Shown here in pieces: positions 1-64,000 of a stretch of 64,000 nt of DNA. How positions within the stretch are numbered: position 1 is the first letter of the stretch; every line of letters starts with the position of its first letter. Location: contig NZ_AP023247.1 of the NCBI RefSeq assembly GCF_016756535.1, forward strand, positions 372,001 to 436,000, in the 5' to 3' direction. The stretch is from Mesorhizobium sp. 131-2-1 (lineage in GTDB: Bacteria > Pseudomonadota > Alphaproteobacteria > Rhizobiales > Rhizobiaceae). The translations under genes were made by a program, and so were the position numbers. A model generated the notes under the pieces. The model was given only the letters and a program-made list of their open reading frames with translations, did not search any database and was not told where the DNA came from.

Positions 1-617
1 CCATCGAGCGTGCGTTCGGCGATCTGGCGGTGTTCGGCAAGATCGTCGCGCTCGTCTCCCAGGCCGTGCTGCGACATCAGCCGGTAGCGGGAAGCCTGGT
101 CGGAAAGCTGGTCGCAGAAGCCAACCAGCCAGTGCGACCGGCAGCCCGCAATCAGCGCGCGATGGAAGGCGCGGTGCAGCTTCTCCCAGTCGGGATTGTT
201 CGACGAGGGATCGTCCGGCATGCGGCGCTGGGCGCGCGCCAAGCGGTGCAGCGCCAGCACCAGCTGCTCTTCCCACTCGCCGGTGCGATGTTCGATCGAT
301 TCGCGCAGCGCCCTTTCTTCCAGCCAGCAGCGGGTGCGCGTCAGTTCCTCCAGCTCCTCGGCGCTGACCGGCATGAGGAAGAAGCCGCGCTGGTCATGGC
401 GGCCAAGCAGGCCTTCGGAGGCGAGACGGTTGAGAGCCTCGCGCACGGGCGATGCGCCGGCACCATATCGCGAAACCACCCATTCGACCCGAAGCTTGCT
501 CTCGGTCTCCAGCACACCGCGGAGGAGATCGTCCCGAAGCTGATGATAGACCGTGCTGGCGAGGGTGCTCTTGGGTCCGGCACCTTCATCGCCCGGATCG
601 GCGGTTCCGTAGGTCAA
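1..617 (-). CDS. GntR family (FadR/FCD type) transcriptional regulator, 3' end cut off by window edge
   Basis: Reading leftward from a TTG start at 617, the frame gives an N-terminal winged helix (STVYHQLRDDLLRGVL, then SPVREALNRLASEGLL and RGFFLMPVS), the standard GntR DNA-binding domain, at about residues 18-85. An alpha-helical FCD-type ligand domain follows (ELEELTRTRCWLEERAL...). About 205 residues are visible; the C-terminal end lies off the left side. The start is TTG because an AGGAG sits 5 nt upstream and no ATG precedes the helix-turn-helix. FCD regulators usually respond to small organic acids, but no target gene is visible on this side. It is probably autoregulated from the gap to its right. 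Confidence 0.85.
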   Translation of the reverse strand, partial: MTYGTADPGDEGAGPKSTLASTVYHQLRDDLLRGVLETESKLRVEWVVSRYGAGASPVREALNRLASEGLLGRHDQRGFFLMPVSAEELEELTRTRCWLEERALRESIEHRTGEWEEQLVLALHRLARAQRRMPDDPSSNNPDWEKLHRAFHRALIAGCRSHWLVGFCDQLSDQASRYRLMSQHGLGDERDDLAEHRQIAERTLD

Positions 618-891
618 TATGGCTCCTGTTGCCTGCTTTGGGCCTGTTGTTGGTCTTATTGCGAAGCAGTCTCAATCCCGTACACGTACTATACCGTGTC
701 CAGCTTCGTGGTCTCAAGCGGAAGATGATGGTATTGGACTTAAAGAGGATAGAGCGCGCTGTCTTGCCGAAGTAACGGCCGGCGCAAGAATCTTGAGCGT
801 GCTGCGAAGCTTGAGGTGCTGAACAGCGAAGCTACTCGTTTCAGGTGTCGATCACACTGGGAATCCGGCGGCGATATGGCTCACAGCCAAA
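618..891. other. Intergenic region between the GntR regulator and rpe
   Basis: 274 bases without a convincing gene. It must hold the GntR promoter (leftward) and the end of rpe. The only structured element I see is the imperfect palindrome at 682-699, listed separately. No T-rich terminator is evident after rpe. Confidence 0.5.
682..699. promoter_or_regulatory. Candidate operator palindrome upstream of the GntR gene
   Basis: ACACG and CGTGT form an inverted repeat with an 8-nt spacer, 65 nt upstream of the regulator's start. GntR/FCD proteins normally bind short palindromes in their own promoters, so autoregulation is a reasonable inference. The site matches no consensus I can name. Confidence 0.25.
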
Positions 892-1569
892 TCAGCGGGC
901 GGCTTGATCCGCCGCGGTCCTGATCGCCTCGATGTTTGCCCGGTAGGCCTCGACGCTGCCACCCTTGAAGATGGCGGCGCCCGCCACCAGCACGTCGGCG
1001 CCCGCCGCCGTGACCAGCGGCGCCGTCTCCGGCGACACGCCGCCGTCGATCTCGATGCGGATCGGCCGGTTGCCGATCAGCGCCTTGACGCGCTTCACCT
1101 TGTCGACAATGGCTGGAATGAAAGCCTGGCCGCCGAACCCTGGGTTGACGGTCATGATCAGGATCAGGTCGAGCCGGTCGAGCACATACTCGACCGCACT
1201 TTCGGGCGTCGCCGGGTTGAGCGACACGCCGGCCTTCTTGCCGAGGTTCCTGATCGTCTGCAACGAGCGGTCGAGATGCGGTCCGGCCTCGGCATGCACG
1301 GTGATGCCGTCGCAGCCGGCCTCGGCGAAGGCGGCCAGATAGGGATCGGCCGGCGCGATCATCAGATGGCAATCGAAGAAGGCCTTGGTGCGGTTGCGGA
1401 TCGCCTTCACCACCGGGGGGCCGAAGGTGATGTTGGGGACGAAATGGCCGTCCATCACGTCGAGATGGATCCAGTCGGCGCCGGCTGCCGCGACGGCCTC
1501 GACCTCGTCGCCGAGTTTCGAGAAATCCGACGCCAGCACCGATGGCGCGATCAGGGTTTTTTTGGCCAT
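892..1569 (-). CDS. rpe: Ribulose-phosphate 3-epimerase
   Basis: Interconverts D-ribulose 5-phosphate and D-xylulose 5-phosphate in the cytosolic pentose phosphate pathway. The 225-residue product has the usual length. It carries the family signatures [12 protein letters not shown] (residues 35-46), [15 protein letters not shown] (139-148) and EIDGGV (173-178). Metal and catalytic residues are present as H35, D37, H68 and D175. Start chosen at [10 protein letters not shown]; the frame stays open upstream but lacks family similarity there, and a weak purine-rich SD precedes the ATG. It appears monocistronic and is followed on the coding strand by the GntR gene. Xylulose 5-phosphate links it to the xylA/xylB genes at 21.8-25.3 kb, although they are not adjacent. 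Confidence 0.95.
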
Positions 1570-1604
1570 GTCCGCTTCCCGTTCTTCAAGTCCGCTCCGC
1601 CCTA

Positions 1605-1651
1605 GCGCATCGGCCGGAAAATCGGAACCGATTTTTGGAAGGGCAGTGCGC
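1605..1651. repeat. Short palindromic intergenic repeat (rhizobial RIME-like)
   Basis: AAAATCGG (1618-1625) and CCGATTTT (1628-1635) form a perfect inverted repeat with a 2-nt centre. Outer GCGCAT / AGTGCGC ends fit the dispersed palindromes common in Mesorhizobium and related intergenic DNA. It lies between rpe and the secreted-protein gene to its right. Related elements occur at 9640-9680, 16489-16537 and the right window end. Confidence 0.5.
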
Positions 1652-1734
1652 TGATTGAGTGTTGGAGCGCTGCTTGCGCGCTCCAGCTCTGCTTGTTGAC
1701 GGGAATCCGGCGCCGGCGCGTCATCCGCGCAAAG

Positions 1735-1762
1735 GAGAGAGGCAGCGGCCGCCGCCTCTCTC
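1735..1762 (-). terminator. Probable terminator of the 1779-3737 gene
   Basis: GAGAGAGGC (1735-1743) pairs with GCCTCTCTC (1754-1762) in a 9-bp stem. It lies 17 nt beyond the stop of the secreted-protein gene and is followed on the minus strand by a short CTTTG. The weak U-run makes efficient intrinsic termination uncertain. Confidence 0.45.
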
Positions 1763-1778
1763 TCGTTTGCAGCAAGAT

Positions 1779-3737
1779 TCAGTTCACCTGAAGCCGTGAC
1801 CTGGCCTGTCCCGGCAGAAACGGCTGGCCCCTGCCTTGCTTCAACTTCTGCAGCCCAAGCACCTTCGAAACCGGCCTGGGCACGCAATGTCCGCGCACCG
1901 TCATTTCGGTTGCCCGGCAGCCCGTGGTGATGATGGCATCCTTCACGCACGTCTTGCCGACCAGATGGTAGCCGCGTTTGCAGTCGATGATGATGGAGGG
2001 CTTGCGCACGCATTCGCCATTGATGCGCTGTTCGTCACGCCGGCATTTCCCCGCTATAACGGCATTCCTCACGCATTTCAGGCCAAGCTGATGATAGCCG
2101 GGCAAGCAGTGGATGCTGACGCCGATGCACTTGCCGTCGACCAGCTTCTCGGTGCTCTTGCATGCGGCCACCAAAGGCCTGTCGACACATCTGCCGCGCA
2201 ACAAGCTCTGGCTGGGCAGGCATTTGCGGCCGGGATCCACGACGACCGGCGGCAGGCGGGGCTTGCCGAAGTCGCGGCGCGTGCTCGACACCAGATCGTC
2301 GACCTTGGGCTCAGAGGTGCGCTTTATGCAGGTGAAATCCTCCGCATCCGTGTCGATGGTGGCGATGGATCCATTCTGCTTGATCTCCTGCAAGGTGCAC
2401 TGGATCGAGCGGGTTCTGGTGATGTTGAGATCGTGTGCGGCGCTGGCCTTGAACACGCCGCCTTCGTTGAAGGCGACCGCGGTCCCGGTGAAGAAGGCGC
2501 CGTTCGAGCAGCCGATCCGATAGTGCAACGCGCCGGGAGCATCGCGGCTCGCTTCGAACGCGACCCGGCCTTTGCGCGGGCAAAGTTTCCTTGATCCGGC
2601 GCTGTCGGAAACGGTCACTTCGCCTTGCCAATCGGCCTTGGCCGGCGGGTTGTCGGGATCGGCCTGCGGTCCGTCGGTGAAGCCTCCGCCGCCCGCGCCA
2701 GTGCAATGGACGGTGATGTCCTTCCAGCCATCGAAGGGCTCGAACGGATCGTTGCCGACGATCTCGGTCTTGTACTGGAAATAGGCGGTCGCCCCGACAT
2801 TCTCCCATTTCTCGTAAGTGGCGAAATAGCCGTTCTTGCCCGCGTCAAAGGACGCCCAGGCCTGCTTGAACTCCGACGTGATCGGCCCATTGTCCTTCTG
2901 CCGCCAGATGCGCATCGATACCGGCCCGGCCTTGTTCGTCTGCGCGCGGCTGGTCACCTTGAGCGCCGGGCAGACTGTTCCCGGTGTCGAGCCGGGCAGG
3001 TTCGAGCGGTAGGTGGTCAGGAACAGCTTGACGTTCTTTGTCTCGAACTCGCCGAAGTCGACGGCAATGTCTTGACCCTTCGGTTTGACAACGGGGTCGC
3101 ATACCACCTGAACGTCGAACGAACCGTGTTCGGCATAGTGCGATTCGTGGAGCGGATAGGGCCAGCTGCCGCCGGTCACCTCGCTGGCAGCATTGTGCAT
3201 GTCGAGCGCCTTGTCGGTCAGCGCCGAAAAGCTGGCGTGGAACGTGTGTGTGAACGAATAGGACTTCGTCGGTCCATCGGGCTGGAGGTGCTGGTTGCAC
3301 CGGGCGATAATCTGATCCCCATACGGCACCACGGCGATGCCCGTGTTCGAAGACAGCGCTATGATCGATGGATCGAAGGAGAAGTTCTCCTGGTGATCAT
3401 AGTCGCGGCTGACCGGCGATGCGCTCCAGATCGGCGGAAACGCCCCGCACTGGCCGGGCCTGCAAACGCCGAGGGATACGCCGACCTCCTGCACGTAACC
3501 TGGCCAGCGTGTGTCGATCTTCATATGGCCCCAGAACTGGACGGTGCCGCTTTTCAGCCCGTCCCATTTCTGTTTGTCGCTCGAGACGACGTGCAGTGTG
3601 GTGTTGACGCTCTGCGTGTCGAACGACATCGACTTGATGTTGGCCTGTTCGGCGAAAGCGGAGGTGCTGGTTAGTCCGGCTGCGAACAGGGCAACAGTCG
3701 CAACCGTATTGCGAAAGGCATAGCTGACTGAAGACAT
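1779..3737 (-). CDS. Secreted protein with six C-terminal Cys-pair repeats (unknown function)
   Basis: 652 residues. A typical Sec signal peptide (residues 1 to about 29, ending STSAFA) precedes an exported region of about 460 residues with scattered cysteine pairs and no family I recognise. From about residue 500 there are six short repeats of the form C-x(8-9)-G-x-C-V, for example [26 protein letters not shown] and [13 protein letters not shown], spaced roughly 20-27 residues apart; these probably form disulfide-stapled turns in the periplasm or outside the cell. The start is supported by AGGAG upstream of the ATG. The gene follows the 3866-7741 gene but is separated from it by a strong terminator, so it probably has its own promoter in the 128-nt gap. 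Both proteins end in Cys-rich repeats, which suggests a shared surface or adhesive role; that is inference only. Confidence 0.75.
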
Positions 3738-3814
3738 CTCTCTCTCCTGACGTGTTCCTTCAGCGATTGGTCGCCGCTCGCGGCATCAAGGTTCATGCGG
3801 CGATCCCAGCAACG

Positions 3815-3845
3815 AAAAACCCCGCCGGATCGCTCCGGCGGGGTT
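3815..3845 (-). terminator. Strong intrinsic terminator after the 3866-7741 gene
   Basis: A perfect 12-bp stem (AACCCCGCCGGA at 3818-3829 with TCCGGCGGGGTT at 3834-3845, 4-nt loop) is followed on the minus strand by a run of five Ts. It lies 20 nt past the stop codon and separates this gene from the next secreted-protein gene. Confidence 0.85.
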
Positions 3846-3865
3846 CTGGTCTTCCTATCGCTAAA

Positions 3866-6800
3866 TCACGGCTTGGAGTTCTGGATGTTCGCACCCGCCG
3901 GATCCTGCTGCACCTGCGGCGTGCGCCTCGGCACCAGCTGCTGCAGGATGTTCGGATTGAGCAGCAGGTTCGGGTTGACCTCCACACCCGGTTTGCGGTT
4001 CGGGACGCAGTTCGGATATCTTCCGGTCGTCCCGGTCGGGCAGCGCCGCAAAATGATGATCGGCTGGCACTGGCCGTTGATCAGCTGCGAACCTGGCGCG
4101 CATTCCTGCCTGACCCGGCGGCAGGCGCCGTCACGGACCTCGGTACCACGCGGGCAGACACACTCGCCTCGCTTGTTGTGGACCTGGCCGCGGATGGTGC
4201 ACTGCTCCAGTTCAGGCTTCTTCTGCCGGCAGGCGCCGTCGCGGATCTCCGTGCCCTTCGGGCAGACACAGTTGCCGTTGGCGTCGTGGACCTGGCCGCG
4301 GATCGTGCACTGTTCCGGTTCCGGCCGGATCGGCCGGCAGGCGCCGTTGCGCACCTCGGTCCCCTTCGGGCAGACGCAATCGCCATCGGCATTGCGGACC
4401 TGGCCGCGGATCGTGCACTGCTCCGGCTTCGGCCGGATCGGCCGGCAGGCGCCATTGCGCACCTCGGTCCCCTTCGGGCAGACGCAATCGCCGTCCGCAT
4501 CATGGACCTGGCCGCGAATGGTGCACTGCTCGGGCTTCTGCTTGTCCCTCACGCAGGCATTCACGGTCCTGTCGAGATGCGTTCCCTTGGGGCAGTAGCA
4601 GCTGTCACCGTCCGCCGACGGCACCGAGCCGGGTATGGTGCACCCTTGCGTGATCTTCACGCAGGCGCCGTTCTCGAGCTCGGTCCCGCGCGGACAGACA
4701 CAGCGCCCGTCCTCGGTGCGGATCTGGCCCTTGAGCAGGACGCAAGGCTTCGGCTTCGGCTTGGGCTCGATGATGACGCCGCCGCCCGTGCACTGGCCGT
4801 TGCGATAGGTCGTGCCTTCGGGGCAGACACACCGGCCGGCATCGTTCATGACGAAGCCTGCCGAGCACTGCTTCTTCACCTCATTGCGGATGGTGAAGGG
4901 ATGGCACGCATAGGCCTTGCCGCGATCACCCTGGATGTTGGCCTGATCGCCGGAAAGCATGTCGCCGCCGCCCTGCACCCGCGTGTCGGGCGACAGGACG
5001 CCAACGCAGTTCCGGCCGTTGACCGTGCCCTGCAGATTGGCGAGGCGGCCGTCATCGGGGATGACCACGGTGACATTGTGCACGTGGCTTTCCCCGGCGC
5101 CGAGCGTCAGGTTGGCAATGCAGGACAGAGGCAGCGTCGCCGGTTCCGGCGAACAGCCGAAGGGCGGCTCGATCGACGTGATCTCGACGCCTTCCAGCCT
5201 GCCCAGCCCCTCCACGCCGATCGCATCGCCGATGCGGACCGGACCGGAGAAGGCGGTCGGCCCATCGTTCGTGATGGTGATCTCGAACGTGCAAGGCTGG
5301 CCGGGCTGGCATTCGCTGTCGCCTGTCTTCTCGACGCGGATCGCCGGGGCGCCGCCGCCCTTGGCGCAAGCCTGGCCGATCGGATAGACGATGTCGTCGC
5401 CCGGCGCCGGCCCGTAGGAGCCGCGCGCGCAGTTCTCGAACTCGCCATTGGCCGAAACCGTCACGTCGAAGTGCCGGCTCGTTCCGGGCGTCATCACGGC
5501 GCCGGGAATCTGGCACGACAGCGAGTTGGCCGGAACCGGTCCGCAGGCCCATTCCGCGCCGTCGGGAGTGACGGTCTGGATCTGGACCGGCGCTCCGCCG
5601 GCCACCAGCGTGGCGGCATCGCTGACCCGCACCGGTCCGGTGGGGGCCGCGGTGCCGGCGTTGCTGACGGTGATGCGGCAGGAAACCACCGCAGCGCCCG
5701 CCAGCGAGCCATTGCACACCTTGGTGATGCGCAGGCCGGGCTTGCCGCCATTTGGATGACGGAAGCGTTCCTTGGCGCAGGCCTTGTTGTTGGTGAGGTC
5801 GACCTCACCGGGAATGGCCTTCACCTCGGCGCAGTTCTCGACGCTATCCGACTGGTAGTTTGCCGGCATCACCGCCTTGACGACGATTGGCGTCGAGGCG
5901 CCAGGCATCAGCACGATGCCGGGATTGTCGCAGCGGAACTGGCCGGGGCCGATCGGGCCGCACGCCCAAGGCGGCGACGGGCCGAAGGTCGAGGAGGCCG
6001 GCGCGCCGCCGGGATAGCTGTCGATGACCGTCAGCGGCCCATTGTAGGGGACGCTGCCGTTGTTGATGATGTCGATCACGAAGTAGCAGATGCCGTCGGC
6101 CGTGCAGACCGGGATGCGGGCACGCTTCTTCAGGATCAGGTCGACCTTCTTCTCGACCGGCGGCCGGCACTCAGGATCACGATCGCCACGCCGGCAGATC
6201 GGGATCGAAGCGCAGCCGCGGTCGTTCTGCTGGCTGCCGAACAGCGGCTTGCCGCTGGCCTGGTAGTCGTAGATGGCGCAGTTGCGCAGCACGCGGCCCT
6301 GCCAGCCCGGCGCCGGCTTGAAGCCGAGCTTGAGGTCGACAAAGGCGCCCGGATTGAGCGTGGTCACCGGATAGGTGCAGGTCATCGGCGTGACGCCTGG
6401 CACGCAGACCCAGGGTGGGTTCGGACCCGAATCCAGCACCGAGCCGGCCGGCAGCGTCACCTCATCAAGCACGATCTTGCCGTGATAGGGCGCGCCGCCG
6501 ACATTGCTGACCCTGATGGTGAAGTCGCAGCCGCCGGCCATCGTGCAACGTGTGACCTCGGCGCGCTTCTCGACCTTGAGGTCCGGCTCCTTGTCGGGCG
6601 GGCATCTGAGGTCGCGCGGGATGACGATGTCGATGGTCTGCGTGCAGCACAGGCCCCAGCCCTCCTCGGGCCCGGCATAGGTCTCGATGCCGGTGACGAT
6701 GAGGTGGATGACGTCGCCGGGTGATGCGCCGACGATCTTCCAGTTGAGCACGCCGCCGCCCGCCGGCACCAATTGCGTGTCGGGGATGATGGTGATGCCG

Positions 6801-7741
6801 GGCGTGGTCGTCGAGACCTGCACCCACTTGCCGCCCATCTCCGGGCCGACAGGCATGTGGTAGATGAAGGCGCCGCCGCCGGGCACGCAATCGACCGTGC
6901 CGCGCTCCACCCTGAAGCACTCCTTGCCGGGAGGTGGCGGCGGCGGGTTGCATTTGGTCAAGTCGATGCGGATCGAAGTCTTCTCGCCGGTGAGGAAATC
7001 GCCGTCATCCGGCTTGCCCGGATCCTGCGACGGGATGATGGTTCCCGTGCCGGCGCCGCCGACGGTCACCTTGATCGTGCCCTGGTTGTCGACCATGGCC
7101 GGCGCGGGGAACGCCGCATGGTCGATCTTGGCCACGATCTGGAAGGTGATGGCGCGTTCGTTCGGAGCACCCATGCCGTCGAGATCGGCGGCGGAGATCC
7201 GGAAATCGGAAACCGTCGCCGTGTCGTTCGGGTCCGCCGAGGTGCTGATCACAGCACCGGGCAACGCACCGCCACCGGCATCTGTGCCGTCGCCGGACAC
7301 ATGCGCGCTGACGATCTGCAGGCCATGCGGAAGCTGGTCCTTGAAGTCGAGCCCGGTGTTCTTCAGCGCATTGGCAAGCACCGGATTGGCAAAGGCTTGC
7401 GCATTGCCGCGCAGGCCGAAGGTCAAGGTGTAGAAGACATAGTCGCAGCTTCTCTGGCCGCCCTTCTTGGTGAAGAACGGCACGATGCGCCCCGGCTCGG
7501 GATTGATGACGCGGGGATTGTCGAGCTCAAGCCTGGGTTCCGGGCCTGCGGCCTCGACGATCTTGGCCGGGATGGGGTCCTCGGCGAAGGCCGGCAGTGC
7601 CGGCATCATGGCGACCGCGATACCGGCCGCCATCAGCCAGCGCGCACCACGCCTGGCATATGACAGGGGTTTCATGATGGTCTCCATGACGGTGGGTTTG
7701 CTGCTGCTCGGAGCAAGCGGGGAAAGCGCGGAAATGGTCAT
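3866..7741 (-). CDS. Large secreted DUF11-like repeat protein with Cys-rich C-terminal repeats
   Basis: 1291 residues. After a long basic N-region there is a hydrophobic export segment (WLMAAGIAVAMMPALPAFA, about residues 34-53). The middle holds several Ig-like modules of the 'conserved repeat domain' (DUF11) type, recognisable by phrases such as KRAEVTRCTMAGGCDFTIRV, RITKVCNGS and RVEKTGDSECQPGQPCTFEI. The C-terminal quarter has about eight modules of the type C-x(11-14)-C-x-C-P-x-G-T-x(4-5)-G-x-C. Four of these are nearly identical 36-residue units (CTIRGQVHDADGDCVCPKGT...) encoded by a 108-bp tandem repeat. The tail is Pro/Asn-rich. The chosen ATG has a strong GGGAGG that overlaps the upstream gene's stop; an internal ATG at 7675 (MKPLSYARR) with GGAG is an alternative. 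A surface adhesin or matrix protein is plausible but unproven. Confidence 0.8.
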   Translation of the reverse strand: MTISALSPLAPSSSKPTVMETIMKPLSYARRGARWLMAAGIAVAMMPALPAFAEDPIPAKIVEAAGPEPRLELDNPRVINPEPGRIVPFFTKKGGQRSCDYVFYTLTFGLRGNAQAFANPVLANALKNTGLDFKDQLPHGLQIVSAHVSGDGTDAGGGALPGAVISTSADPNDTATVSDFRISAADLDGMGAPNERAITFQIVAKIDHAAFPAPAMVDNQGTIKVTVGGAGTGTIIPSQDPGKPDDGDFLTGEKTSIRIDLTKCNPPPPPPGKECFRVERGTVDCVPGGGAFIYHMPVGPEMGGKWVQVSTTTPGITIIPDTQLVPAGGGVLNWKIVGASPGDVIHLIVTGIETYAGPEEGWGLCCTQTIDIVIPRDLRCPPDKEPDLKVEKRAEVTRCTMAGGCDFTIRVSNVGGAPYHGKIVLDEVTLPAGSVLDSGPNPPWVCVPGVTPMTCTYPVTTLNPGAFVDLKLGFKPAPGWQGRVLRNCAIYDYQASGKPLFGSQQNDRGCASIPICRRGDRDPECRPPVEKKVDLILKKRARIPVCTADGICYFVIDIINNGSVPYNGPLTVIDSYPGGAPASSTFGPSPPWACGPIGPGQFRCDNPGIVLMPGASTPIVVKAVMPANYQSDSVENCAEVKAIPGEVDLTNNKACAKERFRHPNGGKPGLRITKVCNGSLAGAAVVSCRITVSNAGTAAPTGPVRVSDAATLVAGGAPVQIQTVTPDGAEWACGPVPANSLSCQIPGAVMTPGTSRHFDVTVSANGEFENCARGSYGPAPGDDIVYPIGQACAKGGGAPAIRVEKTGDSECQPGQPCTFEITITNDGPTAFSGPVRIGDAIGVEGLGRLEGVEITSIEPPFGCSPEPATLPLSCIANLTLGAGESHVHNVTVVIPDDGRLANLQGTVNGRNCVGVLSPDTRVQGGGDMLSGDQANIQGDRGKAYACHPFTIRNEVKKQCSAGFVMNDAGRCVCPEGTTYRNGQCTGGGVIIEPKPKPKPCVLLKGQIRTEDGRCVCPRGTELENGACVKITQGCTIPGSVPSADGDSCYCPKGTHLDRTVNACVRDKQKPEQCTIRGQVHDADGDCVCPKGTEVRNGACRPIRPKPEQCTIRGQVRNADGDCVCPKGTEVRNGACRPIRPEPEQCTIRGQVHDANGNCVCPKGTEIRDGACRQKKPELEQCTIRGQVHNKRGECVCPRGTEVRDGACRRVRQECAPGSQLINGQCQPIIILRRCPTGTTGRYPNCVPNRKPGVEVNPNLLLNPNILQQLVPRRTPQVQQDPAGANIQNSKP
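4130..4530 (-). repeat. 108-bp tandem repeats inside the secreted DUF11-like gene
   Basis: Four consecutive in-frame copies of a 108-bp unit encode 36-residue Cys-rich modules. The conserved block GACCTGGCCGCGGA (plus strand) recurs at 4181, 4289, 4397 and 4505, exactly 108 bp apart. Near identity at DNA level implies recent duplication or gene conversion, so copy number is likely to vary between strains. Confidence 0.85.
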
Positions 7742-7752
7742 CTTTCCCTCCC

Positions 7753-9768
7753 TCACGGTTCGCAGCTGACGGCTGGGGTTCTGAGCGGCAGGGTCATCTT
7801 GCAGCAAGGGTAGTAGCCACCCTTGTCCTGGTCGGACTTCCTGTAGAAGCAGAGCCCGACATCGACCGTATCGCCCGGATAGTGGCCGGTGATGCCGATC
7901 GTGTATGGCGCTCCCGGCACATGCGACATGGGTGAGGTCACCCCGACGCCCGGCGTTTTGGACAGAGCCTTGATCGAATCGCCGCCGAAGCCGGCATGGT
8001 CATGGAGATAGAGATCGGCCTCGAGGCCGGAGGGCGTACAGAAATACTGGACGTCCTCGACATCGAGACAGGGAGGCAGATTGCCGGGCGGTGGGAAGTC
8101 CGGCGGATAGAAGGGTGGCAGGTAGCCGCCCGGGATTTCCTCATAGTAGCCGGCGCGGCCCTCGCAGGGGCGCCAGACCCTGACGTCGCCGACATGGCCT
8201 TCCACCTCGGGATCCTCGAAATAGCCGTCGAAGTCGACGAACCAGGAACCGAAGGGCGGCACGTTGGCCGGCTTGACCAGCGCGCTCGGTGTGAGCTGCA
8301 CGCCGTGCACGGCAAAAGGCCCGCCGGCAGCGAGCTGTTCGGCAAGCGTGGGATTGTCGCGCAGCTTGTCGCCGGTGTTGACCAGCGTATCGGTGCAGAC
8401 GCTGGTGTCGAGATTGCCCTCGGCGTCGTAGCCATATTGCAGGTCGACCCCGCCGGCAGACTGGCGGTTGCCTTGCGGGAAGCCGATCGCATATTCCTGC
8501 GGCACTTCCACCCAGATCGATTCCGTCGCCGGATCGTCCGGATTCTCGCGCCAATAGCGGATGACCTCGCCCTTGCCGGAATCGGCGAAGCGGCTGTAAT
8601 CGTAGCGGTTTTCAACCGGGCCGCGCTGGGCCAGATACATGAAGCCCTTGTTGTCGAAGGCGATGCCGGTAACGGCATAGTCCTTGTCGGCCTTGACCGT
8701 CAGCTCCCAGCGCGGATCGCCGGCGAAGTGGCCGTCACGGGCAATGCCGACCGACCAGACCTCCGCCTTTTCACCGACCGAGTAGTAGACCCGGTCGCCG
8801 TGATAAGCGACCGCCCAGACACGGCGCTCGTCCTGGGTGTAGCCCCATGTGTCGGGGTCTTCGCTGTCGAAGGCAGCACCCTGGATGTCCATGACGGCGC
8901 CGTCGTCGGCGACCGGGGTGAGGCCATGCGCCGGGCGTCCGGCGACGCCATGGTCGAACGTGTCGATCAGCGTGCCGTTGGCGTCGATGCGATGGATCAG
9001 GCCGGTGTCGAGATCCGAGGCGAAGAACTGGCGATGGATGGGATCGAACGACAGGTTGCCGATGCCGGGCCCGCTGTTGGTGTCGATGTCGGCGAATTTC
9101 GAGACCGCGCCGGTGATGCCGTCGATCTTCCAGATCGTGCCCGGCCCGCCGCCATTCTCGGTGCCGAACTGGCCGTCCATGAAGGCAGCACCGGCAGCGC
9201 CGCGGCGCTCGCGCTCGGGGCGTCCGTCATCGTCGGCATCCGGCGTGACGATCTCGATGCCGTGCAGCGAGGTGGCGGCGGCATAGAGGTTCGGGATGCC
9301 CGACGGCACGCCATCGCGCACGCCGTCGTCATAGGTCAGGCCGAACACCTCGCCGATCTGGCCCGCCGTCACCTCGAAGGGCGGCGGTGTATTGACCAGC
9401 TGGCCCGAAGCCGGGCCGCCGAGATGCGAGACGTCGAAGACGCGCAAGGAGGCGCGTGTGGTGTCGATGAAGGTTTCGTCGACCGGATCGACACCGGGCG
9501 GCAGGCCTTCGTCGAAATTGGGGATGACGGTGCCGGGAAAGCCGGTCACCGCCATCGAGCCGGGATAGATGATCTGGGTTTCCTGCGCTGCGGCGGGGCC
9601 GCCGAGCCACAGGCTGGCGCTCAGCGCCAGTGCCAACGCAATTCCAGGAAAAGTATGAACCGGTTTTCCGTCAGGAAAACAAAGGGATAGGAATCCGCTG
9701 GTTGCTTTGATGGCGCGGCGCAAACGGCCGGCACGAGCGTGCGCGAAAGCGCTGTGGTCGCAAGACAT
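7753..9768 (-). CDS. Secreted beta-propeller-like protein of unknown function
   Basis: 671 residues. A long N-region (about 41 residues) leads to a hydrophobic stretch and a likely cleavage site (GPAAAQ|ET near residue 62). The mature part has repeating units with IWKIDGITG, GNLSFDPIHRQFFASDLDTGLIHRID and ITGIAFDNKGFMYLAQRG, resembling NHL/WD-type propeller blades that report position-specific values, then a C-terminal region with cysteines ending in LRTPAVSCEP. I do not recognise the family. The start has GGGGAG 6 nt upstream. Its stop overlaps the ribosome binding site of the next gene, so the two are co-transcribed and translationally coupled. Part of the signal region is encoded by a dispersed palindromic repeat (9640-9680). 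Confidence 0.75.
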   Translation of the reverse strand: MSCDHSAFAHARAGRLRRAIKATSGFLSLCFPDGKPVHTFPGIALALALSASLWLGGPAAAQETQIIYPGSMAVTGFPGTVIPNFDEGLPPGVDPVDETFIDTTRASLRVFDVSHLGGPASGQLVNTPPPFEVTAGQIGEVFGLTYDDGVRDGVPSGIPNLYAAATSLHGIEIVTPDADDDGRPERERRGAAGAAFMDGQFGTENGGGPGTIWKIDGITGAVSKFADIDTNSGPGIGNLSFDPIHRQFFASDLDTGLIHRIDANGTLIDTFDHGVAGRPAHGLTPVADDGAVMDIQGAAFDSEDPDTWGYTQDERRVWAVAYHGDRVYYSVGEKAEVWSVGIARDGHFAGDPRWELTVKADKDYAVTGIAFDNKGFMYLAQRGPVENRYDYSRFADSGKGEVIRYWRENPDDPATESIWVEVPQEYAIGFPQGNRQSAGGVDLQYGYDAEGNLDTSVCTDTLVNTGDKLRDNPTLAEQLAAGGPFAVHGVQLTPSALVKPANVPPFGSWFVDFDGYFEDPEVEGHVGDVRVWRPCEGRAGYYEEIPGGYLPPFYPPDFPPPGNLPPCLDVEDVQYFCTPSGLEADLYLHDHAGFGGDSIKALSKTPGVGVTSPMSHVPGAPYTIGITGHYPGDTVDVGLCFYRKSDQDKGGYYPCCKMTLPLRTPAVSCEP
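9640..9680. repeat. RIME-like repeat located inside the signal-peptide coding region
   Basis: The plus strand reads GCAATTCCAGGAAAAG, then AACCGGTTTTCCGTCAGGA. This matches the dispersed palindromic repeat whose first part also appears at the right end of the window (63977-64000). Here it lies within codons about 30-43 of the 7753-9768 gene and is translated. Confidence 0.55.
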
Positions 9769-10184
9769 AGAACTCCCCCCGAAGTCTAAGGGAGAAACGT
9801 CCGGTCTTGCCGCGCGGATCAGGGCCAGGCGCGGTGTTCCGGCACGTTCGTCCCTGATCGAATTGTCTGCTTTCCTCATAGTCACGATACGCCGGCTCTT
9901 ACGCAGGGTCAACGGAATCAGCGGAAAGCCCAGCGCATCGACCCCGTCCCGAAGGCGGTGGTCGCGCCGAGCTCCTGTTGTTCCCGGAGACCGTGGAGCC
10001 TCTGGGTTTCTGGTCATAGGGGCTGTCCTTTCCCGGAGCCGCACCATGCGGCACCTGAGCGTCAGTGGTAGGCTGGCGCGGAAAGGTTCATGCTGCCGTC
10101 GAAGGAAACCTGCGGCCGGCTTTCCGGCGCGGCGGCCTTCTGTTAGCGTCATTGCAGATAAGCTTGGATAGTCAGGGGGCGGGC
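9769..10184. other. Divergent intergenic region
   Basis: 416 bases between two divergently oriented genes. It contains a good sigma-70 promoter for the leftward secreted-protein operon (9884-9912). Toward the right the sequence around 10150-10180 is AT-richer and should hold the promoter of the binding-protein gene, but I cannot assign boxes. No convincing additional gene. Confidence 0.5.
9884..9912 (-). promoter_or_regulatory. Sigma-70-type promoter for the secreted-protein operon
   Basis: On the minus strand, TTGACC (9907-9912) is separated by exactly 17 nt from TATCGT (9884-9889). Transcription would begin near 9877, giving a leader of about 110 nt before the ATG at 9768. Confidence 0.55.
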
Positions 10185-11774
10185 ATGACCGGCAATCGCC
10201 TTGTTCTGCTGCTGGCGTCGATCGTTCTGGTCTCACCGGTATTGCCGTCGGCGGCCAAGACTCTGGTCTATTGCACCGAGGCCAGTCCCGACACGTTCGA
10301 TCCGGCGATTGCCTCCGGCACCCGCGATGCATCGGCGACCGCGCTCTACAACCGCATCGTCGAGTTTGAGCCCGGCACGACCAGGGTGCGGCCGGGCCTC
10401 GCCGAAAAATGGGAGGTTTCCGGCGACGGGCTGACCTACACCTTCCACCTGCGGCACGGCGTGAAATTCCACAGCATCGATGGCTTTACGCCGACGCGCG
10501 ACTTCAATGCCGACGATGTGCTGTTCACCTTCGACCGCCAAGCCAACGCCGAGAACCCGTTCCACAATTATGCCGGCCGCCAGTACATCTATTTCGACGG
10601 CATCGGCATGCCGGGTCTGGTCGCTGGCTGGCGCAAGCTCGACGACTACACTGTCGTCATGACGCTGAAGGCGCCGCACGCGCCGATGCTTGCCGACCTG
10701 GCGCTGGATTTCGCGTCGGTCGTTTCCCGGGAATATGCCGACAGGCTGCTGGCCGAGAAGCGGCCGCTGGATCTGGCGACACGGCCGGTCGGAACAGGTC
10801 CGTTCCAGCTTGTCGACTACCAGCAGGACGCGGTCATCCGCTACAAGGCCAATCCGGACTACTGGCGCGGCCGGCCGAAGATCGACGATCTTGTCTTTGC
10901 CGTCACCACCGACGCCAGCATCCGCATGGCAAAGCTGCGGGCCGGCGAGTGCGATGTGATGCCTTACCCCAACCCGGCCGACCTCGAGGCGATCAAGGCC
11001 GCGCCAGGCATCAGGCTGCTGCAGCAGGAAGGTCTCAACACCGGCTATCTCGCCTTCAACACCTTGCAGAAGCCGTTCGACGATCCGCGCGTCAGGAAGG
11101 CGATCGACATGGCCATCGACAAGAGGGCGATCGTCGACGTCGTCTTCCGCGGCACCGGCGAACTCGCCCGCAATCCGTTGCCGCCGACCTCATGGGCCTA
11201 TGACAGGACGGCCCCGGACGATGTCTACGATCCCGATGCCGCCAAGCGCGAGCTTGCCGCGGCCGGCGTTCACGATCTGCATATGAAGGTCTGGGCGATG
11301 CCCGTGCAGCGGCCCTACAACCCCAACGCCCGGCTGATGGCCGAGATGATCCAGTCGGACCTCGCCAGGATCGGCGTCGGCGTCGATATCGTCAGCTACG
11401 AATGGGCCGAGTACCTCAGCCGCTCGAAGGCGCGCGACCGCGACGGTGCCATGCTGTTCGGCTTCACCGGCGACAATGGCGATCCCGACAATTTCCTCTC
11501 GGTGCCGCTCGGCTGCGCGGGCGTAGGCACTACAAACCGTGCCAACTGGTGTTTTCCTGCCTTCGATGCGCTGCTCAAGCAGGCCGCCGCCATCGTCGAT
11601 CCGGCCGCCCGGACGAAACTCTATATCGAGGCGCAACAACTGTTCCGGCAGCAAACGCCTTGGGTGGTGATTGCGCATTCCGTCGTGTCGATCCCGATGC
11701 GCGAAAGGGTTCGAAACTATGTCATGGATCCTTTCGACCACCATGACTTCTCCGGCGTCGACATCCAGGACTGA
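10185..11774 (+). CDS. Peptide-type ABC transporter substrate-binding protein (SBP family 5, DppA-like)
   Basis: 529 residues. A Sec signal peptide (MTGNRLVLLLASIVLVSPVLPSAA) is followed by the family-5 binding-protein fold: TLVYCTEASPDTFDPA, GLAEKWEVSGDGLTYTFHLRHGVKFH (the family signature), RPVGTGPFQLVDY, and VRKAIDMAIDK. Cysteines at LGCAGVGTTNRANWCF resemble the pair found in DppA-type dipeptide/haem binders. The start is the ATG preceding the signal peptide; upstream codons in the same frame look non-coding. No permease or ATPase gene is next to it, so it would have to use a transporter encoded elsewhere. It is followed at 9 nt by an ATP-grasp-like gene. Confidence 0.9.
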   Translation: MTGNRLVLLLASIVLVSPVLPSAAKTLVYCTEASPDTFDPAIASGTRDASATALYNRIVEFEPGTTRVRPGLAEKWEVSGDGLTYTFHLRHGVKFHSIDGFTPTRDFNADDVLFTFDRQANAENPFHNYAGRQYIYFDGIGMPGLVAGWRKLDDYTVVMTLKAPHAPMLADLALDFASVVSREYADRLLAEKRPLDLATRPVGTGPFQLVDYQQDAVIRYKANPDYWRGRPKIDDLVFAVTTDASIRMAKLRAGECDVMPYPNPADLEAIKAAPGIRLLQQEGLNTGYLAFNTLQKPFDDPRVRKAIDMAIDKRAIVDVVFRGTGELARNPLPPTSWAYDRTAPDDVYDPDAAKRELAAAGVHDLHMKVWAMPVQRPYNPNARLMAEMIQSDLARIGVGVDIVSYEWAEYLSRSKARDRDGAMLFGFTGDNGDPDNFLSVPLGCAGVGTTNRANWCFPAFDALLKQAAAIVDPAARTKLYIEAQQLFRQQTPWVVIAHSVVSIPMRERVRNYVMDPFDHHDFSGVDIQD

Positions 11775-11783
11775 CCGCCGAGG

Positions 11784-12644
11784 ATGGCCGCGGACCTCGA
11801 CCTCTATGTGGAGAGCCTCGGCAATTTCGGTTCGGCCCGGGAATACTCGATCCAGTCGCTGCTGCCCTACGTCGAAGAGGCCGGGCTGAAGGTGCGCGTG
11901 CTCGACCGCCTGGCAAACGAGAGCCGGGCGCCGGCCGCTCTTATGCATGTCGACCTGACCGAGGTGCCGCAAGCCTATCGCCAGATCGACGATCTCTACC
12001 AGCGCACCCTCAATGGCCGCGCGCTGTCCATCCACCGGCACCTCTATTCGACGCTCAGGCTTGAGGCCGGCGACAGTCATCCCGGCCCGGTCGTCGTCAA
12101 GACCGTGCTCAACAGCCGGGGCCGCCCGGAGCTGCGCTGGCGGCAGTACAGCAATGGCTGGACGCGCATGGCACATGCGCTGCGCAAGATGGTCACGCCG
12201 GACTACAAGGAGCGTCTGTGCCCGCCCTACCGCGTCTACGCTAGCATCGCCGAGGTGCCGGCGGAGGTCTGGCGCGACGAAAGGCTGATGGTGGAAAAAT
12301 TCGCCTTCGCCAGCCTCGACCTGCCGATCGTCAAGCACCGCTACATGTTCCTGCTCGGGGCCGAGCTCAACATGCGGCAGGTCTACAACGACGTGCTGTG
12401 CGCCGGCGGCAAGATCGTCAGCAACGAAGTGGGAGGCGCGGTTCCGGATGAGGTCAGGGCAGTGCGCGAGAAGCTCAACCTCGATTTCGGCGCGATCGAC
12501 TATTTTGTCGTCGACGGCAAGGGCATCGTCGTCGACGCCAACAAGACGGTCGGTTCCAATCCGAACTGGCTGAAACGCAATTTGTTCCGGCAGGAATTCG
12601 ACCACCGCATGGCCGAAGCGCTGATCGCCTTCATTCGCGGCTGA
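11784..12644 (+). CDS. ATP-grasp-like protein (unknown substrate)
   Basis: 286 residues, cytosolic, no signal peptide. The C-terminal part (IDYFVVDGKGIVVDANKTVG, about residues 236-255) resembles the metal/ATP-binding strand of ATP-grasp enzymes, where Asp and Asn coordinate magnesium. The middle has VVVKTVLNSRGRPELR and a basic segment. I cannot name a family. The ATG follows the binding-protein stop by 9 nt with GAGG directly before it, so the two are probably co-transcribed. A role in ligating or modifying an imported amino acid or peptide is possible but only suggested by this neighbour. Confidence 0.7.
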   Translation: MAADLDLYVESLGNFGSAREYSIQSLLPYVEEAGLKVRVLDRLANESRAPAALMHVDLTEVPQAYRQIDDLYQRTLNGRALSIHRHLYSTLRLEAGDSHPGPVVVKTVLNSRGRPELRWRQYSNGWTRMAHALRKMVTPDYKERLCPPYRVYASIAEVPAEVWRDERLMVEKFAFASLDLPIVKHRYMFLLGAELNMRQVYNDVLCAGGKIVSNEVGGAVPDEVRAVREKLNLDFGAIDYFVVDGKGIVVDANKTVGSNPNWLKRNLFRQEFDHRMAEALIAFIRG

Positions 12645-12662
12645 GCAGAGAAAACCTGCTCA
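12642..12662. terminator. Shared hairpin at a convergent gene junction
   Basis: TGAGCAG (12642-12648) pairs with CTGCTCA (12656-12662) around a 7-nt loop. The two arms contain the stop codons of the converging genes. There is no T-run, so intrinsic termination is uncertain. Confidence 0.35.
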
Positions 12663-13601
12663 CCAGATCCATTCGCCCTTGCCTAGCGCCGACACGGCGT
12701 CGACGATGCGGGTAAAACTCGTCCGCGCCCGGCCGACCGTGTGCCTGGCCCTGAGATAGCCGTGGACGAGGCCCGGCTCCTCGAACCAGTAGGCCCGCCC
12801 GCCTGCGGCAAGCACCCGGTCGCGATAGGCTTCGCCGTCCGATGACAGCGGGTCGCACTCGGCGGTGATCAGCACGGTCGGCGGCAGGTAGGCGAAATCG
12901 GCATCGGCGAGCGGCGACAAGGTGATGTCACCGGTGCGATCCTCGCCGCCGGTGCGGATACCCATGTAGAAATCGAGATCGCGCACCGTCAGCATCGGCG
13001 CCTCTGCATGCGCGACATAGGACCCTTTCGAACGATCGCCGCCGAGGCCCGGATAGATCAAGACCTGGCCGAGCGGCTTTTTGCCATGGCCGCGCGTCGC
13101 ATGGCTGACAGCGGCGCAGAGATTGCCGCCGGCGCTGTCGCCGCAGAGCAGGACGGAGCGATCGTAAGTGGCGGCAGCCCATTCGAAGGCGGCCATGACA
13201 TCGTCGAAGGCCGCCGGGTGCCGGTGCTCCGGCGCCAGCCGGTAATCGACCGAGACCACCTCGAAGCCCGTGCGTGCGCACAGTTCGGCGCAGACATCGT
13301 CATGGCTGTCCAGCCCCCCGAGGATGAAGCCGCCGCCATGGACGTAGAGAACCATCGCGGCCCCATCCGGCTTCGAATTGCGGTAGATGCGGACCGGGAT
13401 GTCGCGCGCGGGCGCGGCGATAACGGTGGTCCTGACCGTCACACCCTCCGGATAGCCGGCAAAGAATTCGCGGCACATCCTGTCATAGATCGCGCGCTGC
13501 TCGGCAACGGTGTAGTCGATCGTGTCCGGCGGATAATAGGAGTTAGTCTTCTCGATGAAGGCCCAGGTCTCGGGGTCGATGAGCTTCTTGTAGTCGGTCA
13601 T
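12660..13601 (-). CDS. Alpha/beta hydrolase, hormone-sensitive lipase family esterase
   Basis: 313 residues, cytosolic. It has the HSL oxyanion motif HGGG (88-91), the nucleophile elbow GDSAGG (S156), and the likely acid D250 (ECDP) and base H280 (LVHGY). Members hydrolyse short acyl esters. It is the last gene of the carnitine operon, 17 nt after caiD, so an O-acylcarnitine esterase feeding carnitine into the pathway is a sensible inference; short-chain acylcarnitine hydrolases are known from Pseudomonas. Start at MTDYKKLID; the longer open frame upstream overlaps caiD and looks like a shadow. Confidence 0.88.
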   Translation of the reverse strand: MTDYKKLIDPETWAFIEKTNSYYPPDTIDYTVAEQRAIYDRMCREFFAGYPEGVTVRTTVIAAPARDIPVRIYRNSKPDGAAMVLYVHGGGFILGGLDSHDDVCAELCARTGFEVVSVDYRLAPEHRHPAAFDDVMAAFEWAAATYDRSVLLCGDSAGGNLCAAVSHATRGHGKKPLGQVLIYPGLGGDRSKGSYVAHAEAPMLTVRDLDFYMGIRTGGEDRTGDITLSPLADADFAYLPPTVLITAECDPLSSDGEAYRDRVLAAGGRAYWFEEPGLVHGYLRARHTVGRARTSFTRIVDAVSALGKGEWIW

Positions 13602-13618
13602 GGGATGCTGAAGGCGTC

Positions 13619-14401
13619 CTACCTGCCCTTCCACACCGGATCGCGCTTCTCGGCAAAGGCGCGAAAACCTTCCATATTGTCCTCGGAGCCGTAGAGGATA
13701 TCGACGGTGGGCAACTGCCTGCGGGTAACCTTGTTCATCGCGTCCTGGAAGGTGAGCGCCTCGGCGACGCGCGCGGTTTCCTTGATCGCGGCGAAGACCA
13801 GCGGCGGGCCGCTGGCGAGCAGCCGCGCGATCTCCCAGACGCGGTCCTCGAGCTTCTCCCGGGGCAGCACCTCGTTGACCAGGCCCCAGCGATGCGCTTC
13901 GGCAACATCCATCCAGCGGCCGGTGAGCAAAAGGTCCATGGCGACATGGTAGGGAATGCGCTTCGGCAACTTGATCGTCGCGGCGTCGGCAAGCGTGCCG
14001 GCGCGGATCTCGGGCAGCGCGAAGGAGGAATGGTCGGAGGCGTAGATCAGGTCGCAAGACAGCGCCAGCTCGAAGCCGCCGCCGACCGCCATGCCGTTGA
14101 CGCAGGCGATGACCGGCTTGTTGAGGTCGCGCAACTCCTGCAGCCCGGCGAAGCCGCCGACGCCATAGTCGCCGTCGACCGCGTCGCCGCCGGCCGCCGC
14201 CTTGAGGTCCCAGCCGGCGCAGAAGAACTTGTCGCCGGCGGTCTTGACGATAGCGACGCGCAGGTCAGGATCGTCGCGGAACGCCTTGAACGTCTCGCCC
14301 ATCAGCCGCGACGTCTTGAGGTCGATGGCGTTGGCCTTCGGCCGGTCGAGCGTGACCTCGAAGACGGCGCCCTCGCGGCGGGTGGTGATGACGTCAGCCA
14401 T
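13619..14401 (-). CDS. caiD: Carnitinyl-CoA dehydratase / crotonobetainyl-CoA hydratase
   Basis: 260 residues of the enoyl-CoA hydratase superfamily. Similarity to E. coli CaiD runs throughout: LDRPKANAID, FRDDPDLRVAI, CAGWDLKAAA, GGFAGL, GGGFELAL, and a C-terminus AFAEKRDPVWKGR that matches CaiD as I remember it. The two catalytic glutamates are E111 and E131, the same numbers as in E. coli. It reversibly hydrates crotonobetainyl-CoA to L-carnitinyl-CoA. In this aerobic, CdhA-containing context it most likely works in the hydration direction. The ATG overlaps the stop of the CoA ligase gene by 8 nt, indicating coupled translation. Confidence 0.92.
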   Translation of the reverse strand: MADVITTRREGAVFEVTLDRPKANAIDLKTSRLMGETFKAFRDDPDLRVAIVKTAGDKFFCAGWDLKAAAGGDAVDGDYGVGGFAGLQELRDLNKPVIACVNGMAVGGGFELALSCDLIYASDHSSFALPEIRAGTLADAATIKLPKRIPYHVAMDLLLTGRWMDVAEAHRWGLVNEVLPREKLEDRVWEIARLLASGPPLVFAAIKETARVAEALTFQDAMNKVTRRQLPTVDILYGSEDNMEGFRAFAEKRDPVWKGR

Positions 14402-16478
14402 TCTTCTTTTCTCCAAGCACCAGCAGCGCGTCGGCGATCCAGGCGCCCTTGCCTTCGGCGCAGACAATCAGCGGATTGATGTCGAGTTCCTCGATCTCGC
14501 CGGCATTCTGCTGCACGAAAGCGGCAATGCCGGCGATCGCGTCGATAGCGGCGGCGACATCGGCCTTTGGCCGGCCGCGATAGCCTTCGAGCAGCGGATA
14601 GAGCTTCAGTCCACGCAGCGCCGCCTCGATGTCGTCGCGCGTCGCCGGCAGCATCAAAGTGACGCTGTCGCGCAGGAGCTCGACCAGCACGCCACCGGTG
14701 CCGAGCGTCATCACCGCGCCGAACATCGGGTCGCGGGTGAAGCCGACGATCAGTTCGGCGACGCCGTCGCGAACCATGCGCTCGGCATATAGGCCGGTGC
14801 CGAGCGGCAGGAGATCATGGGCGGCGGTGCTGACGGATTCGGCGTCCCTGAGGTTCAGCCGCACCGCGCCGACTTCCGACTTGTGGGTGACGCCGAGCGC
14901 CTTCAACGCCACGGGGAAGCCGAGCGCCATGGAGGAGATCACGGCCTCCACCGCATTGGCGGCGCGCTCGCCCTTCGGCACGGGGAGGCCTGCCTTGATC
15001 AGCCGCGCCTTGGCCTCGGCTTCGTCGGGCGTGACATGACCGGCGTCAGCCGCGCCGGCAGCGCTGGTGTCGACCGGCTGCGCCTCGGGCTCGCGCCAGG
15101 CCCAGCCGATGAAAGCGGCCGCCTGAGCCGCGTCCATGGCTTCCGAGATGCCGAACAACGGCACCATGCCGCGCGCCATCAGCCCGGCAGTATATTCCTC
15201 CGGCAGGTTCTCCGGCAGCGACGACACGATCGCGCCTTGCGCGCCGTTGGTCTTCAGCGCCGCCTCGAAAGCGCGCAGCGTCGCCCACCAGTCGGTGTCG
15301 GAGCAGCGGTCGGGGCGCGGGAAGTCGAGCACCAGCATGTTGAGGTCGAAGCCGCCCGACACCATGGCGGTGAAGGTCGCCGTCATCGCCGGCTCGTTGT
15401 TCCAGATGAAGGTGTGGTAGTCGAGCGGATTGGCGACCGCGACCAGCGGCCCGAGCGTCGTCTTGACATGGGCGCGGTGCTTGTCGGTGAGCGCAGGGAA
15501 ATGCACCCAGCGGCCTTCGGCGCTGTCGGCCATGACCGAGGCCTCGCCGCCCGAGCAGCTCATCGAGGACAATTTGTAGCCGGGCAGCGGCCCGGTGATG
15601 TGCAGGAGCTTCAACGCTTCGATGAAGGCCGGAATGGAATCGACGCGGGCGATGCCGAGCCGCCTCAGGAAGGCGCCCGAGGCAGCGTCCGAGCCGGCCA
15701 GCGAGGCGGTGTGCGACACCGTCGCTTGCCGCGCCTGTTCCGAACGGCCGACCTTCATGGCGATGATCGGCTTCTTCAGCTCGCGCGCCCTGGCCGCCAG
15801 CCGCTCGAAGCCGGCTACCGAATCGAACGCCTCGATATGCAGGCCGAGCGATGTGACGCGCTCGTCCTCGATCAGGCCGAGCGCCATTTCGGAGAGACCG
15901 GTCTGCGCCTGGTTGCCGGCCGTCATCAGGAAGGCGATCGGCAGGCCGCGCTTCTGCATGGTCATGTTGATGGCGATGTTGGACGACTGGGTGATGATGG
16001 CGACGCCCTTGCCGCCGTCGGGCAGCCTGATGCCGCCATGCTGGTCGGGCCAGAGCAGCGCGCCGTCGGCATAGTTGATCAGGCCGTAGCAGTTGGGGCC
16101 GATGATCGGCATCTGGCCTGCAGCTGCGACAAGTTCCGCCTGCAGCCGCTCGCCGTCCTCGTCATAGGCCTCGGTTTCGAGGAAGCCGGCCGCGAAGCAG
16201 ACGGCGCCGCCGGCGCCGCGCTCGGCCAGCGCCTTGACGACTTCGATGGTGAGATGCCGGTTGACGCCGACGAAGGCCGCGTCAGGCGCGCCGGGCAATT
16301 CGGCGACGGAGCGGTAGGCCTTGCGGCCGGCGACCTCGTCCTTGGTCGGATGCACCGGCCAGATTTCGCCGGCAAAGCCCATCTTGATCGATTGCGCCAC
16401 GACGGCGGCGGCCTGCGCGCCACCGAACACGGCGATCGATTTCGGGCGCAGGAGACGTTCGAGTTTATGCATGGCCAT
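14394..16478 (-). CDS. Acyl-CoA synthetase (NDP-forming), probable betaine-CoA ligase
   Basis: 694 residues. It has the domain order of ADP-forming acyl-CoA synthetases: a CoA-binding Rossmann domain (RPKSIAVFGGAQ, about 11-22), the two ligase-CoA domains with the phospho-histidine motif SHTASLAGSD, and a C-terminal ATP-grasp domain (from about residue 490: DEAEAKARLIKAGLPVPKG, FPVALKALG, ELDINPL). Placement between the acyl-CoA dehydrogenase and caiD suggests it activates gamma-butyrobetaine, crotonobetaine or carnitine, replacing the AMP-forming CaiC of enterobacteria. ATG at 16478; a second in-frame ATG at 16472 is possible. A palindromic repeat lies just upstream, inside the operon. Confidence 0.88.
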   Translation of the reverse strand: MAMHKLERLLRPKSIAVFGGAQAAAVVAQSIKMGFAGEIWPVHPTKDEVAGRKAYRSVAELPGAPDAAFVGVNRHLTIEVVKALAERGAGGAVCFAAGFLETEAYDEDGERLQAELVAAAGQMPIIGPNCYGLINYADGALLWPDQHGGIRLPDGGKGVAIITQSSNIAINMTMQKRGLPIAFLMTAGNQAQTGLSEMALGLIEDERVTSLGLHIEAFDSVAGFERLAARARELKKPIIAMKVGRSEQARQATVSHTASLAGSDAASGAFLRRLGIARVDSIPAFIEALKLLHITGPLPGYKLSSMSCSGGEASVMADSAEGRWVHFPALTDKHRAHVKTTLGPLVAVANPLDYHTFIWNNEPAMTATFTAMVSGGFDLNMLVLDFPRPDRCSDTDWWATLRAFEAALKTNGAQGAIVSSLPENLPEEYTAGLMARGMVPLFGISEAMDAAQAAAFIGWAWREPEAQPVDTSAAGAADAGHVTPDEAEAKARLIKAGLPVPKGERAANAVEAVISSMALGFPVALKALGVTHKSEVGAVRLNLRDAESVSTAAHDLLPLGTGLYAERMVRDGVAELIVGFTRDPMFGAVMTLGTGGVLVELLRDSVTLMLPATRDDIEAALRGLKLYPLLEGYRGRPKADVAAAIDAIAGIAAFVQQNAGEIEELDINPLIVCAEGKGAWIADALLVLGEKKNG

Positions 16479-16488
16479 CTTTTCGTTT

Positions 16489-16537
16489 GAGCACGATCTT
16501 GTCCAAAGCCGGATCCTGGCTTTGGCGCATCATGCTC
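16489..16537. repeat. RIME-like palindromic repeat inside the carnitine operon
   Basis: GAGCACGAT and ATCATGCTC are near-perfect outer arms, and CCAAAGCC (16503-16510) pairs with GGCTTTGG (16518-16525). It fills the 58-nt gap between the acyl-CoA dehydrogenase and CoA ligase genes. In the transcript it would form a stable hairpin that could affect mRNA stability or partial termination. Confidence 0.6.
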
Positions 16538-17700
16538 TAAGCCCCGAACGGGCGCAGCAGCGCCCGCGAAATAATATGTCGCTGAATCTCCGAAGTGCCT
16601 TCCCAGATGCGCTCGACGCGCGCGTCGCGCCAGATGCGCTCCAGCGGCAGGTCGTCCATCAGACCCATGCCGCCATGGATCTGGATCGCCTCATCGGCGA
16701 CAAAGGCGAGCATTTCGGTGGCCTTCAGCTTTGCCATGGCCATGTCCTGGTCGGTGACGGTGCCCTGATCGTACTTCCACCCGGCTTCGAACACCATCAG
16801 GTCGGCGGCCTTCAGTTCGGTCGCCATGTCGGCGAGCTTGAACGACACGCCCTGGAATTTGCCGATCTGCTGGCCGAACTGCTGGCGCTGCGCGGCGTAC
16901 TCGATGGCGTGGCCAAGCGCGCGCTCGGCGCGGCCGAGGCAGGTGGCGCCGACCTGCAGGCGGGTGGCGCCGAGCCAGGAGTTGGCAACCTCGAAGCCCT
17001 TGTGCACCTCGCCCAGGACCTGGCTGGCCGGCAGCCGGCATTCGTCGAATTCGAGGATGGCGTTGGTATAGCCGCGGTGCGAGACGTTGCGGTAGCCGTC
17101 GCGCACCGCAAAGCCCTTGGTGCCCTTGTCGACGAAGAAGGCGGTGATCTTCTTGCGCTTGCCGCGCGGCGAATCCTCTTCGCCGGAAGCCATGAAACAG
17201 ATCGCGAAGTCGGCGATATCGGCATGGGAGATGAAATGCTTGGTGCCGTTCAGCACCCAGTCGTCGCCGTCCTGCACGGCGGTGGCCTTCATGCCCCGCA
17301 GGTCGGAGCCGGCGCCGGGCTCGGTCATCGCCAGGCAGTCCCACTTCTCGCCGCGGATGCAGGGGAAAAGATACTTCTCGCGCTGCTCCGGCGTGCCGGC
17401 GAGAAGGATGTTGGACGGGCGCGCAACGCAGGTCCAGTGCAGCGCGTAATTGGCGCGGCCAAGCTCCTTCTCGTAGAGCAGCCAGCTCACCGTATCGAGG
17501 CCCGCGCCACCGACATCGGCCGGCATGTTGGCGGCGTAGAGGCCGGCCTCGATCGCCTTGGCCTTGATTTCCTCGATCAGTTCACGGCGCAGCACGCCGG
17601 TGCGCTCCACCTCGCGCTCATGCGGGTAGAGCTCGTTCTCGACGAAGGCGCGCGTCGTCTCGACGATGAGTTTCTGCTCTTCCGAAAGACCGAAATCCAT
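16537..17700 (-). CDS. Acyl-CoA dehydrogenase, probable gamma-butyrobetainyl-CoA dehydrogenase
   Basis: 387 residues, the usual length for the family. Motifs include the FAD-binding CLAMTEPGAGSDLRG (122-136), WVLNGTKHFISHADIADF, QIHGGMG (340-346) and the C-terminal RIWEGTSEIQR, in which E367 is the expected catalytic base. It is a flavoprotein that would pass electrons to ETF. In this operon the likely substrate is gamma-butyrobetainyl-CoA, oxidised to crotonobetainyl-CoA for CaiD. It starts 4 nt after the stop of cdhA, so the two are tightly coupled. Confidence 0.92.
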   Translation of the reverse strand: MDFGLSEEQKLIVETTRAFVENELYPHEREVERTGVLRRELIEEIKAKAIEAGLYAANMPADVGGAGLDTVSWLLYEKELGRANYALHWTCVARPSNILLAGTPEQREKYLFPCIRGEKWDCLAMTEPGAGSDLRGMKATAVQDGDDWVLNGTKHFISHADIADFAICFMASGEEDSPRGKRKKITAFFVDKGTKGFAVRDGYRNVSHRGYTNAILEFDECRLPASQVLGEVHKGFEVANSWLGATRLQVGATCLGRAERALGHAIEYAAQRQQFGQQIGKFQGVSFKLADMATELKAADLMVFEAGWKYDQGTVTDQDMAMAKLKATEMLAFVADEAIQIHGGMGLMDDLPLERIWRDARVERIWEGTSEIQRHIISRALLRPFGA

Positions 17701-17704
17701 TGCG

Positions 17705-18817
17705 TCAGCCCTTCTTCTTGCTCTTCTTAGACTTTTCAGCCTTTGCCGGCTTAGCGGCCTTTTTCACCGGTTTGGCCGCCTTGGCCTTCTCGGCGGCCTT
17801 GGAGGCGGGCTTCTTCGCCGCCAGCTTGGCGAGCTGCTTGGTATAGTCCTTGTGCAAGGCGCCGGCGCCCCAGCCCTTGCCCTTGTTCTGCTTCGACAGC
17901 GCTTCCATGATCGCGACCAGATTGTCGTCGCGGATCTTTTCCAGCTCGCGGATCGACAGGCCGTGCGCCTGCTCGTCCGACTGGGTGGCGATGAGGTCGA
18001 CCAACTCGTCGTTGAACTCCGGCACGTCCATCAGCTTGGTCCACGGCCATTTCAGGCAGGGGCCGAACTGCGCCATGAAGTGACGCATGCCGGCCTCGCC
18101 GCCGGCGACGCGGTAGACCTGGAACATGCCCATCTGCGCCCAGCGCAGACCGAAGGAATAGCGCATGATGTCGTCAAGTTCCTCGACGGTGCAAATGCCG
18201 TCCTTGACCAGCCACAGCGCCTCGCGCCAGGCCGCTTCGAGCAGGCGGTCGCCGACGAAGGCCTCGATCTCCTTGCGCACCACCACCGGCTTCATGCCGA
18301 TCGAGGCGTAGAGCTCCTTGGCGACTTCGATCGCTTCCGGGAAGGTCTGCTCGCCGCCAACGATCTCAACCAGCGGCAGAAGATAGACCGGGTTGAACGG
18401 ATGGCCGACGACCAGCCGCTCCGGATGCTTCTTCATCGCCACCTGCATGTCGGTCGGCTTGATGCCGGAGGTCGACGAACCGACGATGGCGTTGGCCGGC
18501 GCATGGGCGTCGATCTCGGCCAACACCCGGTGCTTGAGGTCGAGCCGCTCCGGCACGCTTTCCTGGATGAAATCGACGTCCGCAACCGCCTCGGCGATCG
18601 TCTTGGCGAAGGTCAGCTTGCCTTCCTTGGGCAGGCCGCCGGGCAGCATCTGCTTGTAGGCGCGGCGCGCGCCCTTCATCACCTCGCCGACCTTGCGCGA
18701 GGCCTCGGGATCCGGATCGAAGATCGACACGTCGATGCCGTTCAGGAGCAGGCGCGCCACCCAGCCGGCGCCGATGACACCGCCGCCGATGGCGGCTGCC
18801 TTGTTGATGATGCTCAT
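17705..18817 (-). CDS. cdhA: L-carnitine 3-dehydrogenase with Lys-rich C-terminal tail
   Basis: Oxidises L-carnitine to 3-dehydrocarnitine with NAD. 370 residues of the 3-hydroxyacyl-CoA dehydrogenase fold: Rossmann motif GGGVIGAGW (about 10-18), then FIQESVPERLDLKH, GSSTSGIKPT, VGHPFNPVYLLPLVE, and the carnitine-dehydrogenase block AGGEAGMRHFMAQFGP followed by WPWTKL. These match Pseudomonas CdhA closely. After the enzyme domain (to about residue 320) comes an Ala/Lys-rich tail ending KSKKSKKKG, absent from typical CdhA and in the place where some rhizobial versions carry a thioesterase. The ATG has GGAG upstream and lies 2 nt after the stop of the HD-domain gene. Confidence 0.92.
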   Translation of the reverse strand: MSIINKAAAIGGGVIGAGWVARLLLNGIDVSIFDPDPEASRKVGEVMKGARRAYKQMLPGGLPKEGKLTFAKTIAEAVADVDFIQESVPERLDLKHRVLAEIDAHAPANAIVGSSTSGIKPTDMQVAMKKHPERLVVGHPFNPVYLLPLVEIVGGEQTFPEAIEVAKELYASIGMKPVVVRKEIEAFVGDRLLEAAWREALWLVKDGICTVEELDDIMRYSFGLRWAQMGMFQVYRVAGGEAGMRHFMAQFGPCLKWPWTKLMDVPEFNDELVDLIATQSDEQAHGLSIRELEKIRDDNLVAIMEALSKQNKGKGWGAGALHKDYTKQLAKLAAKKPASKAAEKAKAAKPVKKAAKPAKAEKSKKSKKKG

Positions 18818-18819
18818 GG

Positions 18820-19443
18820 TCAGGCTCCGGTTCTGGTCTTGGCTGTTTCGGGATCGGTGAGGGGCACGCGCTCGCCGGCGCGGATCACCGCCGGGTCGTA
18901 GGCCTTGCGGGCGAAGACTTCGAGCACGAACGGCCGGAAGAAATCGACCGGCAGCGTGTCGTAGTCGGGATCGAAGCTCGACTGGTCCCAGCGCTCGCAG
19001 AACTGGTCGCAATCGTCGAAATATGGATGGCCGGCGAAGCGGTCGCGGGCATGCTGGTTGCCGCCGAGGTGGTGGGCGTAATAGAGGCGCTGAAAATCGC
19101 CGTGCTTCTCCACCACCCAGGTGCACTGCTCGCGCACGAAGGGCTTCAGGATCGCGGCGGCATATTCGTCGTGATTGTAGGGCGCGTAGATGTCGCCGAT
19201 GTCGTGCAGCAGGGCGCAGGCGATCCAGTCGGTGTCGGCGCCCTCGCGCCAGGCCCGCGTCGCTGCCTGCAGCGAATGGCCGAGCCGGGTGATCTTGTAG
19301 CCCGAGAGGCCCTCGTCGAGCTGTACCAGCGCGGTAAGCAGCCGCTCGCCGGTTTTCGCGGCATAGTCGATCTCGTGGGCCGTCAGGAATTCATAGTCTT
19401 CCTTGTCGCCATCCTTCATCGCGGTGAATTTGACGGTAGCCAT
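18820..19443 (-). CDS. HD-domain protein, probable mixed-valent diiron oxygenase (PhnZ/TmpB-like)
   Basis: 207 residues, cytosolic. The core GHSLQAATRAWREGADTDWIACALLHDIGD resembles PhnZ-type HD oxygenases rather than plain phosphohydrolases. Candidate iron ligands follow the PhnZ order: H56, H80, D81, H91, H114 and D153 (in ERWDQSS). Family members include PhnZ and TmpB, which oxidise aminoalkyl- and trimethylammonioethyl-phosphonates. At the position where PhnZ has its substrate-binding Glu (seven residues before the first His, by my recollection) this protein has Tyr49. It lies 17 nt after the BKACE gene and 2 nt before cdhA, where a thioesterase (CdhB) sits in Pseudomonas. A role on a quaternary-amine substrate is inferred. 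SD GAGGGG precedes the ATG. Confidence 0.7.
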   Translation of the reverse strand: MATVKFTAMKDGDKEDYEFLTAHEIDYAAKTGERLLTALVQLDEGLSGYKITRLGHSLQAATRAWREGADTDWIACALLHDIGDIYAPYNHDEYAAAILKPFVREQCTWVVEKHGDFQRLYYAHHLGGNQHARDRFAGHPYFDDCDQFCERWDQSSFDPDYDTLPVDFFRPFVLEVFARKAYDPAVIRAGERVPLTDPETAKTRTGA

Positions 19444-19460
19444 CCCGGACCCCCCTCAGA

Positions 19461-20378
19461 TCACGCGGCGATCGGCGCCCGCTTGGTGAGGTTGAGCTTC
19501 TTGCGCACTTCCTCGGGCCCGAGGATCCTGGCGCCGAGATTGGTGACGATGCTCGCGGCACGCTCGACGAGCTGCGCGTTGGTCGCCAGCACGCCCTTGT
19601 CCAGCCAGAGATTGTCTTCCAACCCGACGCGGACATTGCCGCCGGCCAGCACAGCGGCGGCGGCATAGGCCATCTGGTTGCGGCCGATCGCGAAGGCCGA
19701 CCAGTTCCAGGTCGACGGCACGTTGTTGACCATGGCCATGAAGGTGTTGAGGTCGTCGGGCGCGCCCCACGGCACGCCCATGCAGAGCTGCACCAGCGCA
19801 TCCGGCTTCAGCACCTGCTCCTCGACCAGCTGCTTGGCGAACCAGAGATGCCCGGTGTCGAAGGCCTCGATCTCAGGCTTGACGCCCAGCGCCGTCATCA
19901 TGCCGCCCATGGCGCGCAGCATGCCGGGCGTGTTGGTCATGACATAGTCGGCCTCGGCGAAGTTCATCGTGCCGCAATCCAGCGTGCAGATCTCGGGCAG
20001 GCACTGGCGCACATGCTCCATGCGGTTGGTGGCGCCACCCATGTCGGTGCCTTTTTCATTGAGCGGCAGCGGCGCCTCCGGCGAGCCGAACACCATGTCG
20101 CCGCCCATGCCGGCGGTGAGGTTGAGCACCACGTCGACATTGGCCTCGCGGATACGCTCGGTCACCTCGCGGTAGAGATGGATGTCGCGCCTGGGCTTGC
20201 CGGTCTCGGGATCGCGGACATGGCAGTGGACGATTGCGGCACCCGCCTTGGCTGCGTCGATCGCCGAGTCGGCGATCTGCTTGGGCGAGCGCGGCACATG
20301 CGGGCTGCGGTCCTGCGAGCCGCCGGACCCGGTCACGGCACAGGTAATGAAGACCTCACGGTTCATCGCGAGCGGCAT
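19461..20378 (-). CDS. cdhC: Dehydrocarnitine cleavage enzyme (BKACE family)
   Basis: 305 residues of the beta-keto acid cleavage enzyme family (formerly DUF849). Motifs: ITCAVTGSGG (11-20), the metal-binding HCHVRDPETG (H51, H53), LTAGMGGDM, TLDCGTMNF, and VGLEDNLW with the third ligand E254. With acetyl-CoA, such enzymes convert 3-dehydrocarnitine to acetoacetate plus betainyl-CoA. First gene of the operon that continues to 12660 and divergent from its presumed regulator. The start at MPLAMNREVF is favoured by GGGAGAG 7 nt upstream; earlier codons would reach into the divergent promoter. Substrate assignment rests on the adjacent cdhA. Confidence 0.9.
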   Translation of the reverse strand: MPLAMNREVFITCAVTGSGGSQDRSPHVPRSPKQIADSAIDAAKAGAAIVHCHVRDPETGKPRRDIHLYREVTERIREANVDVVLNLTAGMGGDMVFGSPEAPLPLNEKGTDMGGATNRMEHVRQCLPEICTLDCGTMNFAEADYVMTNTPGMLRAMGGMMTALGVKPEIEAFDTGHLWFAKQLVEEQVLKPDALVQLCMGVPWGAPDDLNTFMAMVNNVPSTWNWSAFAIGRNQMAYAAAAVLAGGNVRVGLEDNLWLDKGVLATNAQLVERAASIVTNLGARILGPEEVRKKLNLTKRAPIAA

Positions 20379-20454
20379 CGTCTCTCTCCCAATTCGATCA
20401 GGCCACAACATTGCCTGACTTGCCGGAAACTGTTTTACGTTTTACGAAGCGTGC
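20379..20454. promoter_or_regulatory. Divergent promoter region of the carnitine operon and its regulator
   Basis: Only 76 nt separate the two divergent starts, so both promoters and any regulator site must overlap here. A 7-bp tandem repeat TTTTACG occurs at 20433-20439 and 20440-20446. AraC-type proteins often bind direct repeats, so this is a candidate contact, though the copies are closer than usual. Confidence 0.4.
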
Positions 20455-21435
20455 ATGATCAAAAGCGAAAAGCCGACGATCTTTCGCGCCGAGCGCTCGC
20501 CGCTCAAGGTGACGTTCCTGGTGTTCTCCGGCTCGTCGATCATGTGCGTGGCCTCGGCTGTCGACCCGCTGCGCGCCGCAAACCGCATCTCCGGCGAGAC
20601 CCTGTTCGATTTCAAGCTGGTGTCGGTGACGGGCGAGGCGCCGGTCACCACTTGCGGCCTGCCGGTGGCGGTCAGCGGCCGCTTCGATGCGGCCGAGCCG
20701 ACCGATGTCCTGGTCGTCGTCGCCGGCTTCGGCACGCAGAATTACGCCACGGCGGCGCTGCTTGCCGGCCTGCGAAGGGCAGCGCGTGCCGCCCGCGCCT
20801 GCGGCGGCGTCGAGGCGGGCACCTGGCTGGTGGCGCGGGCAGGCCTGCTCGAGGGGCGCAACGCCACCACGCACTGGGAGGACATGGAGGATTTTTCCGC
20901 CGCCTTCCCTGGCGTCGACGTGCGGCCGGACCGCTACGTCATCGACGGGCCGGTCTTCACCTCCGGCGGCGCCTCGCCGACCTTCGACCTGATGCTGCAT
21001 CTGGTCCGCACCCGCCTCGGCATGGCCGTGGCGCTCGATGTGGCGAGCGTGTTCATCTACGATCAGGCGCGCGCCGCGACCGACGCGCAGCCGCTGGTCT
21101 CGCTCGGCCGGCTCGACGGCTACGACCCAAGGCTGGCGCAGGCGATCCGGCTGATGGAGGCGCATGTCGACCAGCCGCTGACCATCGATGCGGTGGCAAA
21201 GCGCGCCGGCGTGACGGCGCGGACGCTGGAAAGCATTTTCCGCAAGTCAATCGGCGAGACGCCCGGCGCCTATTATCTGAGGCTGCGCCTCAGCGCCGCC
21301 CGGCGCCTGGTGGTCGATACGCGCATCGCCATGGCGGACATTGCCGGGCGGACGGGGTTTTCCTCCGCCGCGGCATTTTCCAGAGCTTTTTCGAGGGCAT
21401 TCGGCGAAGCGCCGGTGAGGCTCCGCCGGGGATAG
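20455..21435 (+). CDS. cdhR: GATase1-like AraC family regulator of carnitine catabolism (CdhR-like)
   Basis: 326 residues. The N-terminal half is a DJ-1/PfpI-type glutamine-amidotransferase-like domain (VTFLVFSGSSIMCVASAVDPLRAAN, GVEAGTWLVARAGLLEGR, GPVFTSGGASPTFDLML). The C-terminal 100 residues are a two-helix-turn-helix AraC domain (VAKRAGVTARTLESIFRK, IAMADIAGRTGFSSAAAFSRAF). This architecture matches CdhR, GbdR and ArgR of Pseudomonas, activators of carnitine, glycine betaine and arginine use. Divergence from the cdhC operon supports control of carnitine catabolism. No strong SD is visible before the ATG, so the start is less certain. It converges with a small gene 1 nt beyond its stop. 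Confidence 0.88.
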   Translation: MIKSEKPTIFRAERSPLKVTFLVFSGSSIMCVASAVDPLRAANRISGETLFDFKLVSVTGEAPVTTCGLPVAVSGRFDAAEPTDVLVVVAGFGTQNYATAALLAGLRRAARAARACGGVEAGTWLVARAGLLEGRNATTHWEDMEDFSAAFPGVDVRPDRYVIDGPVFTSGGASPTFDLMLHLVRTRLGMAVALDVASVFIYDQARAATDAQPLVSLGRLDGYDPRLAQAIRLMEAHVDQPLTIDAVAKRAGVTARTLESIFRKSIGETPGAYYLRLRLSAARRLVVDTRIAMADIAGRTGFSSAAAFSRAFSRAFGEAPVRLRRG

Positions 21436-21436
21436 G

Positions 21437-21646
21437 TTACGCGGCGGTCTGCCGGGTGCTGGCGCCGTCGATCTCGGAGCGCATCTGCTTTGCAATATGG
21501 GTCTCGAAGCGGCTGGCGACCGCGCGATCCCATTCGGTCGCGCCGCGCGAACCGGCCTTGCCATGCGGCAGCGCCATCAGCCGGTCGATGATCGAGCCAG
21601 CCTCGCCAGATGAGAGCAGGGCGTCGATTTCGCGTTCGTGCTGCAT
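21437..21646 (-). CDS. Small conserved-looking hypothetical protein (69 aa)
   Basis: MQHEREIDALLSSGEAGSIIDRLMALPHG... predicts a soluble, mostly helical 69-residue protein without signal peptide or recognised domain. The start has a strong AAGGAGG about 9 nt upstream, which supports real translation. It ends 1 nt from the stop of the convergent regulator gene. Function unknown. Confidence 0.65.
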   Translation of the reverse strand: MQHEREIDALLSSGEAGSIIDRLMALPHGKAGSRGATEWDRAVASRFETHIAKQMRSEIDGASTRQTAA

Positions 21647-21830
21647 ATCGTTTCGCCTCCTTCTTCCTGATTCCCGCCATGAGCCACACTATAGGAAATC
21701 CGTGACGGCTGTTTGAAGGCAAGAGAGAGGCGATTGAGGGGCGGCGCGGGGCAAAACCTTGTCGTCGGTTTCTGCCCCGCGCAAAGCCGTTTTATCTTAG
21801 CGGCTGCTTGAGTTAGGGCGGCGCCCGCCG

Positions 21831-23156
21831 TCACACATAGCGGTTGACGATGTTTTCCAGCAGTTCCTGCCGGCCGGAGCGCGGCTGCGGCTCGATCTTC
21901 TTCTTGACCACCCGTTCAGCGATCTCCTCCAGCGTACGCTTGCCGGACAGCATCGCCTTGCCTTCGGCGGTGTTCCAGCCGGCATAGCGCTCGGCCAGCG
22001 GGCCCGAAAGCGCCTTGTCCTCGATCATCTTCGCCGCCGCCTTGAGGCCGCGCGCGCAGGCATCCATGCCGCCGATATGGCCGATCAAAAGGTCCTGCGG
22101 GTCGAGCGACTGGCGCCGCAGCTTGGCATCGAAATTGGTGCCGCCGGTCTTGAAGCCGCCGCCCTGCAGCACCTGGTAGTAGGCAAGCGCCATTTCCGGC
22201 ACGTTGTTGGGGAACTGGTCGGTGTCCCAGCCAGATTGGTAGTCGTTGCGGTTCATGTCGATCGAACCGAAGACGCCGAGTGCATTAGCGAGCGCCAGTT
22301 CGTGCTCGAAGGAATGGCCGGCAAGGATCGCGTGGCCCTGCTCGATGTTGAGCTTGACCTCCTTCTCCAGGCCGAAGCGCTTGAGGAAGCCGTAAACGGT
22401 CGCGACGTCGTAGTCGTACTGGTGCTTTGTCGGCTCCTGCGGCTTCGGCTCGATCAGGATCGTGCCCTTGAAACCGATCTTGTGCTTGTAGTCGACGACC
22501 AGGCTGAGGAAGCGGCCGGCCTGCTCCTGCTCGCGGCCAAGGTCGGTGTTGAGCAGCGTCTCATAGCCTTCGCGGCCGCCCCACAGAACGTAGTTCTCGC
22601 CCTTCAGCCGCTTGGTGACGTCGATGCAGCTCTTCACCGTCGCCGCCGCATAGGCGAACACATCCGGATCGGGATTGGTGGCCGCGCCCGACATGAAGCG
22701 GCGGTGCGAGAACAGGTTCGCCGTGCCCCAGAGCAGCTTGACGCCGGTCTTTTTCATCTTGGCCGCAAAATAGTCGGCGATCTCGTCGAGGCGCGCGGCG
22801 CTCTCGGAAAAATCCTTGCCTTCGGGGCGGACGTCGGCGTCGTGGAAGCAGAAATAGGGCGCACCGAGCAGCGAGAACATCTCGAAGGCGACGTCGGCCT
22901 TGAGCTTGGCCAGTTCCATTGTGTCGATGCCGCCGGCCTTGGGGAACCAGGGGCGGTCGAAGGTCTGGCCGCCGAAGGGATCGCCGCCCTGCCAGGCGAA
23001 GGAATGCCAGTAGGCGACGGCGAAGCGCAGATGGTCCTCCAGCCGCTTGCCGGCCACCACCTCGTCCGGGTTGTAGAACCGGTAGGCCAGCGGATTGGTC
23101 GAATCCGGCCCTTCATACTTGATCTTCTGGATGTCGCCGAAAAATCCGCTGCTCAT
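21831..23156 (-). CDS. xylA: Xylose isomerase
   Basis: Interconverts D-xylose and D-xylulose. 441 residues, the length of class II xylose isomerases. Signatures: [10 protein letters not shown] with catalytic H105 and D108, [18 protein letters not shown] with E236 and K238, NIEQGHA, and GSIDMNRND for the second metal. The start at [16 protein letters not shown] has GGAAGG upstream. It is cytosolic and needs Mg, Mn or Co. It is transcribed alone, separated from xylB by an oppositely oriented small gene, an unusual split of the usual xylAB pair. Its promoter must lie in the 112-nt gap shared with the divergent SnoaL-like gene. Confidence 0.96.
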
Positions 23157-23268
23157 GGCTTCCTTCCTCTCCGAGATGTTCGGCCCGATTACCTCAGGCG
23201 TAATTGGTTTCACTCTTTGGCGGGGCGAAAAGGGTCATGTCGAAACGATCAAACCAAGGAACACGACA

Positions 23269-23631
23269 ATGACCGACCTCAACACCATTGCCCGCAACTA
23301 CATCATCGCCTGGAACGAGGGCGACGCGACCCGCCGCAAGGCGCTGCTCGAAGCGGCCTTCACCAGCGACGTCAGCTACCGCGACCCGGTGATGCAGGGC
23401 GACAGCCACGAAGGCATCGCGGCGCTCATCGAAGGCGTGCAGCAGCGCTTCGCCGGCTTCCGCTTCTCGCTCAAGGGCCAGCCGGACGGGTTTGCCGACC
23501 GCATCCGCTTCTCGTGGAATCTCGGCCCGGAAGGCACGGAGTCGGTCATCGAAGGCACCGACATCGGCGTCATCGAGAACGGCCGCCTGAAGAGCGTCAC
23601 CGGCTTCCTCGACAAGGTGCCGGCGCAGTGA
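23269..23631 (+). CDS. SnoaL-like / NTF2-fold protein
   Basis: 120 residues. MTDLNTIARNYIIAWNEGDATRRKALLEAAFTSDVSYRDP is a typical NTF2-superfamily (SnoaL-like) start, with the helical cone and YRDP strand. Such proteins are small-molecule isomerases, hydrolases or binding modules. No catalytic residue can be assigned. It is divergent from xylA with AAGGA upstream of the ATG, and ends just before a long inverted repeat that probably terminates it. Any link to xylose metabolism is only positional. Confidence 0.8.
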   Translation: MTDLNTIARNYIIAWNEGDATRRKALLEAAFTSDVSYRDPVMQGDSHEGIAALIEGVQQRFAGFRFSLKGQPDGFADRIRFSWNLGPEGTESVIEGTDIGVIENGRLKSVTGFLDKVPAQ

Positions 23632-23656
23632 GGCTTTGCTGTTGAGGTGGGCGCCA

Positions 23657-23818
23657 GGCACCCCCCTCTGGCCTGCCGGCCATCTCCCCCTCAAGGGGGG
23701 AGATTGGCTGGCTTTTCCGCCTTCGCCAATCACTGACCTTGCAAGACTGGCATAGCCGTCGACGCTGCTGATCTCCCCCCTTGAGGGGGAGATGCCCGGC
23801 AGGGCAGAGGGGGGTGCC
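23657..23818. repeat. Long inverted repeat (48-bp arms) between converging genes
   Basis: The left arm (23657-23704, GGCACCCCCCTCTGGCCTGC...) and right arm (23771-23818, ending AGAGGGGGGTGCC) are near-complementary with a 66-nt loop. Each arm also contains its own small palindrome, CTCCCCCTCAAGGGGGGAG and its mirror. Elements of this kind are dispersed in Mesorhizobium genomes. Lying between the converging SnoaL-like gene and xylB, it could act as a bidirectional terminator. Confidence 0.8.
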
Positions 23819-23828
23819 TCGCGCATGC

Positions 23829-25283
23829 TCACGCGGTTACAGCCCTGATCGCCGGATAGAGTGCGCGATAGCGTTGATAGGCATCGGCAAACGCCCCACC
23901 CAATCCGGCATCCGGCTCGATCGTGGCGTCGGTGGCCGGCGCGGTGCAGACGGCAAGCGGATCGGCGCCCGTCGCGGCGATCAGGCCGAGCCGGGCCGCG
24001 CCGAAGGCGGCGCCGAAATCGCCGTCGGCCGGGATGTCGACCGGCACCTGCAAGGCGGTGGCGATCGCCTTCAGCCAGTAGCGCGAGCGCGAGCCACCGC
24101 CGATCGCCGTCACCCGGGTCAGCGTCGTGCCGGCCGTCTTCAGCGCTTCGAGACTGTCGCGGAAGGCGAAGGCGACGCCTTCGAGCACCGCTTGGGTCAG
24201 CACGGCGCGACTCGATTCATGCGCCAACCCGGTGAACGAGCCACGAATGGCGGAATCATTGTGCGGCGTGCGTTCGCCGGAGAGATAGGGCAGGAAGGTG
24301 ACGCCGCTCGGCGCCATGAGCGTGTCGCCGAGCTCGGCGGTCAGCTCTCCGGCGCTTTTCCCGGTGATTTCGCACAGCCAGTTGAGCGAATCTGTAGCCG
24401 ACAGGATGACGCCCATCTGGTGCCAGGTATCGGGGAGCGCATGGCAGAAAGTGTGCACGGCGCTTTGCGGATTGGGCAGGTAGGAGGCGTTGGCGGCAAA
24501 CAGCACGCCCGACGTGCCGAGCGAGACGAAAGCGTGGCCGGCGCCGACCGTGCCCATGCCGCAAGCCGAGGCCGCATTGTCGCCGGCGCCGCCGGCGACC
24601 GGGATGCCGGCCTGGATTCCCCATTTTGAGGCGAGCCCCCCGCGCAAGGCGCCGGCTTTCGCGGTGCCTTCGACCAGCGACGGCATGTGCTTTTCATCGA
24701 GCGATGTCGCCGCCAGCAATTCCGAGGACCAGCGCCTCTGGCCGACGTCGAGCCAGGACGTTCCGGCCGAATCCGACATTTCCGAAATGTGCTCGCCGGT
24801 CAGCCAGAGCCGCAGATAGTCCTTGGGCAAGAGCACCTTGGCCACATTGGCGAAGAGTGCCGGCTCGTTGTTCTTCACCCAGGCGAGCTTGGGCGCGGTG
24901 AAGCCGGGGAAAACGATGTTGCCGGTCAGCTTGCGGAAACGCGGATCTGCGTCGAGCGCGGCCGCCTCGACATGGCTGCGTGTGTCGTTCCACAGGATGC
25001 AGGGCCGCAGCACCTGATCGCCGGCATCAAGCAGGGTGGCGCCGTGCATCTGGCCGGAAAGGCCGATGCCCTTGACCGCCGCGAGCTCTTTGGGATGCGC
25101 AGCCTTGAGCTCGGAAATCGCCGCCACGCAAGCCTCGATCCAATGCGCGGGGGCCTGCTCGGACCAGCCCGGATGCGGCCGCGACACATCGAGCGAACCG
25201 TGGCCAGAACCGATGACTGTCTGCCCGGCATCGATCAACAGCGCCTTGACGCCCGACGTGCCCAGATCGAGGCCGAGATACAT
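23829..25283 (-). CDS. xylB: Xylulokinase
   Basis: Phosphorylates D-xylulose to xylulose 5-phosphate with ATP. 484 residues, FGGY family: YLGLDLGTSGVKALLID (D6), GIGLSGQMHGATLLD, CILWNDTRS, and GGAGDNAASA with catalytic base D235 (E. coli D233). The C-terminal ATP-binding part has AIGGGSRSRYWLKAIA. The start has GGGAGG 6 nt upstream. The 82-nt upstream gap contains a candidate promoter box and two palindromes, so the gene is probably controlled separately from xylA. Confidence 0.95.
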   Translation of the reverse strand: MYLGLDLGTSGVKALLIDAGQTVIGSGHGSLDVSRPHPGWSEQAPAHWIEACVAAISELKAAHPKELAAVKGIGLSGQMHGATLLDAGDQVLRPCILWNDTRSHVEAAALDADPRFRKLTGNIVFPGFTAPKLAWVKNNEPALFANVAKVLLPKDYLRLWLTGEHISEMSDSAGTSWLDVGQRRWSSELLAATSLDEKHMPSLVEGTAKAGALRGGLASKWGIQAGIPVAGGAGDNAASACGMGTVGAGHAFVSLGTSGVLFAANASYLPNPQSAVHTFCHALPDTWHQMGVILSATDSLNWLCEITGKSAGELTAELGDTLMAPSGVTFLPYLSGERTPHNDSAIRGSFTGLAHESSRAVLTQAVLEGVAFAFRDSLEALKTAGTTLTRVTAIGGGSRSRYWLKAIATALQVPVDIPADGDFGAAFGAARLGLIAATGADPLAVCTAPATDATIEPDAGLGGAFADAYQRYRALYPAIRAVTA

Positions 25284-25305
25284 GATATCCTCCCAATGCC
25301 ATTAA

Positions 25306-25326
25306 TTTTTTCGGATCTCGAAAAAA
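25306..25326. promoter_or_regulatory. Candidate operator in the xylB leader
   Basis: TTTTTTCG (25306-25313) and CGAAAAAA (25319-25326) form a perfect 8-bp inverted repeat with a 5-nt spacer, 23 nt upstream of the xylB start and just downstream of a TTGGCA -35-like box. A second inverted repeat, CTTGGC / GCCAAG, lies at 25332-25353 over that box. Either could be the site of a sugar-responsive repressor such as a ROK or LacI protein; no such gene is adjacent. Confidence 0.45.
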
Positions 25327-25365
25327 TCTGGCTTGGCCAGTTCTTATGCCAAGATCCGCCTCGGG

Positions 25366-26691
25366 TCAATTCTCTGACAAATCGGCGGCGCGCCGCGAGA
25401 ACAGCGCAGACAATGGGCTGTCCGGCCGCGCCAGGGCGCGTTCCGCCGTCAGCGCCCGCGCAAGCGCGCCATCGCCGGCGCGCAACGCCGCCTCGATCAG
25501 CGTCAGGTCGATGACATCGCGCTGCGCGTGGCTGCCGCCGAAGCGGTGGGCGATCGACCGGATGGGCCGGATCAAGCGAACTGTCTCGGCGTACTTGGCC
25601 TCGCCAAAGGCCTTAATGGCGAGCGTGAGTGGATGGCCAACATCACGTGTGAAGGCGACATTGTCGTCGTTGCCGCGCATCGCCTCGCGCTGCGCCTCCA
25701 GCAAGGTCCTGGCCGGCGCCTCCAACCCAGCGCCGACGAAGGCCATCATCGCATGGGCGTCGTTGAAGGCATAGTTGCCGGCGCCAGCCTTTGGCGCCCA
25801 ATTGGCAGCGAGGGCGGCCCAGCGATCGCCGACATCGACGCCGCCGAGATGCAGCCGCCACAGGATCGCCGAGGCGTCGACCATGTTGAGAGCCAGCATC
25901 GAGCGCGCCCCGTAGATCGGCCCGTCATAGAGCGCCAGGACTTCCTCGGTCTCGCCGAGATCGTAGTGGAACAGCGCCAGATGCCACCAATTGTGAACCT
26001 TGAGGAAACTGTCTTTCGCCCACGCGTCCGGGTTGGCGCGCATCCAGGCGATGCCGTCCTTTTGCCGGCTCTGCATTTCCATGACATGCGCGACCGCGTG
26101 CTGCGCCCAGCCATCGCGCGGCTCGATCTCGATCGCGCTCCGGCCGAAGCTCTCGGCACGCGCATAGTCGCCCATCTCCTCGAGACCGAAGGCCTGCATG
26201 CCGAGAATGGCGTGGTAGCCCGGCATGCCGCTTCGCCAGGATGGCAGCGCGCGACCGATGCGATCGCGCAGCATGCGTGCATTGCCGGTGAAGAAATCGA
26301 TCTGGTGGCCGGCCTGCAGGGCCACCGCATCGAGCGGAAAATCGATGGCGATATCTTCGAGCAGGCGCGAGGCGTCGTGCCAACGGCCCGCGGCGAGATG
26401 GCCGAGCGCCGCGACATGCGCCTGCTCGCGCGCCGTCGCCGCAAGCGGCAGCGCCGCTTCGTGACAGGCCCTGGCCACCGCCGTCGCCTCGGGCTCGGTG
26501 GCAAGGGCAAAGAGATAGCCCTTGAAGACATGGGCCATGACGAAGCCGGGATCCTCGGCGATGGCGCCGTCGATGGTTGCGACCGGATCGCCGATAAAAC
26601 ATTGCAGCTCGCGGACAGCCCTCGCATAGGGCGAAAACCCCGCCTCCGTCGCGCCGGAAAATGTCAGGCCGAATGCGTCCTTCAGCGCCAT
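25366..26691 (-). CDS. TPR protein, TTC38 family
   Basis: 441 residues of all-helical repeats. The start MALKDAFGLTFSGATEAGFSPYARAVRELQCFIGDP and later AFGLEEMGDYARAESFGRSAIEIEPRDGWAQHAVAHVMEMQ resemble the tetratricopeptide repeat protein 38 family, which is found in bacteria and animals and has no defined biochemical role. No signal peptide. ATG chosen at MALKD with AAGGG upstream. xylB begins 82 nt downstream on the same strand, but the palindromes between them argue for a separate promoter. Confidence 0.82.
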   Translation of the reverse strand: MALKDAFGLTFSGATEAGFSPYARAVRELQCFIGDPVATIDGAIAEDPGFVMAHVFKGYLFALATEPEATAVARACHEAALPLAATAREQAHVAALGHLAAGRWHDASRLLEDIAIDFPLDAVALQAGHQIDFFTGNARMLRDRIGRALPSWRSGMPGYHAILGMQAFGLEEMGDYARAESFGRSAIEIEPRDGWAQHAVAHVMEMQSRQKDGIAWMRANPDAWAKDSFLKVHNWWHLALFHYDLGETEEVLALYDGPIYGARSMLALNMVDASAILWRLHLGGVDVGDRWAALAANWAPKAGAGNYAFNDAHAMMAFVGAGLEAPARTLLEAQREAMRGNDDNVAFTRDVGHPLTLAIKAFGEAKYAETVRLIRPIRSIAHRFGGSHAQRDVIDLTLIEAALRAGDGALARALTAERALARPDSPLSALFSRRAADLSEN

Positions 26692-26767
26692 TGAGTGCCC
26701 TTCGATGCTACCGTCCTGATCGAACAACAGGCGAGTGCCGGGATTACACCGCTCGGCTGGACCCGCC

Positions 26768-27391
26768 TCAATTCCCCGAGCGCATCGCCATGGTGGCGAT
26801 GCCGGCGCCGACCAGCAGCGTGCCGCCGGTGCGATTGAAGATGCGGATCGCCTTCGGGTTGCGCACGACGTTGCGGGCGCGGGCCGCGATCAGCGCGTAG
26901 CCGAAGGCATTGGCGAAGGCGAGCGCCAGGAAGGTCATCTCGAAAACCAGCATCTGCGTCCAGAAATCGGCGTGCCGGTCGAGGAACTGCGGCAGGAAGG
27001 CGACGAAGAAGGTGATGCTCTTCGGGTTGAGCGCGGTGACCAGCCAGGCATGCGCCATCATCTTGGCGGCGGACACCGCGTCGGTGCGCGGCTCGGCCTT
27101 CAGCGCGCCGCCGGCCCGGAACAGTTTGATGCCGAGATAGATCAGATAGCAGGCGCCGATCGCCTTGAGCACGGTGAACACGGTGGCTGATGCCGCAAGC
27201 AGGGCGCCGATGCCCAGCATCGACAGCGTCATGGCGGTGAAGTCGCCGAGCGCCACGCCGACCGCCATTGGCAGCGCGGTGCGCCAGCCCTGGCCGAGCG
27301 CATAGGACACGACGAGAAGGATCGTCGGGCCGGGGATGACGAGAAGGATGGCGGAGGCGGCGGCAAAGGCAGCCCAGTTTTCGAAGGACAT
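26768..27391 (-). CDS. LysE/RhtB family amino-acid exporter
   Basis: 207 residues, inner membrane, with about six hydrophobic segments. The family hallmark near the N-terminus is present (AILLVIPGPTILLVVSYALGQGWRTALPMAVGVALGD), as are LIYLGIKLFR and LNPKSITFFVAFLPQF. LysE/RhtB proteins export basic amino acids, homoserine, threonine or related compounds; the substrate cannot be told from sequence. The start has AAGGAG upstream. A candidate promoter lies at 27420-27449. Confidence 0.9.
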   Translation of the reverse strand: MSFENWAAFAAASAILLVIPGPTILLVVSYALGQGWRTALPMAVGVALGDFTAMTLSMLGIGALLAASATVFTVLKAIGACYLIYLGIKLFRAGGALKAEPRTDAVSAAKMMAHAWLVTALNPKSITFFVAFLPQFLDRHADFWTQMLVFEMTFLALAFANAFGYALIAARARNVVRNPKAIRIFNRTGGTLLVGAGIATMAMRSGN

Positions 27392-27419
27392 TTCCTCACT
27401 CCTTGAGCGCAAAGAACAG

Positions 27420-27449
27420 GATAAATCCTTGGGTCAGCCGGAATGTAAA
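27420..27449 (-). promoter_or_regulatory. Candidate promoter of the LysE-type exporter
   Basis: On the minus strand TTTACA (27444-27449) is followed after 18 nt by TTTATC (27420-27425), about 29 nt before the ATG. The -35 match is good and the -10 only fair. Confidence 0.35.
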
Positions 27450-27603
27450 GAGGCATTTTCGTATTGCGCGGCGGGCCTTCTCGCCCTGGGGGGCAGCCTT
27501 AAGACCAAAGTCGGACCCTTCACGCTTTTTCAACCATGATTCGTGAAAATGCCCTCCATCGGCCGGACCGTGCTTCCCGCCGAACAGCGTAAGGTTTGGG
27601 TGC

Positions 27604-28371
27604 ATGCGTGAGTTGCCGCAAAGTCTGACGCCGCCGTCGAACGGCGACGCGATCGAAACCGAAAATCTCATCTCGCGCCGTTCGGTGCTGACAGGCGCCG
27701 GCGCCATGGCGCTCATCGGCATGGCCGGCTGCAGCACCCAGACGCTCGAACTGCCGCAGTTGCAGCTCGACGATGTCACCACCGGCTCGCTGCGGCCGAT
27801 CCGCCCGGCGATCAGCGTCGACAAGAACATCACCGGCCCCGACGTCATGTATGCGTCGCTGACCGATGGCGGCTTCGAGGTGCCGGCGGTGCCGTATCTG
27901 AAGGTCAAGCCGGAGTTCCGCCGCCAGATCGTCGTCGACAAGACCGGCGAGGCGCCCGGCACCATCGTGGTGCATCTGCAGGAGCGCATGCTCTATCTCG
28001 TGCAGCCCGGCGGCGACGCCATCCGCTACGGTGTCGGCATCGGCAAGGACGGCTTCCGCTGGTCGGGCCGCGCCAACATCCAGTACGGCAAGGAATGGCC
28101 GGTCTGGACCCCGCCGCCGGAAATGATCGCCCGCAAGCCGGAGCTGGTAAAGTGGCAGGGCGGCCAGCCCGGCGGGCTCACCAACCCGCTCGGCGCGCGG
28201 GCGCTCTACATCTTTCAGAACGGCAAGGACACCGGCTACCGCATCCACGGCTCGCCCGAATGGTGGAGCATCGGCCAGGCGATGTCGTCTGGCTGCGTGC
28301 GGCTGATCAACCAGGACATCATCGACCTCTACAGCCGCGTGTCGAAGAAGAACCCGGTCGTCGTGGTCTGA
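27604..28371 (+). CDS. L,D-transpeptidase (YkuD) lipoprotein
   Basis: 255 residues. An N-terminal RRSVLTGAGAMALIGMAGC segment gives a lipobox with C43, preceded by a twin-arginine, so it is probably lipid-anchored in the periplasm. The YkuD catalytic domain (about 115-250) contains PGTIVVHLQERMLYLVQPGG, and the active-site segment with H215 followed by MSSGCVR with nucleophile C231. Such enzymes form 3-3 peptidoglycan crosslinks or attach proteins to peptidoglycan; rhizobia have many copies. The start is the first ATG with AAGG 9 nt before it. It is monocistronic and followed by a GC-rich hairpin. Confidence 0.9.
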   Translation: MRELPQSLTPPSNGDAIETENLISRRSVLTGAGAMALIGMAGCSTQTLELPQLQLDDVTTGSLRPIRPAISVDKNITGPDVMYASLTDGGFEVPAVPYLKVKPEFRRQIVVDKTGEAPGTIVVHLQERMLYLVQPGGDAIRYGVGIGKDGFRWSGRANIQYGKEWPVWTPPPEMIARKPELVKWQGGQPGGLTNPLGARALYIFQNGKDTGYRIHGSPEWWSIGQAMSSGCVRLINQDIIDLYSRVSKKNPVVVV

Positions 28372-28375
28372 TCCC

Positions 28376-28399
28376 GCGGCCGCTGCCGGCGGCCGCTTT
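28376..28399 (+). terminator. Probable terminator after the L,D-transpeptidase gene
   Basis: GCGGCCGC (28376-28383) pairs with GCGGCCGC (28389-28396) around a 5-nt loop and is followed by TTT. Each arm is itself self-complementary. The short T-run lowers certainty. Confidence 0.5.
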
Positions 28400-28494
28400 G
28401 GCGACTTGTCCAAGTGCGGTCTTTTCTCCCGTTGCGTGATGCCGCAAGACAGGCGAAGGTGCCCTGAAAACCATCGCCCCGGGAGAGACCAAGC

Positions 28495-29661
28495 ATGGCC
28501 GGAACTTTCGTCATCGCGCAGGGTGGCGGCCCCACCGCCGTCATCAACCAGACCGTCGTCGGCGCCGCACTGGAGATCCGCAAGCGCCATCCCGGCGCCC
28601 GTGTGCTGGGCTCGATCCACGGCGTGCGCGGCATTCGCGACGGCAACTATGCCGACCTCTCCGCCATCCCCGAGGAGCAGCTCAGGCTGATCGCGGCGAC
28701 GCCGAGTGCGGCGCTGGGCTCGACCCGCGACAAGCCCGATGCCGCCTATTGCGAGGTGATCCTCAACGGGCTGAAGAAGATCGGCGCCGACGCCTTTATC
28801 TACATCGGCGGCAACGACACGTCGGGCACGCAGCAGATCCTGACCGACGCCGCCGGCGGCAGCATTGCTTTCGTGCACGCGCCGAAGACCATCGACAACG
28901 ACCTCGAGGAGAACGACCACACGCCGGGCTTCATCTCGGCGGCCGAGTTCGTCGCCGGCGCCTTCCTCTCGGTCGACCTCGATTTCCGCGCCCTGCCCGG
29001 CATCTATGTCGGCATTGTCATGGGCCGGCATGCCGGCTTCCTGACAGCGGCAGCCGCCGCCTGGCAGCTCGATCCGGACAGCGGCCCGCATCTGGTCTAC
29101 GTGCCGGAGCGCGCCTTCTCGGCGAAACGGTTCATCGACGATGTGCGCGCCACGCTCGACCGCCACAAGCGCTGCATCGTCGCCGTCTCCGAAGGAGTCA
29201 GCACCGCCGACGGCAAGGCGCTGGTCGAAAGCCTGGTGCCGCCGGAGAAGCTGGAGCGCGACGCCCATGGCAACGTCAAGCTGTCGGGCAGCGACCTGAC
29301 GGCCGCGCTGGAACGCGCGCTGGCCGAAGGCCTGCCGGGCAAGCGGGCGCGGGTCGACGCGCTGGGCTACATGCCGCGCGGCTATATCGGCGCGATCAAT
29401 GCCGTCGACGCCAAAGAGGCCTTCGACGCCGGCGCCTTTGCCGTCGAGGTCGCCGGGCAGGGCGGCGGCTCGGTGGCGCTGCAATATGACGGCACCAAAA
29501 CCGTGCTGAAGAAGGTGCCGCTGAAGAATGTCGCCGGCAAGACGCGCCACATGCCCGACGATTTCATGAAGCCGGACGTCAACCAGCTCTCGGAAGCCGG
29601 CATGGCCTATCTGAAGCGGCTGGTGCCGGAAAAATACAAGGTCGGAAAGCCCTTCGTCTGA
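28495..29661 (+). CDS. pfp: Pyrophosphate-dependent 6-phosphofructokinase
   Basis: 388 residues, cytosolic. Interconverts fructose 6-phosphate and fructose 1,6-bisphosphate using pyrophosphate. The active site has GGND (105-108) where ATP enzymes have GGDG, and PKTIDND (130-136, base D134) with the Lys typical of PPi enzymes in place of Gly. MGRHAGF and the FVHAP segment also fit. SD GGGAGA lies 10 nt before the ATG. The stop overlaps the next gene by 1 nt (TGATG). Rhizobia often lack the ATP-dependent enzyme, so this may be the only PFK step. Confidence 0.93.
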   Translation: MAGTFVIAQGGGPTAVINQTVVGAALEIRKRHPGARVLGSIHGVRGIRDGNYADLSAIPEEQLRLIAATPSAALGSTRDKPDAAYCEVILNGLKKIGADAFIYIGGNDTSGTQQILTDAAGGSIAFVHAPKTIDNDLEENDHTPGFISAAEFVAGAFLSVDLDFRALPGIYVGIVMGRHAGFLTAAAAAWQLDPDSGPHLVYVPERAFSAKRFIDDVRATLDRHKRCIVAVSEGVSTADGKALVESLVPPEKLERDAHGNVKLSGSDLTAALERALAEGLPGKRARVDALGYMPRGYIGAINAVDAKEAFDAGAFAVEVAGQGGGSVALQYDGTKTVLKKVPLKNVAGKTRHMPDDFMKPDVNQLSEAGMAYLKRLVPEKYKVGKPFV

Positions 29662-30407
29662 TGGGCGACCTTGTGGTCGGTGACTGGTTCGGCAAGGCTG
29701 TTGTCGATGCCAGAACGACGATGCTGACCGAGCCGTACGTGCATGATTTCGTGCGCGCCAACATCTGGCATTTCAAAGGCCGCGACGCCGACCTTCTGGT
29801 CGACACCGGCATGGGCATCTGCCCGCTGGCGCCGGAAATCGACACGCCTGCCGGCAAGCCGCTGATCGTCGTCGCCACGCATATCCATCTCGACCATGTC
29901 GGCTCGCTGCATGAATTCCCGCTGCGGGCCGGACCGAAGATGAGCGCGGCGCAATTCGAGAACATGGATGAGGCCGTCACCTACGCCTACATGTTCCACA
30001 ATCTCGACGGCGCCGTTTCCAGGCTGCCCGCGCCAGACTGGAAGGCGGCCGACTACCGCATTCCACCGGCGCCGCTGACGCGAACGCTGGCCGAGGGCGA
30101 CATCGTCGATCTCGGCGACCGGCAGTTCCGCGTCCTGCATCTGCCGGGACATTCGCCCGATTCGATCGCGCTGATCGACGAGGCCGATGGTCTGCTCTTC
30201 GCCGGCGATGCCGTCTATGACGGCATGCTGATCGACGACCTGCCGGATTCCGACCGCGCCGCCTATTGCCGCACCATGCAGCGCCTGCTCGATCTCCCGA
30301 TGCGCATTGGCCATGGCGGCCACGGACCGAGCTTCGACGGCGCACGGATGCGCGAGATCGCCTCGGCCTATCTGCGCCGGAGAGAGCGGTCCGTCAGCAG
30401 TCGCTGA
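29661..30407 (+). CDS. MBL-fold metallo-hydrolase
   Basis: 248 residues. The zinc signature THIHLDHVGS gives H74, H76, D78 and H79; further ligands are likely in HLPGHSPDS and FAGDAVYDG. There is no signal peptide. The beta-lactamase fold covers glyoxalase II-like hydrolases, lactonases and others, and the substrate is not evident. Its start overlaps the stop of pfp (TGATG), so the two are translated together, hinting at a role near glycolytic intermediates. Confidence 0.88.
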   Translation: MGDLVVGDWFGKAVVDARTTMLTEPYVHDFVRANIWHFKGRDADLLVDTGMGICPLAPEIDTPAGKPLIVVATHIHLDHVGSLHEFPLRAGPKMSAAQFENMDEAVTYAYMFHNLDGAVSRLPAPDWKAADYRIPPAPLTRTLAEGDIVDLGDRQFRVLHLPGHSPDSIALIDEADGLLFAGDAVYDGMLIDDLPDSDRAAYCRTMQRLLDLPMRIGHGGHGPSFDGARMREIASAYLRRRERSVSSR

Positions 30408-30598
30408 TATTAAATCTTCGTAAGGTCGCGGCAAAACCCTAATTCGGGCCGATCCACGCCCTAGATGCAGGCTGTCGGTCCGGCCGGCTGCCATGCACGG
30501 CGAGACAGGCAGTCCCGGCCGCCGACACGCTGAATGGCGGGTTTCCCAAGAGGAAATGGCAACGGCGCCGGATCAACTCTCGCCCGGACAGAACGACC

Positions 30599-32143
30599 AT
30601 GTCACCCTCAAGCATTCTTCGTAGACATCGCGTCGCGGCCCTGCTGGGCGCTGCGCTGATCATCTCTCCCTTCGTCGTGTCCTTCGCCCAAAGCGCAAGC
30701 AGCCCTGGCGTGAGCAACGTCGTGGCGACGACCCAGACCCCCGTTGCCGGAATAACAGCCCCGAACGGCTCGTTCGCGCCGATCGTGGCCGCCGACAAGC
30801 CGGCGGTGGTGACCGTCACCACCGTCATGAAGGCGCAGCCGGAAGCGATGGGCGAGGACCAGCCCTTCGACGGCGGCTCACCCTTCGACGACTATTTCCG
30901 CCAGTTCTTCGGCGACCAGGGCGTGCCGATGCCCAAGACGCCGCCGCAGCAGGCTCAACGCGCCGAGGCGCTGGGGTCCGGATTCATCGTCGGCGCCGAC
31001 GGCACCATCGTCACCAACAACCACGTCATCGACGGCGCGACCTCGATCAAGGTGACGCTCGACGACGGCACCGAGCTTCCCGCCAAGCTGGTCGGGCGCG
31101 ACGCCAAGAACGACCTCGCCGTGCTCAAGGTCAAGGCCCCCAAGCCGCTGCCGATGGTCAAATGGGGCGATTCCGACAAGCTGATGCCGGGTGACCAGAT
31201 CCTGGCCTTCGGCAACCCGTTCGGGATCGGCACCACGGTTACCGCCGGCATCGTCTCGGCGCGCGGCCGCGACCTCAACAGCGGTCCGTTCGACGATTTC
31301 ATCCAGATCGACGCGCCGATCAACCACGGCAATTCAGGCGGCCCGCTGGTCGATGTCGGCGGCAATGTCGTCGGCATCAACACCGCCATCTATTCGCCCA
31401 ATGGCGGCAGCGTCGGCGTCGGCTTCGCCATTCCGTCCGACCAGGCGCAAAAGGTGGTCGCCAAGCTGATGAAGGGCGGCGACATCGAGTACGGCTATCT
31501 CGGCGTGCAGATCCAGCCGGTGACGCAGGACGTGGCGAGCGCCATGGGCCTCGACCACCCCGGCGGCGCGCTTGTCGCCGCGGTCACCGAAGGGTCGCCC
31601 GCGGCCAAGGCCGGCATTGTGACCGGCGATGTCATCACCGGCTTTGCCGGCCAGGAGATCAAGGATCCCAAGGACCTGTCGCGCGCCGTCGCCGATGTCT
31701 CGCCCGGCGCCAGGGAAACGCTCGACGTCTGGCGCAACGGCAAGACCGTGCAGATATCCGCCGATGTCGGCCGCAACACGGAAGAGGTCAAGACCGCGTC
31801 CAACAACGAGGGCGGCAAGCCGTCGGCGGGGCAGGCCCTGCGCGTGCCGTCGCTAGGCCTTGGCCTCACCGACATCACGCCCGATGCCCGCGAGGAGCTG
31901 AACCTGGCCGACAATCAGCGCGGCGCCCTGGTCGAGCGCGTCAACCCGGACAAGGCGGCTTCGGCCTCTGGCATCGAGCCTGGCGATGTCATCGTCGCCG
32001 TCGACCGGACGCCGGTGAAGAGCGCCAGGCAGGCCAACCAGGCGATCGCCGAGGCCGGCAAGTCCGGCCGCAAGTCGGTGCTGCTGCTCGTCGACCGTGG
32101 TGACGCCCAGATCTTCGTCGCTGTGCCTTTCGCCGCCGGCTGA
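30599..32143 (+). CDS. degP: DegP/HtrA-type periplasmic serine protease (Do)
   Basis: 514 residues. A signal peptide (to about FVVSFA, residue 30) is followed by a trypsin-like domain with H142 (TNNHVIDG), D172 (KNDLAVL) and S246 (GNSGGPL), then two PDZ domains (about 270-365 and 410-505; YGYLGVQIQPV and PSLGLGLTDI). It degrades or refolds misfolded envelope proteins. No strong SD is visible before the ATG, and the 190-nt upstream gap holds no promoter I can name with confidence. A good terminator follows. Rhizobia carry several DegP paralogues, so the symbol is generic. Confidence 0.93.
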   Translation: MSPSSILRRHRVAALLGAALIISPFVVSFAQSASSPGVSNVVATTQTPVAGITAPNGSFAPIVAADKPAVVTVTTVMKAQPEAMGEDQPFDGGSPFDDYFRQFFGDQGVPMPKTPPQQAQRAEALGSGFIVGADGTIVTNNHVIDGATSIKVTLDDGTELPAKLVGRDAKNDLAVLKVKAPKPLPMVKWGDSDKLMPGDQILAFGNPFGIGTTVTAGIVSARGRDLNSGPFDDFIQIDAPINHGNSGGPLVDVGGNVVGINTAIYSPNGGSVGVGFAIPSDQAQKVVAKLMKGGDIEYGYLGVQIQPVTQDVASAMGLDHPGGALVAAVTEGSPAAKAGIVTGDVITGFAGQEIKDPKDLSRAVADVSPGARETLDVWRNGKTVQISADVGRNTEEVKTASNNEGGKPSAGQALRVPSLGLGLTDITPDAREELNLADNQRGALVERVNPDKAASASGIEPGDVIVAVDRTPVKSARQANQAIAEAGKSGRKSVLLLVDRGDAQIFVAVPFAAG

Positions 32144-32151
32144 GGCGTGCC

Positions 32152-32190
32152 GCCGGCGACAGGCGCGCTGCCCGTCGCCGGCAAGTTTTC
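32152..32190 (+). terminator. Terminator after degP
   Basis: GCCGGCGAC (32152-32160) pairs with GTCGCCGGC (32174-32182), followed by AAGTTTTC. It lies directly after the stop codon and before the next operon. Confidence 0.65.
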
Positions 32191-32262
32191 TGTTGCCCGC
32201 CGGGCCATCTTCGAGAACATTGCGCTGGGCCGCAAACGGCCCCTACGCAAAGGGACGTGCTG

Positions 32263-32874
32263 ATGGTCACCCGCGGTTTCTCTTCCGGCCGGCATCCGCC
32301 CACGGACAATGACGCACGCATTCCGCCCGGCCAGTATCTCGAGCAGGGCTTTCCCGTGCTGTCGGCCGGGCCGACGCCGCGCCTGCGCACCGAGGACTGG
32401 TCGTTCACCCTCAAGCACGGCCCTCGCCCGATCAAGAAATGGAACTGGACCGAGTTCAACGCGCTGCCGCTGACCAGGATGACGCGCGACATCCATTGCG
32501 TGACCGCCTGGACCAAGTTCGACACGGCCTGGCAGGGCGTGCTGGTCGATGACATCCTCGCCGATGCCGGCATCGCGCCACCGACAGCTTTTACGCTGGC
32601 GCTGTCCTTCGACGGCTACACCACCAATGTGCCGGCCAAGGACCTCCTCGACGGCAGGGCGATGGTGGCGCTGCTCTATGAGGGCAAGCCGATCACGCCC
32701 GACCATGGCGGACCGGCGCGGCTTTTGGTGCCGCATCTCTATTTCTGGAAGTCGGCGAAATGGCTGAACGGGCTGCAGTTCACCGAGCGCGACGAGCCGG
32801 GCTTCTGGGAGTTGCGCGGCTATCATATCTATGGCGATCCGTGGCGCGAGCAGCGCTATACGGGCGATCCATGA
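32263..32874 (+). CDS. Sulfite oxidase-like molybdopterin enzyme (short form)
   Basis: 203 residues, essentially just the Moco domain of the sulfite oxidase family. The segment MTRDIHCVTAWTKFD contains the cysteine expected to bind molybdenum, and LLVPHLYFWKSAKWLNGLQF is typical of the YedY-like group. There is no signal peptide or twin-arginine, so it is cytosolic, unlike MsrP. The ATG at 32263 has AAGGGA 7 nt upstream. Its stop overlaps the reductase start (ATGA), indicating a two-protein system in which the flavoprotein delivers electrons. Substrate unknown. Confidence 0.85.
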   Translation: MVTRGFSSGRHPPTDNDARIPPGQYLEQGFPVLSAGPTPRLRTEDWSFTLKHGPRPIKKWNWTEFNALPLTRMTRDIHCVTAWTKFDTAWQGVLVDDILADAGIAPPTAFTLALSFDGYTTNVPAKDLLDGRAMVALLYEGKPITPDHGGPARLLVPHLYFWKSAKWLNGLQFTERDEPGFWELRGYHIYGDPWREQRYTGDP

Positions 32875-33617
32875 GCGAGGCATCGGCCGCGCAGTCGCCG
32901 TGGCAGACGGCGCGGATCACGCGCATCGAAAAGCGCACGCCACGCGTCACCTCCTTCTTCTTCAAGCTGTCGCGGCCTTTCACCCACCAGGCCGGGCAGC
33001 ATGTCGACGTCAGGCTGACGGCGCCGGACGGCTATCAGGCGCGCCGCTCCTACTCCATCGCCTCGGCGCCGGAGAGCGCCGGGACGATCGAGCTGGCGAT
33101 CGAGAAGCTCGAGGATGGCGAGGTGTCGCCCTTCTTCCACGAGGTTGCGGCAGTCGGCGACGAGATCGAGCTGCGCGGGCCGCTCGGCGGCCATTTCATC
33201 TGGTCGGCCAGCGATGGCGGGCCGATCCTGCTGGTCGGCGGCGGCTCCGGCGTGGTGCCGTTGATGGCGATGGTGCGTCACCGCACCTTGCGGAAATCGG
33301 CCGCGCCGGTCGCTCTGGTGTTTTCGGCGCGGGTCTGGGACGAGGTGATCTTTCGCGACGAGTTGATCGGCCTCGACGACCGGCGCGACGGCTTCGACCT
33401 GGTGCTGACGCTGACGCGCGAGCCTGCCCAGAGGGCCTCGGACTATTCCAGGCGCATCGACGCCGCGATGATGGTGCAGGCCACGGAGCGGTTGCCCAAG
33501 CCACCGACGCTGGCCTTCGTCTGCGGCTCGAATGCCTTCGTCTCGGCCGCCGCCCAGGCGCTGATCGATGCCGACGTGCCGGCCGGTCTGATCCGCACCG
33601 AACGCTACGGCGTTTGA
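32871..33617 (+). CDS. FAD/NAD(P)-dependent reductase partner of the Moco enzyme
   Basis: 248 residues of the ferredoxin-NADP reductase family without an iron-sulfur domain. The FAD site is RRSYSIASAPE, the NAD(P) loop is LLVGGGSGVVPLMAM, and CGSNAFVSAA plus the C-terminal TERYGV complete the pattern. The ATG overlaps the stop of the upstream Moco gene, so the pair is probably functional together. Direct electron transfer from NAD(P)H through FAD to molybdenum is inferred from the pairing. Confidence 0.88.
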   Translation: MSEASAAQSPWQTARITRIEKRTPRVTSFFFKLSRPFTHQAGQHVDVRLTAPDGYQARRSYSIASAPESAGTIELAIEKLEDGEVSPFFHEVAAVGDEIELRGPLGGHFIWSASDGGPILLVGGGSGVVPLMAMVRHRTLRKSAAPVALVFSARVWDEVIFRDELIGLDDRRDGFDLVLTLTREPAQRASDYSRRIDAAMMVQATERLPKPPTLAFVCGSNAFVSAAAQALIDADVPAGLIRTERYGV

Positions 33618-33636
33618 GCAGGCGGCGAGGACGTCG

Positions 33637-35112
33637 TCATCGGGAAACCGGCGAGAACTTTGCCGAAACGAGCTGGAAGGGCAGCGCGCCATAGGTGGCG
33701 ACGGTCGTCTCGTCGTCCCAGGTGCGGAACTGGCGCGACGGCCGCGCCTCGATCACCAGCGTATGCCCCGCCGTCCGGTCGAGCGTCACCTTGCCGCGAA
33801 AGCGCAGCACCCGCTCGCCGCCGGCGCGGCTGATCGCCAGCGAGCGCAAGCGAGCGACATGCAGGCCATCGCCGTTGATCTCCATCTCGATACGGCGGCG
33901 CACCGGTGGAACGGCGATCCGGACCGTCACCTCCAGCATCATCTCGCCGCCCGGGTCCGGACAGGCGATTGCCTGCGACAGCACGAAAGGCGACGGCTTC
34001 GTCTTCGCCCTGCCCGCCACCCGCCTGCCGCGCCAGACGACATCCGGTTCCGCTTGCCGCAACCGCCCGCTCTTGCGTTTCAGCCGCAACTGCTTGGCAA
34101 AGCCGCGCGACAGCCAGGCGAGCCCGCCGAAATCGGTGCGCGGCTTGGCCTGCAGCACCGAGGACAGGCGCGACAGGCCGGCGCGGTCGCCCAAGCCGAC
34201 CGTGCTCGCCAGCACCGCCTCCGGCACCGGAATGCCGATCTCCAGCGCGAGATAGGAGAGCGCCACCGCGGCGGCGACGGCAAGGCCGCGCCTGGCGACG
34301 ACGTCGAGGAACGCATCCCAGTCGGCGTCGCCGCCGTGGATGGCCACCGCGCAGTCGACCAGCCAGTCGCTGTGGGTGTGGGCATCGAGCCCGCCATGCG
34401 CGATGGCGAGCGCGATGCGATCGGCCGGCGACGGCACGAAGACGCCGACGCCGCTGAATTCCGCGGGGATCGCCCGCCGCCAGATCGCCAGATCGTCCTC
34501 GGCGCTTTGCTGCGAACCGTCATAGGCGAGCTGATGCAGGTCGATGTCGCCGAAATTGCCCTTGAAGAAATTCATCGAGCGCAGCGATGCCAGCCTGGTC
34601 CTGAGATAGGCCGGACTGACGCCGCTGGCGATCTGCCAGTCGCGGTCGCGCAGCACGTCGAAGGCAATTTGCATATGCTGAGGGCGCACCAATATGTCGA
34701 TATCATGCGCCACGCGGCCGCGCTGCGCGGCGGCATTGACGGCGATGCGGCTGGCGCCCTTGATCAGCATGCCCGGCGCGCCCGCCTCCACCATCGCCTG
34801 CAGCGCCGGTTCGGCCTCGCGCATGGCCAAGCGCGATTTGGTCCACAGCATCTTCTGCAGGCCGACAAGACGCGGATAGGCGGGATGGGCGGCGAGCTTG
34901 CGGCCGAAGCGGTCGGAAATCGCGGCGAGCAGCCGGTGCTCCCGGAAGGAGACGAGGTCGATGTCGTTCTCGTCCAGCCAGCGCGCCGCGTGCCGGCTGG
35001 CCGCGTCCTCGTCAGGCAAAAGCGCCGCCTTGAGCAGCTGGTCGAGCTTGCCCGTGGGCCAGGACCAGCCGTAATCGGGAAAGCGGCGGCCGATGGCGCG
35101 GATCTTCGCCAT
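33637..35112 (-). CDS. Nucleotidyltransferase family protein (PF14907-like)
   Basis: 491 residues. The N-terminal 350 residues resemble the uncharacterised nucleotidyltransferases with LIKGAS (117-121) and HDIDILV (136-142; D137 and D139 as metal ligands), followed by helical HGGLDAHTHSDWLVD. The C-terminal 100 residues form a beta-rich region (MMLEVTVRIAVPPVRRRIEMEING, VIEARPSRQFRTWDDETTVATYG), apparently an added binding domain. Its start overlaps the stop of the preceding glycosyltransferase (TGATG). Such genes often sit beside PqqD-like and HprK-like genes in peptide-modification loci, as here. Chemistry unknown. Confidence 0.78.
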   Translation of the reverse strand: MAKIRAIGRRFPDYGWSWPTGKLDQLLKAALLPDEDAASRHAARWLDENDIDLVSFREHRLLAAISDRFGRKLAAHPAYPRLVGLQKMLWTKSRLAMREAEPALQAMVEAGAPGMLIKGASRIAVNAAAQRGRVAHDIDILVRPQHMQIAFDVLRDRDWQIASGVSPAYLRTRLASLRSMNFFKGNFGDIDLHQLAYDGSQQSAEDDLAIWRRAIPAEFSGVGVFVPSPADRIALAIAHGGLDAHTHSDWLVDCAVAIHGGDADWDAFLDVVARRGLAVAAAVALSYLALEIGIPVPEAVLASTVGLGDRAGLSRLSSVLQAKPRTDFGGLAWLSRGFAKQLRLKRKSGRLRQAEPDVVWRGRRVAGRAKTKPSPFVLSQAIACPDPGGEMMLEVTVRIAVPPVRRRIEMEINGDGLHVARLRSLAISRAGGERVLRFRGKVTLDRTAGHTLVIEARPSRQFRTWDDETTVATYGALPFQLVSAKFSPVSR

Positions 35113-35789
35113 CAGCCGGAACCCGGCTTGTTCCGCGCACGGCGCAGCATGGCCGCCCGGGCCACCTCCAGATAGCCGCGATCGCGGGCCGCGTCGCGCC
35201 CATAGGACAGGCTGCCGGGCCTGATGCGCCTGAGCGCCAGCACCTCGTCCAGCATGTCGAGGACGAAGCCCGCTTCGCGCACCCTCGCGATCCAGTCGAT
35301 CATCTCCCCGCGGCCACCCGGCGGATCGACGACAGGCCCGACGATGTCTGCGACCTCACGGCGGATCATCATCGTCGAGCGCGACCAGCCAGGCGTCGCG
35401 GCCGCATCGGGCAGATCGGGCCGGTCATGGCGGAAATTGCGCAGATGCGTGAAAACGCCCGCTGTGCGCGGAGATCGTTCAAGATGCGCGAGCTGCGCCT
35501 CGATCTTGGTCGGCAGCCACAAATCGTCGGCATCGAGTGTCGCTATAAGCGGCGTCGACAGCGCGCCCATGCCCCTGGTCGTCGCGCTGCCGGGGCCGGC
35601 GTTGTCCTGGCGCAGCAGCCTGACCGGGATGTCCGCAACGGCGATCGCCGCCTCGAGATCGTCGGTCGAGCCGTCATCGACGACCACGATGGCGTCGGCA
35701 CCGATCGTCTGGGCTGCCACCGACCGCAAGGTATCGGCGATTGTGGCGGCCGCGTTGAAGGCCGGAATGACGACGCCGTAGCTGCCCAT
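35112..35789 (-). CDS. GT2 family glycosyltransferase
   Basis: 225 residues of the GT-A fold: GVVIPAFNAAATIADTLRSV, VVVDDGSTD, the DXD-like metal motif TLDADDLW, and a Trp/Arg-rich acceptor side. It is short for the family but contains the catalytic core. No membrane segment, so it acts at the cytosolic face. The start ATG overlaps the stop of the upstream GT2 gene (TGATG); a start 15 nt earlier is possible. It would transfer a sugar from a nucleotide donor to an unknown acceptor within the PqqD/HprK cluster. Confidence 0.85.
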   Translation of the reverse strand: MGSYGVVIPAFNAAATIADTLRSVAAQTIGADAIVVVDDGSTDDLEAAIAVADIPVRLLRQDNAGPGSATTRGMGALSTPLIATLDADDLWLPTKIEAQLAHLERSPRTAGVFTHLRNFRHDRPDLPDAAATPGWSRSTMMIRREVADIVGPVVDPPGGRGEMIDWIARVREAGFVLDMLDEVLALRRIRPGSLSYGRDAARDRGYLEVARAAMLRRARNKPGSG

Positions 35790-36541
35790 CACATGAACCG
35801 CCAATCCGCGAGATCCTTGACCTCAAAGATCTTGTCGATCGCACACAGCGATGGGTCGGCCCGGCGCCGCTTCATCGATTTGTGGAGCGCGCGCATGAAC
35901 TCGCGACGGGGAATATCCGGCGCCTTGGTCATGTTGCCGGCGTGACGCCTGTAGTAGAGCCCCACCGTATCGGGCATGACGTAGTTCGGGCCGCTCTCGA
36001 AGGTGCGCAGCAGGTAGTCGGTGTCCTCGGCCTGGCTGAAATCGGTGTCGAAATCACCGATCCGATCGACAAGCCGGCGCGTGAATATTCCAGCCGACAG
36101 ATGAACGCCACGCACGGTCACGCAATGGCTGTCGGCCGCCGGCTCCAGTGTCTCGTCGTCCAGGTGGTCGGCCAGCGTCATCAGCGAATAGGCCAGGTCG
36201 AGACCGGGGTCGGTTTCGAAAAGCGCCAGATCGTCCTTGAAGCGACCGGCCGGCGAGATGTCGTCCGAATCGAGGAAGGAGACAAAGCCAGTCTCCGGCA
36301 GGAGCTGCCGGAGGCCGGCGTTGCGCGCCTTGGTGACGCCCATATTGGCCTGCTGGAAAAGGCGGATGCAGGATGCTTCGCTCATCATCGAGCGCACCAC
36401 CTCAACCGAGCCGTCGATCGAGCCGTCGTCGATGACGATGATGTCGAGATCGGCACCGTCGCGCTGCCTGAGCAGCGAGCGCAGCGCAGCGCCGACATAG
36501 GCCTCGCGGTTGTAGACCGGCATGATCACGCTCAGCTTCAT
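35789..36541 (-). CDS. GT2 family glycosyltransferase
   Basis: 250 residues: MKLSVIMPVYNREAYVGAALRSLL, VIDDGSIDGS, the metal-binding SFLDSDDISP, and the downstream AEDTDYLLRT that is typical of the acceptor/catalytic base region. Its ATG overlaps the stop of the kinase-like gene by 4 nt (ATGA). Second of two adjacent but quite different GT2 enzymes in the cluster, suggesting that two sugars or two positions are modified. Confidence 0.87.
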   Translation of the reverse strand: MKLSVIMPVYNREAYVGAALRSLLRQRDGADLDIIVIDDGSIDGSVEVVRSMMSEASCIRLFQQANMGVTKARNAGLRQLLPETGFVSFLDSDDISPAGRFKDDLALFETDPGLDLAYSLMTLADHLDDETLEPAADSHCVTVRGVHLSAGIFTRRLVDRIGDFDTDFSQAEDTDYLLRTFESGPNYVMPDTVGLYYRRHAGNMTKAPDIPRREFMRALHKSMKRRRADPSLCAIDKIFEVKDLADWRFM

Positions 36542-37644
36542 GCTGAGCCTCGCGTGAGAAACCCGGAAACCGTGGCGGCGATTTCCTCCGGCCGCGTCCC
36601 CAGCGCCAGACGATAGCATGGCAAGTGGCGGGTAAGGTCGCTGAAAAAGCGAAAGCCTCCCTCGCGCTCGCCAGGCATCTGCGCGATGCCGGACGGCGCC
36701 AACGCAATCATGGCGTCCTTGCGCGACAAGGGCATGACCGAGCTTGTCCCACCACCGCCGATATGTGGCACCACAAGCGCGACGATGTCCAGACTTGCAG
36801 GCAGCGGCCGGGGCGCGACGTCATCGATGTGGAACGGATGCTTGCCCTGCCAGTTCAGCGGACCATAGGACTTCAACCGCTGCCTGAGCCCGAGCCGTTC
36901 GAAACCCTCGGGATCCTGCTTGAGGGTGGAAAACAGCGGATAGGCCCTTATCCCCTCATCGGTCCTGTCGATCAGCACATAGTCGTCGCCGACGCTGTCC
37001 AGGCCGTTGAGCAGGCCGGCGACAACGGTTCCCGATTTTCCCGCTCCGCCGGCGCCGGCAAGCAGGATGCCCTTGCCGCCGATGCCCAGCGTGCCGGCAT
37101 GCGCAAGCCGCATGCCGCGCGCCGCATAGTCCCAGTGCAGGAAGGCGCGCAACGGCGCGCCAGGTTCCCATGGCGGGAAGCCGTCGGCGGAGCGCATCAG
37201 TTGCGCGCCGACGCGGCGCTCGGGGTCGTAGACCTGCCAGAAGTCGAGGTCGTGGAAGTAGGAGCCGCGCAGCCCGGCATCGGCAAGCCGGGAGGCAAAG
37301 GCGTGCGGGGCGAATTGCGCCTCGCCCCATTTCGCCGGAGCGGCGATGCCGTCGATGCCCGGATGGGCAATGAAGATGCGGCACTGACCCGATGCCTGCC
37401 GATCGCCGCCGGCCGGAACAAGGCCACGGCCGATGGCATCCGCGAAGGGACCGGGCGTGAGATGCACAGCCATGTCCAAGCGGGGCAAACGGACGTCCCG
37501 CGTGACGGAATAGCCGGCGGCCGCACCCTCGGCCATGGCCAGAACCTGGCGGGCATAGTCCGGCAAGGTTTCCAGGGTGATATGCGACATGGCCTGTTCC
37601 CGCGTACCGTCGCGCATGCGATCGGCCGCCCCGGGGCGTCTCAC
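36538..37644 (-). CDS. HprK-related kinase-like protein
   Basis: 368 residues. Residues about 180-330 resemble HPr kinase/phosphorylase: RLAHAGTLGIGGKGILLAGAGGAGKSGT (split here as HAGTLG 182-187 and Walker A GAGGAGKSGT 197-206), then SVGDDYVLI (217-225). The N-terminal 170 residues are specific to this group. There is no PTS gene nearby, so phosphorylation of HPr is unlikely; related proteins next to PqqD-like genes modify peptides, as known for lasso-peptide kinases. The GTG start overlaps the stop of the PqqD gene (GTGA); an ATG at 37590 (MSHITLETL) is an alternative. Confidence 0.82.
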   Translation of the reverse strand: MRRPGAADRMRDGTREQAMSHITLETLPDYARQVLAMAEGAAAGYSVTRDVRLPRLDMAVHLTPGPFADAIGRGLVPAGGDRQASGQCRIFIAHPGIDGIAAPAKWGEAQFAPHAFASRLADAGLRGSYFHDLDFWQVYDPERRVGAQLMRSADGFPPWEPGAPLRAFLHWDYAARGMRLAHAGTLGIGGKGILLAGAGGAGKSGTVVAGLLNGLDSVGDDYVLIDRTDEGIRAYPLFSTLKQDPEGFERLGLRQRLKSYGPLNWQGKHPFHIDDVAPRPLPASLDIVALVVPHIGGGGTSSVMPLSRKDAMIALAPSGIAQMPGEREGGFRFFSDLTRHLPCYRLALGTRPEEIAATVSGFLTRGSA

Positions 37645-38072
37645 AATGCCTGCTTGACCGCGGGCCAGCCCAAGGGTTCCTCGACCTCATGGATCGGATC
37701 GACCATGATGAGATCTGCAAGATCGTCGTGGACATCGACCTTCAGGGGCTCGCGAGACGCTGCAAGCTCGGCCAGCAGCCCGCCCGGCAGCGGCTGCGCC
37801 GGCGCATCCGGGGCCGCCGCCAGCAGGCCGAAATCGATGAGTTGCGCGATGAAGCTTTCGAGCTCGGCCAATCCTATCGTCGCCGTTCCCGCGGACAGTC
37901 CGACCAGGGCCGGGGCCGCTACGCCCGACGACAGCGCCTGCCAGATCCGGCTGCCCGTATCGGAGAAACCGAAATATTTGCCGCTCGCGAGGTCGAGCAC
38001 GACGGCTTCGCCGTCGAAGGATTCAAAAACGATATCCTTGTTCGCAACAGCGTAGACATCGGCTGCCCGCAT
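37641..38072 (-). CDS. PqqD-like peptide-chaperone protein with conserved-looking tail
   Basis: 143 residues. Residues 1 to about 88 have the PqqD/RRE fold (VFESFDGEAVVLDLASGKYFGFSDTGSRIWQAL, then ELESFIAQLIDFGLL), a winged-helix module that grips leader peptides for modifying enzymes. Beyond it is a 55-residue extension ending DDLADLIMVDPIHEVEEP and GWPAVKQAL, unrelated to PqqD. First gene of a five-gene unit in which every junction overlaps. No pqqA, B, C or E is present, so this is not PQQ synthesis. The extension could be an embedded substrate peptide or a docking segment; I cannot tell which. A weak SD precedes the ATG. Confidence 0.82.
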   Translation of the reverse strand: MRAADVYAVANKDIVFESFDGEAVVLDLASGKYFGFSDTGSRIWQALSSGVAAPALVGLSAGTATIGLAELESFIAQLIDFGLLAAAPDAPAQPLPGGLLAELAASREPLKVDVHDDLADLIMVDPIHEVEEPLGWPAVKQAL

Positions 38073-38138
38073 TGTTCTTGCCCCAGTTCATGGCTCACGC
38101 AACCGCCGCAGCCGCGGGCGCTCTACCCCCAAGGAACG

Positions 38139-38167
38139 CCTGTAAAGACTCGGTTCCAGCTTGGCAA
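38139..38167 (-). promoter_or_regulatory. Candidate promoter for the PqqD/HprK cluster
   Basis: On the minus strand TTGCCA (38162-38167) is followed after 17 nt by TACAGG (38139-38144). It is correctly placed 67 nt before the PqqD-like ATG. The -10 match is poor. Confidence 0.3.
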
Positions 38168-38217
38168 GACGACGGATATGGCGAGACGCCCGCCATTTTG
38201 GGGGTTTATGCGGCGGA

Positions 38218-39327
38218 TCAGGCCTCGATTTCCAGCGCCGTCATCGGCCTCGAGCAACAGGCGAGGATGAAGCCGTCGTCGATCTCGTGATCGAGGATGC
38301 CGCCATTGTGGCTCATCTCGACCTCGCCTGAAACCTTCTTCACCTTGCAGGTGCCGCACAGGCCGAATTCGCAGGCCGCCGGTATCCTGACGCCGGAAGC
38401 GCGCGCCGTCTGCAGCACGGTCTGCCCGGCGATGCAGTCGGCATCGACATCGGAAAGCGAAAAACGAACCGGCGTCGCGGCCTCGACGGGTATCTCGATG
38501 CCGCCGTCGGCCGGCAGCGCGAACGGCGCCGATACTTCCTCCACCGCAGGCGCGGCAAAGCTTTCCTGGTGGTATTTGGCCATGTCGAAGCCGGCGGCCT
38601 CCAGCATCTGCCGCACGGCGCGCATAAACGGGTCGGGGCCGCAGCAGAAGATTTCCCGCTCGCGGAAGTCAGGTGCCAGAAGCGGAAGCCTTATGGCGTC
38701 GATGCGACCCATATGGCCGAACCAGCCTTCGCGGCTGGAGCGTTCCTCGATCATGAAGCCGAGCGACAGGCCGGGCATGCGGCTGCCCAGCAATTCCAGT
38801 TCCTTGCGGAAGATGATCTCTTCCGCCCTGCGCGCGCAGTTGACGAAGCCGACATCGGTCCATGGCGCGCAGTCGTTCAGCCAGCGCAGCATCGACATCA
38901 TCGGCGTGACCCCGGAGCCGGCCGAGATGAACAGGTATTTGGCCGCCGGATGGCTGTGCAGCGAGAAATCGCCGGCCGGGCCGTAGGCCTTCACATGGGC
39001 GCCGGGCTTGAGATTGTCGAACATCCAGCGCGTGCCGATGCTGCCGGCCTGCGCCTTCACCGTCACCGCGATCGAGAACGGCCGCGACGGCGACGACGAC
39101 AGCGTGTAGGTGCGCATCAGCGGACCGTCGGCGGTCGGCAGTTCCAGCGTCACGAACTGGCCCGGCTTGTAGCGGAACCAGGTCTGGTTGTCGGAGCGGA
39201 AGGTGAAGGTCTTGACGTCCGGCGCCTCGTCGCTGACGCCGATCACCTCCAGCACCTGCAGCCGATCGTTCCACGGCGCCATCTCGTCGAGGTGGCGATA
39301 GAGGCCGAGATCGGTCATCGCGTTCAT
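38218..39327 (-). CDS. gbcB: Glycine betaine monooxygenase reductase subunit
   Basis: 369 residues. An FAD domain (FRYKPGQFVTLELP, RTYTLSSSPS) and an NAD domain (FISAGSGVTPMMSMLRWL, IFCCGPDPFMRAV) are followed by a C-terminal plant-type 2Fe-2S domain with ACEFGLCGTCKV and a final CC pair near residue 358. It passes electrons from NADH to the Rieske oxygenase GbcA. Start at MNAMTDLGLY with AAGGGG directly before it. It lies 68 nt downstream of gbcA on the same strand and is presumably co-transcribed. Confidence 0.92.
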   Translation of the reverse strand: MNAMTDLGLYRHLDEMAPWNDRLQVLEVIGVSDEAPDVKTFTFRSDNQTWFRYKPGQFVTLELPTADGPLMRTYTLSSSPSRPFSIAVTVKAQAGSIGTRWMFDNLKPGAHVKAYGPAGDFSLHSHPAAKYLFISAGSGVTPMMSMLRWLNDCAPWTDVGFVNCARRAEEIIFRKELELLGSRMPGLSLGFMIEERSSREGWFGHMGRIDAIRLPLLAPDFREREIFCCGPDPFMRAVRQMLEAAGFDMAKYHQESFAAPAVEEVSAPFALPADGGIEIPVEAATPVRFSLSDVDADCIAGQTVLQTARASGVRIPAACEFGLCGTCKVKKVSGEVEMSHNGGILDHEIDDGFILACCSRPMTALEIEA

Positions 39328-39395
39328 CCCCTTACCTTTCTTGTCTTGCGCATCTCGCTACCCCAAAACCGCCGAACACTTTTGGGCGCCATGCG

Positions 39396-40643
39396 CTAGG
39401 CGACGCTGCGCAGCGCCGGTCGACCACCTTCAGCAAGGCGCGGGCCGATGAAGGCGGCGTACCATTCGACGAACTGGATGACGCCGCCCTCGTGCAGCTC
39501 CGAATAGGGGCCGGGCTCATAGGCCGGCGACAGGATGCCGTGCGCGTTTTCCTCGACGATGCGGCGATCCTGGTCGTTGGTCTCGGTCCAGACATGGGTG
39601 AGTTCGGCGAGATCGTAGTCGACGCCTTCCACCGCATCCTTGTGCACCAGCCATTTCGTCGTCACCGCGGTTTCGGTGGCGCTGATCGGCAGCACGCGGA
39701 AGGTGACGGCGTGATCGATCAGGATATGGTTCCAGGTCGTCGGATAGTGGTAATGCATCAGCGTGCCGATGCGGTCCGCGGCGACACTGTCGGAGAGGTT
39801 CTTCCTCACCGCGCGCTTGCCGTTCATCGTGTAGCTGATGGCATCGCGCAGCAGCGGGGCGCGGGTGGCGCGGTATTGCCCGGCGGGGTCGATGCGGAAC
39901 TTGCTCGGCAGGCCGGCCGCCTCGCATTTCGCCCAGTGCGCCAGCATCTCGGGATCGCTGTCGGCGCCCTGCACGCCCGTCACGGTCGGGGCTTCAGGGA
40001 AGGTCTTGCAGAGCTCCGGATGATTGCCGGCGCAGTGGTAGCACTCGCGGTTGTTCTCCCAGACCAGCTTCCAGTTGCCCTTCTCGACAATGGTCGATTC
40101 GAAGGCGACTTTCGCCTCGCTCAACCTGTGCGGCAGGAGATAGGGTTCGATCATGGCGCGCATCGGCGCGAAATCGGCCGGCTCCTTCGCCAGGCAGATG
40201 AAGATGTAGCCGCCGACGCTTTCGCAGGCGACCGGCTTCAGGCCGAACTGGCTCTTGTCGAAACCGTCCGCCATCTGGCGGGCGAACAGCAGCCTGCCGT
40301 CGAGCTCGTAGGTCCATTGATGGTAGGGGCAGACGAGCTTCGCCGCCGTGCCCTTCTCGGCGTTGCAGACGCGGCTGCCGCGATGGCGGCAGGAATTGTG
40401 GAAGGCATTGACCCTGCCCTGCTGGTCGCGGACAAGGACCACCGGATAATCGCCGACCTGCGCGGTGATGTAGCTGCCCGGCTTCGGCAATTCGCAATCG
40501 TGGCCGATGAACAGCCAGTCGCGGTACCAGATCAACTCCATGTCGAGCTTGAAGTAATCCGGGTCGGTGTAGAAAGGCTGTTCGAGCGAAAAGCCCGGCC
40601 TGCGGTTGTGCAGGTGCCTCAGCATGTCGTTGCGCGCATCCAT
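39396..40643 (-). CDS. gbcA: Glycine betaine monooxygenase, Rieske oxygenase subunit
   Basis: Demethylates glycine betaine to dimethylglycine, releasing formaldehyde. 415 residues. Rieske ligands are C85, H87, C105 and H108 (CRHRGSRVC and CPYHQW); the mononuclear iron site includes H203 and H208 (ECYHCAGNHPE). Blocks such as NCRHRGSR-like, KWLVHKDAVEGVDYD, NDQDRRIVEEN and PAYEPGPYSELHEGGV closely match Pseudomonas GbcA as I remember it. Related Rieske enzymes use stachydrine or carnitine, so substrate identity is probable rather than certain. The long leader contains a cobalamin riboswitch (40773-40952), which is unexpected for this enzyme. Confidence 0.9.
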   Translation of the reverse strand: MDARNDMLRHLHNRRPGFSLEQPFYTDPDYFKLDMELIWYRDWLFIGHDCELPKPGSYITAQVGDYPVVLVRDQQGRVNAFHNSCRHRGSRVCNAEKGTAAKLVCPYHQWTYELDGRLLFARQMADGFDKSQFGLKPVACESVGGYIFICLAKEPADFAPMRAMIEPYLLPHRLSEAKVAFESTIVEKGNWKLVWENNRECYHCAGNHPELCKTFPEAPTVTGVQGADSDPEMLAHWAKCEAAGLPSKFRIDPAGQYRATRAPLLRDAISYTMNGKRAVRKNLSDSVAADRIGTLMHYHYPTTWNHILIDHAVTFRVLPISATETAVTTKWLVHKDAVEGVDYDLAELTHVWTETNDQDRRIVEENAHGILSPAYEPGPYSELHEGGVIQFVEWYAAFIGPRLAEGGRPALRSVA

Positions 40644-40772
40644 GTCCTGTCCCTCGCGTCGGTCGCATCAAGGACTGAACTGGTGGTGATGGAGAGGAAC
40701 GGCGGCCGCCGGCAGGGCCGGGCACGCGCCATCCGCCTCTTGACCGCCCACCGCGATCAGTCGAGTCAAAGA

Positions 40773-40952
40773 ATCTCGGGCTGGTTTCCGGGCTTTGGAG
40801 TGCCCTGACGGGCGGTCGCGGCACCTTCCCAGGCTAGATGGCCCAGTGGTCTCCCGTCGCGACTTGAACTCCACCACCGTTGCGGGGGCAGCGCCGGAAT
40901 TCGACCGGCTTCCCAATTCTCCGTCCCGTCGTCACGGGGCGGCACCTGAGAT
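40773..40952 (-). promoter_or_regulatory. Cobalamin (B12) riboswitch upstream of gbcA
   Basis: Read on the minus strand, the leader contains the conserved core GGGAAGCCGGTCGAATTCCG, then GCGCTGCCCCCGCAACGG (40878-40915), and the 3' B12-box AAGCCCGGAAACCAGCCCGAG (40776-40796, here split by one base from its consensus AGCC-GGA-ACC-GCC). ATCTC at 40948-40952 pairs with GAGAT at 40773-40777 to close helix P1. Its 3' end is 130 nt before the gbcA ATG. Cobalamin riboswitches usually repress on binding B12; the downstream leader has GC-rich pairing potential but no T-run, so control of translation is likelier than termination. Confidence 0.88.
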
Positions 40953-41466
40953 GACCTGATCTAATCACGACGGCCGGCGAACCGTCGGTACGAAAACGAC
41001 ATCGCATCGATGCGGGCGCGACACGGCTTTCGGCTTCGCGGCACTCCAGCGCACCGAATTTCCGTGCTCGGGGCAATCCGAATCGCGCACTGGAAACGCC
41101 CTCGTATCGACCTCCAGCCGGCTCTGAACTGGTTACCAGTATCGAAAAGTGACTATTAGGAGATTCTAAAATCGAACCGAACGGTTCGTTTCTGTTGACA
41201 ATGCGTGCAAGACGCTGTGAACGCAGATCTTCCAAATCGTCAATTGGCGCGATGGCCCATTCGCCTAAGCTACGGATATTGTTCCATAAAAGCTCACGTG
41301 TAGGAGGCCTTGGCACAATTTCAAGATGCAGAGTCATGGGCCAGGCGCAACAACTTCGTGATTGGAAAGCGGGTATGGGCTCTCCCACATCGGGGCTGTC
41401 CGAACGACGCGATTTCCTCCCAAGACACGCCGCTAGACGGACGGAAAAAATACTGGAGTACCAAAA
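40953..41466. other. Intergenic region between gbcA leader and the small secreted genes
   Basis: 514 bases with no gene I can support. It must hold the gbcA promoter (leftward) and that of the small-protein cluster (rightward). A perfect palindrome CGAACCG-AA-CGGTTCG (41173-41188) is followed by TTGACA (41195-41200) on the plus strand, but no good -10 follows at the right distance. Codon use in the remaining open frames looks random. Confidence 0.5.
41173..41188. promoter_or_regulatory. Perfect palindrome, candidate TetR-type operator
   Basis: CGAACCG and CGGTTCG are separated by AA, a spacing and symmetry common for TetR-family sites. It lies 7 nt upstream of TTGACA. No TetR gene is in the window, so the binding protein is unknown. 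Confidence 0.4.
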
Positions 41467-41673
41467 ATGAAAAAGATTGTTCTTACTGCCGCCGCCCTTC
41501 TGGCCATTTCCGGCAGCGCCTTTGCCGGTGGCAGCGACCACTACGGCTCGAACGGTGCCAACCAGACCGCCGCTTCTGTCGACAGCTCGTACACGGCCTC
41601 GATCAAGAAGTCGGAACCGGCTGCCCAGACGCCTGCCCAGGGCGCTGACCGCAACCTGTTCGGCAACAACTAA
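41467..41673 (+). CDS. Small secreted protein, DUF680-like, copy 1
   Basis: 68 residues: signal peptide MKKIVLTAAALLAISGSAFA, then a 48-residue mature peptide rich in Ser, Asn and Gln with no cysteine (GGSDHYGSNGANQ..., ending ADRNLFGNN). It appears to belong to DUF680, a family I recall being described from Mesorhizobium. SD GGAG 8 nt before the ATG. First of three tandem paralogues. Function unknown; periplasmic or secreted. Confidence 0.85.
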   Translation: MKKIVLTAAALLAISGSAFAGGSDHYGSNGANQTAASVDSSYTASIKKSEPAAQTPAQGADRNLFGNN

Positions 41674-41742
41674 CAGCCGATCCCTGACCGCGGTGGGCAA
41701 GGGCCCGCCGCTCGGGATCGTCAGGAATTCAGGAGCACTAAA

Positions 41743-41952
41743 ATGAAGAAGATCGTTCTTGCCACCGCGGCCCTTCTGGCCATTTCGGGCGGCGCCTTTG
41801 CAGCCGGCAGCGACCATTACGGTTCGGACGGCGCCAACCAGCCGGCCACCGCGGTCGACAGCTCGTACACCGCTTCGATCAAGCACTCGCAGCCGGCCGC
41901 CGAGAAGCCCGCCAACCAGGGCAGCGACCGCAACCTCTTCGGCAACAACTAA
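41743..41952 (+). CDS. Small secreted protein, DUF680-like, copy 2
   Basis: 69 residues, about three-quarters identical to copy 1: MKKIVLATAALLAISGGAFA signal peptide, mature GSDHYGSDGANQP, SSYTASIK, and the shared C-terminus SDRNLFGNN. AGGAG precedes the ATG. The 69-nt gap from copy 1 carries a GC-rich hairpin (GCGGTGGGC / GCCCGCCGC). Confidence 0.85.
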   Translation: MKKIVLATAALLAISGGAFAAGSDHYGSDGANQPATAVDSSYTASIKHSQPAAEKPANQGSDRNLFGNN

Positions 41953-42058
41953 GCCGACGCGGACCGCGCTCCCGGACCTCTGGTCCGGGTTGTGGCCAAC
42001 CGAAGATAGACGCGGCGGACAAGCCCGCCGCTCCGATACAAATTCAGGAGTACCAAAA

Positions 42059-42298
42059 ATGAAGAAGATTGCTCTTACTGCCGCCGCTCTTTTGATTGCC
42101 GCCGGCAGCGCTTATGCCCGCAATGACAATGTTGGCGGGACCGACATCAACCAGCGGCCGGTCGCCACCGGCGTCGACACCACCCAGACGTCTTCGACGC
42201 GCGACACCAGCTCGCCGGTCTACAAGCTGCTGAACTCGTCGGGCGACGTCGAGAAGTCAGCCCCTCAGGGCAGCGACCGAAACCTGTTCGGCCGCTAA
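42059..42298 (+). CDS. Small secreted protein, DUF680-like, copy 3 (divergent)
   Basis: 79 residues. It keeps the signal peptide (MKKIALTAAALLIAAGSAYA) and the C-terminal SDRNLFGR, but the middle is different and longer, with TGVDTTQTSSTRDTSSP in place of the HYGS segment. AGGAG upstream. The conserved ends and variable centre suggest divergence after duplication. A strong terminator follows. Confidence 0.85.
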   Translation: MKKIALTAAALLIAAGSAYARNDNVGGTDINQRPVATGVDTTQTSSTRDTSSPVYKLLNSSGDVEKSAPQGSDRNLFGR

Positions 42299-42353
42299 CG
42301 GCCGAACGGAGCCGCCCATGCCGGTCCACCGGCAACGGGCTCGGCTGAATACC

Positions 42354-42386
42354 AAGAGCGGCGGGCAGTGCCCGCCGCTCTTGTTT
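42354..42386 (+). terminator. Intrinsic terminator of the small secreted gene cluster
   Basis: A 13-bp perfect stem (AAGAGCGGCGGGC at 42354-42366 with GCCCGCCGCTCTT at 42370-42382, loop AGT) is followed by GTTTTG. It ends the rightward cluster and faces the end of the leftward aglK gene. Confidence 0.85.
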
Positions 42387-42401
42387 TGTCCAACGTGACG
42401 T

Positions 42402-43514
<1,113 letters not shown>

Positions 43515-43546
43515 GTTTTCCTCCCAGTGACGTCCGTTTCAAAAAC

Positions 43547-45211
<1,665 letters not shown>

Positions 45212-45215
45212 TATC

Positions 45216-46370
45216 TCAACCTCCTTTCACCGAGCCGGCAAGCAGCCCGCGTACGAAATAGCGCTGCAGCGAGAAGAACACGATCAGCGGCACGATGATG
45301 GTCACGAACGCCGATGTCGTGAGGATCTCCCAGTCGCCGCCGCGCGAGCCGAGCAGCGCGTTCAGCTTGGCGGTCAGCACTATCTGGTCGGCCTCCGTAC
45401 CAAGGAAAACCATCGCCACCAAGAGATCGTTCCATACCCACAGGAACTGGAAGATGGCGAAGGAGGCCAGCACCGGGAACGACAGCGGCAACACGATCTT
45501 GACGAAGATCTCGAAATCGCTGGCGCCGTCGATGCGCGCCGATTCCATGATCTCGCGCGGCAGGCCGGCAATGTAGCTCCTGAGCAGGTAGATGGCGAAG
45601 GGCAGGCCGAAGCCGGTATGCGCCAGCCAGATGCCGAGATAGGTCTTCGACGGCACGCCGAAGAAGGAACCGACGCCATTGTAGAGCTTCAACAACGGGA
45701 TCAGCGACATCTGCAGCGGCACGACGAGCAGGCCGATGATCACCGCGATCAGCAGTGCCCGGCCGGGAAAGCGCATCCAGGCCAGTGCATAGGCGGCAAA
45801 TGCGGCGATCAAGATCGGGATCACCGTCGCCGGGATGGTGACGGTCAGCGAGTTCATGAAGGAGCGGCCGATGCCCTCGGAGAACAACACCGTCTTGTAG
45901 TTGTCGGTGGTGAATTTCGGCGGCGCCGACGAGGCGTAGTAGACACGCTGGCCGCGGTCGCCCTCGAAGGCCTTGGGCGATGAAAGCACGAAGGTGCCGT
46001 CGGCATTGACCTGCAGGGTGACGCCGTCACCGAGCTCGGCGGTCGAGCCGGCCGGATTTTGCGTTGGCGCCGCCGACTTGACGCCGAAGGCGCTGATATT
46101 GCGCTTGGCGCCGTCGCCGAAGATGTTGCCCTCGATGACGAACTTGCCATCCTTTTCGACCTGCGCCGAGGCGGCCGGCAGTCGTCCGGCCTCGGTCTGG
46201 CTGGAGCTGGCAAAGGAATTCCACCAGCCCGAGGCGATGATCTGGTCCTTGTCGCGCAGCGACGAGACAAGGATGCCGAGCGTCGGCACGGTCCAGATGG
46301 CGACGAAGATCAGCACCGCGATGTGGACGCCGAAGCGGCTGGCAAAGGACTTTCCGGTCGATGCGGCCAT
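45216..46370 (-). CDS. aglG: Alpha-glucoside ABC transporter permease
   Basis: 384 residues, inner membrane, MalG-type. One N-terminal membrane segment is followed by a periplasmic insertion of about 140 residues (VEKDGKFVIEGNIFGDGAKR...), then five segments with the EAA loop (ESARIDGASDFEIFVKIVLPLS). The ATG follows the aglF stop by 1 nt with GGAGGG about 8 nt upstream. Confidence 0.93.
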   Translation of the reverse strand: MAASTGKSFASRFGVHIAVLIFVAIWTVPTLGILVSSLRDKDQIIASGWWNSFASSSQTEAGRLPAASAQVEKDGKFVIEGNIFGDGAKRNISAFGVKSAAPTQNPAGSTAELGDGVTLQVNADGTFVLSSPKAFEGDRGQRVYYASSAPPKFTTDNYKTVLFSEGIGRSFMNSLTVTIPATVIPILIAAFAAYALAWMRFPGRALLIAVIIGLLVVPLQMSLIPLLKLYNGVGSFFGVPSKTYLGIWLAHTGFGLPFAIYLLRSYIAGLPREIMESARIDGASDFEIFVKIVLPLSFPVLASFAIFQFLWVWNDLLVAMVFLGTEADQIVLTAKLNALLGSRGGDWEILTTSAFVTIIVPLIVFFSLQRYFVRGLLAGSVKGG

Positions 46371-46371
46371 C

Positions 46372-47385
46372 TCAGTGCCCTCCCGTCTCTTTGTTGGCCT
46401 GTCGGATGTTCCAGACCATGATCGGAATGACCGCGATCATGATGATGATGGCGATGGTGGCGCCACGGCCGAAATCGCCGCCGCCGCGGAACATCCAGTC
46501 GAACATCAGATTGGCGAGCACCTGGCTGTTCCACTGGCCGTTGGTCATGGTCAGCACGATGTCGAACACCTTCAGCACCAGGATGGTGATGGTGGTCCAG
46601 ACCACGGCGATGGTGCCCCAGATCTGCGGCACCATGATCTTCCAGAAGATCTGGAACGGGTTGGCGCCGTCGATCACCGCGGCCTCGATCGTCTCCTCGG
46701 GAATGCCGCGAAGCGCAGAGGAGAGGATGACCATGGCGAAGCCGGTCTGGATCCAGATCAGGATGACCATCAGGAAGAAATTGTTCCAGAACGGCAACGA
46801 TATCCAGACCTGCGGCTGGCCGCCGAAAAACTGGATGATGGAATTGAGCAGGCCGATCTGGACCTGGCCTTCGCCGCGATACTCATAAATGAATTTCCAG
46901 ATCACGCTGGCGCCGACGAATGAGATGGCGAGCGGCAGGAAGATCAGGCTCTTGGCGATGGTGCCCCACCAGATCTTGTCGGTGAGCACGGCGATGATGA
47001 GACCGAGGAAGGTGCAGGCCGCCGGCACCACCGCCAGCCAGACGATGTTGTTGAGGATGGAATTGCGGAACTCGCGATCGCCGAATGCCCACTCGTAATT
47101 GGCGAACCCGACGAAGCTCGTGCCGCCACGGTCGAAGAAAGAGAGCCACAGCGTCGCGATCACCGGATAAATCAGATAGATGGTGAGGATGATCATCGCC
47201 GGGCCGACGAACAGCCAGGGACGGATCAGCCCCTGCCGGCGCAGATTGTCTACGGCGGCTGTGCCGCTGACGCCGCGCGAGGGGAAGACGGTGTCGAGCG
47301 CCTTGTTGGCGCCCCAGAAATAGGCGACGCAGCCGCCGACGCCGACGATGATGACGAATATGGCTGAGAAAATCTGAGCCGCCAT
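46372..47385 (-). CDS. aglF: Alpha-glucoside ABC transporter permease
   Basis: 337 residues, inner membrane, MalF-type, about eight hydrophobic segments and an EAA loop (EAAVIDGANPFQIFWKIMVPQI). The start MAAQIFSAIFVIIVGVGG has GGGAGAGGG upstream; the longer open frame is unlikely. It lies 291 nt downstream of aglE, with hairpins in the gap, so its expression is probably lower than that of the binding protein. Confidence 0.92.
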   Translation of the reverse strand: MAAQIFSAIFVIIVGVGGCVAYFWGANKALDTVFPSRGVSGTAAVDNLRRQGLIRPWLFVGPAMIILTIYLIYPVIATLWLSFFDRGGTSFVGFANYEWAFGDREFRNSILNNIVWLAVVPAACTFLGLIIAVLTDKIWWGTIAKSLIFLPLAISFVGASVIWKFIYEYRGEGQVQIGLLNSIIQFFGGQPQVWISLPFWNNFFLMVILIWIQTGFAMVILSSALRGIPEETIEAAVIDGANPFQIFWKIMVPQIWGTIAVVWTTITILVLKVFDIVLTMTNGQWNSQVLANLMFDWMFRGGGDFGRGATIAIIIMIAVIPIMVWNIRQANKETGGH

Positions 47386-47527
47386 GGGTCCCTCTCCCCT
47401 GCGCATGGATCCGCCAGGACTGAAATGATCGTGGCGATCGTGCGCTGTTCTCGTTGTTGGGGCGCGAACGGGACAAGGAAGCGGAATGTCCGCCCACCCC
47501 GGCCGCGCCGCATGCCGGAATGTCTAC

Positions 47528-47555
47528 GCTTTCACGACTGGGCTTTCACGACTGG
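47528..47555. repeat. 14-bp tandem direct repeat in the aglE-aglF gap
   Basis: GCTTTCACGACTGG occurs twice, exactly adjacent (47528-47541 and 47542-47555). It lies in the untranslated spacer between aglE and aglF. Function unknown; possibly a slippage product. Confidence 0.7.
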
Positions 47556-47564
47556 AACCTGGTC

Positions 47565-47633
47565 CATCCCGGCCTGACCGGGATGAGATGTTGTGATGGG
47601 CCAGCCGGATCCGGGCAAGAAAGCCCGGATCCG
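47565..47633 (-). terminator. Intercistronic hairpins between aglE and aglF
   Basis: On the minus strand the first hairpin has an 11-bp perfect stem (47606-47616 with 47623-47633) and the second an 8-bp perfect stem (CATCCCGG 47565-47572 with CCGGGATG 47578-47585). Neither has a T-run. This fits partial termination or 3' end protection after the binding-protein gene, as in malE-malF operons. Confidence 0.55.
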
Positions 47634-47676
47634 CTTGGGAGGAGGAAGCAAGAGCTTCCGGTCGTGGGGCGCGACC

Positions 47677-49032
47677 TTACTTGATCGCGTCCCAGCTCTT
47701 CTGGATGTCGGTGGCGACGTCCTGGGCGGACTTGCCGCCGACGAGGTCGATCATGCCGGTCCAGAACGAGCCGGCGCCGATCTTGCCCGGCATCAGATCG
47801 GAACCGTCGAAGCGGAAGGTCGAGGCGTTGGCCAGGATCTCGCCCTGCTTCTTCAGCGCGTCGCTAGCATAAGCGTCCTTGTTGACCCCCTTGAACGGCG
47901 TCACGAAGCCGCCCTGGGCCATCCAGATCTCATGCGCCAGCGGCATCTTCAGGAACTCGATGAAGGCGCGCGCGGCCTTGCTGTCCTTGGTGATCATGGC
48001 CAGCGTGCCGGCGCCGAGCACCGGGGTGCCAAGATCGGGCTTCGAAGCATAGGGCGGGAAGTAGAAGAAATCGGCATCCTGGCCGAGCTTCGTGCCCTCG
48101 GGGAAGAAGGTCGGGATGAACGAGGCCTGATGGTGCAGGTAGCACTTCGGCGGCACCGAGAAGAGGCCCTTCGGGCTGTCGCGGAAGTCGGTCGCGGCAA
48201 CCGCCTTGGCGCCGCCGTCGACCATCTTGTCGTCGGTCGCGATCTTGCCAAAGATGTCGATGGCGTTGACGACCGCCGGGTCGTTGAACGGAATCTCGTT
48301 CTTCACCCATTTGTCGTAGACATCGGGCGTCTGCGTGCGCAGCATGATGTCCTCGACCCAGTCGGTCGCCGGCCAGCCGGTGGCGCCGCCGGAGCCGAGA
48401 CCGATGCACCACGGCTTGCCGCCATCGGCGATGATCTTCTTCTCGAGCTCAGCCAATTCTTCCTGCGTCTTCGGGACCTTGTAGCCGGCTTCTTCGAAAT
48501 TGTCCGGCGAGTACCAGACCAGCGACTTCACGTCGGCCTTGTAGGGGAAGGCGAAGAAGCCAGGCTTGCCGTCCTTGTCCTTGAAGGTGCCGAGGTCGAC
48601 CCAGGACTGGCCGGCGCCGTAATTGTCCTTGACCCACTTTGCGGTGTCGTCGCCAAGCGGCGTCAAAAGGCCCTTGGAGGCCAGGTCCTGGATCAGGCCC
48701 GGCTGCGGCAGCACGGCGATGTTGGGCGGGCTGCCGGCCTGGGTGTCGATGACGATCTGCTGTTCGTAGTTCTCCGACGAGGAGTATTTGATCTCGACGC
48801 CGGTGGCTTCCTGGAAATATTCGAGGACGGTGCGCACCAGGCCTTCATCCTCGCCGCGCCATGGCCCGAAGATGGTCAGGGTCTCGCCCTTGAGATCGAC
48901 CTTCTTCAGCTCTTCGTAGTTCGCCCAGTTGAAGCGCGGGTCCTCTCCCGGCTTGAACTTCAGTTCGGCTTGCGCCGGCAGGCTCAAGGCGAGCGTAGCG
49001 AACGCGGCGCCCAGCAGAAGCATCTTCTTCAT
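47677..49032 (-). CDS. aglE: Alpha-glucoside ABC transporter substrate-binding protein
   Basis: 451 residues, periplasmic. Signal peptide MKKMLLLGAAFATLALSLPAQA, then a cluster B (MalE-like) binding protein: GETLTIFGPWRGEDEGLVRTVLEYFQEATGV, WCIGLGSGGATGWPATDWVED and AGTLAMITKDSKAARAFIEFLKMP. SD GGGAGG 7 nt before the ATG. First gene of the operon, with a LacI-type operator 112 nt upstream. Confidence 0.94.
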   Translation of the reverse strand: MKKMLLLGAAFATLALSLPAQAELKFKPGEDPRFNWANYEELKKVDLKGETLTIFGPWRGEDEGLVRTVLEYFQEATGVEIKYSSSENYEQQIVIDTQAGSPPNIAVLPQPGLIQDLASKGLLTPLGDDTAKWVKDNYGAGQSWVDLGTFKDKDGKPGFFAFPYKADVKSLVWYSPDNFEEAGYKVPKTQEELAELEKKIIADGGKPWCIGLGSGGATGWPATDWVEDIMLRTQTPDVYDKWVKNEIPFNDPAVVNAIDIFGKIATDDKMVDGGAKAVAATDFRDSPKGLFSVPPKCYLHHQASFIPTFFPEGTKLGQDADFFYFPPYASKPDLGTPVLGAGTLAMITKDSKAARAFIEFLKMPLAHEIWMAQGGFVTPFKGVNKDAYASDALKKQGEILANASTFRFDGSDLMPGKIGAGSFWTGMIDLVGGKSAQDVATDIQKSWDAIK

Positions 49033-49143
49033 CGGTATTCCTCCCAGTGGTCACAAACACCCGGACGGAACCTCCATTCCGTCCGCCGACGCCGCAGGAC
49101 TGTGACTCAGTCAGAAAGGAACCGCAACCTTTCGAAGAGTCTT

Positions 49144-49157
49144 CCAAAGCGCTTTGG
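49144..49157. promoter_or_regulatory. LacI-family operator in the agl divergent region (O1)
   Basis: CCAAAGCGCTTTGG is a perfect 14-bp palindrome with the central CG typical of LacI/GalR sites. It falls at about the transcription start predicted from the leftward promoter at 49166-49194, a position where bound AglR would block transcription of aglE. Confidence 0.75.
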
Positions 49158-49165
49158 TCTTTTCG

Positions 49166-49194
49166 ATCTCGCCATTGATTCAACCGAAAGTCAA
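49166..49194 (-). promoter_or_regulatory. Candidate promoter of the agl operon
   Basis: On the minus strand TTGACT (49189-49194) is followed after 17 nt by CGAGAT (49166-49171), placing the start near 49159, next to operator O1. The -10 is a weak match. Confidence 0.4.
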
Positions 49195-49365
49195 GAGGGT
49201 TAAGAGACTAATCGATTTAATTTTGGCGATAAACACTCCTGAAAGTGCGCTGCAGCACGTTTTTTTGGCACTGCAGCAGCATATTTTGCTTCAAACCCAC
49301 CTGAACGCTGCTTATGGTCGGCGGGGTTGCCGGTCACCAGCGTTCGTTGCCGGTTTAACTCAAAT

Positions 49366-49379
49366 TAAAAGCGCTTTGA
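49366..49379. promoter_or_regulatory. Second LacI-type operator, next to the aglR start (O2)
   Basis: TAAAAGCGCTTTGA shares the AAAGC|GCTTT core of O1. It overlaps the region just before the aglR ribosome binding site, so it probably mediates autoregulation, and with O1 (222 bp away) could support looping. Confidence 0.55.
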
Positions 49380-49395
49380 GGCTTGGAGGCCTCCA

Positions 49396-50418
49396 GTGAA
49401 CCTCAAACAGCTGTCGCATATGCTGGCGCTTTCGCAGACCACGGTGAGCCGCGCGCTGAACGGCTATCCGGAGGTCAACGAGGAAACGCGGCGGCGGGTG
49501 ATGGATGCGGCCAAGCGCCATGGCTACCGCCCCAATCCGAGCGCGCGCCGGCTGGCGACCGGCAAGACCGGGATGATCGGCTATGTGCTGCCGACCGGCA
49601 ATGCCGTCGACATCGACCCGCATTTCGTCGAGTTCCTCTCCGGCCTCGGCGACTATGCGCGCTCGCACGAGCTCGACCTCGTGCTGTCGCCGGCGGACGC
49701 CGACGACCAGGAGACCACCTACCGCCGCATCGTCGCCAACCGGCAGGTCGACGCAGTCTACATCTCGTCTCCGCGTCCTGCCGACCGGCGCGTGGCGCTG
49801 CTCAACACGCTCGGCATCCCCTTCATCGTCCATGGCCGCAGCGAGGGCTTCGATTTCGACTATGCCTTCCTCGACATCGACAATGAGGGCGCCTTCCACG
49901 AGGCGGCACGGCTCCTGGTCCAGCTCGGCCACAGGCGGCTGGCGCTGATCAACGGCGACGACCGCGAGACCTTCGCCATCCATCGCGAACGCGGCATGCG
50001 ACGGGCGCTCGCGGTGAGCGGGCTGGTGCTCGGCGAACGCCATATCTGTTCGGTCGCCATGACCGAGGAGAACGGCTATCGCGCCGCCAGGCGCCTGCTC
50101 GAACAGAGCGAGCCGCCGACGGCGATCGCTTGCTCCAGCCTGATCATGTCGCTCGGCGTCGTGCGTGCGGTGCGCGATCTCGGCCTGACCATTCCGGGCG
50201 ATCTCTCTTTGATCGCGCATGACGACGTCTTTCCCTGGCTGAAACCGGAGAATTTCCCCGTGCCGCTGTCGACGACGCGCTCGTCGATCCGGCTCGCCGG
50301 CGCCCGGGTCGCCGAACGCCTGGCTGCGCGCATATCGGGGCTCGAAGAGGGCGCGCGCGGCGAGGTCTGGCCGGTGGATCTGGTGGTGCGGGGATCGGTG
50401 GCGGGAGCGCCGGGGTAG
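49396..50418 (+). CDS. aglR: LacI family repressor of the agl operon
   Basis: 340 residues. The N-terminal helix-turn-helix (LKQLSHMLALSQTTVSRALNGYPEVNEETRRRVMDAAKRHGYRPN, shown in parts as residues 3-45) includes the hinge with ARRLATGKTG. The rest is a periplasmic-binding-protein-like sensor domain (GMIGYVLPTG, LGHRRLALINGD, DLSLIAHDD). The start is GTG with GGAGG 6-7 nt upstream. Divergent from aglE, with two matching operators in between, so it most likely represses agl genes until alpha-glucosides are present. Confidence 0.92.
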   Translation: MNLKQLSHMLALSQTTVSRALNGYPEVNEETRRRVMDAAKRHGYRPNPSARRLATGKTGMIGYVLPTGNAVDIDPHFVEFLSGLGDYARSHELDLVLSPADADDQETTYRRIVANRQVDAVYISSPRPADRRVALLNTLGIPFIVHGRSEGFDFDYAFLDIDNEGAFHEAARLLVQLGHRRLALINGDDRETFAIHRERGMRRALAVSGLVLGERHICSVAMTEENGYRAARRLLEQSEPPTAIACSSLIMSLGVVRAVRDLGLTIPGDLSLIAHDDVFPWLKPENFPVPLSTTRSSIRLAGARVAERLAARISGLEEGARGEVWPVDLVVRGSVAGAPG

Positions 50419-50569
50419 CGGCAAACTCGGCAAGACGTTCAAATTTGAGCTTCCGCGCTCATGCTTTGTCGAGAGTATGTCCTGTAGTCTTTTCACACCT
50501 TCTGCGCCCATCAGTTTTGGCCGTTTTGAAGCGCCGCCGGCGACGATGACGACGAAATAGGAGAACGCA

Positions 50570-50857
50570 ATGACTCGCAATCACGTTGAACGTCTTGGAG
50601 AGTTCAGGGAAATCCTGGTCGCAACTCGACGCGAAGGCGTCCGTAACGTGCACCATACTCGCGACGCCATGCGGGCAAGTGGCTTTCAGATCGGGGACAG
50701 CGATGGCTCCAGCTATGGTGCCCAGTTGAAGGCGCTCCAAGAGGAGATTGAGGCAGTCGATCGCGCCATCGAAGACGAAAAGCGGTTGGCCCTGACTCTC
50801 GAGGGCGCGGCTCAATCCCGTCGACCGGCTAAGCCGAGAATCGTGAAGCGAGCATAG
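50570..50857 (+). CDS. Hypothetical protein (95 aa), predicted helical
   Basis: Soluble, charged protein without signal peptide or recognised domain. Residues 50-80 (LKALQEEIEAVDRAIEDEKRL) have heptad-like spacing and may form a short coiled coil. The C-terminus is basic (RRPAKPRIVKRA), which could contact nucleic acid. AGGAG lies 6 nt before the ATG, so translation is likely. Base composition is lower in GC than its neighbours, a possible sign of acquisition. Function unknown. Confidence 0.6.
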   Translation: MTRNHVERLGEFREILVATRREGVRNVHHTRDAMRASGFQIGDSDGSSYGAQLKALQEEIEAVDRAIEDEKRLALTLEGAAQSRRPAKPRIVKRA

Positions 50858-50984
50858 AGCCAACAACGGCAGTTGGTGCTCATCGGGTCGATTGCTAAGA
50901 CCCGGCCTTCGGCTTCCGGCTCGTTCTGCATCGGCGGCCATACGGCTGATCGAGTGTTCGACGCAATCCGATTCGACAGAAGCT

Positions 50985-52436
50985 TCACTCCTTCGCCGCT
51001 TCGGCCGCCTTCGTATCCAGCAGCCCGTAGCCGAAGTCATTGTCCCTGCCCTTCGGGCCGAGATCCCTCGCGGTGTCGGCCAGCGCCTTCTCGATCTCGT
51101 CGGCCGAACGGTCGGGCGCGACATGGATCAGGTTGGCGATGGCGCCGGACACGATCGCCGCGGCGAAGGAGGTACCGGTGACGACGTCGGAGCCGGCGCC
51201 GCTCGGTGCCACCATCTCGACGCCGGGGGCCGAGATGAAGACATAGGCGCCGCGATTGGCCTGCGGCATCAGCCCGTCCTTGGCATCGGTGGCGGTCACG
51301 GCGATGACGCCGTCAAAGGCGGCCGGGTAGCCATAGGGCGCTTTCGGCCCGTTATTCCCAGCGGCGGCGACCAGCACGATGCCCAGCGCGCGGGCGTTGC
51401 GGCAAGCAATGCCGAGCAGGTCGTTCTTCGGGCCGACGAAACTCATGTTGATGATGCGCACGTCCTGCTCCGCCGCCCAGTCGAGCGCCGACAGGATGAC
51501 GTCCATTGTCGACTTGCCGCCCTCGAAGGCGCGGGCGTGGTAGATCTTGGCGCCCGGCGCCATGCCCTTCAGGGCGCCGACGCCGGCGATCAGGCCATCG
51601 ATCGAGGTGCCATGATCGCGCTTTTCGACCGGCACGCTGGGCATGGCGTCGAACTGGTCGGCGATGACACCCGACAGCGCCGGGTTGGTGTCGTCGATGC
51701 CGGTGTCGATGACGGCGACGCGCACATTCTCGCCGCTGGCCGCCTTGGCGTCGAGCGCAATGCGGTCGAAGGCATAGTTGACGATGCCGGCCGCCTGCTG
51801 CAGCGAATAGACATGGTTGGGCTCACGCCGCATTGTGCGGCCGTCAGCGGCAAGCTGCGCCAGCACGATGCCGACCGGGCGTCCGTCGGGAATGCCGAAG
51901 CGCGCCAACGTCGTGCCGAGCAGCCGCGACCGGCGCTCGGAGCGCACTTCGAGGCCGAAGGAAGCGGCGATCTGCTGCACGGTGGCGGCATCGCCATCAA
52001 CCGTCACAAGCACCTCGTCGGGCACGAAATCGCCGACGATGGCGCGTTGCGGCTCGGTCGCGACGAGGTCGGTCGGCGAAATGATCGGACCGCCAAGCGC
52101 CACCGCCTGCACCGGCGGGGCCGGTGGGCCCGGCGGCGGCAGCGAGCTCGCCGGATCGCGGCGCGGGTCGGGCGTCGGCAGCGGCGTCGCGCCGCCGGGA
52201 GGATTGGGGAACAGGTCGACGATCAGCGCCGGCAGAAAAACGGCTCCGCCGCCGGCAGGCCCGGTGCCGGACGTCCCGCCGTCCTTGGCGCAGTCGGCGC
52301 CGGCGGCGTTTGTCCGGTCGGCACAATCGGTTTGCGCCGGCGGCTGGTCCTTGCTCTGCGCAAGAACGGGCGTGGCGGCGATTGTCGTCGCCGCCAGCAG
52401 AAATCCAGCAAATGCGATGACTGCCCTAGCCGCCAT
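50985..52436 (-). CDS. Secreted subtilisin-like serine protease (S8)
   Basis: 483 residues. A signal peptide (to about ATPVLAQ, residue 27) and a Pro/Gly-rich linker (60-110) are followed by a pro-domain-like segment (EVLVTVDGDAATVQQIAASFGL) and a subtilase domain with D244 (AVIDTGID), H275 (DHGTSIDG), N361 (AAAGNNGP) and S423 (GTSFAAA). It ends without an added anchor. Last gene of the operon sigma - anti-sigma - protease, overlapping the anti-sigma gene by about 11 nt. The protease might degrade the anti-sigma or be the sigma factor's main target; either is inference. Confidence 0.9.
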   Translation of the reverse strand: MAARAVIAFAGFLLAATTIAATPVLAQSKDQPPAQTDCADRTNAAGADCAKDGGTSGTGPAGGGAVFLPALIVDLFPNPPGGATPLPTPDPRRDPASSLPPPGPPAPPVQAVALGGPIISPTDLVATEPQRAIVGDFVPDEVLVTVDGDAATVQQIAASFGLEVRSERRSRLLGTTLARFGIPDGRPVGIVLAQLAADGRTMRREPNHVYSLQQAAGIVNYAFDRIALDAKAASGENVRVAVIDTGIDDTNPALSGVIADQFDAMPSVPVEKRDHGTSIDGLIAGVGALKGMAPGAKIYHARAFEGGKSTMDVILSALDWAAEQDVRIINMSFVGPKNDLLGIACRNARALGIVLVAAAGNNGPKAPYGYPAAFDGVIAVTATDAKDGLMPQANRGAYVFISAPGVEMVAPSGAGSDVVTGTSFAAAIVSGAIANLIHVAPDRSADEIEKALADTARDLGPKGRDNDFGYGLLDTKAAEAAKE

Positions 52437-53094
52437 CAACCGGTTTCCTTCCCTCGATCACAGCATCCGCGAAAGGCTGGGCGGCAATAAGGCCAAGCAG
52501 CTTCTCGTAGTCGGCGCCTGTCTTGGCCGGCACGGCAATGTGGAAGACGCCATCGGCGGTCGGGCCGCCCGATATCTTCAGCCCATTCTGATCGAGGAAG
52601 GCGGCGATGTCGGACATCTTCGCCTCCGGCTTGAACTTGACGAGAGCGAACGGCATCTTTGCCAGCTCGTCCCCAGTGCCGGCGACTTCGAAATCATTGC
52701 CCTTGCCGCCGGGCTGGACGAAGGACTGCACCACCACCAGCGCCAGCAACGCCGCCGCGGCCGCCCAGGCGACGGTGGCGGGCACCGCCATGAAGCGATT
52801 GAGGGCCTGCGAGAGCCATGACGGGCTGGCCGGCGCACGCGCCGGACCGGCCTCGGCGTCGAGCGCCCGGGCAAAGCGGCTCAGCGCATCGGCCGGCGGG
52901 CGGATCGCCTCGTTGGCGGCGGCGACGCCGGAGAATTCGGCCTCGGCCTCGCCGAGCGCGGCAAGCGCTGCCGGATCGGTCGCCAGCCATTCCTCGACGG
53001 CCTCGAGCTCGGCGCCTTCCAGCGAGCCGTTCAGGTAGAACGGCAGCAGCGTTTCCATCTCGTCGCGGCGCGACATCTTTTCAGCGGCGCTCAT
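52426..53094 (-). CDS. Membrane anti-sigma factor
   Basis: 222 residues. The cytosolic N-terminal part (DEMETLLPFYLNGSLEGAELEAVEEWLATDP, residues 11-41 in parts) resembles anti-sigma domains but lacks the zinc-binding His-Cys-Cys set. One membrane segment (about 103-125) is followed by a periplasmic domain of about 95 residues with a ferredoxin-like feel (FALVKFKPEAKMSDIAAFLD). Start ATG overlaps the sigma-factor stop (ATGA). It would hold the ECF sigma inactive until an envelope signal arrives. Confidence 0.85.
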   Translation of the reverse strand: MSAAEKMSRRDEMETLLPFYLNGSLEGAELEAVEEWLATDPAALAALGEAEAEFSGVAAANEAIRPPADALSRFARALDAEAGPARAPASPSWLSQALNRFMAVPATVAWAAAAALLALVVVQSFVQPGGKGNDFEVAGTGDELAKMPFALVKFKPEAKMSDIAAFLDQNGLKISGGPTADGVFHIAVPAKTGADYEKLLGLIAAQPFADAVIEGRKPVDGG

Positions 53095-53717
53095 GGCCAC
53101 CCCCTGTCGTAACCGGCGGCCTTGAGGGCCTCGCCGAGTTTCTTGCGGGCGTAGAACATCCTGGTCTTGACGGTGGCGACGGGAATGCCGAGCACCGCGC
53201 CGATCTCGGTCACCGACTGTCCATGGTAATAGGCAAGGTCGATCACCGTGCGGTGCTCTTCGGGCAAGGCATCGATGAAGCGCCGCAAGGCGGCGCCCTT
53301 GTCTTCCTTCATGGTGACGACTTCCGGCGTATCGGCGCTGTCGGGGACCTGGGCAGCGTCATCGTCGTCGATCCAGTCCTCCTTCTTCTTGCGCAGCGAG
53401 GACAGCGCCTTGAAGCGGGCGATGCCGAGCAGCCATGTCGAGACTTCCGAGCGCCCTTCGAAACTGGGCGCCTGGCGCCACAGTTCGAGGAACACCTCGT
53501 TTGCAATATCGTCGGCCATCATTTCCGATCCCGTCTGGCGCGCCACGAAGCGGTAGACCCGCGCGTGGTGACGCATGAACAGGAGCCGCACGGCAGCCCG
53601 GTCGCCCTTCGCGACCCGGTCGACAAGCGCGCGATCGGTCTCCATCGCCGCTGTCATGGCCGGTCGAGCCGCCTGGCTCCTCGTTGCTCTGTCGCCGATC
53701 GGTCCAAAAAGGTTCAT
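53091..53717 (-). CDS. ECF-type RNA polymerase sigma factor
   Basis: 208 residues. Region 2 is YRFVARQTGSEMMADDIANEVFLELWRQAP, region 4 is LPEEHRTVIDLAYYHGQSVTEIGAVLGIPVATVKTRMFYARKKL (both cited in parts, about residues 55-84 and 150-193). The linker is acidic (DDDDAAQVPDSAD). The start is uncertain: ATG at 53717 has GGAGG directly before it, and in-frame ATGs at 53657 and 53645 are closer to the first helix. It should direct transcription of its own operon and probably other envelope genes. Confidence 0.9.
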   Translation of the reverse strand: MNLFGPIGDRATRSQAARPAMTAAMETDRALVDRVAKGDRAAVRLLFMRHHARVYRFVARQTGSEMMADDIANEVFLELWRQAPSFEGRSEVSTWLLGIARFKALSSLRKKKEDWIDDDDAAQVPDSADTPEVVTMKEDKGAALRRFIDALPEEHRTVIDLAYYHGQSVTEIGAVLGIPVATVKTRMFYARKKLGEALKAAGYDRGWP

Positions 53718-53780
53718 CCTCCGCCAAGGAATTTTCGGAAGCTAACCGAAGAGCGGGGAGGTTGCCAGTAGGGGCGCTTT

Positions 53781-53802
53781 CCTTCTCCCCTCGGGGAGAA
53801 GG
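53781..53802 (-). terminator. Hairpin after the phosphodiesterase gene
   Basis: CCTTCTCCCC (53781-53790) and GGGGAGAAGG (53793-53802) form a perfect 10-bp stem with an open apex. It lies just past the stop at 53809 and upstream of the sigma-factor gene. No T-run on the minus strand; this motif is also a common dispersed sequence in Mesorhizobium. Confidence 0.5.
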
Positions 53803-53808
53803 AGAAGG

Positions 53809-54648
53809 TCACCCCAGGAACGGCTTCGCCTTCATCGTCGCCGGTATTTCCACGCCGAGCCGGCCCAGCACCGTCGGCGCCAGTTGCAGCTGGTCGAGCA
53901 GCGTGTCGGGCTCGGGACCCTTGCCCGGACCGAAATAGTATAAGGCAAAATCCTGCATCTCGTCGTCGTGGCCGCCGTGGTGGCCGCGGACGGTCTGGCC
54001 GTGGTCAGCGGTGACGATCACTTCGTAGCCGGCTTGCCGCCAGACCGGCAAGAAGCCGGCGAGCATGGCGTCCATCGCATAGCAGGCATGGTCCATCTCG
54101 TGGCAGTCATGGCCGAAGCGATGGCCCATGGAGTCCAGCGTGCAGGTGTGCAGGATGCCGTAGTCGATGCCGTGGCGCCTGGCCAGCATGGTCAGCGTGG
54201 CGAACAGGTCGACATCGCTCGGCGTCATCTGGTTCTTGAGATTGTAGCCGGTCATCGTGTGGAAGCGGCCATGGCTGATCGGCCCGCCCGGTTCGTCGAA
54301 CTCCATGTCCTCGACGAGGTCGAACGGATAGGAGCGGAAGAATTCGGACCAGTAGGAATGGGTCACCGCACCCGTCTTGCCGCCTGCCTTGCTGACCTCG
54401 GAGAAGATGTCCGGCTGCTGGACCCTGAACCGGTTCTCGTTGGAGAGGATGCCATGCACCTGCGGCGCAACGCCGGTGTGGATCGAGGCATAGCAGCAGG
54501 CCGAAGTCGACGGCAGCACCGAGCGCATCTTCCACACTTGCGCTTCGCCAGACTGCACCCAGCCCTCGAGATTGCCCATCAGCCGGCGCCAGTTCCGGTA
54601 GGGCACGCCGTCGAGGATGATGAGCAGAAGTTTTGTCGCGAGCGCCAT
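53809..54648 (-). CDS. Alkaline phosphatase superfamily phosphodiesterase
   Basis: 279 residues with no signal peptide. The nucleotide pyrophosphatase/phosphodiesterase pattern is present: LLLIILDGVP (metal ligand D13), SVLPSTSACCYASIHTG with the likely nucleophile T48, GHRFGHD, and TADHGQTVRGHHGGHDDE supplying further metal ligands. ATG at MALATK is favoured by GGAG 6 nt upstream over the ATG 12 nt earlier. It follows the transporter ATPase on the same strand by 89 nt, so it may process the imported compound, perhaps a phosphodiester or phosphonate. Confidence 0.85.
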   Translation of the reverse strand: MALATKLLLIILDGVPYRNWRRLMGNLEGWVQSGEAQVWKMRSVLPSTSACCYASIHTGVAPQVHGILSNENRFRVQQPDIFSEVSKAGGKTGAVTHSYWSEFFRSYPFDLVEDMEFDEPGGPISHGRFHTMTGYNLKNQMTPSDVDLFATLTMLARRHGIDYGILHTCTLDSMGHRFGHDCHEMDHACYAMDAMLAGFLPVWRQAGYEVIVTADHGQTVRGHHGGHDDEMQDFALYYFGPGKGPEPDTLLDQLQLAPTVLGRLGVEIPATMKAKPFLG

Positions 54649-54737
54649 CGGCGGCTCCATGCGGTCTTGCCGGAGAGATTTGGGGTTGGCCGATCCGGCC
54701 AAGCCCAAACGTAGTGAGAGAATCGGCAGGAGGCTCG

Positions 54738-56393
54738 CTAGTTCCCCGCGCTCGCCATGCGACGGCCCGCGATCGCCTTCTCCAGCCAGCCGATTTCCAT
54801 TTCCGGCACGGAGGACAACAGAAGGTCGGTATAGGCATCGAAGGGCGGCGTCAGCACCTTGCTCTTCGAGCCATAGCGCACCACCTCGCCGCGATACATC
54901 ACCGCGATCGAATCGGCGATCGACTTCACCGTCGCCAGATCGTGGGTGATGAACAGATAGGCGACCTTCTCGTGCTGCTGCAGGTTGAGCAGCAGCTTGA
55001 GGATGCCGTTGGCCACCAGCGGGTCGAGCGCGGAGGTCACCTCGTCGCAGATGATCAGCTTGGGCTTGGCCGCGAGCGAACGCGCAATGCAGACGCGCTG
55101 CTTCTGGCCGCCCGACAGCTCGGCCGGATAGCGGTCGACGAAGCCCTTGCCCATCTCGATCTCGTCGAGCAGTTCGGCAACGCGCTTGTCGCGCTCGCGG
55201 CCCTTCATGCCGAAATAGAACTCCAGCGGCCGGCCGATGATTGTGCCTACGGTCTGGCGGGGGTTCATCGCCACGTCCGCCATCTGGTAGATCATCTGCA
55301 GCTGGCGCAGATCCTCCTTCGGCCGGTCGGCAAGCCTGTTGCCGAGCGTGCGGCCGTCGAAGACGACACTGCCTTGCTCCGGCGGCAAAAGCCCGGTGAT
55401 GGCGCGCGCCAGCGTCGACTTGCCGGAGCCGCTCTCGCCGACCACGGCCAGCGTCTGGCCCGGAAAGATGTCGACCGAGACGTTCTTCAGCACCTTGACG
55501 TGGCCGCCGCCATAGGCGGCGGTGACGTTCTTGACCGACAGGAACGGCGTCGCGCTGGGCTTCTGCTCCTGGTGCTCGATCTCGTGCACCGAGACCAGCG
55601 CATTGGTGTATTCCTGGCGGGGTTCCTTGATGATCTGCCTTGTGCCGCCCCATTCGACCAGCCGGCCGTGGCGCAGCACCATGATCTCGTCCGACACCTG
55701 GGCGACGACGGCAAGGTCGTGAGTGATGTAGAGCGCCGCAACGTGGGTGTCGCGGATGGCGTCCTTGATCGCCGCCAGCACGTCGATCTGGGTCGTCACG
55801 TCGAGCGCGGTGGTCGGCTCGTCGAAGACGATCAGGTCGGGTTCCGAGCACAGCGCCATCGCCGTCATCACCCGCTGCAGCTGGCCGCCGGAGACCTGGT
55901 GCGGGAAGCGTTCGCCGATGGTTTCGGGATTCGGCAGGCTGAGCTTCTTGAACAGCGCCACGGCGCGTTTCTCGGCCTCGGCCCGTGTCGCCGTGCCGTG
56001 CAGCAGGGTGGCTTCCACCACCTGGTCCATCAGCTTGTGCGCCGGATTGAAGGCGGCGGCCGCCGATTGCGCGACATAGCAGACCTCGCGGCCGCGCAAT
56101 TTGCGGAAACCTTCCTTGCCGCCCTTGAGGATATCGCGGCCGTTGAGGAGCACCTCGCCGCCGGTGATGCGCACGCCACCGCGGCCATAGCCCATCGACG
56201 ACAGGCCAATGGTCGATTTGCCGGCGCCGGACTCGCCGATCAGGCCGAGCACCTTGCCCTTTTCCAGCGTCAGCGAGACGTCATGGACCAGCACGATGTT
56301 CTTCGGCGCCTCGCCGGGCGGAAACACTGTCGCTTCGATGCGCAGGTTGCGGATATCGAGCAGCAGGCCGGGCTTTGCTTTTGTGTCGGCCAT
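54738..56393 (-). CDS. Oligopeptide-type ABC transporter, fused double ATPase
   Basis: 551 residues containing two complete ATPase domains, equivalent to DppD plus DppF. First: Walker A GESGAGKST (53-61), signature VSGGQLQRV, Walker B LIVFDEPTTALD. Second: GESGSGKST (319-327), LSGGQKQRVC, IICDEVTSALD. The start ATG overlaps the permease stop (TGATG), with GGAGG upstream. It powers the DppB/DppC-type permeases encoded just before it. Confidence 0.94.
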   Translation of the reverse strand: MADTKAKPGLLLDIRNLRIEATVFPPGEAPKNIVLVHDVSLTLEKGKVLGLIGESGAGKSTIGLSSMGYGRGGVRITGGEVLLNGRDILKGGKEGFRKLRGREVCYVAQSAAAAFNPAHKLMDQVVEATLLHGTATRAEAEKRAVALFKKLSLPNPETIGERFPHQVSGGQLQRVMTAMALCSEPDLIVFDEPTTALDVTTQIDVLAAIKDAIRDTHVAALYITHDLAVVAQVSDEIMVLRHGRLVEWGGTRQIIKEPRQEYTNALVSVHEIEHQEQKPSATPFLSVKNVTAAYGGGHVKVLKNVSVDIFPGQTLAVVGESGSGKSTLARAITGLLPPEQGSVVFDGRTLGNRLADRPKEDLRQLQMIYQMADVAMNPRQTVGTIIGRPLEFYFGMKGRERDKRVAELLDEIEMGKGFVDRYPAELSGGQKQRVCIARSLAAKPKLIICDEVTSALDPLVANGILKLLLNLQQHEKVAYLFITHDLATVKSIADSIAVMYRGEVVRYGSKSKVLTPPFDAYTDLLLSSVPEMEIGWLEKAIAGRRMASAGN

Positions 56394-57220
56394 CACCCGC
56401 GTCCTCCCTTCAGACTTGTCGTGCGGTTGAGGATCCAGTCGGCGACAAGGTTGACCGAGATTGCCAGTGCGGCGATTGCCGCCGCCGGAATGAGCGCGGC
56501 ACCGATGCCGAAGACGATGCCGTCCTTGTTTTCCTTGACCATGCCGCCCCAGTCGGCGTCCGGCGGTTGCACGCCAAGGCCGAGGAACGACAGCGTCGAC
56601 AGGAACAGCACGGCATAGATGAAGCGCAGGCCGAGTTCCGATACCAGCGGCGACAGCGCGTTGGGCAGGATTTCGCGGAAGATGATCCAGCCGCTGCCTT
56701 CGCCGCGCAACTTGGCGGCTTCGACATAGTCCATGACGTTGATGTCGACGGCCACCGCACGCGACAGCCGGTAGACGCGGGTCGAGTCGAGAACGCCCAT
56801 CACCAGGATCAGCGTCACCAGGGTGGTCGGCAGCACCGAGAGCACGACGAGCGCCATGATCAGCGTCGGGATCGACATCAGCAGGTCGACAAGACGCGAC
56901 AACAGCGTGTCGAACCAGCCGCCGAACACTGCTGCCGAAAAGCCGAGGATGGCGCCGAGCGAGAAGGACAGCGCAGTCGCAAGCACCGCGATGAACAAAG
57001 TGATGCGGGCGCCGTAGATCATGCGCGACAACAGATCGCGGCCAAGATTGTCGGTGCCCAGCCAATGTGCCGAAGACATCGGTTCCCAAGGAACGTCACT
57101 GACAATCTCGGCATTGCCGTGCGGTGCGATCCATGGCGCGAACACGGCTGCCACGACAAACATCGTCGTCAGCACGATGCCGATCAGTGCGGGGATGGGG
57201 ATGCGTTTGATATCGAGCAT
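56393..57220 (-). CDS. Oligopeptide-type ABC transporter permease (DppC-like)
   Basis: 275 residues, inner membrane. N-terminal membrane helix, then HWLGTDNLGRDLLSRMIYGARITLFIAV, the DppC signature, and an EAA loop (YVEAAKLRGEGSGWIIFREILPNAL). It starts 9 nt after the stop of the DppB-like gene and overlaps the ATPase start. Confidence 0.93.
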   Translation of the reverse strand: MLDIKRIPIPALIGIVLTTMFVVAAVFAPWIAPHGNAEIVSDVPWEPMSSAHWLGTDNLGRDLLSRMIYGARITLFIAVLATALSFSLGAILGFSAAVFGGWFDTLLSRLVDLLMSIPTLIMALVVLSVLPTTLVTLILVMGVLDSTRVYRLSRAVAVDINVMDYVEAAKLRGEGSGWIIFREILPNALSPLVSELGLRFIYAVLFLSTLSFLGLGVQPPDADWGGMVKENKDGIVFGIGAALIPAAAIAALAISVNLVADWILNRTTSLKGGRG

Positions 57221-57229
57221 GCCCGCCCC

Positions 57230-58189
57230 CTATTTCGGATGTCTGAGACGCGGATTGGCGACGATCGCCCCAATGTCCGCAATGATGTTCAAGGTGATAT
57301 AGACGGCGGCGAAGATCAGGCCGACCGCCTGCACCACCGGCACGTCGCGCTTGGTGACGTGATCGACCAGATATTGCCCCATGCCCGGATAGACGAAGAT
57401 CACCTCGACCACGACGACGCCGACGATGAGGTAGGCGAGGTTGAGCATGACCACGTTGATGATCGGCGCGATGGCATTGGGGAAAGCGTGCTTGCGGATG
57501 ACGTTGAAGGCCGACAGGCCTTTCAGTTCCGCCGTCTCGACATAGGCCGACTGCATGACGTTGAGGATGGCCGCGCGGGTCATGCGCATCATGTGCGCCA
57601 GCACCACCAGCGTCAGCGCGGCGGCCGGCAGGGCGATCGCCTGCATGCGCTCGCCGAACGGCATGCCGTCATAGACCGTGGAAATTGCCGGAAACCATTG
57701 ATATTTGACGGCAAAGAAGAAGACCAGCACGTAGCCGATGAAGAACTCCGGGAAGGACGTCGAAGCGAGCGCCAGTCCGGATATCAGCTTGTCGACCCAG
57801 CCATTGCGGTAACGCACCGCGATCAGGCCGAGAATGATGGCCAGCGGCACAGCTACGACCGCCGCCCAGAAGGCGAGGAACAGCGTGTTCCACAGCCGCC
57901 CCTTGATCGAGGTTGCGATATCCTGGCCGCTCGTCATCGCGGTGCCGAGATCGCCGGTGAGCGCACCGCCGAGCCAGTGGAAGTACCTGATGTAAGCCGG
58001 CTGATTGAGGCCGAGCTGCTCGCGCAGATTGGCGAGCGACTCCGGCGTCGCCGACTGTCCGAGGATTGCTTGCGCGACGTCGCCGGGCAGGATCTGGGTG
58101 CCGGCGAAGATCAGGACCGATACGGCCAACAGGAGAAGGATGCCCAGCGCAACGCGCTGGGCCACCAGTTTCACGATGGGTGAGGACAT
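57230..58189 (-). CDS. Oligopeptide-type ABC transporter permease (DppB-like)
   Basis: 319 residues, inner membrane, six or so hydrophobic segments. DppB features: N-terminal LVAQRVALGILLLLAVSVLIFAGTQILPGD, and the EAA loop YVETAELKGLSAFNVIRKHAFPNA. It starts 16 nt after the binding-protein stop. Forms the channel with the DppC-like protein. Confidence 0.93.
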   Translation of the reverse strand: MSSPIVKLVAQRVALGILLLLAVSVLIFAGTQILPGDVAQAILGQSATPESLANLREQLGLNQPAYIRYFHWLGGALTGDLGTAMTSGQDIATSIKGRLWNTLFLAFWAAVVAVPLAIILGLIAVRYRNGWVDKLISGLALASTSFPEFFIGYVLVFFFAVKYQWFPAISTVYDGMPFGERMQAIALPAAALTLVVLAHMMRMTRAAILNVMQSAYVETAELKGLSAFNVIRKHAFPNAIAPIINVVMLNLAYLIVGVVVVEVIFVYPGMGQYLVDHVTKRDVPVVQAVGLIFAAVYITLNIIADIGAIVANPRLRHPK

Positions 58190-58205
58190 GTCCGCAAGGC
58201 CAAGC

Positions 58206-59792
58206 TCAGGCTTCGAGCCAGCACTTCGCCAAGGCGTAGCCGTTCATCAGTTCCTGATGCGGATCGTCGACCCAGCCGGCGACCTTGGCGCCCGTCGCAT
58301 CGATGAACTGGTTGAACATCGGCAGGATCAGGCCGCCCTCGTCGCGCACCATGACCGCCATGTCGTGGTACATCTGCTTGCGCTTGGCCTCGTCGAGTTC
58401 GGCGCGCGCCGCCAGCACCATCTTGTCGAAATCGGGGCGCTTGAAACGCGTGTCGTTCCAGTCGGCAGTCGAAATGTAGGCGGTCGAGTACATCTGGTCC
58501 TGGGTCGAGCGGCCGCCCCAGTAGGAGGCGCAGAAGGGCTGCTTGTTCCAGACTTCGTTCCAGTAGCCATCACCGGGCTCGCGCTTGAGCTCGATCTTGA
58601 TGCCGGCCTTGGCGGCGCTCTGCTGGTAGAGCTGCGAGGCATCGACGGCGCCGGGGAAGGCGACATCCGACGTGCGCAGAAGGATCGAGCCGTCATGGCC
58701 AGACTTCTTGTAGTGGAACTTGGCCTTGTCGGGATCGTATTTGCGCTGCTCGATCTCTGTGAACAGTGGATAGGACGCGTTGATCGGGAAGTCGTTGCCG
58801 AGCGAGCCATAGCCGCGCAGCACCTTGTTCAGCATCTCCTCGCGGTCGATCGCCAGCTTCAGCGCCATACGCAGGTCATTGTTGTCGAACGGCGCCGTGT
58901 TGCAATGCATGATGAACACGTAGTGGCCGGGGCCAGCATGGTTGCGGATGGTGACGCCCGGCACGCGCTTGATCAGGTCGACGATCTTCGGCTCGACGCG
59001 GTTGATCATGTTGACCTGGCCGCCCTGAAGGGCCGCCGTGCGCGCCGTCGCATCATTGATGACGATGATCTCGACCTGGTCGGCATGGCCCATCTTGTCG
59101 CCCTGCCAGTAATTGGCGAAACGCTCGCCGCCATGGCGCACACCAGGCTCGTTGGTGGTGATCTTGTAGGGGCCGGCGGAGATGCCGGCATCGGCCTTGT
59201 CCTTGCCGCCATTAGGCTGGACGATAAGGTGATAGTCGCTGAGCAGGTAAGGAAGGTCGGCATTGGCCTCCTTCAGCGTCAGCACCACTTCCTTGCCGCT
59301 GGCCTTGATGGACTCGATGCCCTTCATGTAGCCGAGCGCGCCGGATTTCGACTTCTCGTCGGAATGGCGCTCGAGCGTGGCGGCCACATCCTCGGCGGTC
59401 ACGGTCTTGCCGTTGTGGAATTCGACGCCGTCGCGGATTTTCAGCGTCCACACCTTGGCATCATCCGAAGCGCCAATCTCCTCGGCAATGCGGTTCTCGA
59501 GCTTGCCGTCGGGGGACAGCTCGACGATCATTTCACCCCAGCATTTGCCGAAGATCGTCGGCACCTGGGTCATGAACAGGGCCGGATCGAGACTGTTGGT
59601 GGACTCGCCACCGACGAGGCCGGCCTTCAGCGTGCCGCCCTTGACCGGGCCTGCGGCGCGCGCAGCGCTCGAAAGCAGCGAATTGGCGAAGGGAGCGGAG
59701 ATGCCGAGCGCGGCGGCGCGGCCGAGAAAATCGCGACGGCTGAGCTTGCCGGCGGCGACACGACGGCTGAGATAGTCCAATTCGTTAGACAT
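58206..59792 (-). CDS. Oligopeptide-type ABC transporter substrate-binding protein (Tat-exported)
   Basis: 528 residues. The N-terminus has a clear twin-arginine motif (SRRDFLGRAAALGISAP, about 17-33), so it is exported folded. The mature protein is an SBP family 5 member (VWTLKIRDGVEFHNGKTVTAEDVAATLERH in parts, ALKLAIDREEMLNKVLRGYGSLGNDFPI). The start MSNELDYLSR has GAGG 8 nt upstream; the longer frame runs into the leader. Ligand unknown; the neighbours (phosphodiesterase, S15 hydrolase) suggest something other than plain dipeptides. Confidence 0.93.
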   Translation of the reverse strand: MSNELDYLSRRVAAGKLSRRDFLGRAAALGISAPFANSLLSSAARAAGPVKGGTLKAGLVGGESTNSLDPALFMTQVPTIFGKCWGEMIVELSPDGKLENRIAEEIGASDDAKVWTLKIRDGVEFHNGKTVTAEDVAATLERHSDEKSKSGALGYMKGIESIKASGKEVVLTLKEANADLPYLLSDYHLIVQPNGGKDKADAGISAGPYKITTNEPGVRHGGERFANYWQGDKMGHADQVEIIVINDATARTAALQGGQVNMINRVEPKIVDLIKRVPGVTIRNHAGPGHYVFIMHCNTAPFDNNDLRMALKLAIDREEMLNKVLRGYGSLGNDFPINASYPLFTEIEQRKYDPDKAKFHYKKSGHDGSILLRTSDVAFPGAVDASQLYQQSAAKAGIKIELKREPGDGYWNEVWNKQPFCASYWGGRSTQDQMYSTAYISTADWNDTRFKRPDFDKMVLAARAELDEAKRKQMYHDMAVMVRDEGGLILPMFNQFIDATGAKVAGWVDDPHQELMNGYALAKCWLEA

Positions 59793-59849
59793 TGCAGGTT
59801 CCTCACTCTGATGGTTCGGCCTTGCGGCCGTTTCTTGTTTCTTGTGAGG

Positions 59850-59879
59850 ATAATGACCGCAACGGAAAGCTGTAAGCAA
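59850..59879 (-). promoter_or_regulatory. Candidate promoter of the peptide-type ABC operon
   Basis: On the minus strand TTGCTT (59874-59879) is followed after 18 nt by CATTAT (59850-59855), about 58 nt before the ATG. A small hairpin with CGGCC/GGCCG arms (59817-59830) lies in the leader. Both promoter boxes are only moderate matches, and read-through from the S15 hydrolase gene is also possible. Confidence 0.3.
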
Positions 59880-59941
59880 GACCGAATGCGACATGCCGTG
59901 GCGTAAATGGCGCGTCGCAATTGGACCAATCCTGCCAGCCC

Positions 59942-61927
59942 TCAGACGAGGGCGCGCGGAACCGTCTGTTCGAAGTTGCGTTCGAAGACGAGGTTTTCGC
60001 CCTCATAGGCCTCGATTCTGGCGCTGAGCATGAAGTTCTGCGCGTCGGAGCGCATCTCAGCGAAGGTTTCGGTGCGCACCGACCATCCATTTCGCGACAA
60101 GGTCTGCGTCCAGTGGGTTTTTCCCGAGGCTGACAGGGGATTGTCAGGATGGATCGTCCAGGTCTCGCGGGCGATGCTGCCATTGGCGAGACCATGCGCA
60201 AGGTCGCGTACAGCGCCAAAATCGTCGACGATTGAAAGCGTGACGACCCCGGTCTTCTCGTCGCGATCGACGTAACGCTCGGAATTGGCGGCACGGATCA
60301 TCTTCGTCGCCCAGGGCGAGGCTGCCTCCGGCGAAGGGAAGGTTACTTCGTCGCCTTTCGCCACCGGGCGTTGCGGCAACATGAGCGTCGCGGCCGACAG
60401 GTCCAGCCGGACCGGCTCCGGCGACGGCCAGATCATTGGCCAGTAGGCGTTCGAAACGGCAATGCGCAGGCGATGGCCGGCCGGCACGCGGTAGGCGCAT
60501 TGATCGAGCACGACCCGCGCAGAAACGGTTTCGCCCGGCACCAGCGCCTCCGGGAATTCATGCGAGTTGCGGTGCGTCAGGTTGAGCACGCCGTAGGAGA
60601 TCAATTCGGAGGCGCCGTCGGGATGCACGTCGCACAGCCTGACGGCAATGTTGGCCTGCGGCCGGTCCGAGGTGACGCGGACCAGCAATTCGGGCGCGCC
60701 GAGAATGTCGATCGCCTCATCCAATATGGGCTGATCGAAGCAGACCGACAGCGCATCGTCGGGGCGCTGGTCGCCCGGCAGCTCCGGCCCGAAGGTGAAA
60801 GGAAAATATTCGCCGCCGGCGAGGCCGCAGCTCTGCGGCGAGGCGACGATCGCCGGCTTGCCGCCTTCCGGCATCAGCTCGATCGTCTGCGTCTTGATGC
60901 TCGGTGACGGCCATTCCTGTTCCGCCACCCAGCGGCCGGGCCGCTCGGGATGCCAGCGTGCCGGCCGCACGCTGTCCATCACATAAGCGCGGTAATCTGG
61001 GTCGGCCTCAACGCCGGTGTCAGTGCCCTTCAGCCAGCGGTCCCACCAGCGCAGGGCCTCTTGCAAGAAGCCGATGGCTGGCTTGGGTCCCGCGTAATGC
61101 GGGTACTTGTGGATCCAGGGGCCAACAATACCCTTGACCGGCGCCTCGATGTTGGTGACGAGGTGCGAGATGGTGTTGCGATAGCCGTCGTGCCAACCGC
61201 CGATCGACAGCACGGCGGCCTTGACGGCTGAAAAATCCTCGCAGATCGAGCCATGCTTCCAATAGGCATCACGGTGCTGGTGGCTGAGCCACAGCGGCGC
61301 CAGGAACGGCTGGTTCTCCAGCCTGTTCAGCCACATGTCGCGCCAGCGGTTGCCGCCGGCGAAGAGCGGGTCCGGCGGCCGCGACGAATAGGACAGCATT
61401 GTCGAGGCCCAGCCGAAATTCTCGATCAGCAGGCAACCGCCCTTGTAGTGGATGTCGTCGGCATAGCGGTCGACAGTCGAGCACAGGCTGATCACCGCCT
61501 TCAGCGCTGGCGGCTGCCTGGCCGCCACCTGCAGGCAGTTGAACCCGCCCCAGGAAATGCCCATCATGCCGACATTGCCGTTGCACCAGGGCTGGGCCGC
61601 CGCCCAGGCGATGACGTCGCAGGCGTCCTGCAATTCCTGCTCGGAATATTCGTCGTCCATCAGCCCTTCGGAATCGCCGTTGCCGCGCATGTCGACGCGG
61701 ATCGAGGCGTAGCCGTGGCCGGCGAAATAGGGATGCGTCAACTGATCGCGGAAGATGGTACCGTCGCGCTTGCGGTAGGGCAGGTGCTCGAGGATTGCCG
61801 GCACCGGGTCGTCGCCGGCATCCTCCGGCATCCACACCCGCGCCGACAGCCGGCAGCCGTCCGGCATGACAATCCCCATTACTGGAAATTCGACGACTTT
61901 GCGGGGGAATTCGGTGACGATCTTCAT
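59942..61927 (-). CDS. CocE/NonD family hydrolase (peptidase S15 fold)
   Basis: 661 residues, cytosolic. The N-terminal alpha/beta-hydrolase domain has the nucleophile GISWGG (S125), acid D247 (GGWHDGY) and base H273 (GPWIHKYP). The C-terminal jelly-roll X-Pro dipeptidyl-peptidase domain starts near residue 380. Family enzymes cleave X-Pro peptides, acylated compounds or esters. Start taken at MKIVTEFPRK; no SD is clear at this ATG or at one 36 nt earlier. It precedes the peptide-type ABC operon by 149 nt on the same strand and may act on the imported substrate. Confidence 0.9.
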   Translation of the reverse strand: MKIVTEFPRKVVEFPVMGIVMPDGCRLSARVWMPEDAGDDPVPAILEHLPYRKRDGTIFRDQLTHPYFAGHGYASIRVDMRGNGDSEGLMDDEYSEQELQDACDVIAWAAAQPWCNGNVGMMGISWGGFNCLQVAARQPPALKAVISLCSTVDRYADDIHYKGGCLLIENFGWASTMLSYSSRPPDPLFAGGNRWRDMWLNRLENQPFLAPLWLSHQHRDAYWKHGSICEDFSAVKAAVLSIGGWHDGYRNTISHLVTNIEAPVKGIVGPWIHKYPHYAGPKPAIGFLQEALRWWDRWLKGTDTGVEADPDYRAYVMDSVRPARWHPERPGRWVAEQEWPSPSIKTQTIELMPEGGKPAIVASPQSCGLAGGEYFPFTFGPELPGDQRPDDALSVCFDQPILDEAIDILGAPELLVRVTSDRPQANIAVRLCDVHPDGASELISYGVLNLTHRNSHEFPEALVPGETVSARVVLDQCAYRVPAGHRLRIAVSNAYWPMIWPSPEPVRLDLSAATLMLPQRPVAKGDEVTFPSPEAASPWATKMIRAANSERYVDRDEKTGVVTLSIVDDFGAVRDLAHGLANGSIARETWTIHPDNPLSASGKTHWTQTLSRNGWSVRTETFAEMRSDAQNFMLSARIEAYEGENLVFERNFEQTVPRALV

Positions 61928-61997
61928 GGCCGGCACATGATGGATCCCGCCCCGCCGCGTCATGAGCCAGCCGGCGAAATCGACTGGTCAATCCGCG

Positions 61998-62591
61998 TCA
62001 ATTGAGTGGAATGTCGTTCTCGGCCTTGCTGGCCTGATAGGCGCCGGACAGTTCGTCATAGCGAGCCGAGATCTTGCCGATACGCGCTTCCAGCCGCTGC
62101 CGCTCGGCCTCCGGCAGCGCACGCGCCAGCCTGCGGATCGAAAAGCTCTTCCAATAGGCGTTCTCGGCATTGTAGCCGCCGGGGTCGAGGGTGAAGACCT
62201 CCTTCAGGATCTTGAGGTCATGCGGAATGGCGAAGCTGTCGCGCGAATCCTCATGACTGAAGAGGTAGTAGAAATTGTCGAAGCCGGTCCACGTGATGGC
62301 CGACAGGCAGAGCGAGCAGGGCTCGTGCGTGGCGAGGAAGATCGCGTCGCTGGTATCGACCCGCTCGGCCTTCGGCATCTCGTAGAAGCGCTTCAGGCAA
62401 TGCACTTCGCCGTGCCAGAGCGGGTTCTCCATCTCGTTGTTGGTCTCGGCCAGCACCAGCGAGCGGTCGTCCTTCCTGAGGATCGCGGCGCCGAACAGCT
62501 TGTTGCCGTGGGCAACGCCTTCGGCCGTCTTCGGCACGATGTCGTACTCGATGACGTCAAGCAGGCGGTCGATCAGTGAAATGTCGGTCAT
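61998..62591 (-). CDS. Nucleoside deaminase family protein (cytidine/guanine deaminase fold)
   Basis: 197 residues. Zinc motif halves are WHGEVHC (H60, E62) and THEPCSLC (C92, C95). Proteins of this type deaminate guanine, cytosine or related bases; the length, about 40 residues above a minimal guanine deaminase, comes from a helical C-terminus. It is followed on the left by the S15 gene and preceded by allA, so a role in purine degradation is probable. ATG at MTDISL chosen; a TTG 9 nt earlier is possible. Confidence 0.85.
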   Translation of the reverse strand: MTDISLIDRLLDVIEYDIVPKTAEGVAHGNKLFGAAILRKDDRSLVLAETNNEMENPLWHGEVHCLKRFYEMPKAERVDTSDAIFLATHEPCSLCLSAITWTGFDNFYYLFSHEDSRDSFAIPHDLKILKEVFTLDPGGYNAENAYWKSFSIRRLARALPEAERQRLEARIGKISARYDELSGAYQASKAENDIPLN

Positions 62592-62610
62592 GGCGGGCAA
62601 TCTCGAGCGT

Positions 62611-63102
62611 TCAGGGAAGGTGGATCTCGTAAGGGTGCGAGAAATGGCACTCTTCGAGGTTGGAGCCGTCGCCGCCGCGGTCGACGATCAGGAAGTCCTG
62701 CTCCTCGCCGATCGGCGTCAGCACGCCGTGCCAGAGATTGCGGCGGTAGTTGATGCCTTGGCCGGGCGCAGTGATGAAGGCATGCGGCTCGCCGGGACCG
62801 TCCTTGCCGTCATGGCAGACGACGACCAGGAATGGCCTTGGAGACAGCGGAATGAAGGCCTGGCTGCCGAAGGGATGGCGCTCGACCATGGTGAGCTTCA
62901 GCGGCATCTCATAGGGCGTGCCGCGCACCATGGAGATCAGCACGCGCGCATTGGGCCCGGTCGCCTCGGCGGTGGCGAGGTCGTGGTAGCGCTCGGCCCT
63001 GCCGCTGTTGATCGGGTAGTGGTTCGAGCCACCCATATCGATGACGTCGCCGAACGGGGCGAAGTTTTCGCGCGTCAGCGGCCGGGCGACGATGCGGGTC
63101 AC
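62611..63102 (-). CDS. allA: Ureidoglycolate lyase
   Basis: Splits ureidoglycolate to glyoxylate and urea, the last step of allantoin breakdown. 163 residues, the usual length, cupin fold: PLTRENFAPFGDVI, ERHPFGSQAFIPL, NLWHGVLTPIGE and a final FSHPYEIHLP. The start is a GTG that overlaps the stop of the upstream aminohydrolase gene (GTGA), showing translational coupling. Confidence 0.92.
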   Translation of the reverse strand: MTRIVARPLTRENFAPFGDVIDMGGSNHYPINSGRAERYHDLATAEATGPNARVLISMVRGTPYEMPLKLTMVERHPFGSQAFIPLSPRPFLVVVCHDGKDGPGEPHAFITAPGQGINYRRNLWHGVLTPIGEEQDFLIVDRGGDGSNLEECHFSHPYEIHLP

Positions 63103-63962
63103 CGCGCGCGCCCAGTGATGCCGGCGGCGCCGAGCTTGGCGTGGCGGTTTACGTCCTTGTAGAGCAGATAGCGGAACTTGCCGGGGCCGCCGGCATAGCA
63201 GGCCTGCGGGCAAAAGGCCCGCAGCCACATATAGTCGCCGGCCTCGACCTCGACCCAGTCCTGGTTGAGGCGGTAGACGGCCTTGCCTTCCAGCACATAG
63301 AGCCCGTGTTCCATCACGTGGGTCTCGGCGAAGGGGATGACGGCGCCCGGCTCCAGGGTGACGATGGTGACATGCATGTCGTGACGCAGGTCGGCGGGGT
63401 CGACGAAGCGCGTCGTCGCCCAGCGGCCTTCCGTGCCGGGCATCGGGCTCGGCGCGATGTCCTGCTCGTTGGCGAAGAAGGCCGGCGGCGTGTCGAGGCC
63501 CTCCACCGCCTCATAGGCCTTGCGCACCCAGTGGAAGCGGACGGCGGCATTGCTTTCGTTGCGCACCGTCCAGACGCTTGCCGGCGGCAGGAAGGCAAAG
63601 CCGCCGGGGCGAAGCACGTGCTTCTTGCCGGCAAGCGAAACGCTGAGCTCGCCCTCGACGACGAACAGCACGCCCTCGGCGCCGGCATCCGGCTCCGGCC
63701 GGTCGCTGCCGCCGCCGGGCTCAACCTCGACGATGTATTGCGAGAAGGTCTCGGCGAAGCCCGACAGCGGCCGCGCGATGATCCAGACCCTGGTCTTGTC
63801 CCAGAACGGCAGCGCGCTGGTGACGATGTCCTGCATCACGCCCTTGGGGATGACGGCATAGGCCTCGGTGAAGACGGCGCGGCCGGTCAAGAGCTCGCTC
63901 TGGCCGGGATGTCCGCCATGCGGTGCGTAGTAGGTGCGCTCGGGCGTCTTGATCATGTCCAT
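63099..63962 (-). CDS. allE: (S)-ureidoglycine aminohydrolase (allantoin-catabolism bicupin)
   Basis: 287 residues with two cupin domains: the first around IVEVEPGGGSDRPEPDAGAEGVLFVVEGELSV, the second around FAETHVMEHGLYVLEGKAVYRLNQDWVEVEAGDYMWL (both cited as motif regions, about 80-110 and 210-245). The second holds the metal-binding His/Glu set (ETHVMEHG). It converts (S)-ureidoglycine to ureidoglycolate and ammonia, the substrate for the adjacent AllA. AGGA precedes the ATG by 5 nt; more genes of the pathway probably lie beyond the window. Confidence 0.9.
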   Translation of the reverse strand: MDMIKTPERTYYAPHGGHPGQSELLTGRAVFTEAYAVIPKGVMQDIVTSALPFWDKTRVWIIARPLSGFAETFSQYIVEVEPGGGSDRPEPDAGAEGVLFVVEGELSVSLAGKKHVLRPGGFAFLPPASVWTVRNESNAAVRFHWVRKAYEAVEGLDTPPAFFANEQDIAPSPMPGTEGRWATTRFVDPADLRHDMHVTIVTLEPGAVIPFAETHVMEHGLYVLEGKAVYRLNQDWVEVEAGDYMWLRAFCPQACYAGGPGKFRYLLYKDVNRHAKLGAAGITGRAR

Positions 63963-63974
63963 AGTCCTGATCCT

Positions 63975-64000
63975 CAGAGCAATTCCAGCAAGAGTGCGTA
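63975..64000. repeat. Start of a RIME-like repeat, cut by the window edge
   Basis: GAGCAATTCCAGCAAGAGTG at 63977-63996 matches the first half of the dispersed palindrome seen at 9640-9680 (GCAATTCCAGGAAAAG). The second half is outside the window. Confidence 0.45.

Follow-up and report, generated by a model that had tools for sequence, protein, structure and literature searches.

The window, a stretch of 64,000 nucleotides from Mesorhizobium sp. 131-2-1, carries on its minus strand a gene pair composed of a GbcA/Stc2-type Rieske oxygenase of 415 amino acids (39396..40643; PF00355 and PF00848) and a GbcB-type ferredoxin/NAD(P)H reductase of 369 amino acids (38218..39327; PF00111, PF00175 and PF00970). 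The Rieske and Ring_hydroxyl_A domains and the adjacent GbcB-type reductase are those of a GbcA/Stc2-type Rieske demethylase. GbcA (NF058607) and GbcB (NF058606) are the best NCBIfam matches of the two proteins, at 520.1 bits (cut-off 670) and 363.8 bits (cut-off 500). The name gbcA, which the earlier note had given to the oxygenase gene, is plausible from genomic context in some relatives, but the window protein stays under the NCBIfam threshold for that name, and five proteins of its clade (L130, L131, L132, L373 and L401) likewise score 501-535 bits. Among solved structures the Rieske protein is closest to 3N0Q (548 bits) and 3VCA/4QUP (545 bits). Across 395 residues 3VCA is identical to a pSymA protein of S. 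meliloti 1021, and we take this protein and 3VCA/4QUP to be the stachydrine demethylase Stc2. Since the S. meliloti protein scores 495 bits against the GbcA model, and the window protein 520, the model cannot tell one from the other. These close scores, the missed cut-off and the riboswitch-bearing members of the Stc2 clade described below leave the substrate unsettled by sequence; the operon would encode an N-demethylase that needs O2 but not B12 and acts on a quaternary amine, most likely glycine betaine, and the support for glycine betaine comes from genomic context.

After the operon, at 36538-38072 on the minus strand, there are PqqD-like and weakly HprK-like proteins, with ORFs that look glycosyltransferase-like by eye beyond them. 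Similar ORFs are likewise situated 3′ of the operon in M. ciceri (L343).

The cobalamin riboswitch and a candidate expression platform

The operon is preceded by a cobalamin riboswitch. When the entire window was compared by cmscan with 4227 Rfam families, the sole match above gathering was RF00174 at 40762..40964 on the minus strand (gathering score 31.5; 99.2 bits, E 1.4e-23), and this match spans model positions 1-189 of 189 without truncation. The earlier note had placed a cobalamin riboswitch at 40773-40952, which falls inside the match, and the significant covariance-model score bears out that assignment; core, 3′ B12 box and closing helix are in the order claimed. The elements follow one another as GGGAAG/CCGGT, the L5 core GCTGCCCCCGCAAC (40879..40892, minus strand), CCACTGG (40843..40849, minus strand; presumably the J6/3 region), GGGAAGG, the 3′ B12 box AGCCCGGAAACCAGCC (40779..40794, minus strand) and the closing helix. 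The L5 core is invariant or nearly so in two alignments (A1 and A2), in which CCACTGG and the B12 box can also be recognized as sequence motifs. Among 17 ortholog leaders, 17 of the 44 pairs in a structure predicted from the same 17-sequence alignment have undergone compensatory change, meaning that both sides are altered and the pair is kept in at least one sequence. Farther 5′, a block TGTCGCG..CGCAT..GATGTCG.TTTC (40985..41023, minus strand) is conserved in most genus-level leaders and partially kept in two others (L041 and L042), the leaders in a 25-leader alignment otherwise diverging on this side of the aptamer; it is a candidate promoter or operator.

Between the aptamer and the Rieske start codon (40643) there are 118 nt, and several conserved segments in this interval may form the expression platform. 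The leaders have GACTGATCGCGGTGGGCGGTC in common 3′ of the B12 box, with one or two positions variable, and a candidate P13/L13 hairpin, GATCGC-GGTGG-GCGGTC (40742..40758, minus strand), is conserved in 25 leaders. The loop of this hairpin is largely complementary to L5, and the two could touch. Ahead of the start codon the leaders share CACCACCAGTTCAGTCCTT...GAGGACAGGACATGG with some variation. Here, conservation and fold prediction point to GTTCAGTCCT ... GAGG(G)ACAGGAC (40644..40680, minus strand) as a candidate hairpin in which AGTCCT would pair with AGGAC and hide the ribosome-binding site, and the pairing of GACTGA..GGTGG with CCACC..TCAGTC is a candidate alternative that would free it. 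The ribosome-binding site was predicted to be largely paired in eight of nine folded leaders whether P13 was forced or not. Since a clear expected change upon forcing P13 was seen in L041 only, the predicted OFF response to B12 draws on the riboswitch class and on isozyme logic.

Distribution of the riboswitch and context of the Rieske genes

Of 61 genomes surveyed (the window's own and 60 relatives), 30 have the Rieske protein at E 1e-60 or better. RF00174 is present upstream of all 24 close orthologs outside the own genome (78-95% identity; L020-L042 and, partial, L044), a short way 5′ of the Rieske start codon in each, and it is absent from the five distant Rieske loci that were scanned (35-56% identity; L043 and L045-L048). 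The arrangement is thus a constant of the close orthologs in Mesorhizobium, which is the check that the earlier note had proposed, and its claim that B12 gates the gene pair, through a presumed response of the RNA to the ligand, is well supported by this conservation.

Beyond the genus the riboswitch is widespread yet not universal. Among titled genome records, where the nearest Rieske loci belong to one MAG at 95% identity and several Mesorhizobium records at 92-94%, it is found at 59 of the best 80 orthologous loci, including those of Mesorhizobium, Aminobacter, Pseudaminobacter, Aquibium, Inquilinus, Shinella, Labrys, Sinorhizobium fredii, Phyllobacterium, Pannonibacter, Ciceribacter and some Rhizobium. 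A survey of the order covered 397 genomes, 88 of which have a Rieske match at E 1e-90; 15 of 20 loci from this survey (L064-L083) carry the riboswitch, and two of these 15 (L068 and L081) bear a second, divergent one. Six more positives were encountered at 56-62% identity (L085-L089 and L095), as well as one 69% copy (L090). No riboswitch was detected in the 20 loci scanned as L104-L123, and eleven loci, L071-L073, L075 and L079 among them, gave no cobalamin match at a lax threshold. Plasmid-borne loci, 10 of 13 of which were scored for RF00174, include positives on S. meliloti Ak57 pSymB and in Sinorhizobium K101, Shinella PSBB067, Cereibacter azotoformans and Gemmobacter fulvus; RF00174 is absent from those of Paracoccus versutus, P. 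ferrooxidans, Agrobacterium 1D1609 and Rhizobium CB3090 and from the S. meliloti AK57 pSymA copy. With a covariance model built from the leaders, Phaeobacter gallaeciensis is positive at 140 bits and Rhizobium CB3090 scores 78 bits.

In a tree of 73 representatives the window protein belongs to a clade of 44 rows, and the sister clade of 21 rows includes Stc2. Neither Stc2 nor its nearest rows have the riboswitch, which in the sister clade is borne by Cereibacter, Gemmobacter, Phaeobacter and two further genomes (G080 and G286), among others; some branches are long, and gains and losses of the riboswitch are indistinguishable on this tree.

The neighbourhoods of riboswitch-bearing operons contain genes of B12 and betaine metabolism in several genera. 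In Aminobacter carboxidus, cobF and metH (1268 aa) are located directly 5′ of the operon, and in Inquilinus cobF is 3′ of it. In Labrys, the operon is flanked on one side by a TonB B12-receptor-like gene (under the NCBIfam cut-off) with a riboswitch of its own, and is followed by fdhA, cobF and a GbdR-type regulator. By tblastn, the 59 riboswitch-positive loci of the titled set exceed the 21 riboswitch-less ones in nearby cobF (4 vs 0), metH (3 vs 0), metE (2 vs 0), btuB (1 vs 0), fdhA (2 vs 0) and GbdR (2 vs 0). That so few loci have betaine-pathway genes nearby counts against the isozyme switch proposed below. The reductase gene gbcB is near all 59 riboswitch-positive loci and only seven of the 21 riboswitch-less ones, Sphingomonas included; likewise, the reductase gene is not adjacent in eight of 16 riboswitch-less loci that have enough sequence and come from genomes without the methyltransferase MtgB discussed below (for example L071-L073, L075 and L401). 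A few riboswitch-less orthologs are set in apparent betaine pathways, namely those of Paracoccus (a GlxA-type regulator, electron transfer flavoproteins, FolD, PurU, FdhA and a BCCT transporter), Agrobacterium 1D1609 (FdhA and betaine ABC transporters) and Sphingomonas paucimobilis (PurU- and FolD-like ORFs, by eye, and a large flavoprotein-like ORF whose C-terminus is of the GcvT type); for the remaining riboswitch-less loci of the 80, tblastn detected none of the probed betaine genes except gbcB. A short ORF with a trimethylamine methyltransferase family annotation lies about 7 kb 3′ of the riboswitch-less Agrobacterium 1D1609 operon (L132, 17683-17970).

Co-occurrence of the riboswitch with an MttB-family methyltransferase

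The genome that contains the window also has seven MttB-family genes. One of them, here called MtgB (locus L053), matches PF06253 (MTTB) with 770 bits and adjoins a gene for an MtgC-type corrinoid protein; a Bmt/MtgE gene nearby scores above the NCBIfam cut-off for betaine-homocysteine methyltransferase. It is named MtgB for its Pfam family and its neighbours, and activity on glycine betaine is putative: the sole NCBIfam match, TIGR02369, is under its cut-off, and the MtgC-type neighbour reaches 208 and 174 bits against the two NCBIfam MtgC models, under cut-offs of 370 and 310. Two other assignments at this locus were discarded, as the frame at 11687-13819, considered as RamA, has von Willebrand domains, and that at 2891-3745, considered as a tetrahydrofolate methyltransferase, is a formyltransferase. 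The genome thus holds a putative B12-dependent counterpart alongside the riboswitch-controlled Rieske gene. No riboswitch was found 5′ of the seven MttB-family genes in flanks of about 1.5 kb (L006-L012), and metE (L049) and cobW are each under other cobalamin riboswitches. At one of the seven loci (L011, C1:123888-128378), RF02510, the mttB pyrrolysine insertion sequence, matches at 2530-2629 with 56.5 bits, and the MttB-family frame is open.

MtgB at 89% identity or more is present in 36 of 37 same-genus genomes (G007 is the exception). It was also found in 34 of 79 genomes, 75 of which come from the order set outside the genus, in 67 of 80 genomes of the family representing 45 genera, and in 24 of 100 Rhizobium-type genomes. 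All 100 of the latter have the Rieske gene. By a four-motif search, every one of the 24 Rhizobium-type genomes with MtgB has the riboswitch, compared with 0 of 75 testable genomes without it; one further MtgB-less genome was left out because its contig begins 41 nt upstream. In one of the MtgB-containing Rhizobium-type genomes (G485) the riboswitch is degenerate, scoring 78 bits with the covariance model.

For loci at 66% identity or more, the combined Rfam and motif searches (Rfam in the first sets, motif search in the later ones) placed the riboswitch at 125 of 130 loci from MtgB-containing genomes and at 0 of 90 from genomes without MtgB, a tally of loci in which one genome (G183) contributes two and from which nine riboswitch-positive and three riboswitch-negative loci without MtgB status and one untestable locus are left out. 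Three motif-search calls changed under the covariance model, for which 17 ortholog leaders had been aligned. Two loci became positive, one with a single C missing in L5 (L308) and one degenerate (L309), and an MtgB-less locus (L322) scored 72.5 bits with both CCACTGG and the B12 box mutated. After correction the riboswitch is present at 127 of 130 loci with MtgB and at 1 of 90 without, the one being decayed; counting genomes instead of loci gives 126 of 129 and 1 of 90. In this set only L274, L275 and L295 have MtgB and no riboswitch.

Remnants of the riboswitch persist in some lineages that lack MtgB. In five such Rhizobium genomes (L163-L166 and L170) the aptamer core is gone, and the outer parts and the B12 box are retained, exactly or with one or two changes. 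These fossils were identified by position and flanks, as their scores with the covariance model are no more than 15-21 bits (E 0.03-0.4). Below 66% identity the riboswitch is found at 5 of 24 loci with MtgB and 0 of 26 without, with six more loci lacking MtgB status; the other 19 MtgB-containing loci have more distant Rieske copies and no riboswitch.

Shared ancestry reduces the number of independent comparisons. In a FastTree phylogeny of 289 proteins, there are seven independent pairs, all on supported branches, in which one member has the riboswitch and the other does not, and with the corrected calls MtgB differs in the same direction in 6.4 of them on average and never in the opposite one (sign test, median p 0.031, range 0.0156-0.0625). 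Before correction the average was 5.8 (p from 0.0156 to 0.125), and a smaller first set had given three differing pairs, all in the same direction (p 0.25). The association is strong in counts and, because there are few contrasts (seven), modest in independent events. That the relatives surveyed keep the riboswitch almost exclusively in genomes with this putatively B12-dependent enzyme, whose task is probably the same, suggests that these bacteria use it to choose between two betaine routes.

A proposed B12 switch between two routes of betaine demethylation

The explanation we consider likely is an isozyme switch in the manner of metE/metH, whereby a B12-repressed Rieske operon would back up an MtgB-MtgC betaine route. 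With ample adenosylcobalamin, or another corrinoid of that kind, the riboswitch would shut off the gbcA-gbcB-type operon, probably by allowing a hairpin to hide the ribosome-binding site. The corrinoid route, consisting of MtgB and the MtgC-type protein and handing the betaine methyl group to tetrahydrofolate, would then be in use and no formaldehyde would be released. When B12 is short the corrinoid route would stall, and the Rieske route would be made as its stand-in. Should a lineage lose MtgB, the brake would become useless and the riboswitch would be expected to decay. The earlier note had remarked that cobalamin riboswitches control enzymes with B12-independent alternatives; this pointed in the right direction but has to be turned round, as the Rieske gene looks like the alternative itself.

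A variant of the same switch logic would have a different quaternary amine, for instance proline betaine or carnitine, as the substrate, with a parallel MttB-family enzyme as the partner of the Rieske operon. The top solved structures, which include that of Stc2, would fit this variant, as would the riboswitch-bearing Phaeobacter and Cereibacter proteins in the Stc2 sister clade, the seven MttB-family genes of the own genome and the missed GbcA cut-off. It is nevertheless unlikely, as Stc2 and its nearest rows are devoid of the riboswitch and some same-clade relatives are encoded beside BCCT or betaine ABC transporters, fdhA or a GbdR-type regulator.

The earlier note had suggested that betaine demethylation supports methionine or C1 metabolism under limiting activity of the B12-dependent methionine synthase. 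PMC12478193 describes MtgBCDE of related bacteria as a link from the demethylation of betaine to the synthesis of methionine, and metH is beside the gene in Aminobacter and near 3 of 59 riboswitch loci. However, the same paper gives dimethylglycine and formaldehyde as the products of gbcAB-type demethylation. Moreover, the own genome has a separate cobalamin riboswitch on metE, and in the surveys, which covered MtgB, it is this MttB-family gene that the Rieske riboswitch tracks; the idea is therefore not needed, and we regard it as improbable.

A similarly low probability is given to the co-occurrence being a by-product, with the lineages that lost MtgB having lost B12 synthesis or use and all their B12 riboswitches having decayed in consequence. 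Rhizobia are B12 makers, which counts against this, and 12 Rhizobium plasmid records, themselves without MtgB assignment, match the own metE riboswitch. That the riboswitch was left over from a different, lost gene, as the earlier note had alternatively proposed, has next to no probability and was rejected, since its position and sequence are conserved in orthologs of several genera and a relic would not be carried by all 24 close orthologs and 59 of the best 80 titled-record loci.

Returning to the isozyme switch, its nearest precedent is the metE cobalamin riboswitch, where an RF00174 aptamer also precedes the B12-free member of an enzyme pair; unlike metE, the Rieske enzyme is catabolic and O2-dependent, and its fold and chemistry are unrelated to those of the proposed partner. 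The operon resembles GbcAB of Pseudomonas and Chromohalobacter in combining a Rieske oxygenase with a reductase, and some relatives of the window gene are encoded next to fdhA, a GbdR-type regulator or betaine transporters. It differs from GbcAB in that both proteins score under the NCBIfam GbcA and GbcB cut-offs, in its riboswitch control, and in that the genomes also hold an MttB-family methyltransferase. Stc2 (3VCA/4QUP) is about 59% identical to the window protein; it belongs to the sister clade and, with its nearest rows, is without the riboswitch that other members of that clade possess. The corrinoid betaine methyltransferase MtgBCDE has the same proposed substrate, yet it is B12-dependent and would be a partner, not a relative, of the Rieske operon.

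According to PMC12478193, MtgBCDE demethylates glycine betaine aerobically and mtgBCDE is colocalized in S. meliloti; the word riboswitch occurs there once, in a reference title. PMC3766115 sorts the cobalamin regulons into four categories, and the known riboswitch targets comprise genes for making and taking up B12, for transporting cobalt and for isozymes of B12-dependent enzymes; its main text mentions neither betaine nor a dioxygenase, monooxygenase or Rieske protein. In other articles, the metE/metH strategy is put to the test (PMC9600662), metE of Mesorhizobium symbiosis islands is reported to bear a cobalamin riboswitch (PMC7643969), and three cobalamin riboswitches are listed for S. 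meliloti 2011 (PMC2573895). A search of the main texts in open-licence PubMed Central returned no report of a cobalamin riboswitch on gbcA or a Rieske demethylase gene.

The riboswitch class is known and the Rieske demethylase is a new target, in what is most likely a new pair of B12-dependent and B12-independent enzymes. With a little less assurance than for the isozyme switch itself, we think it rather probable that a single catabolic step can be taken by two unrelated chemistries, that of a corrinoid methyltransferase of the anaerobe type and that of a Rieske demethylase dependent on O2, that a B12 riboswitch decides between them across many alphaproteobacterial genera and in two Rieske clades, and that this riboswitch is dropped when the corrinoid partner is lost. 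If so, B12 status, and not the substrate alone, would set the fate of the betaine methyl group (methyl-tetrahydrofolate or formaldehyde) in soil and symbiotic bacteria, and the Rieske demethylase would be a catabolic addition to the isozyme targets of cobalamin riboswitches. The aerobic corrinoid route recently described (PMC12478193) would be tied to the older GbcAB route, which suggests why some bacteria might hold both. The decay of the switch upon partner loss would provide a ready genetic test.

Other cobalamin riboswitches were encountered during the surveys. In the own genome a fifth RF00174 match (C1:6366734-6366857; L005 and L050) covers model positions 46-168 only, and the ORFs 3′ of it include a short piece of a PLP-dependent enzyme (PF00291), by eye a broken ACC deaminase gene. 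The divergent riboswitch of L081 (813-1017, minus strand; 136 bits) precedes a LysR-type gene that resembles metR by eye, and that of L068 (3253-3450, plus strand) precedes a TonB-dependent B12-receptor-like gene and is back to back with the Rieske riboswitch. At six loci (L348, L355, L357, L358, L362 and L386) there are more matches to cobalamin riboswitches at distances of up to about 6 kb from the Rieske gene, and in L355 and L358 a relative of metE is near the Rieske gene too.
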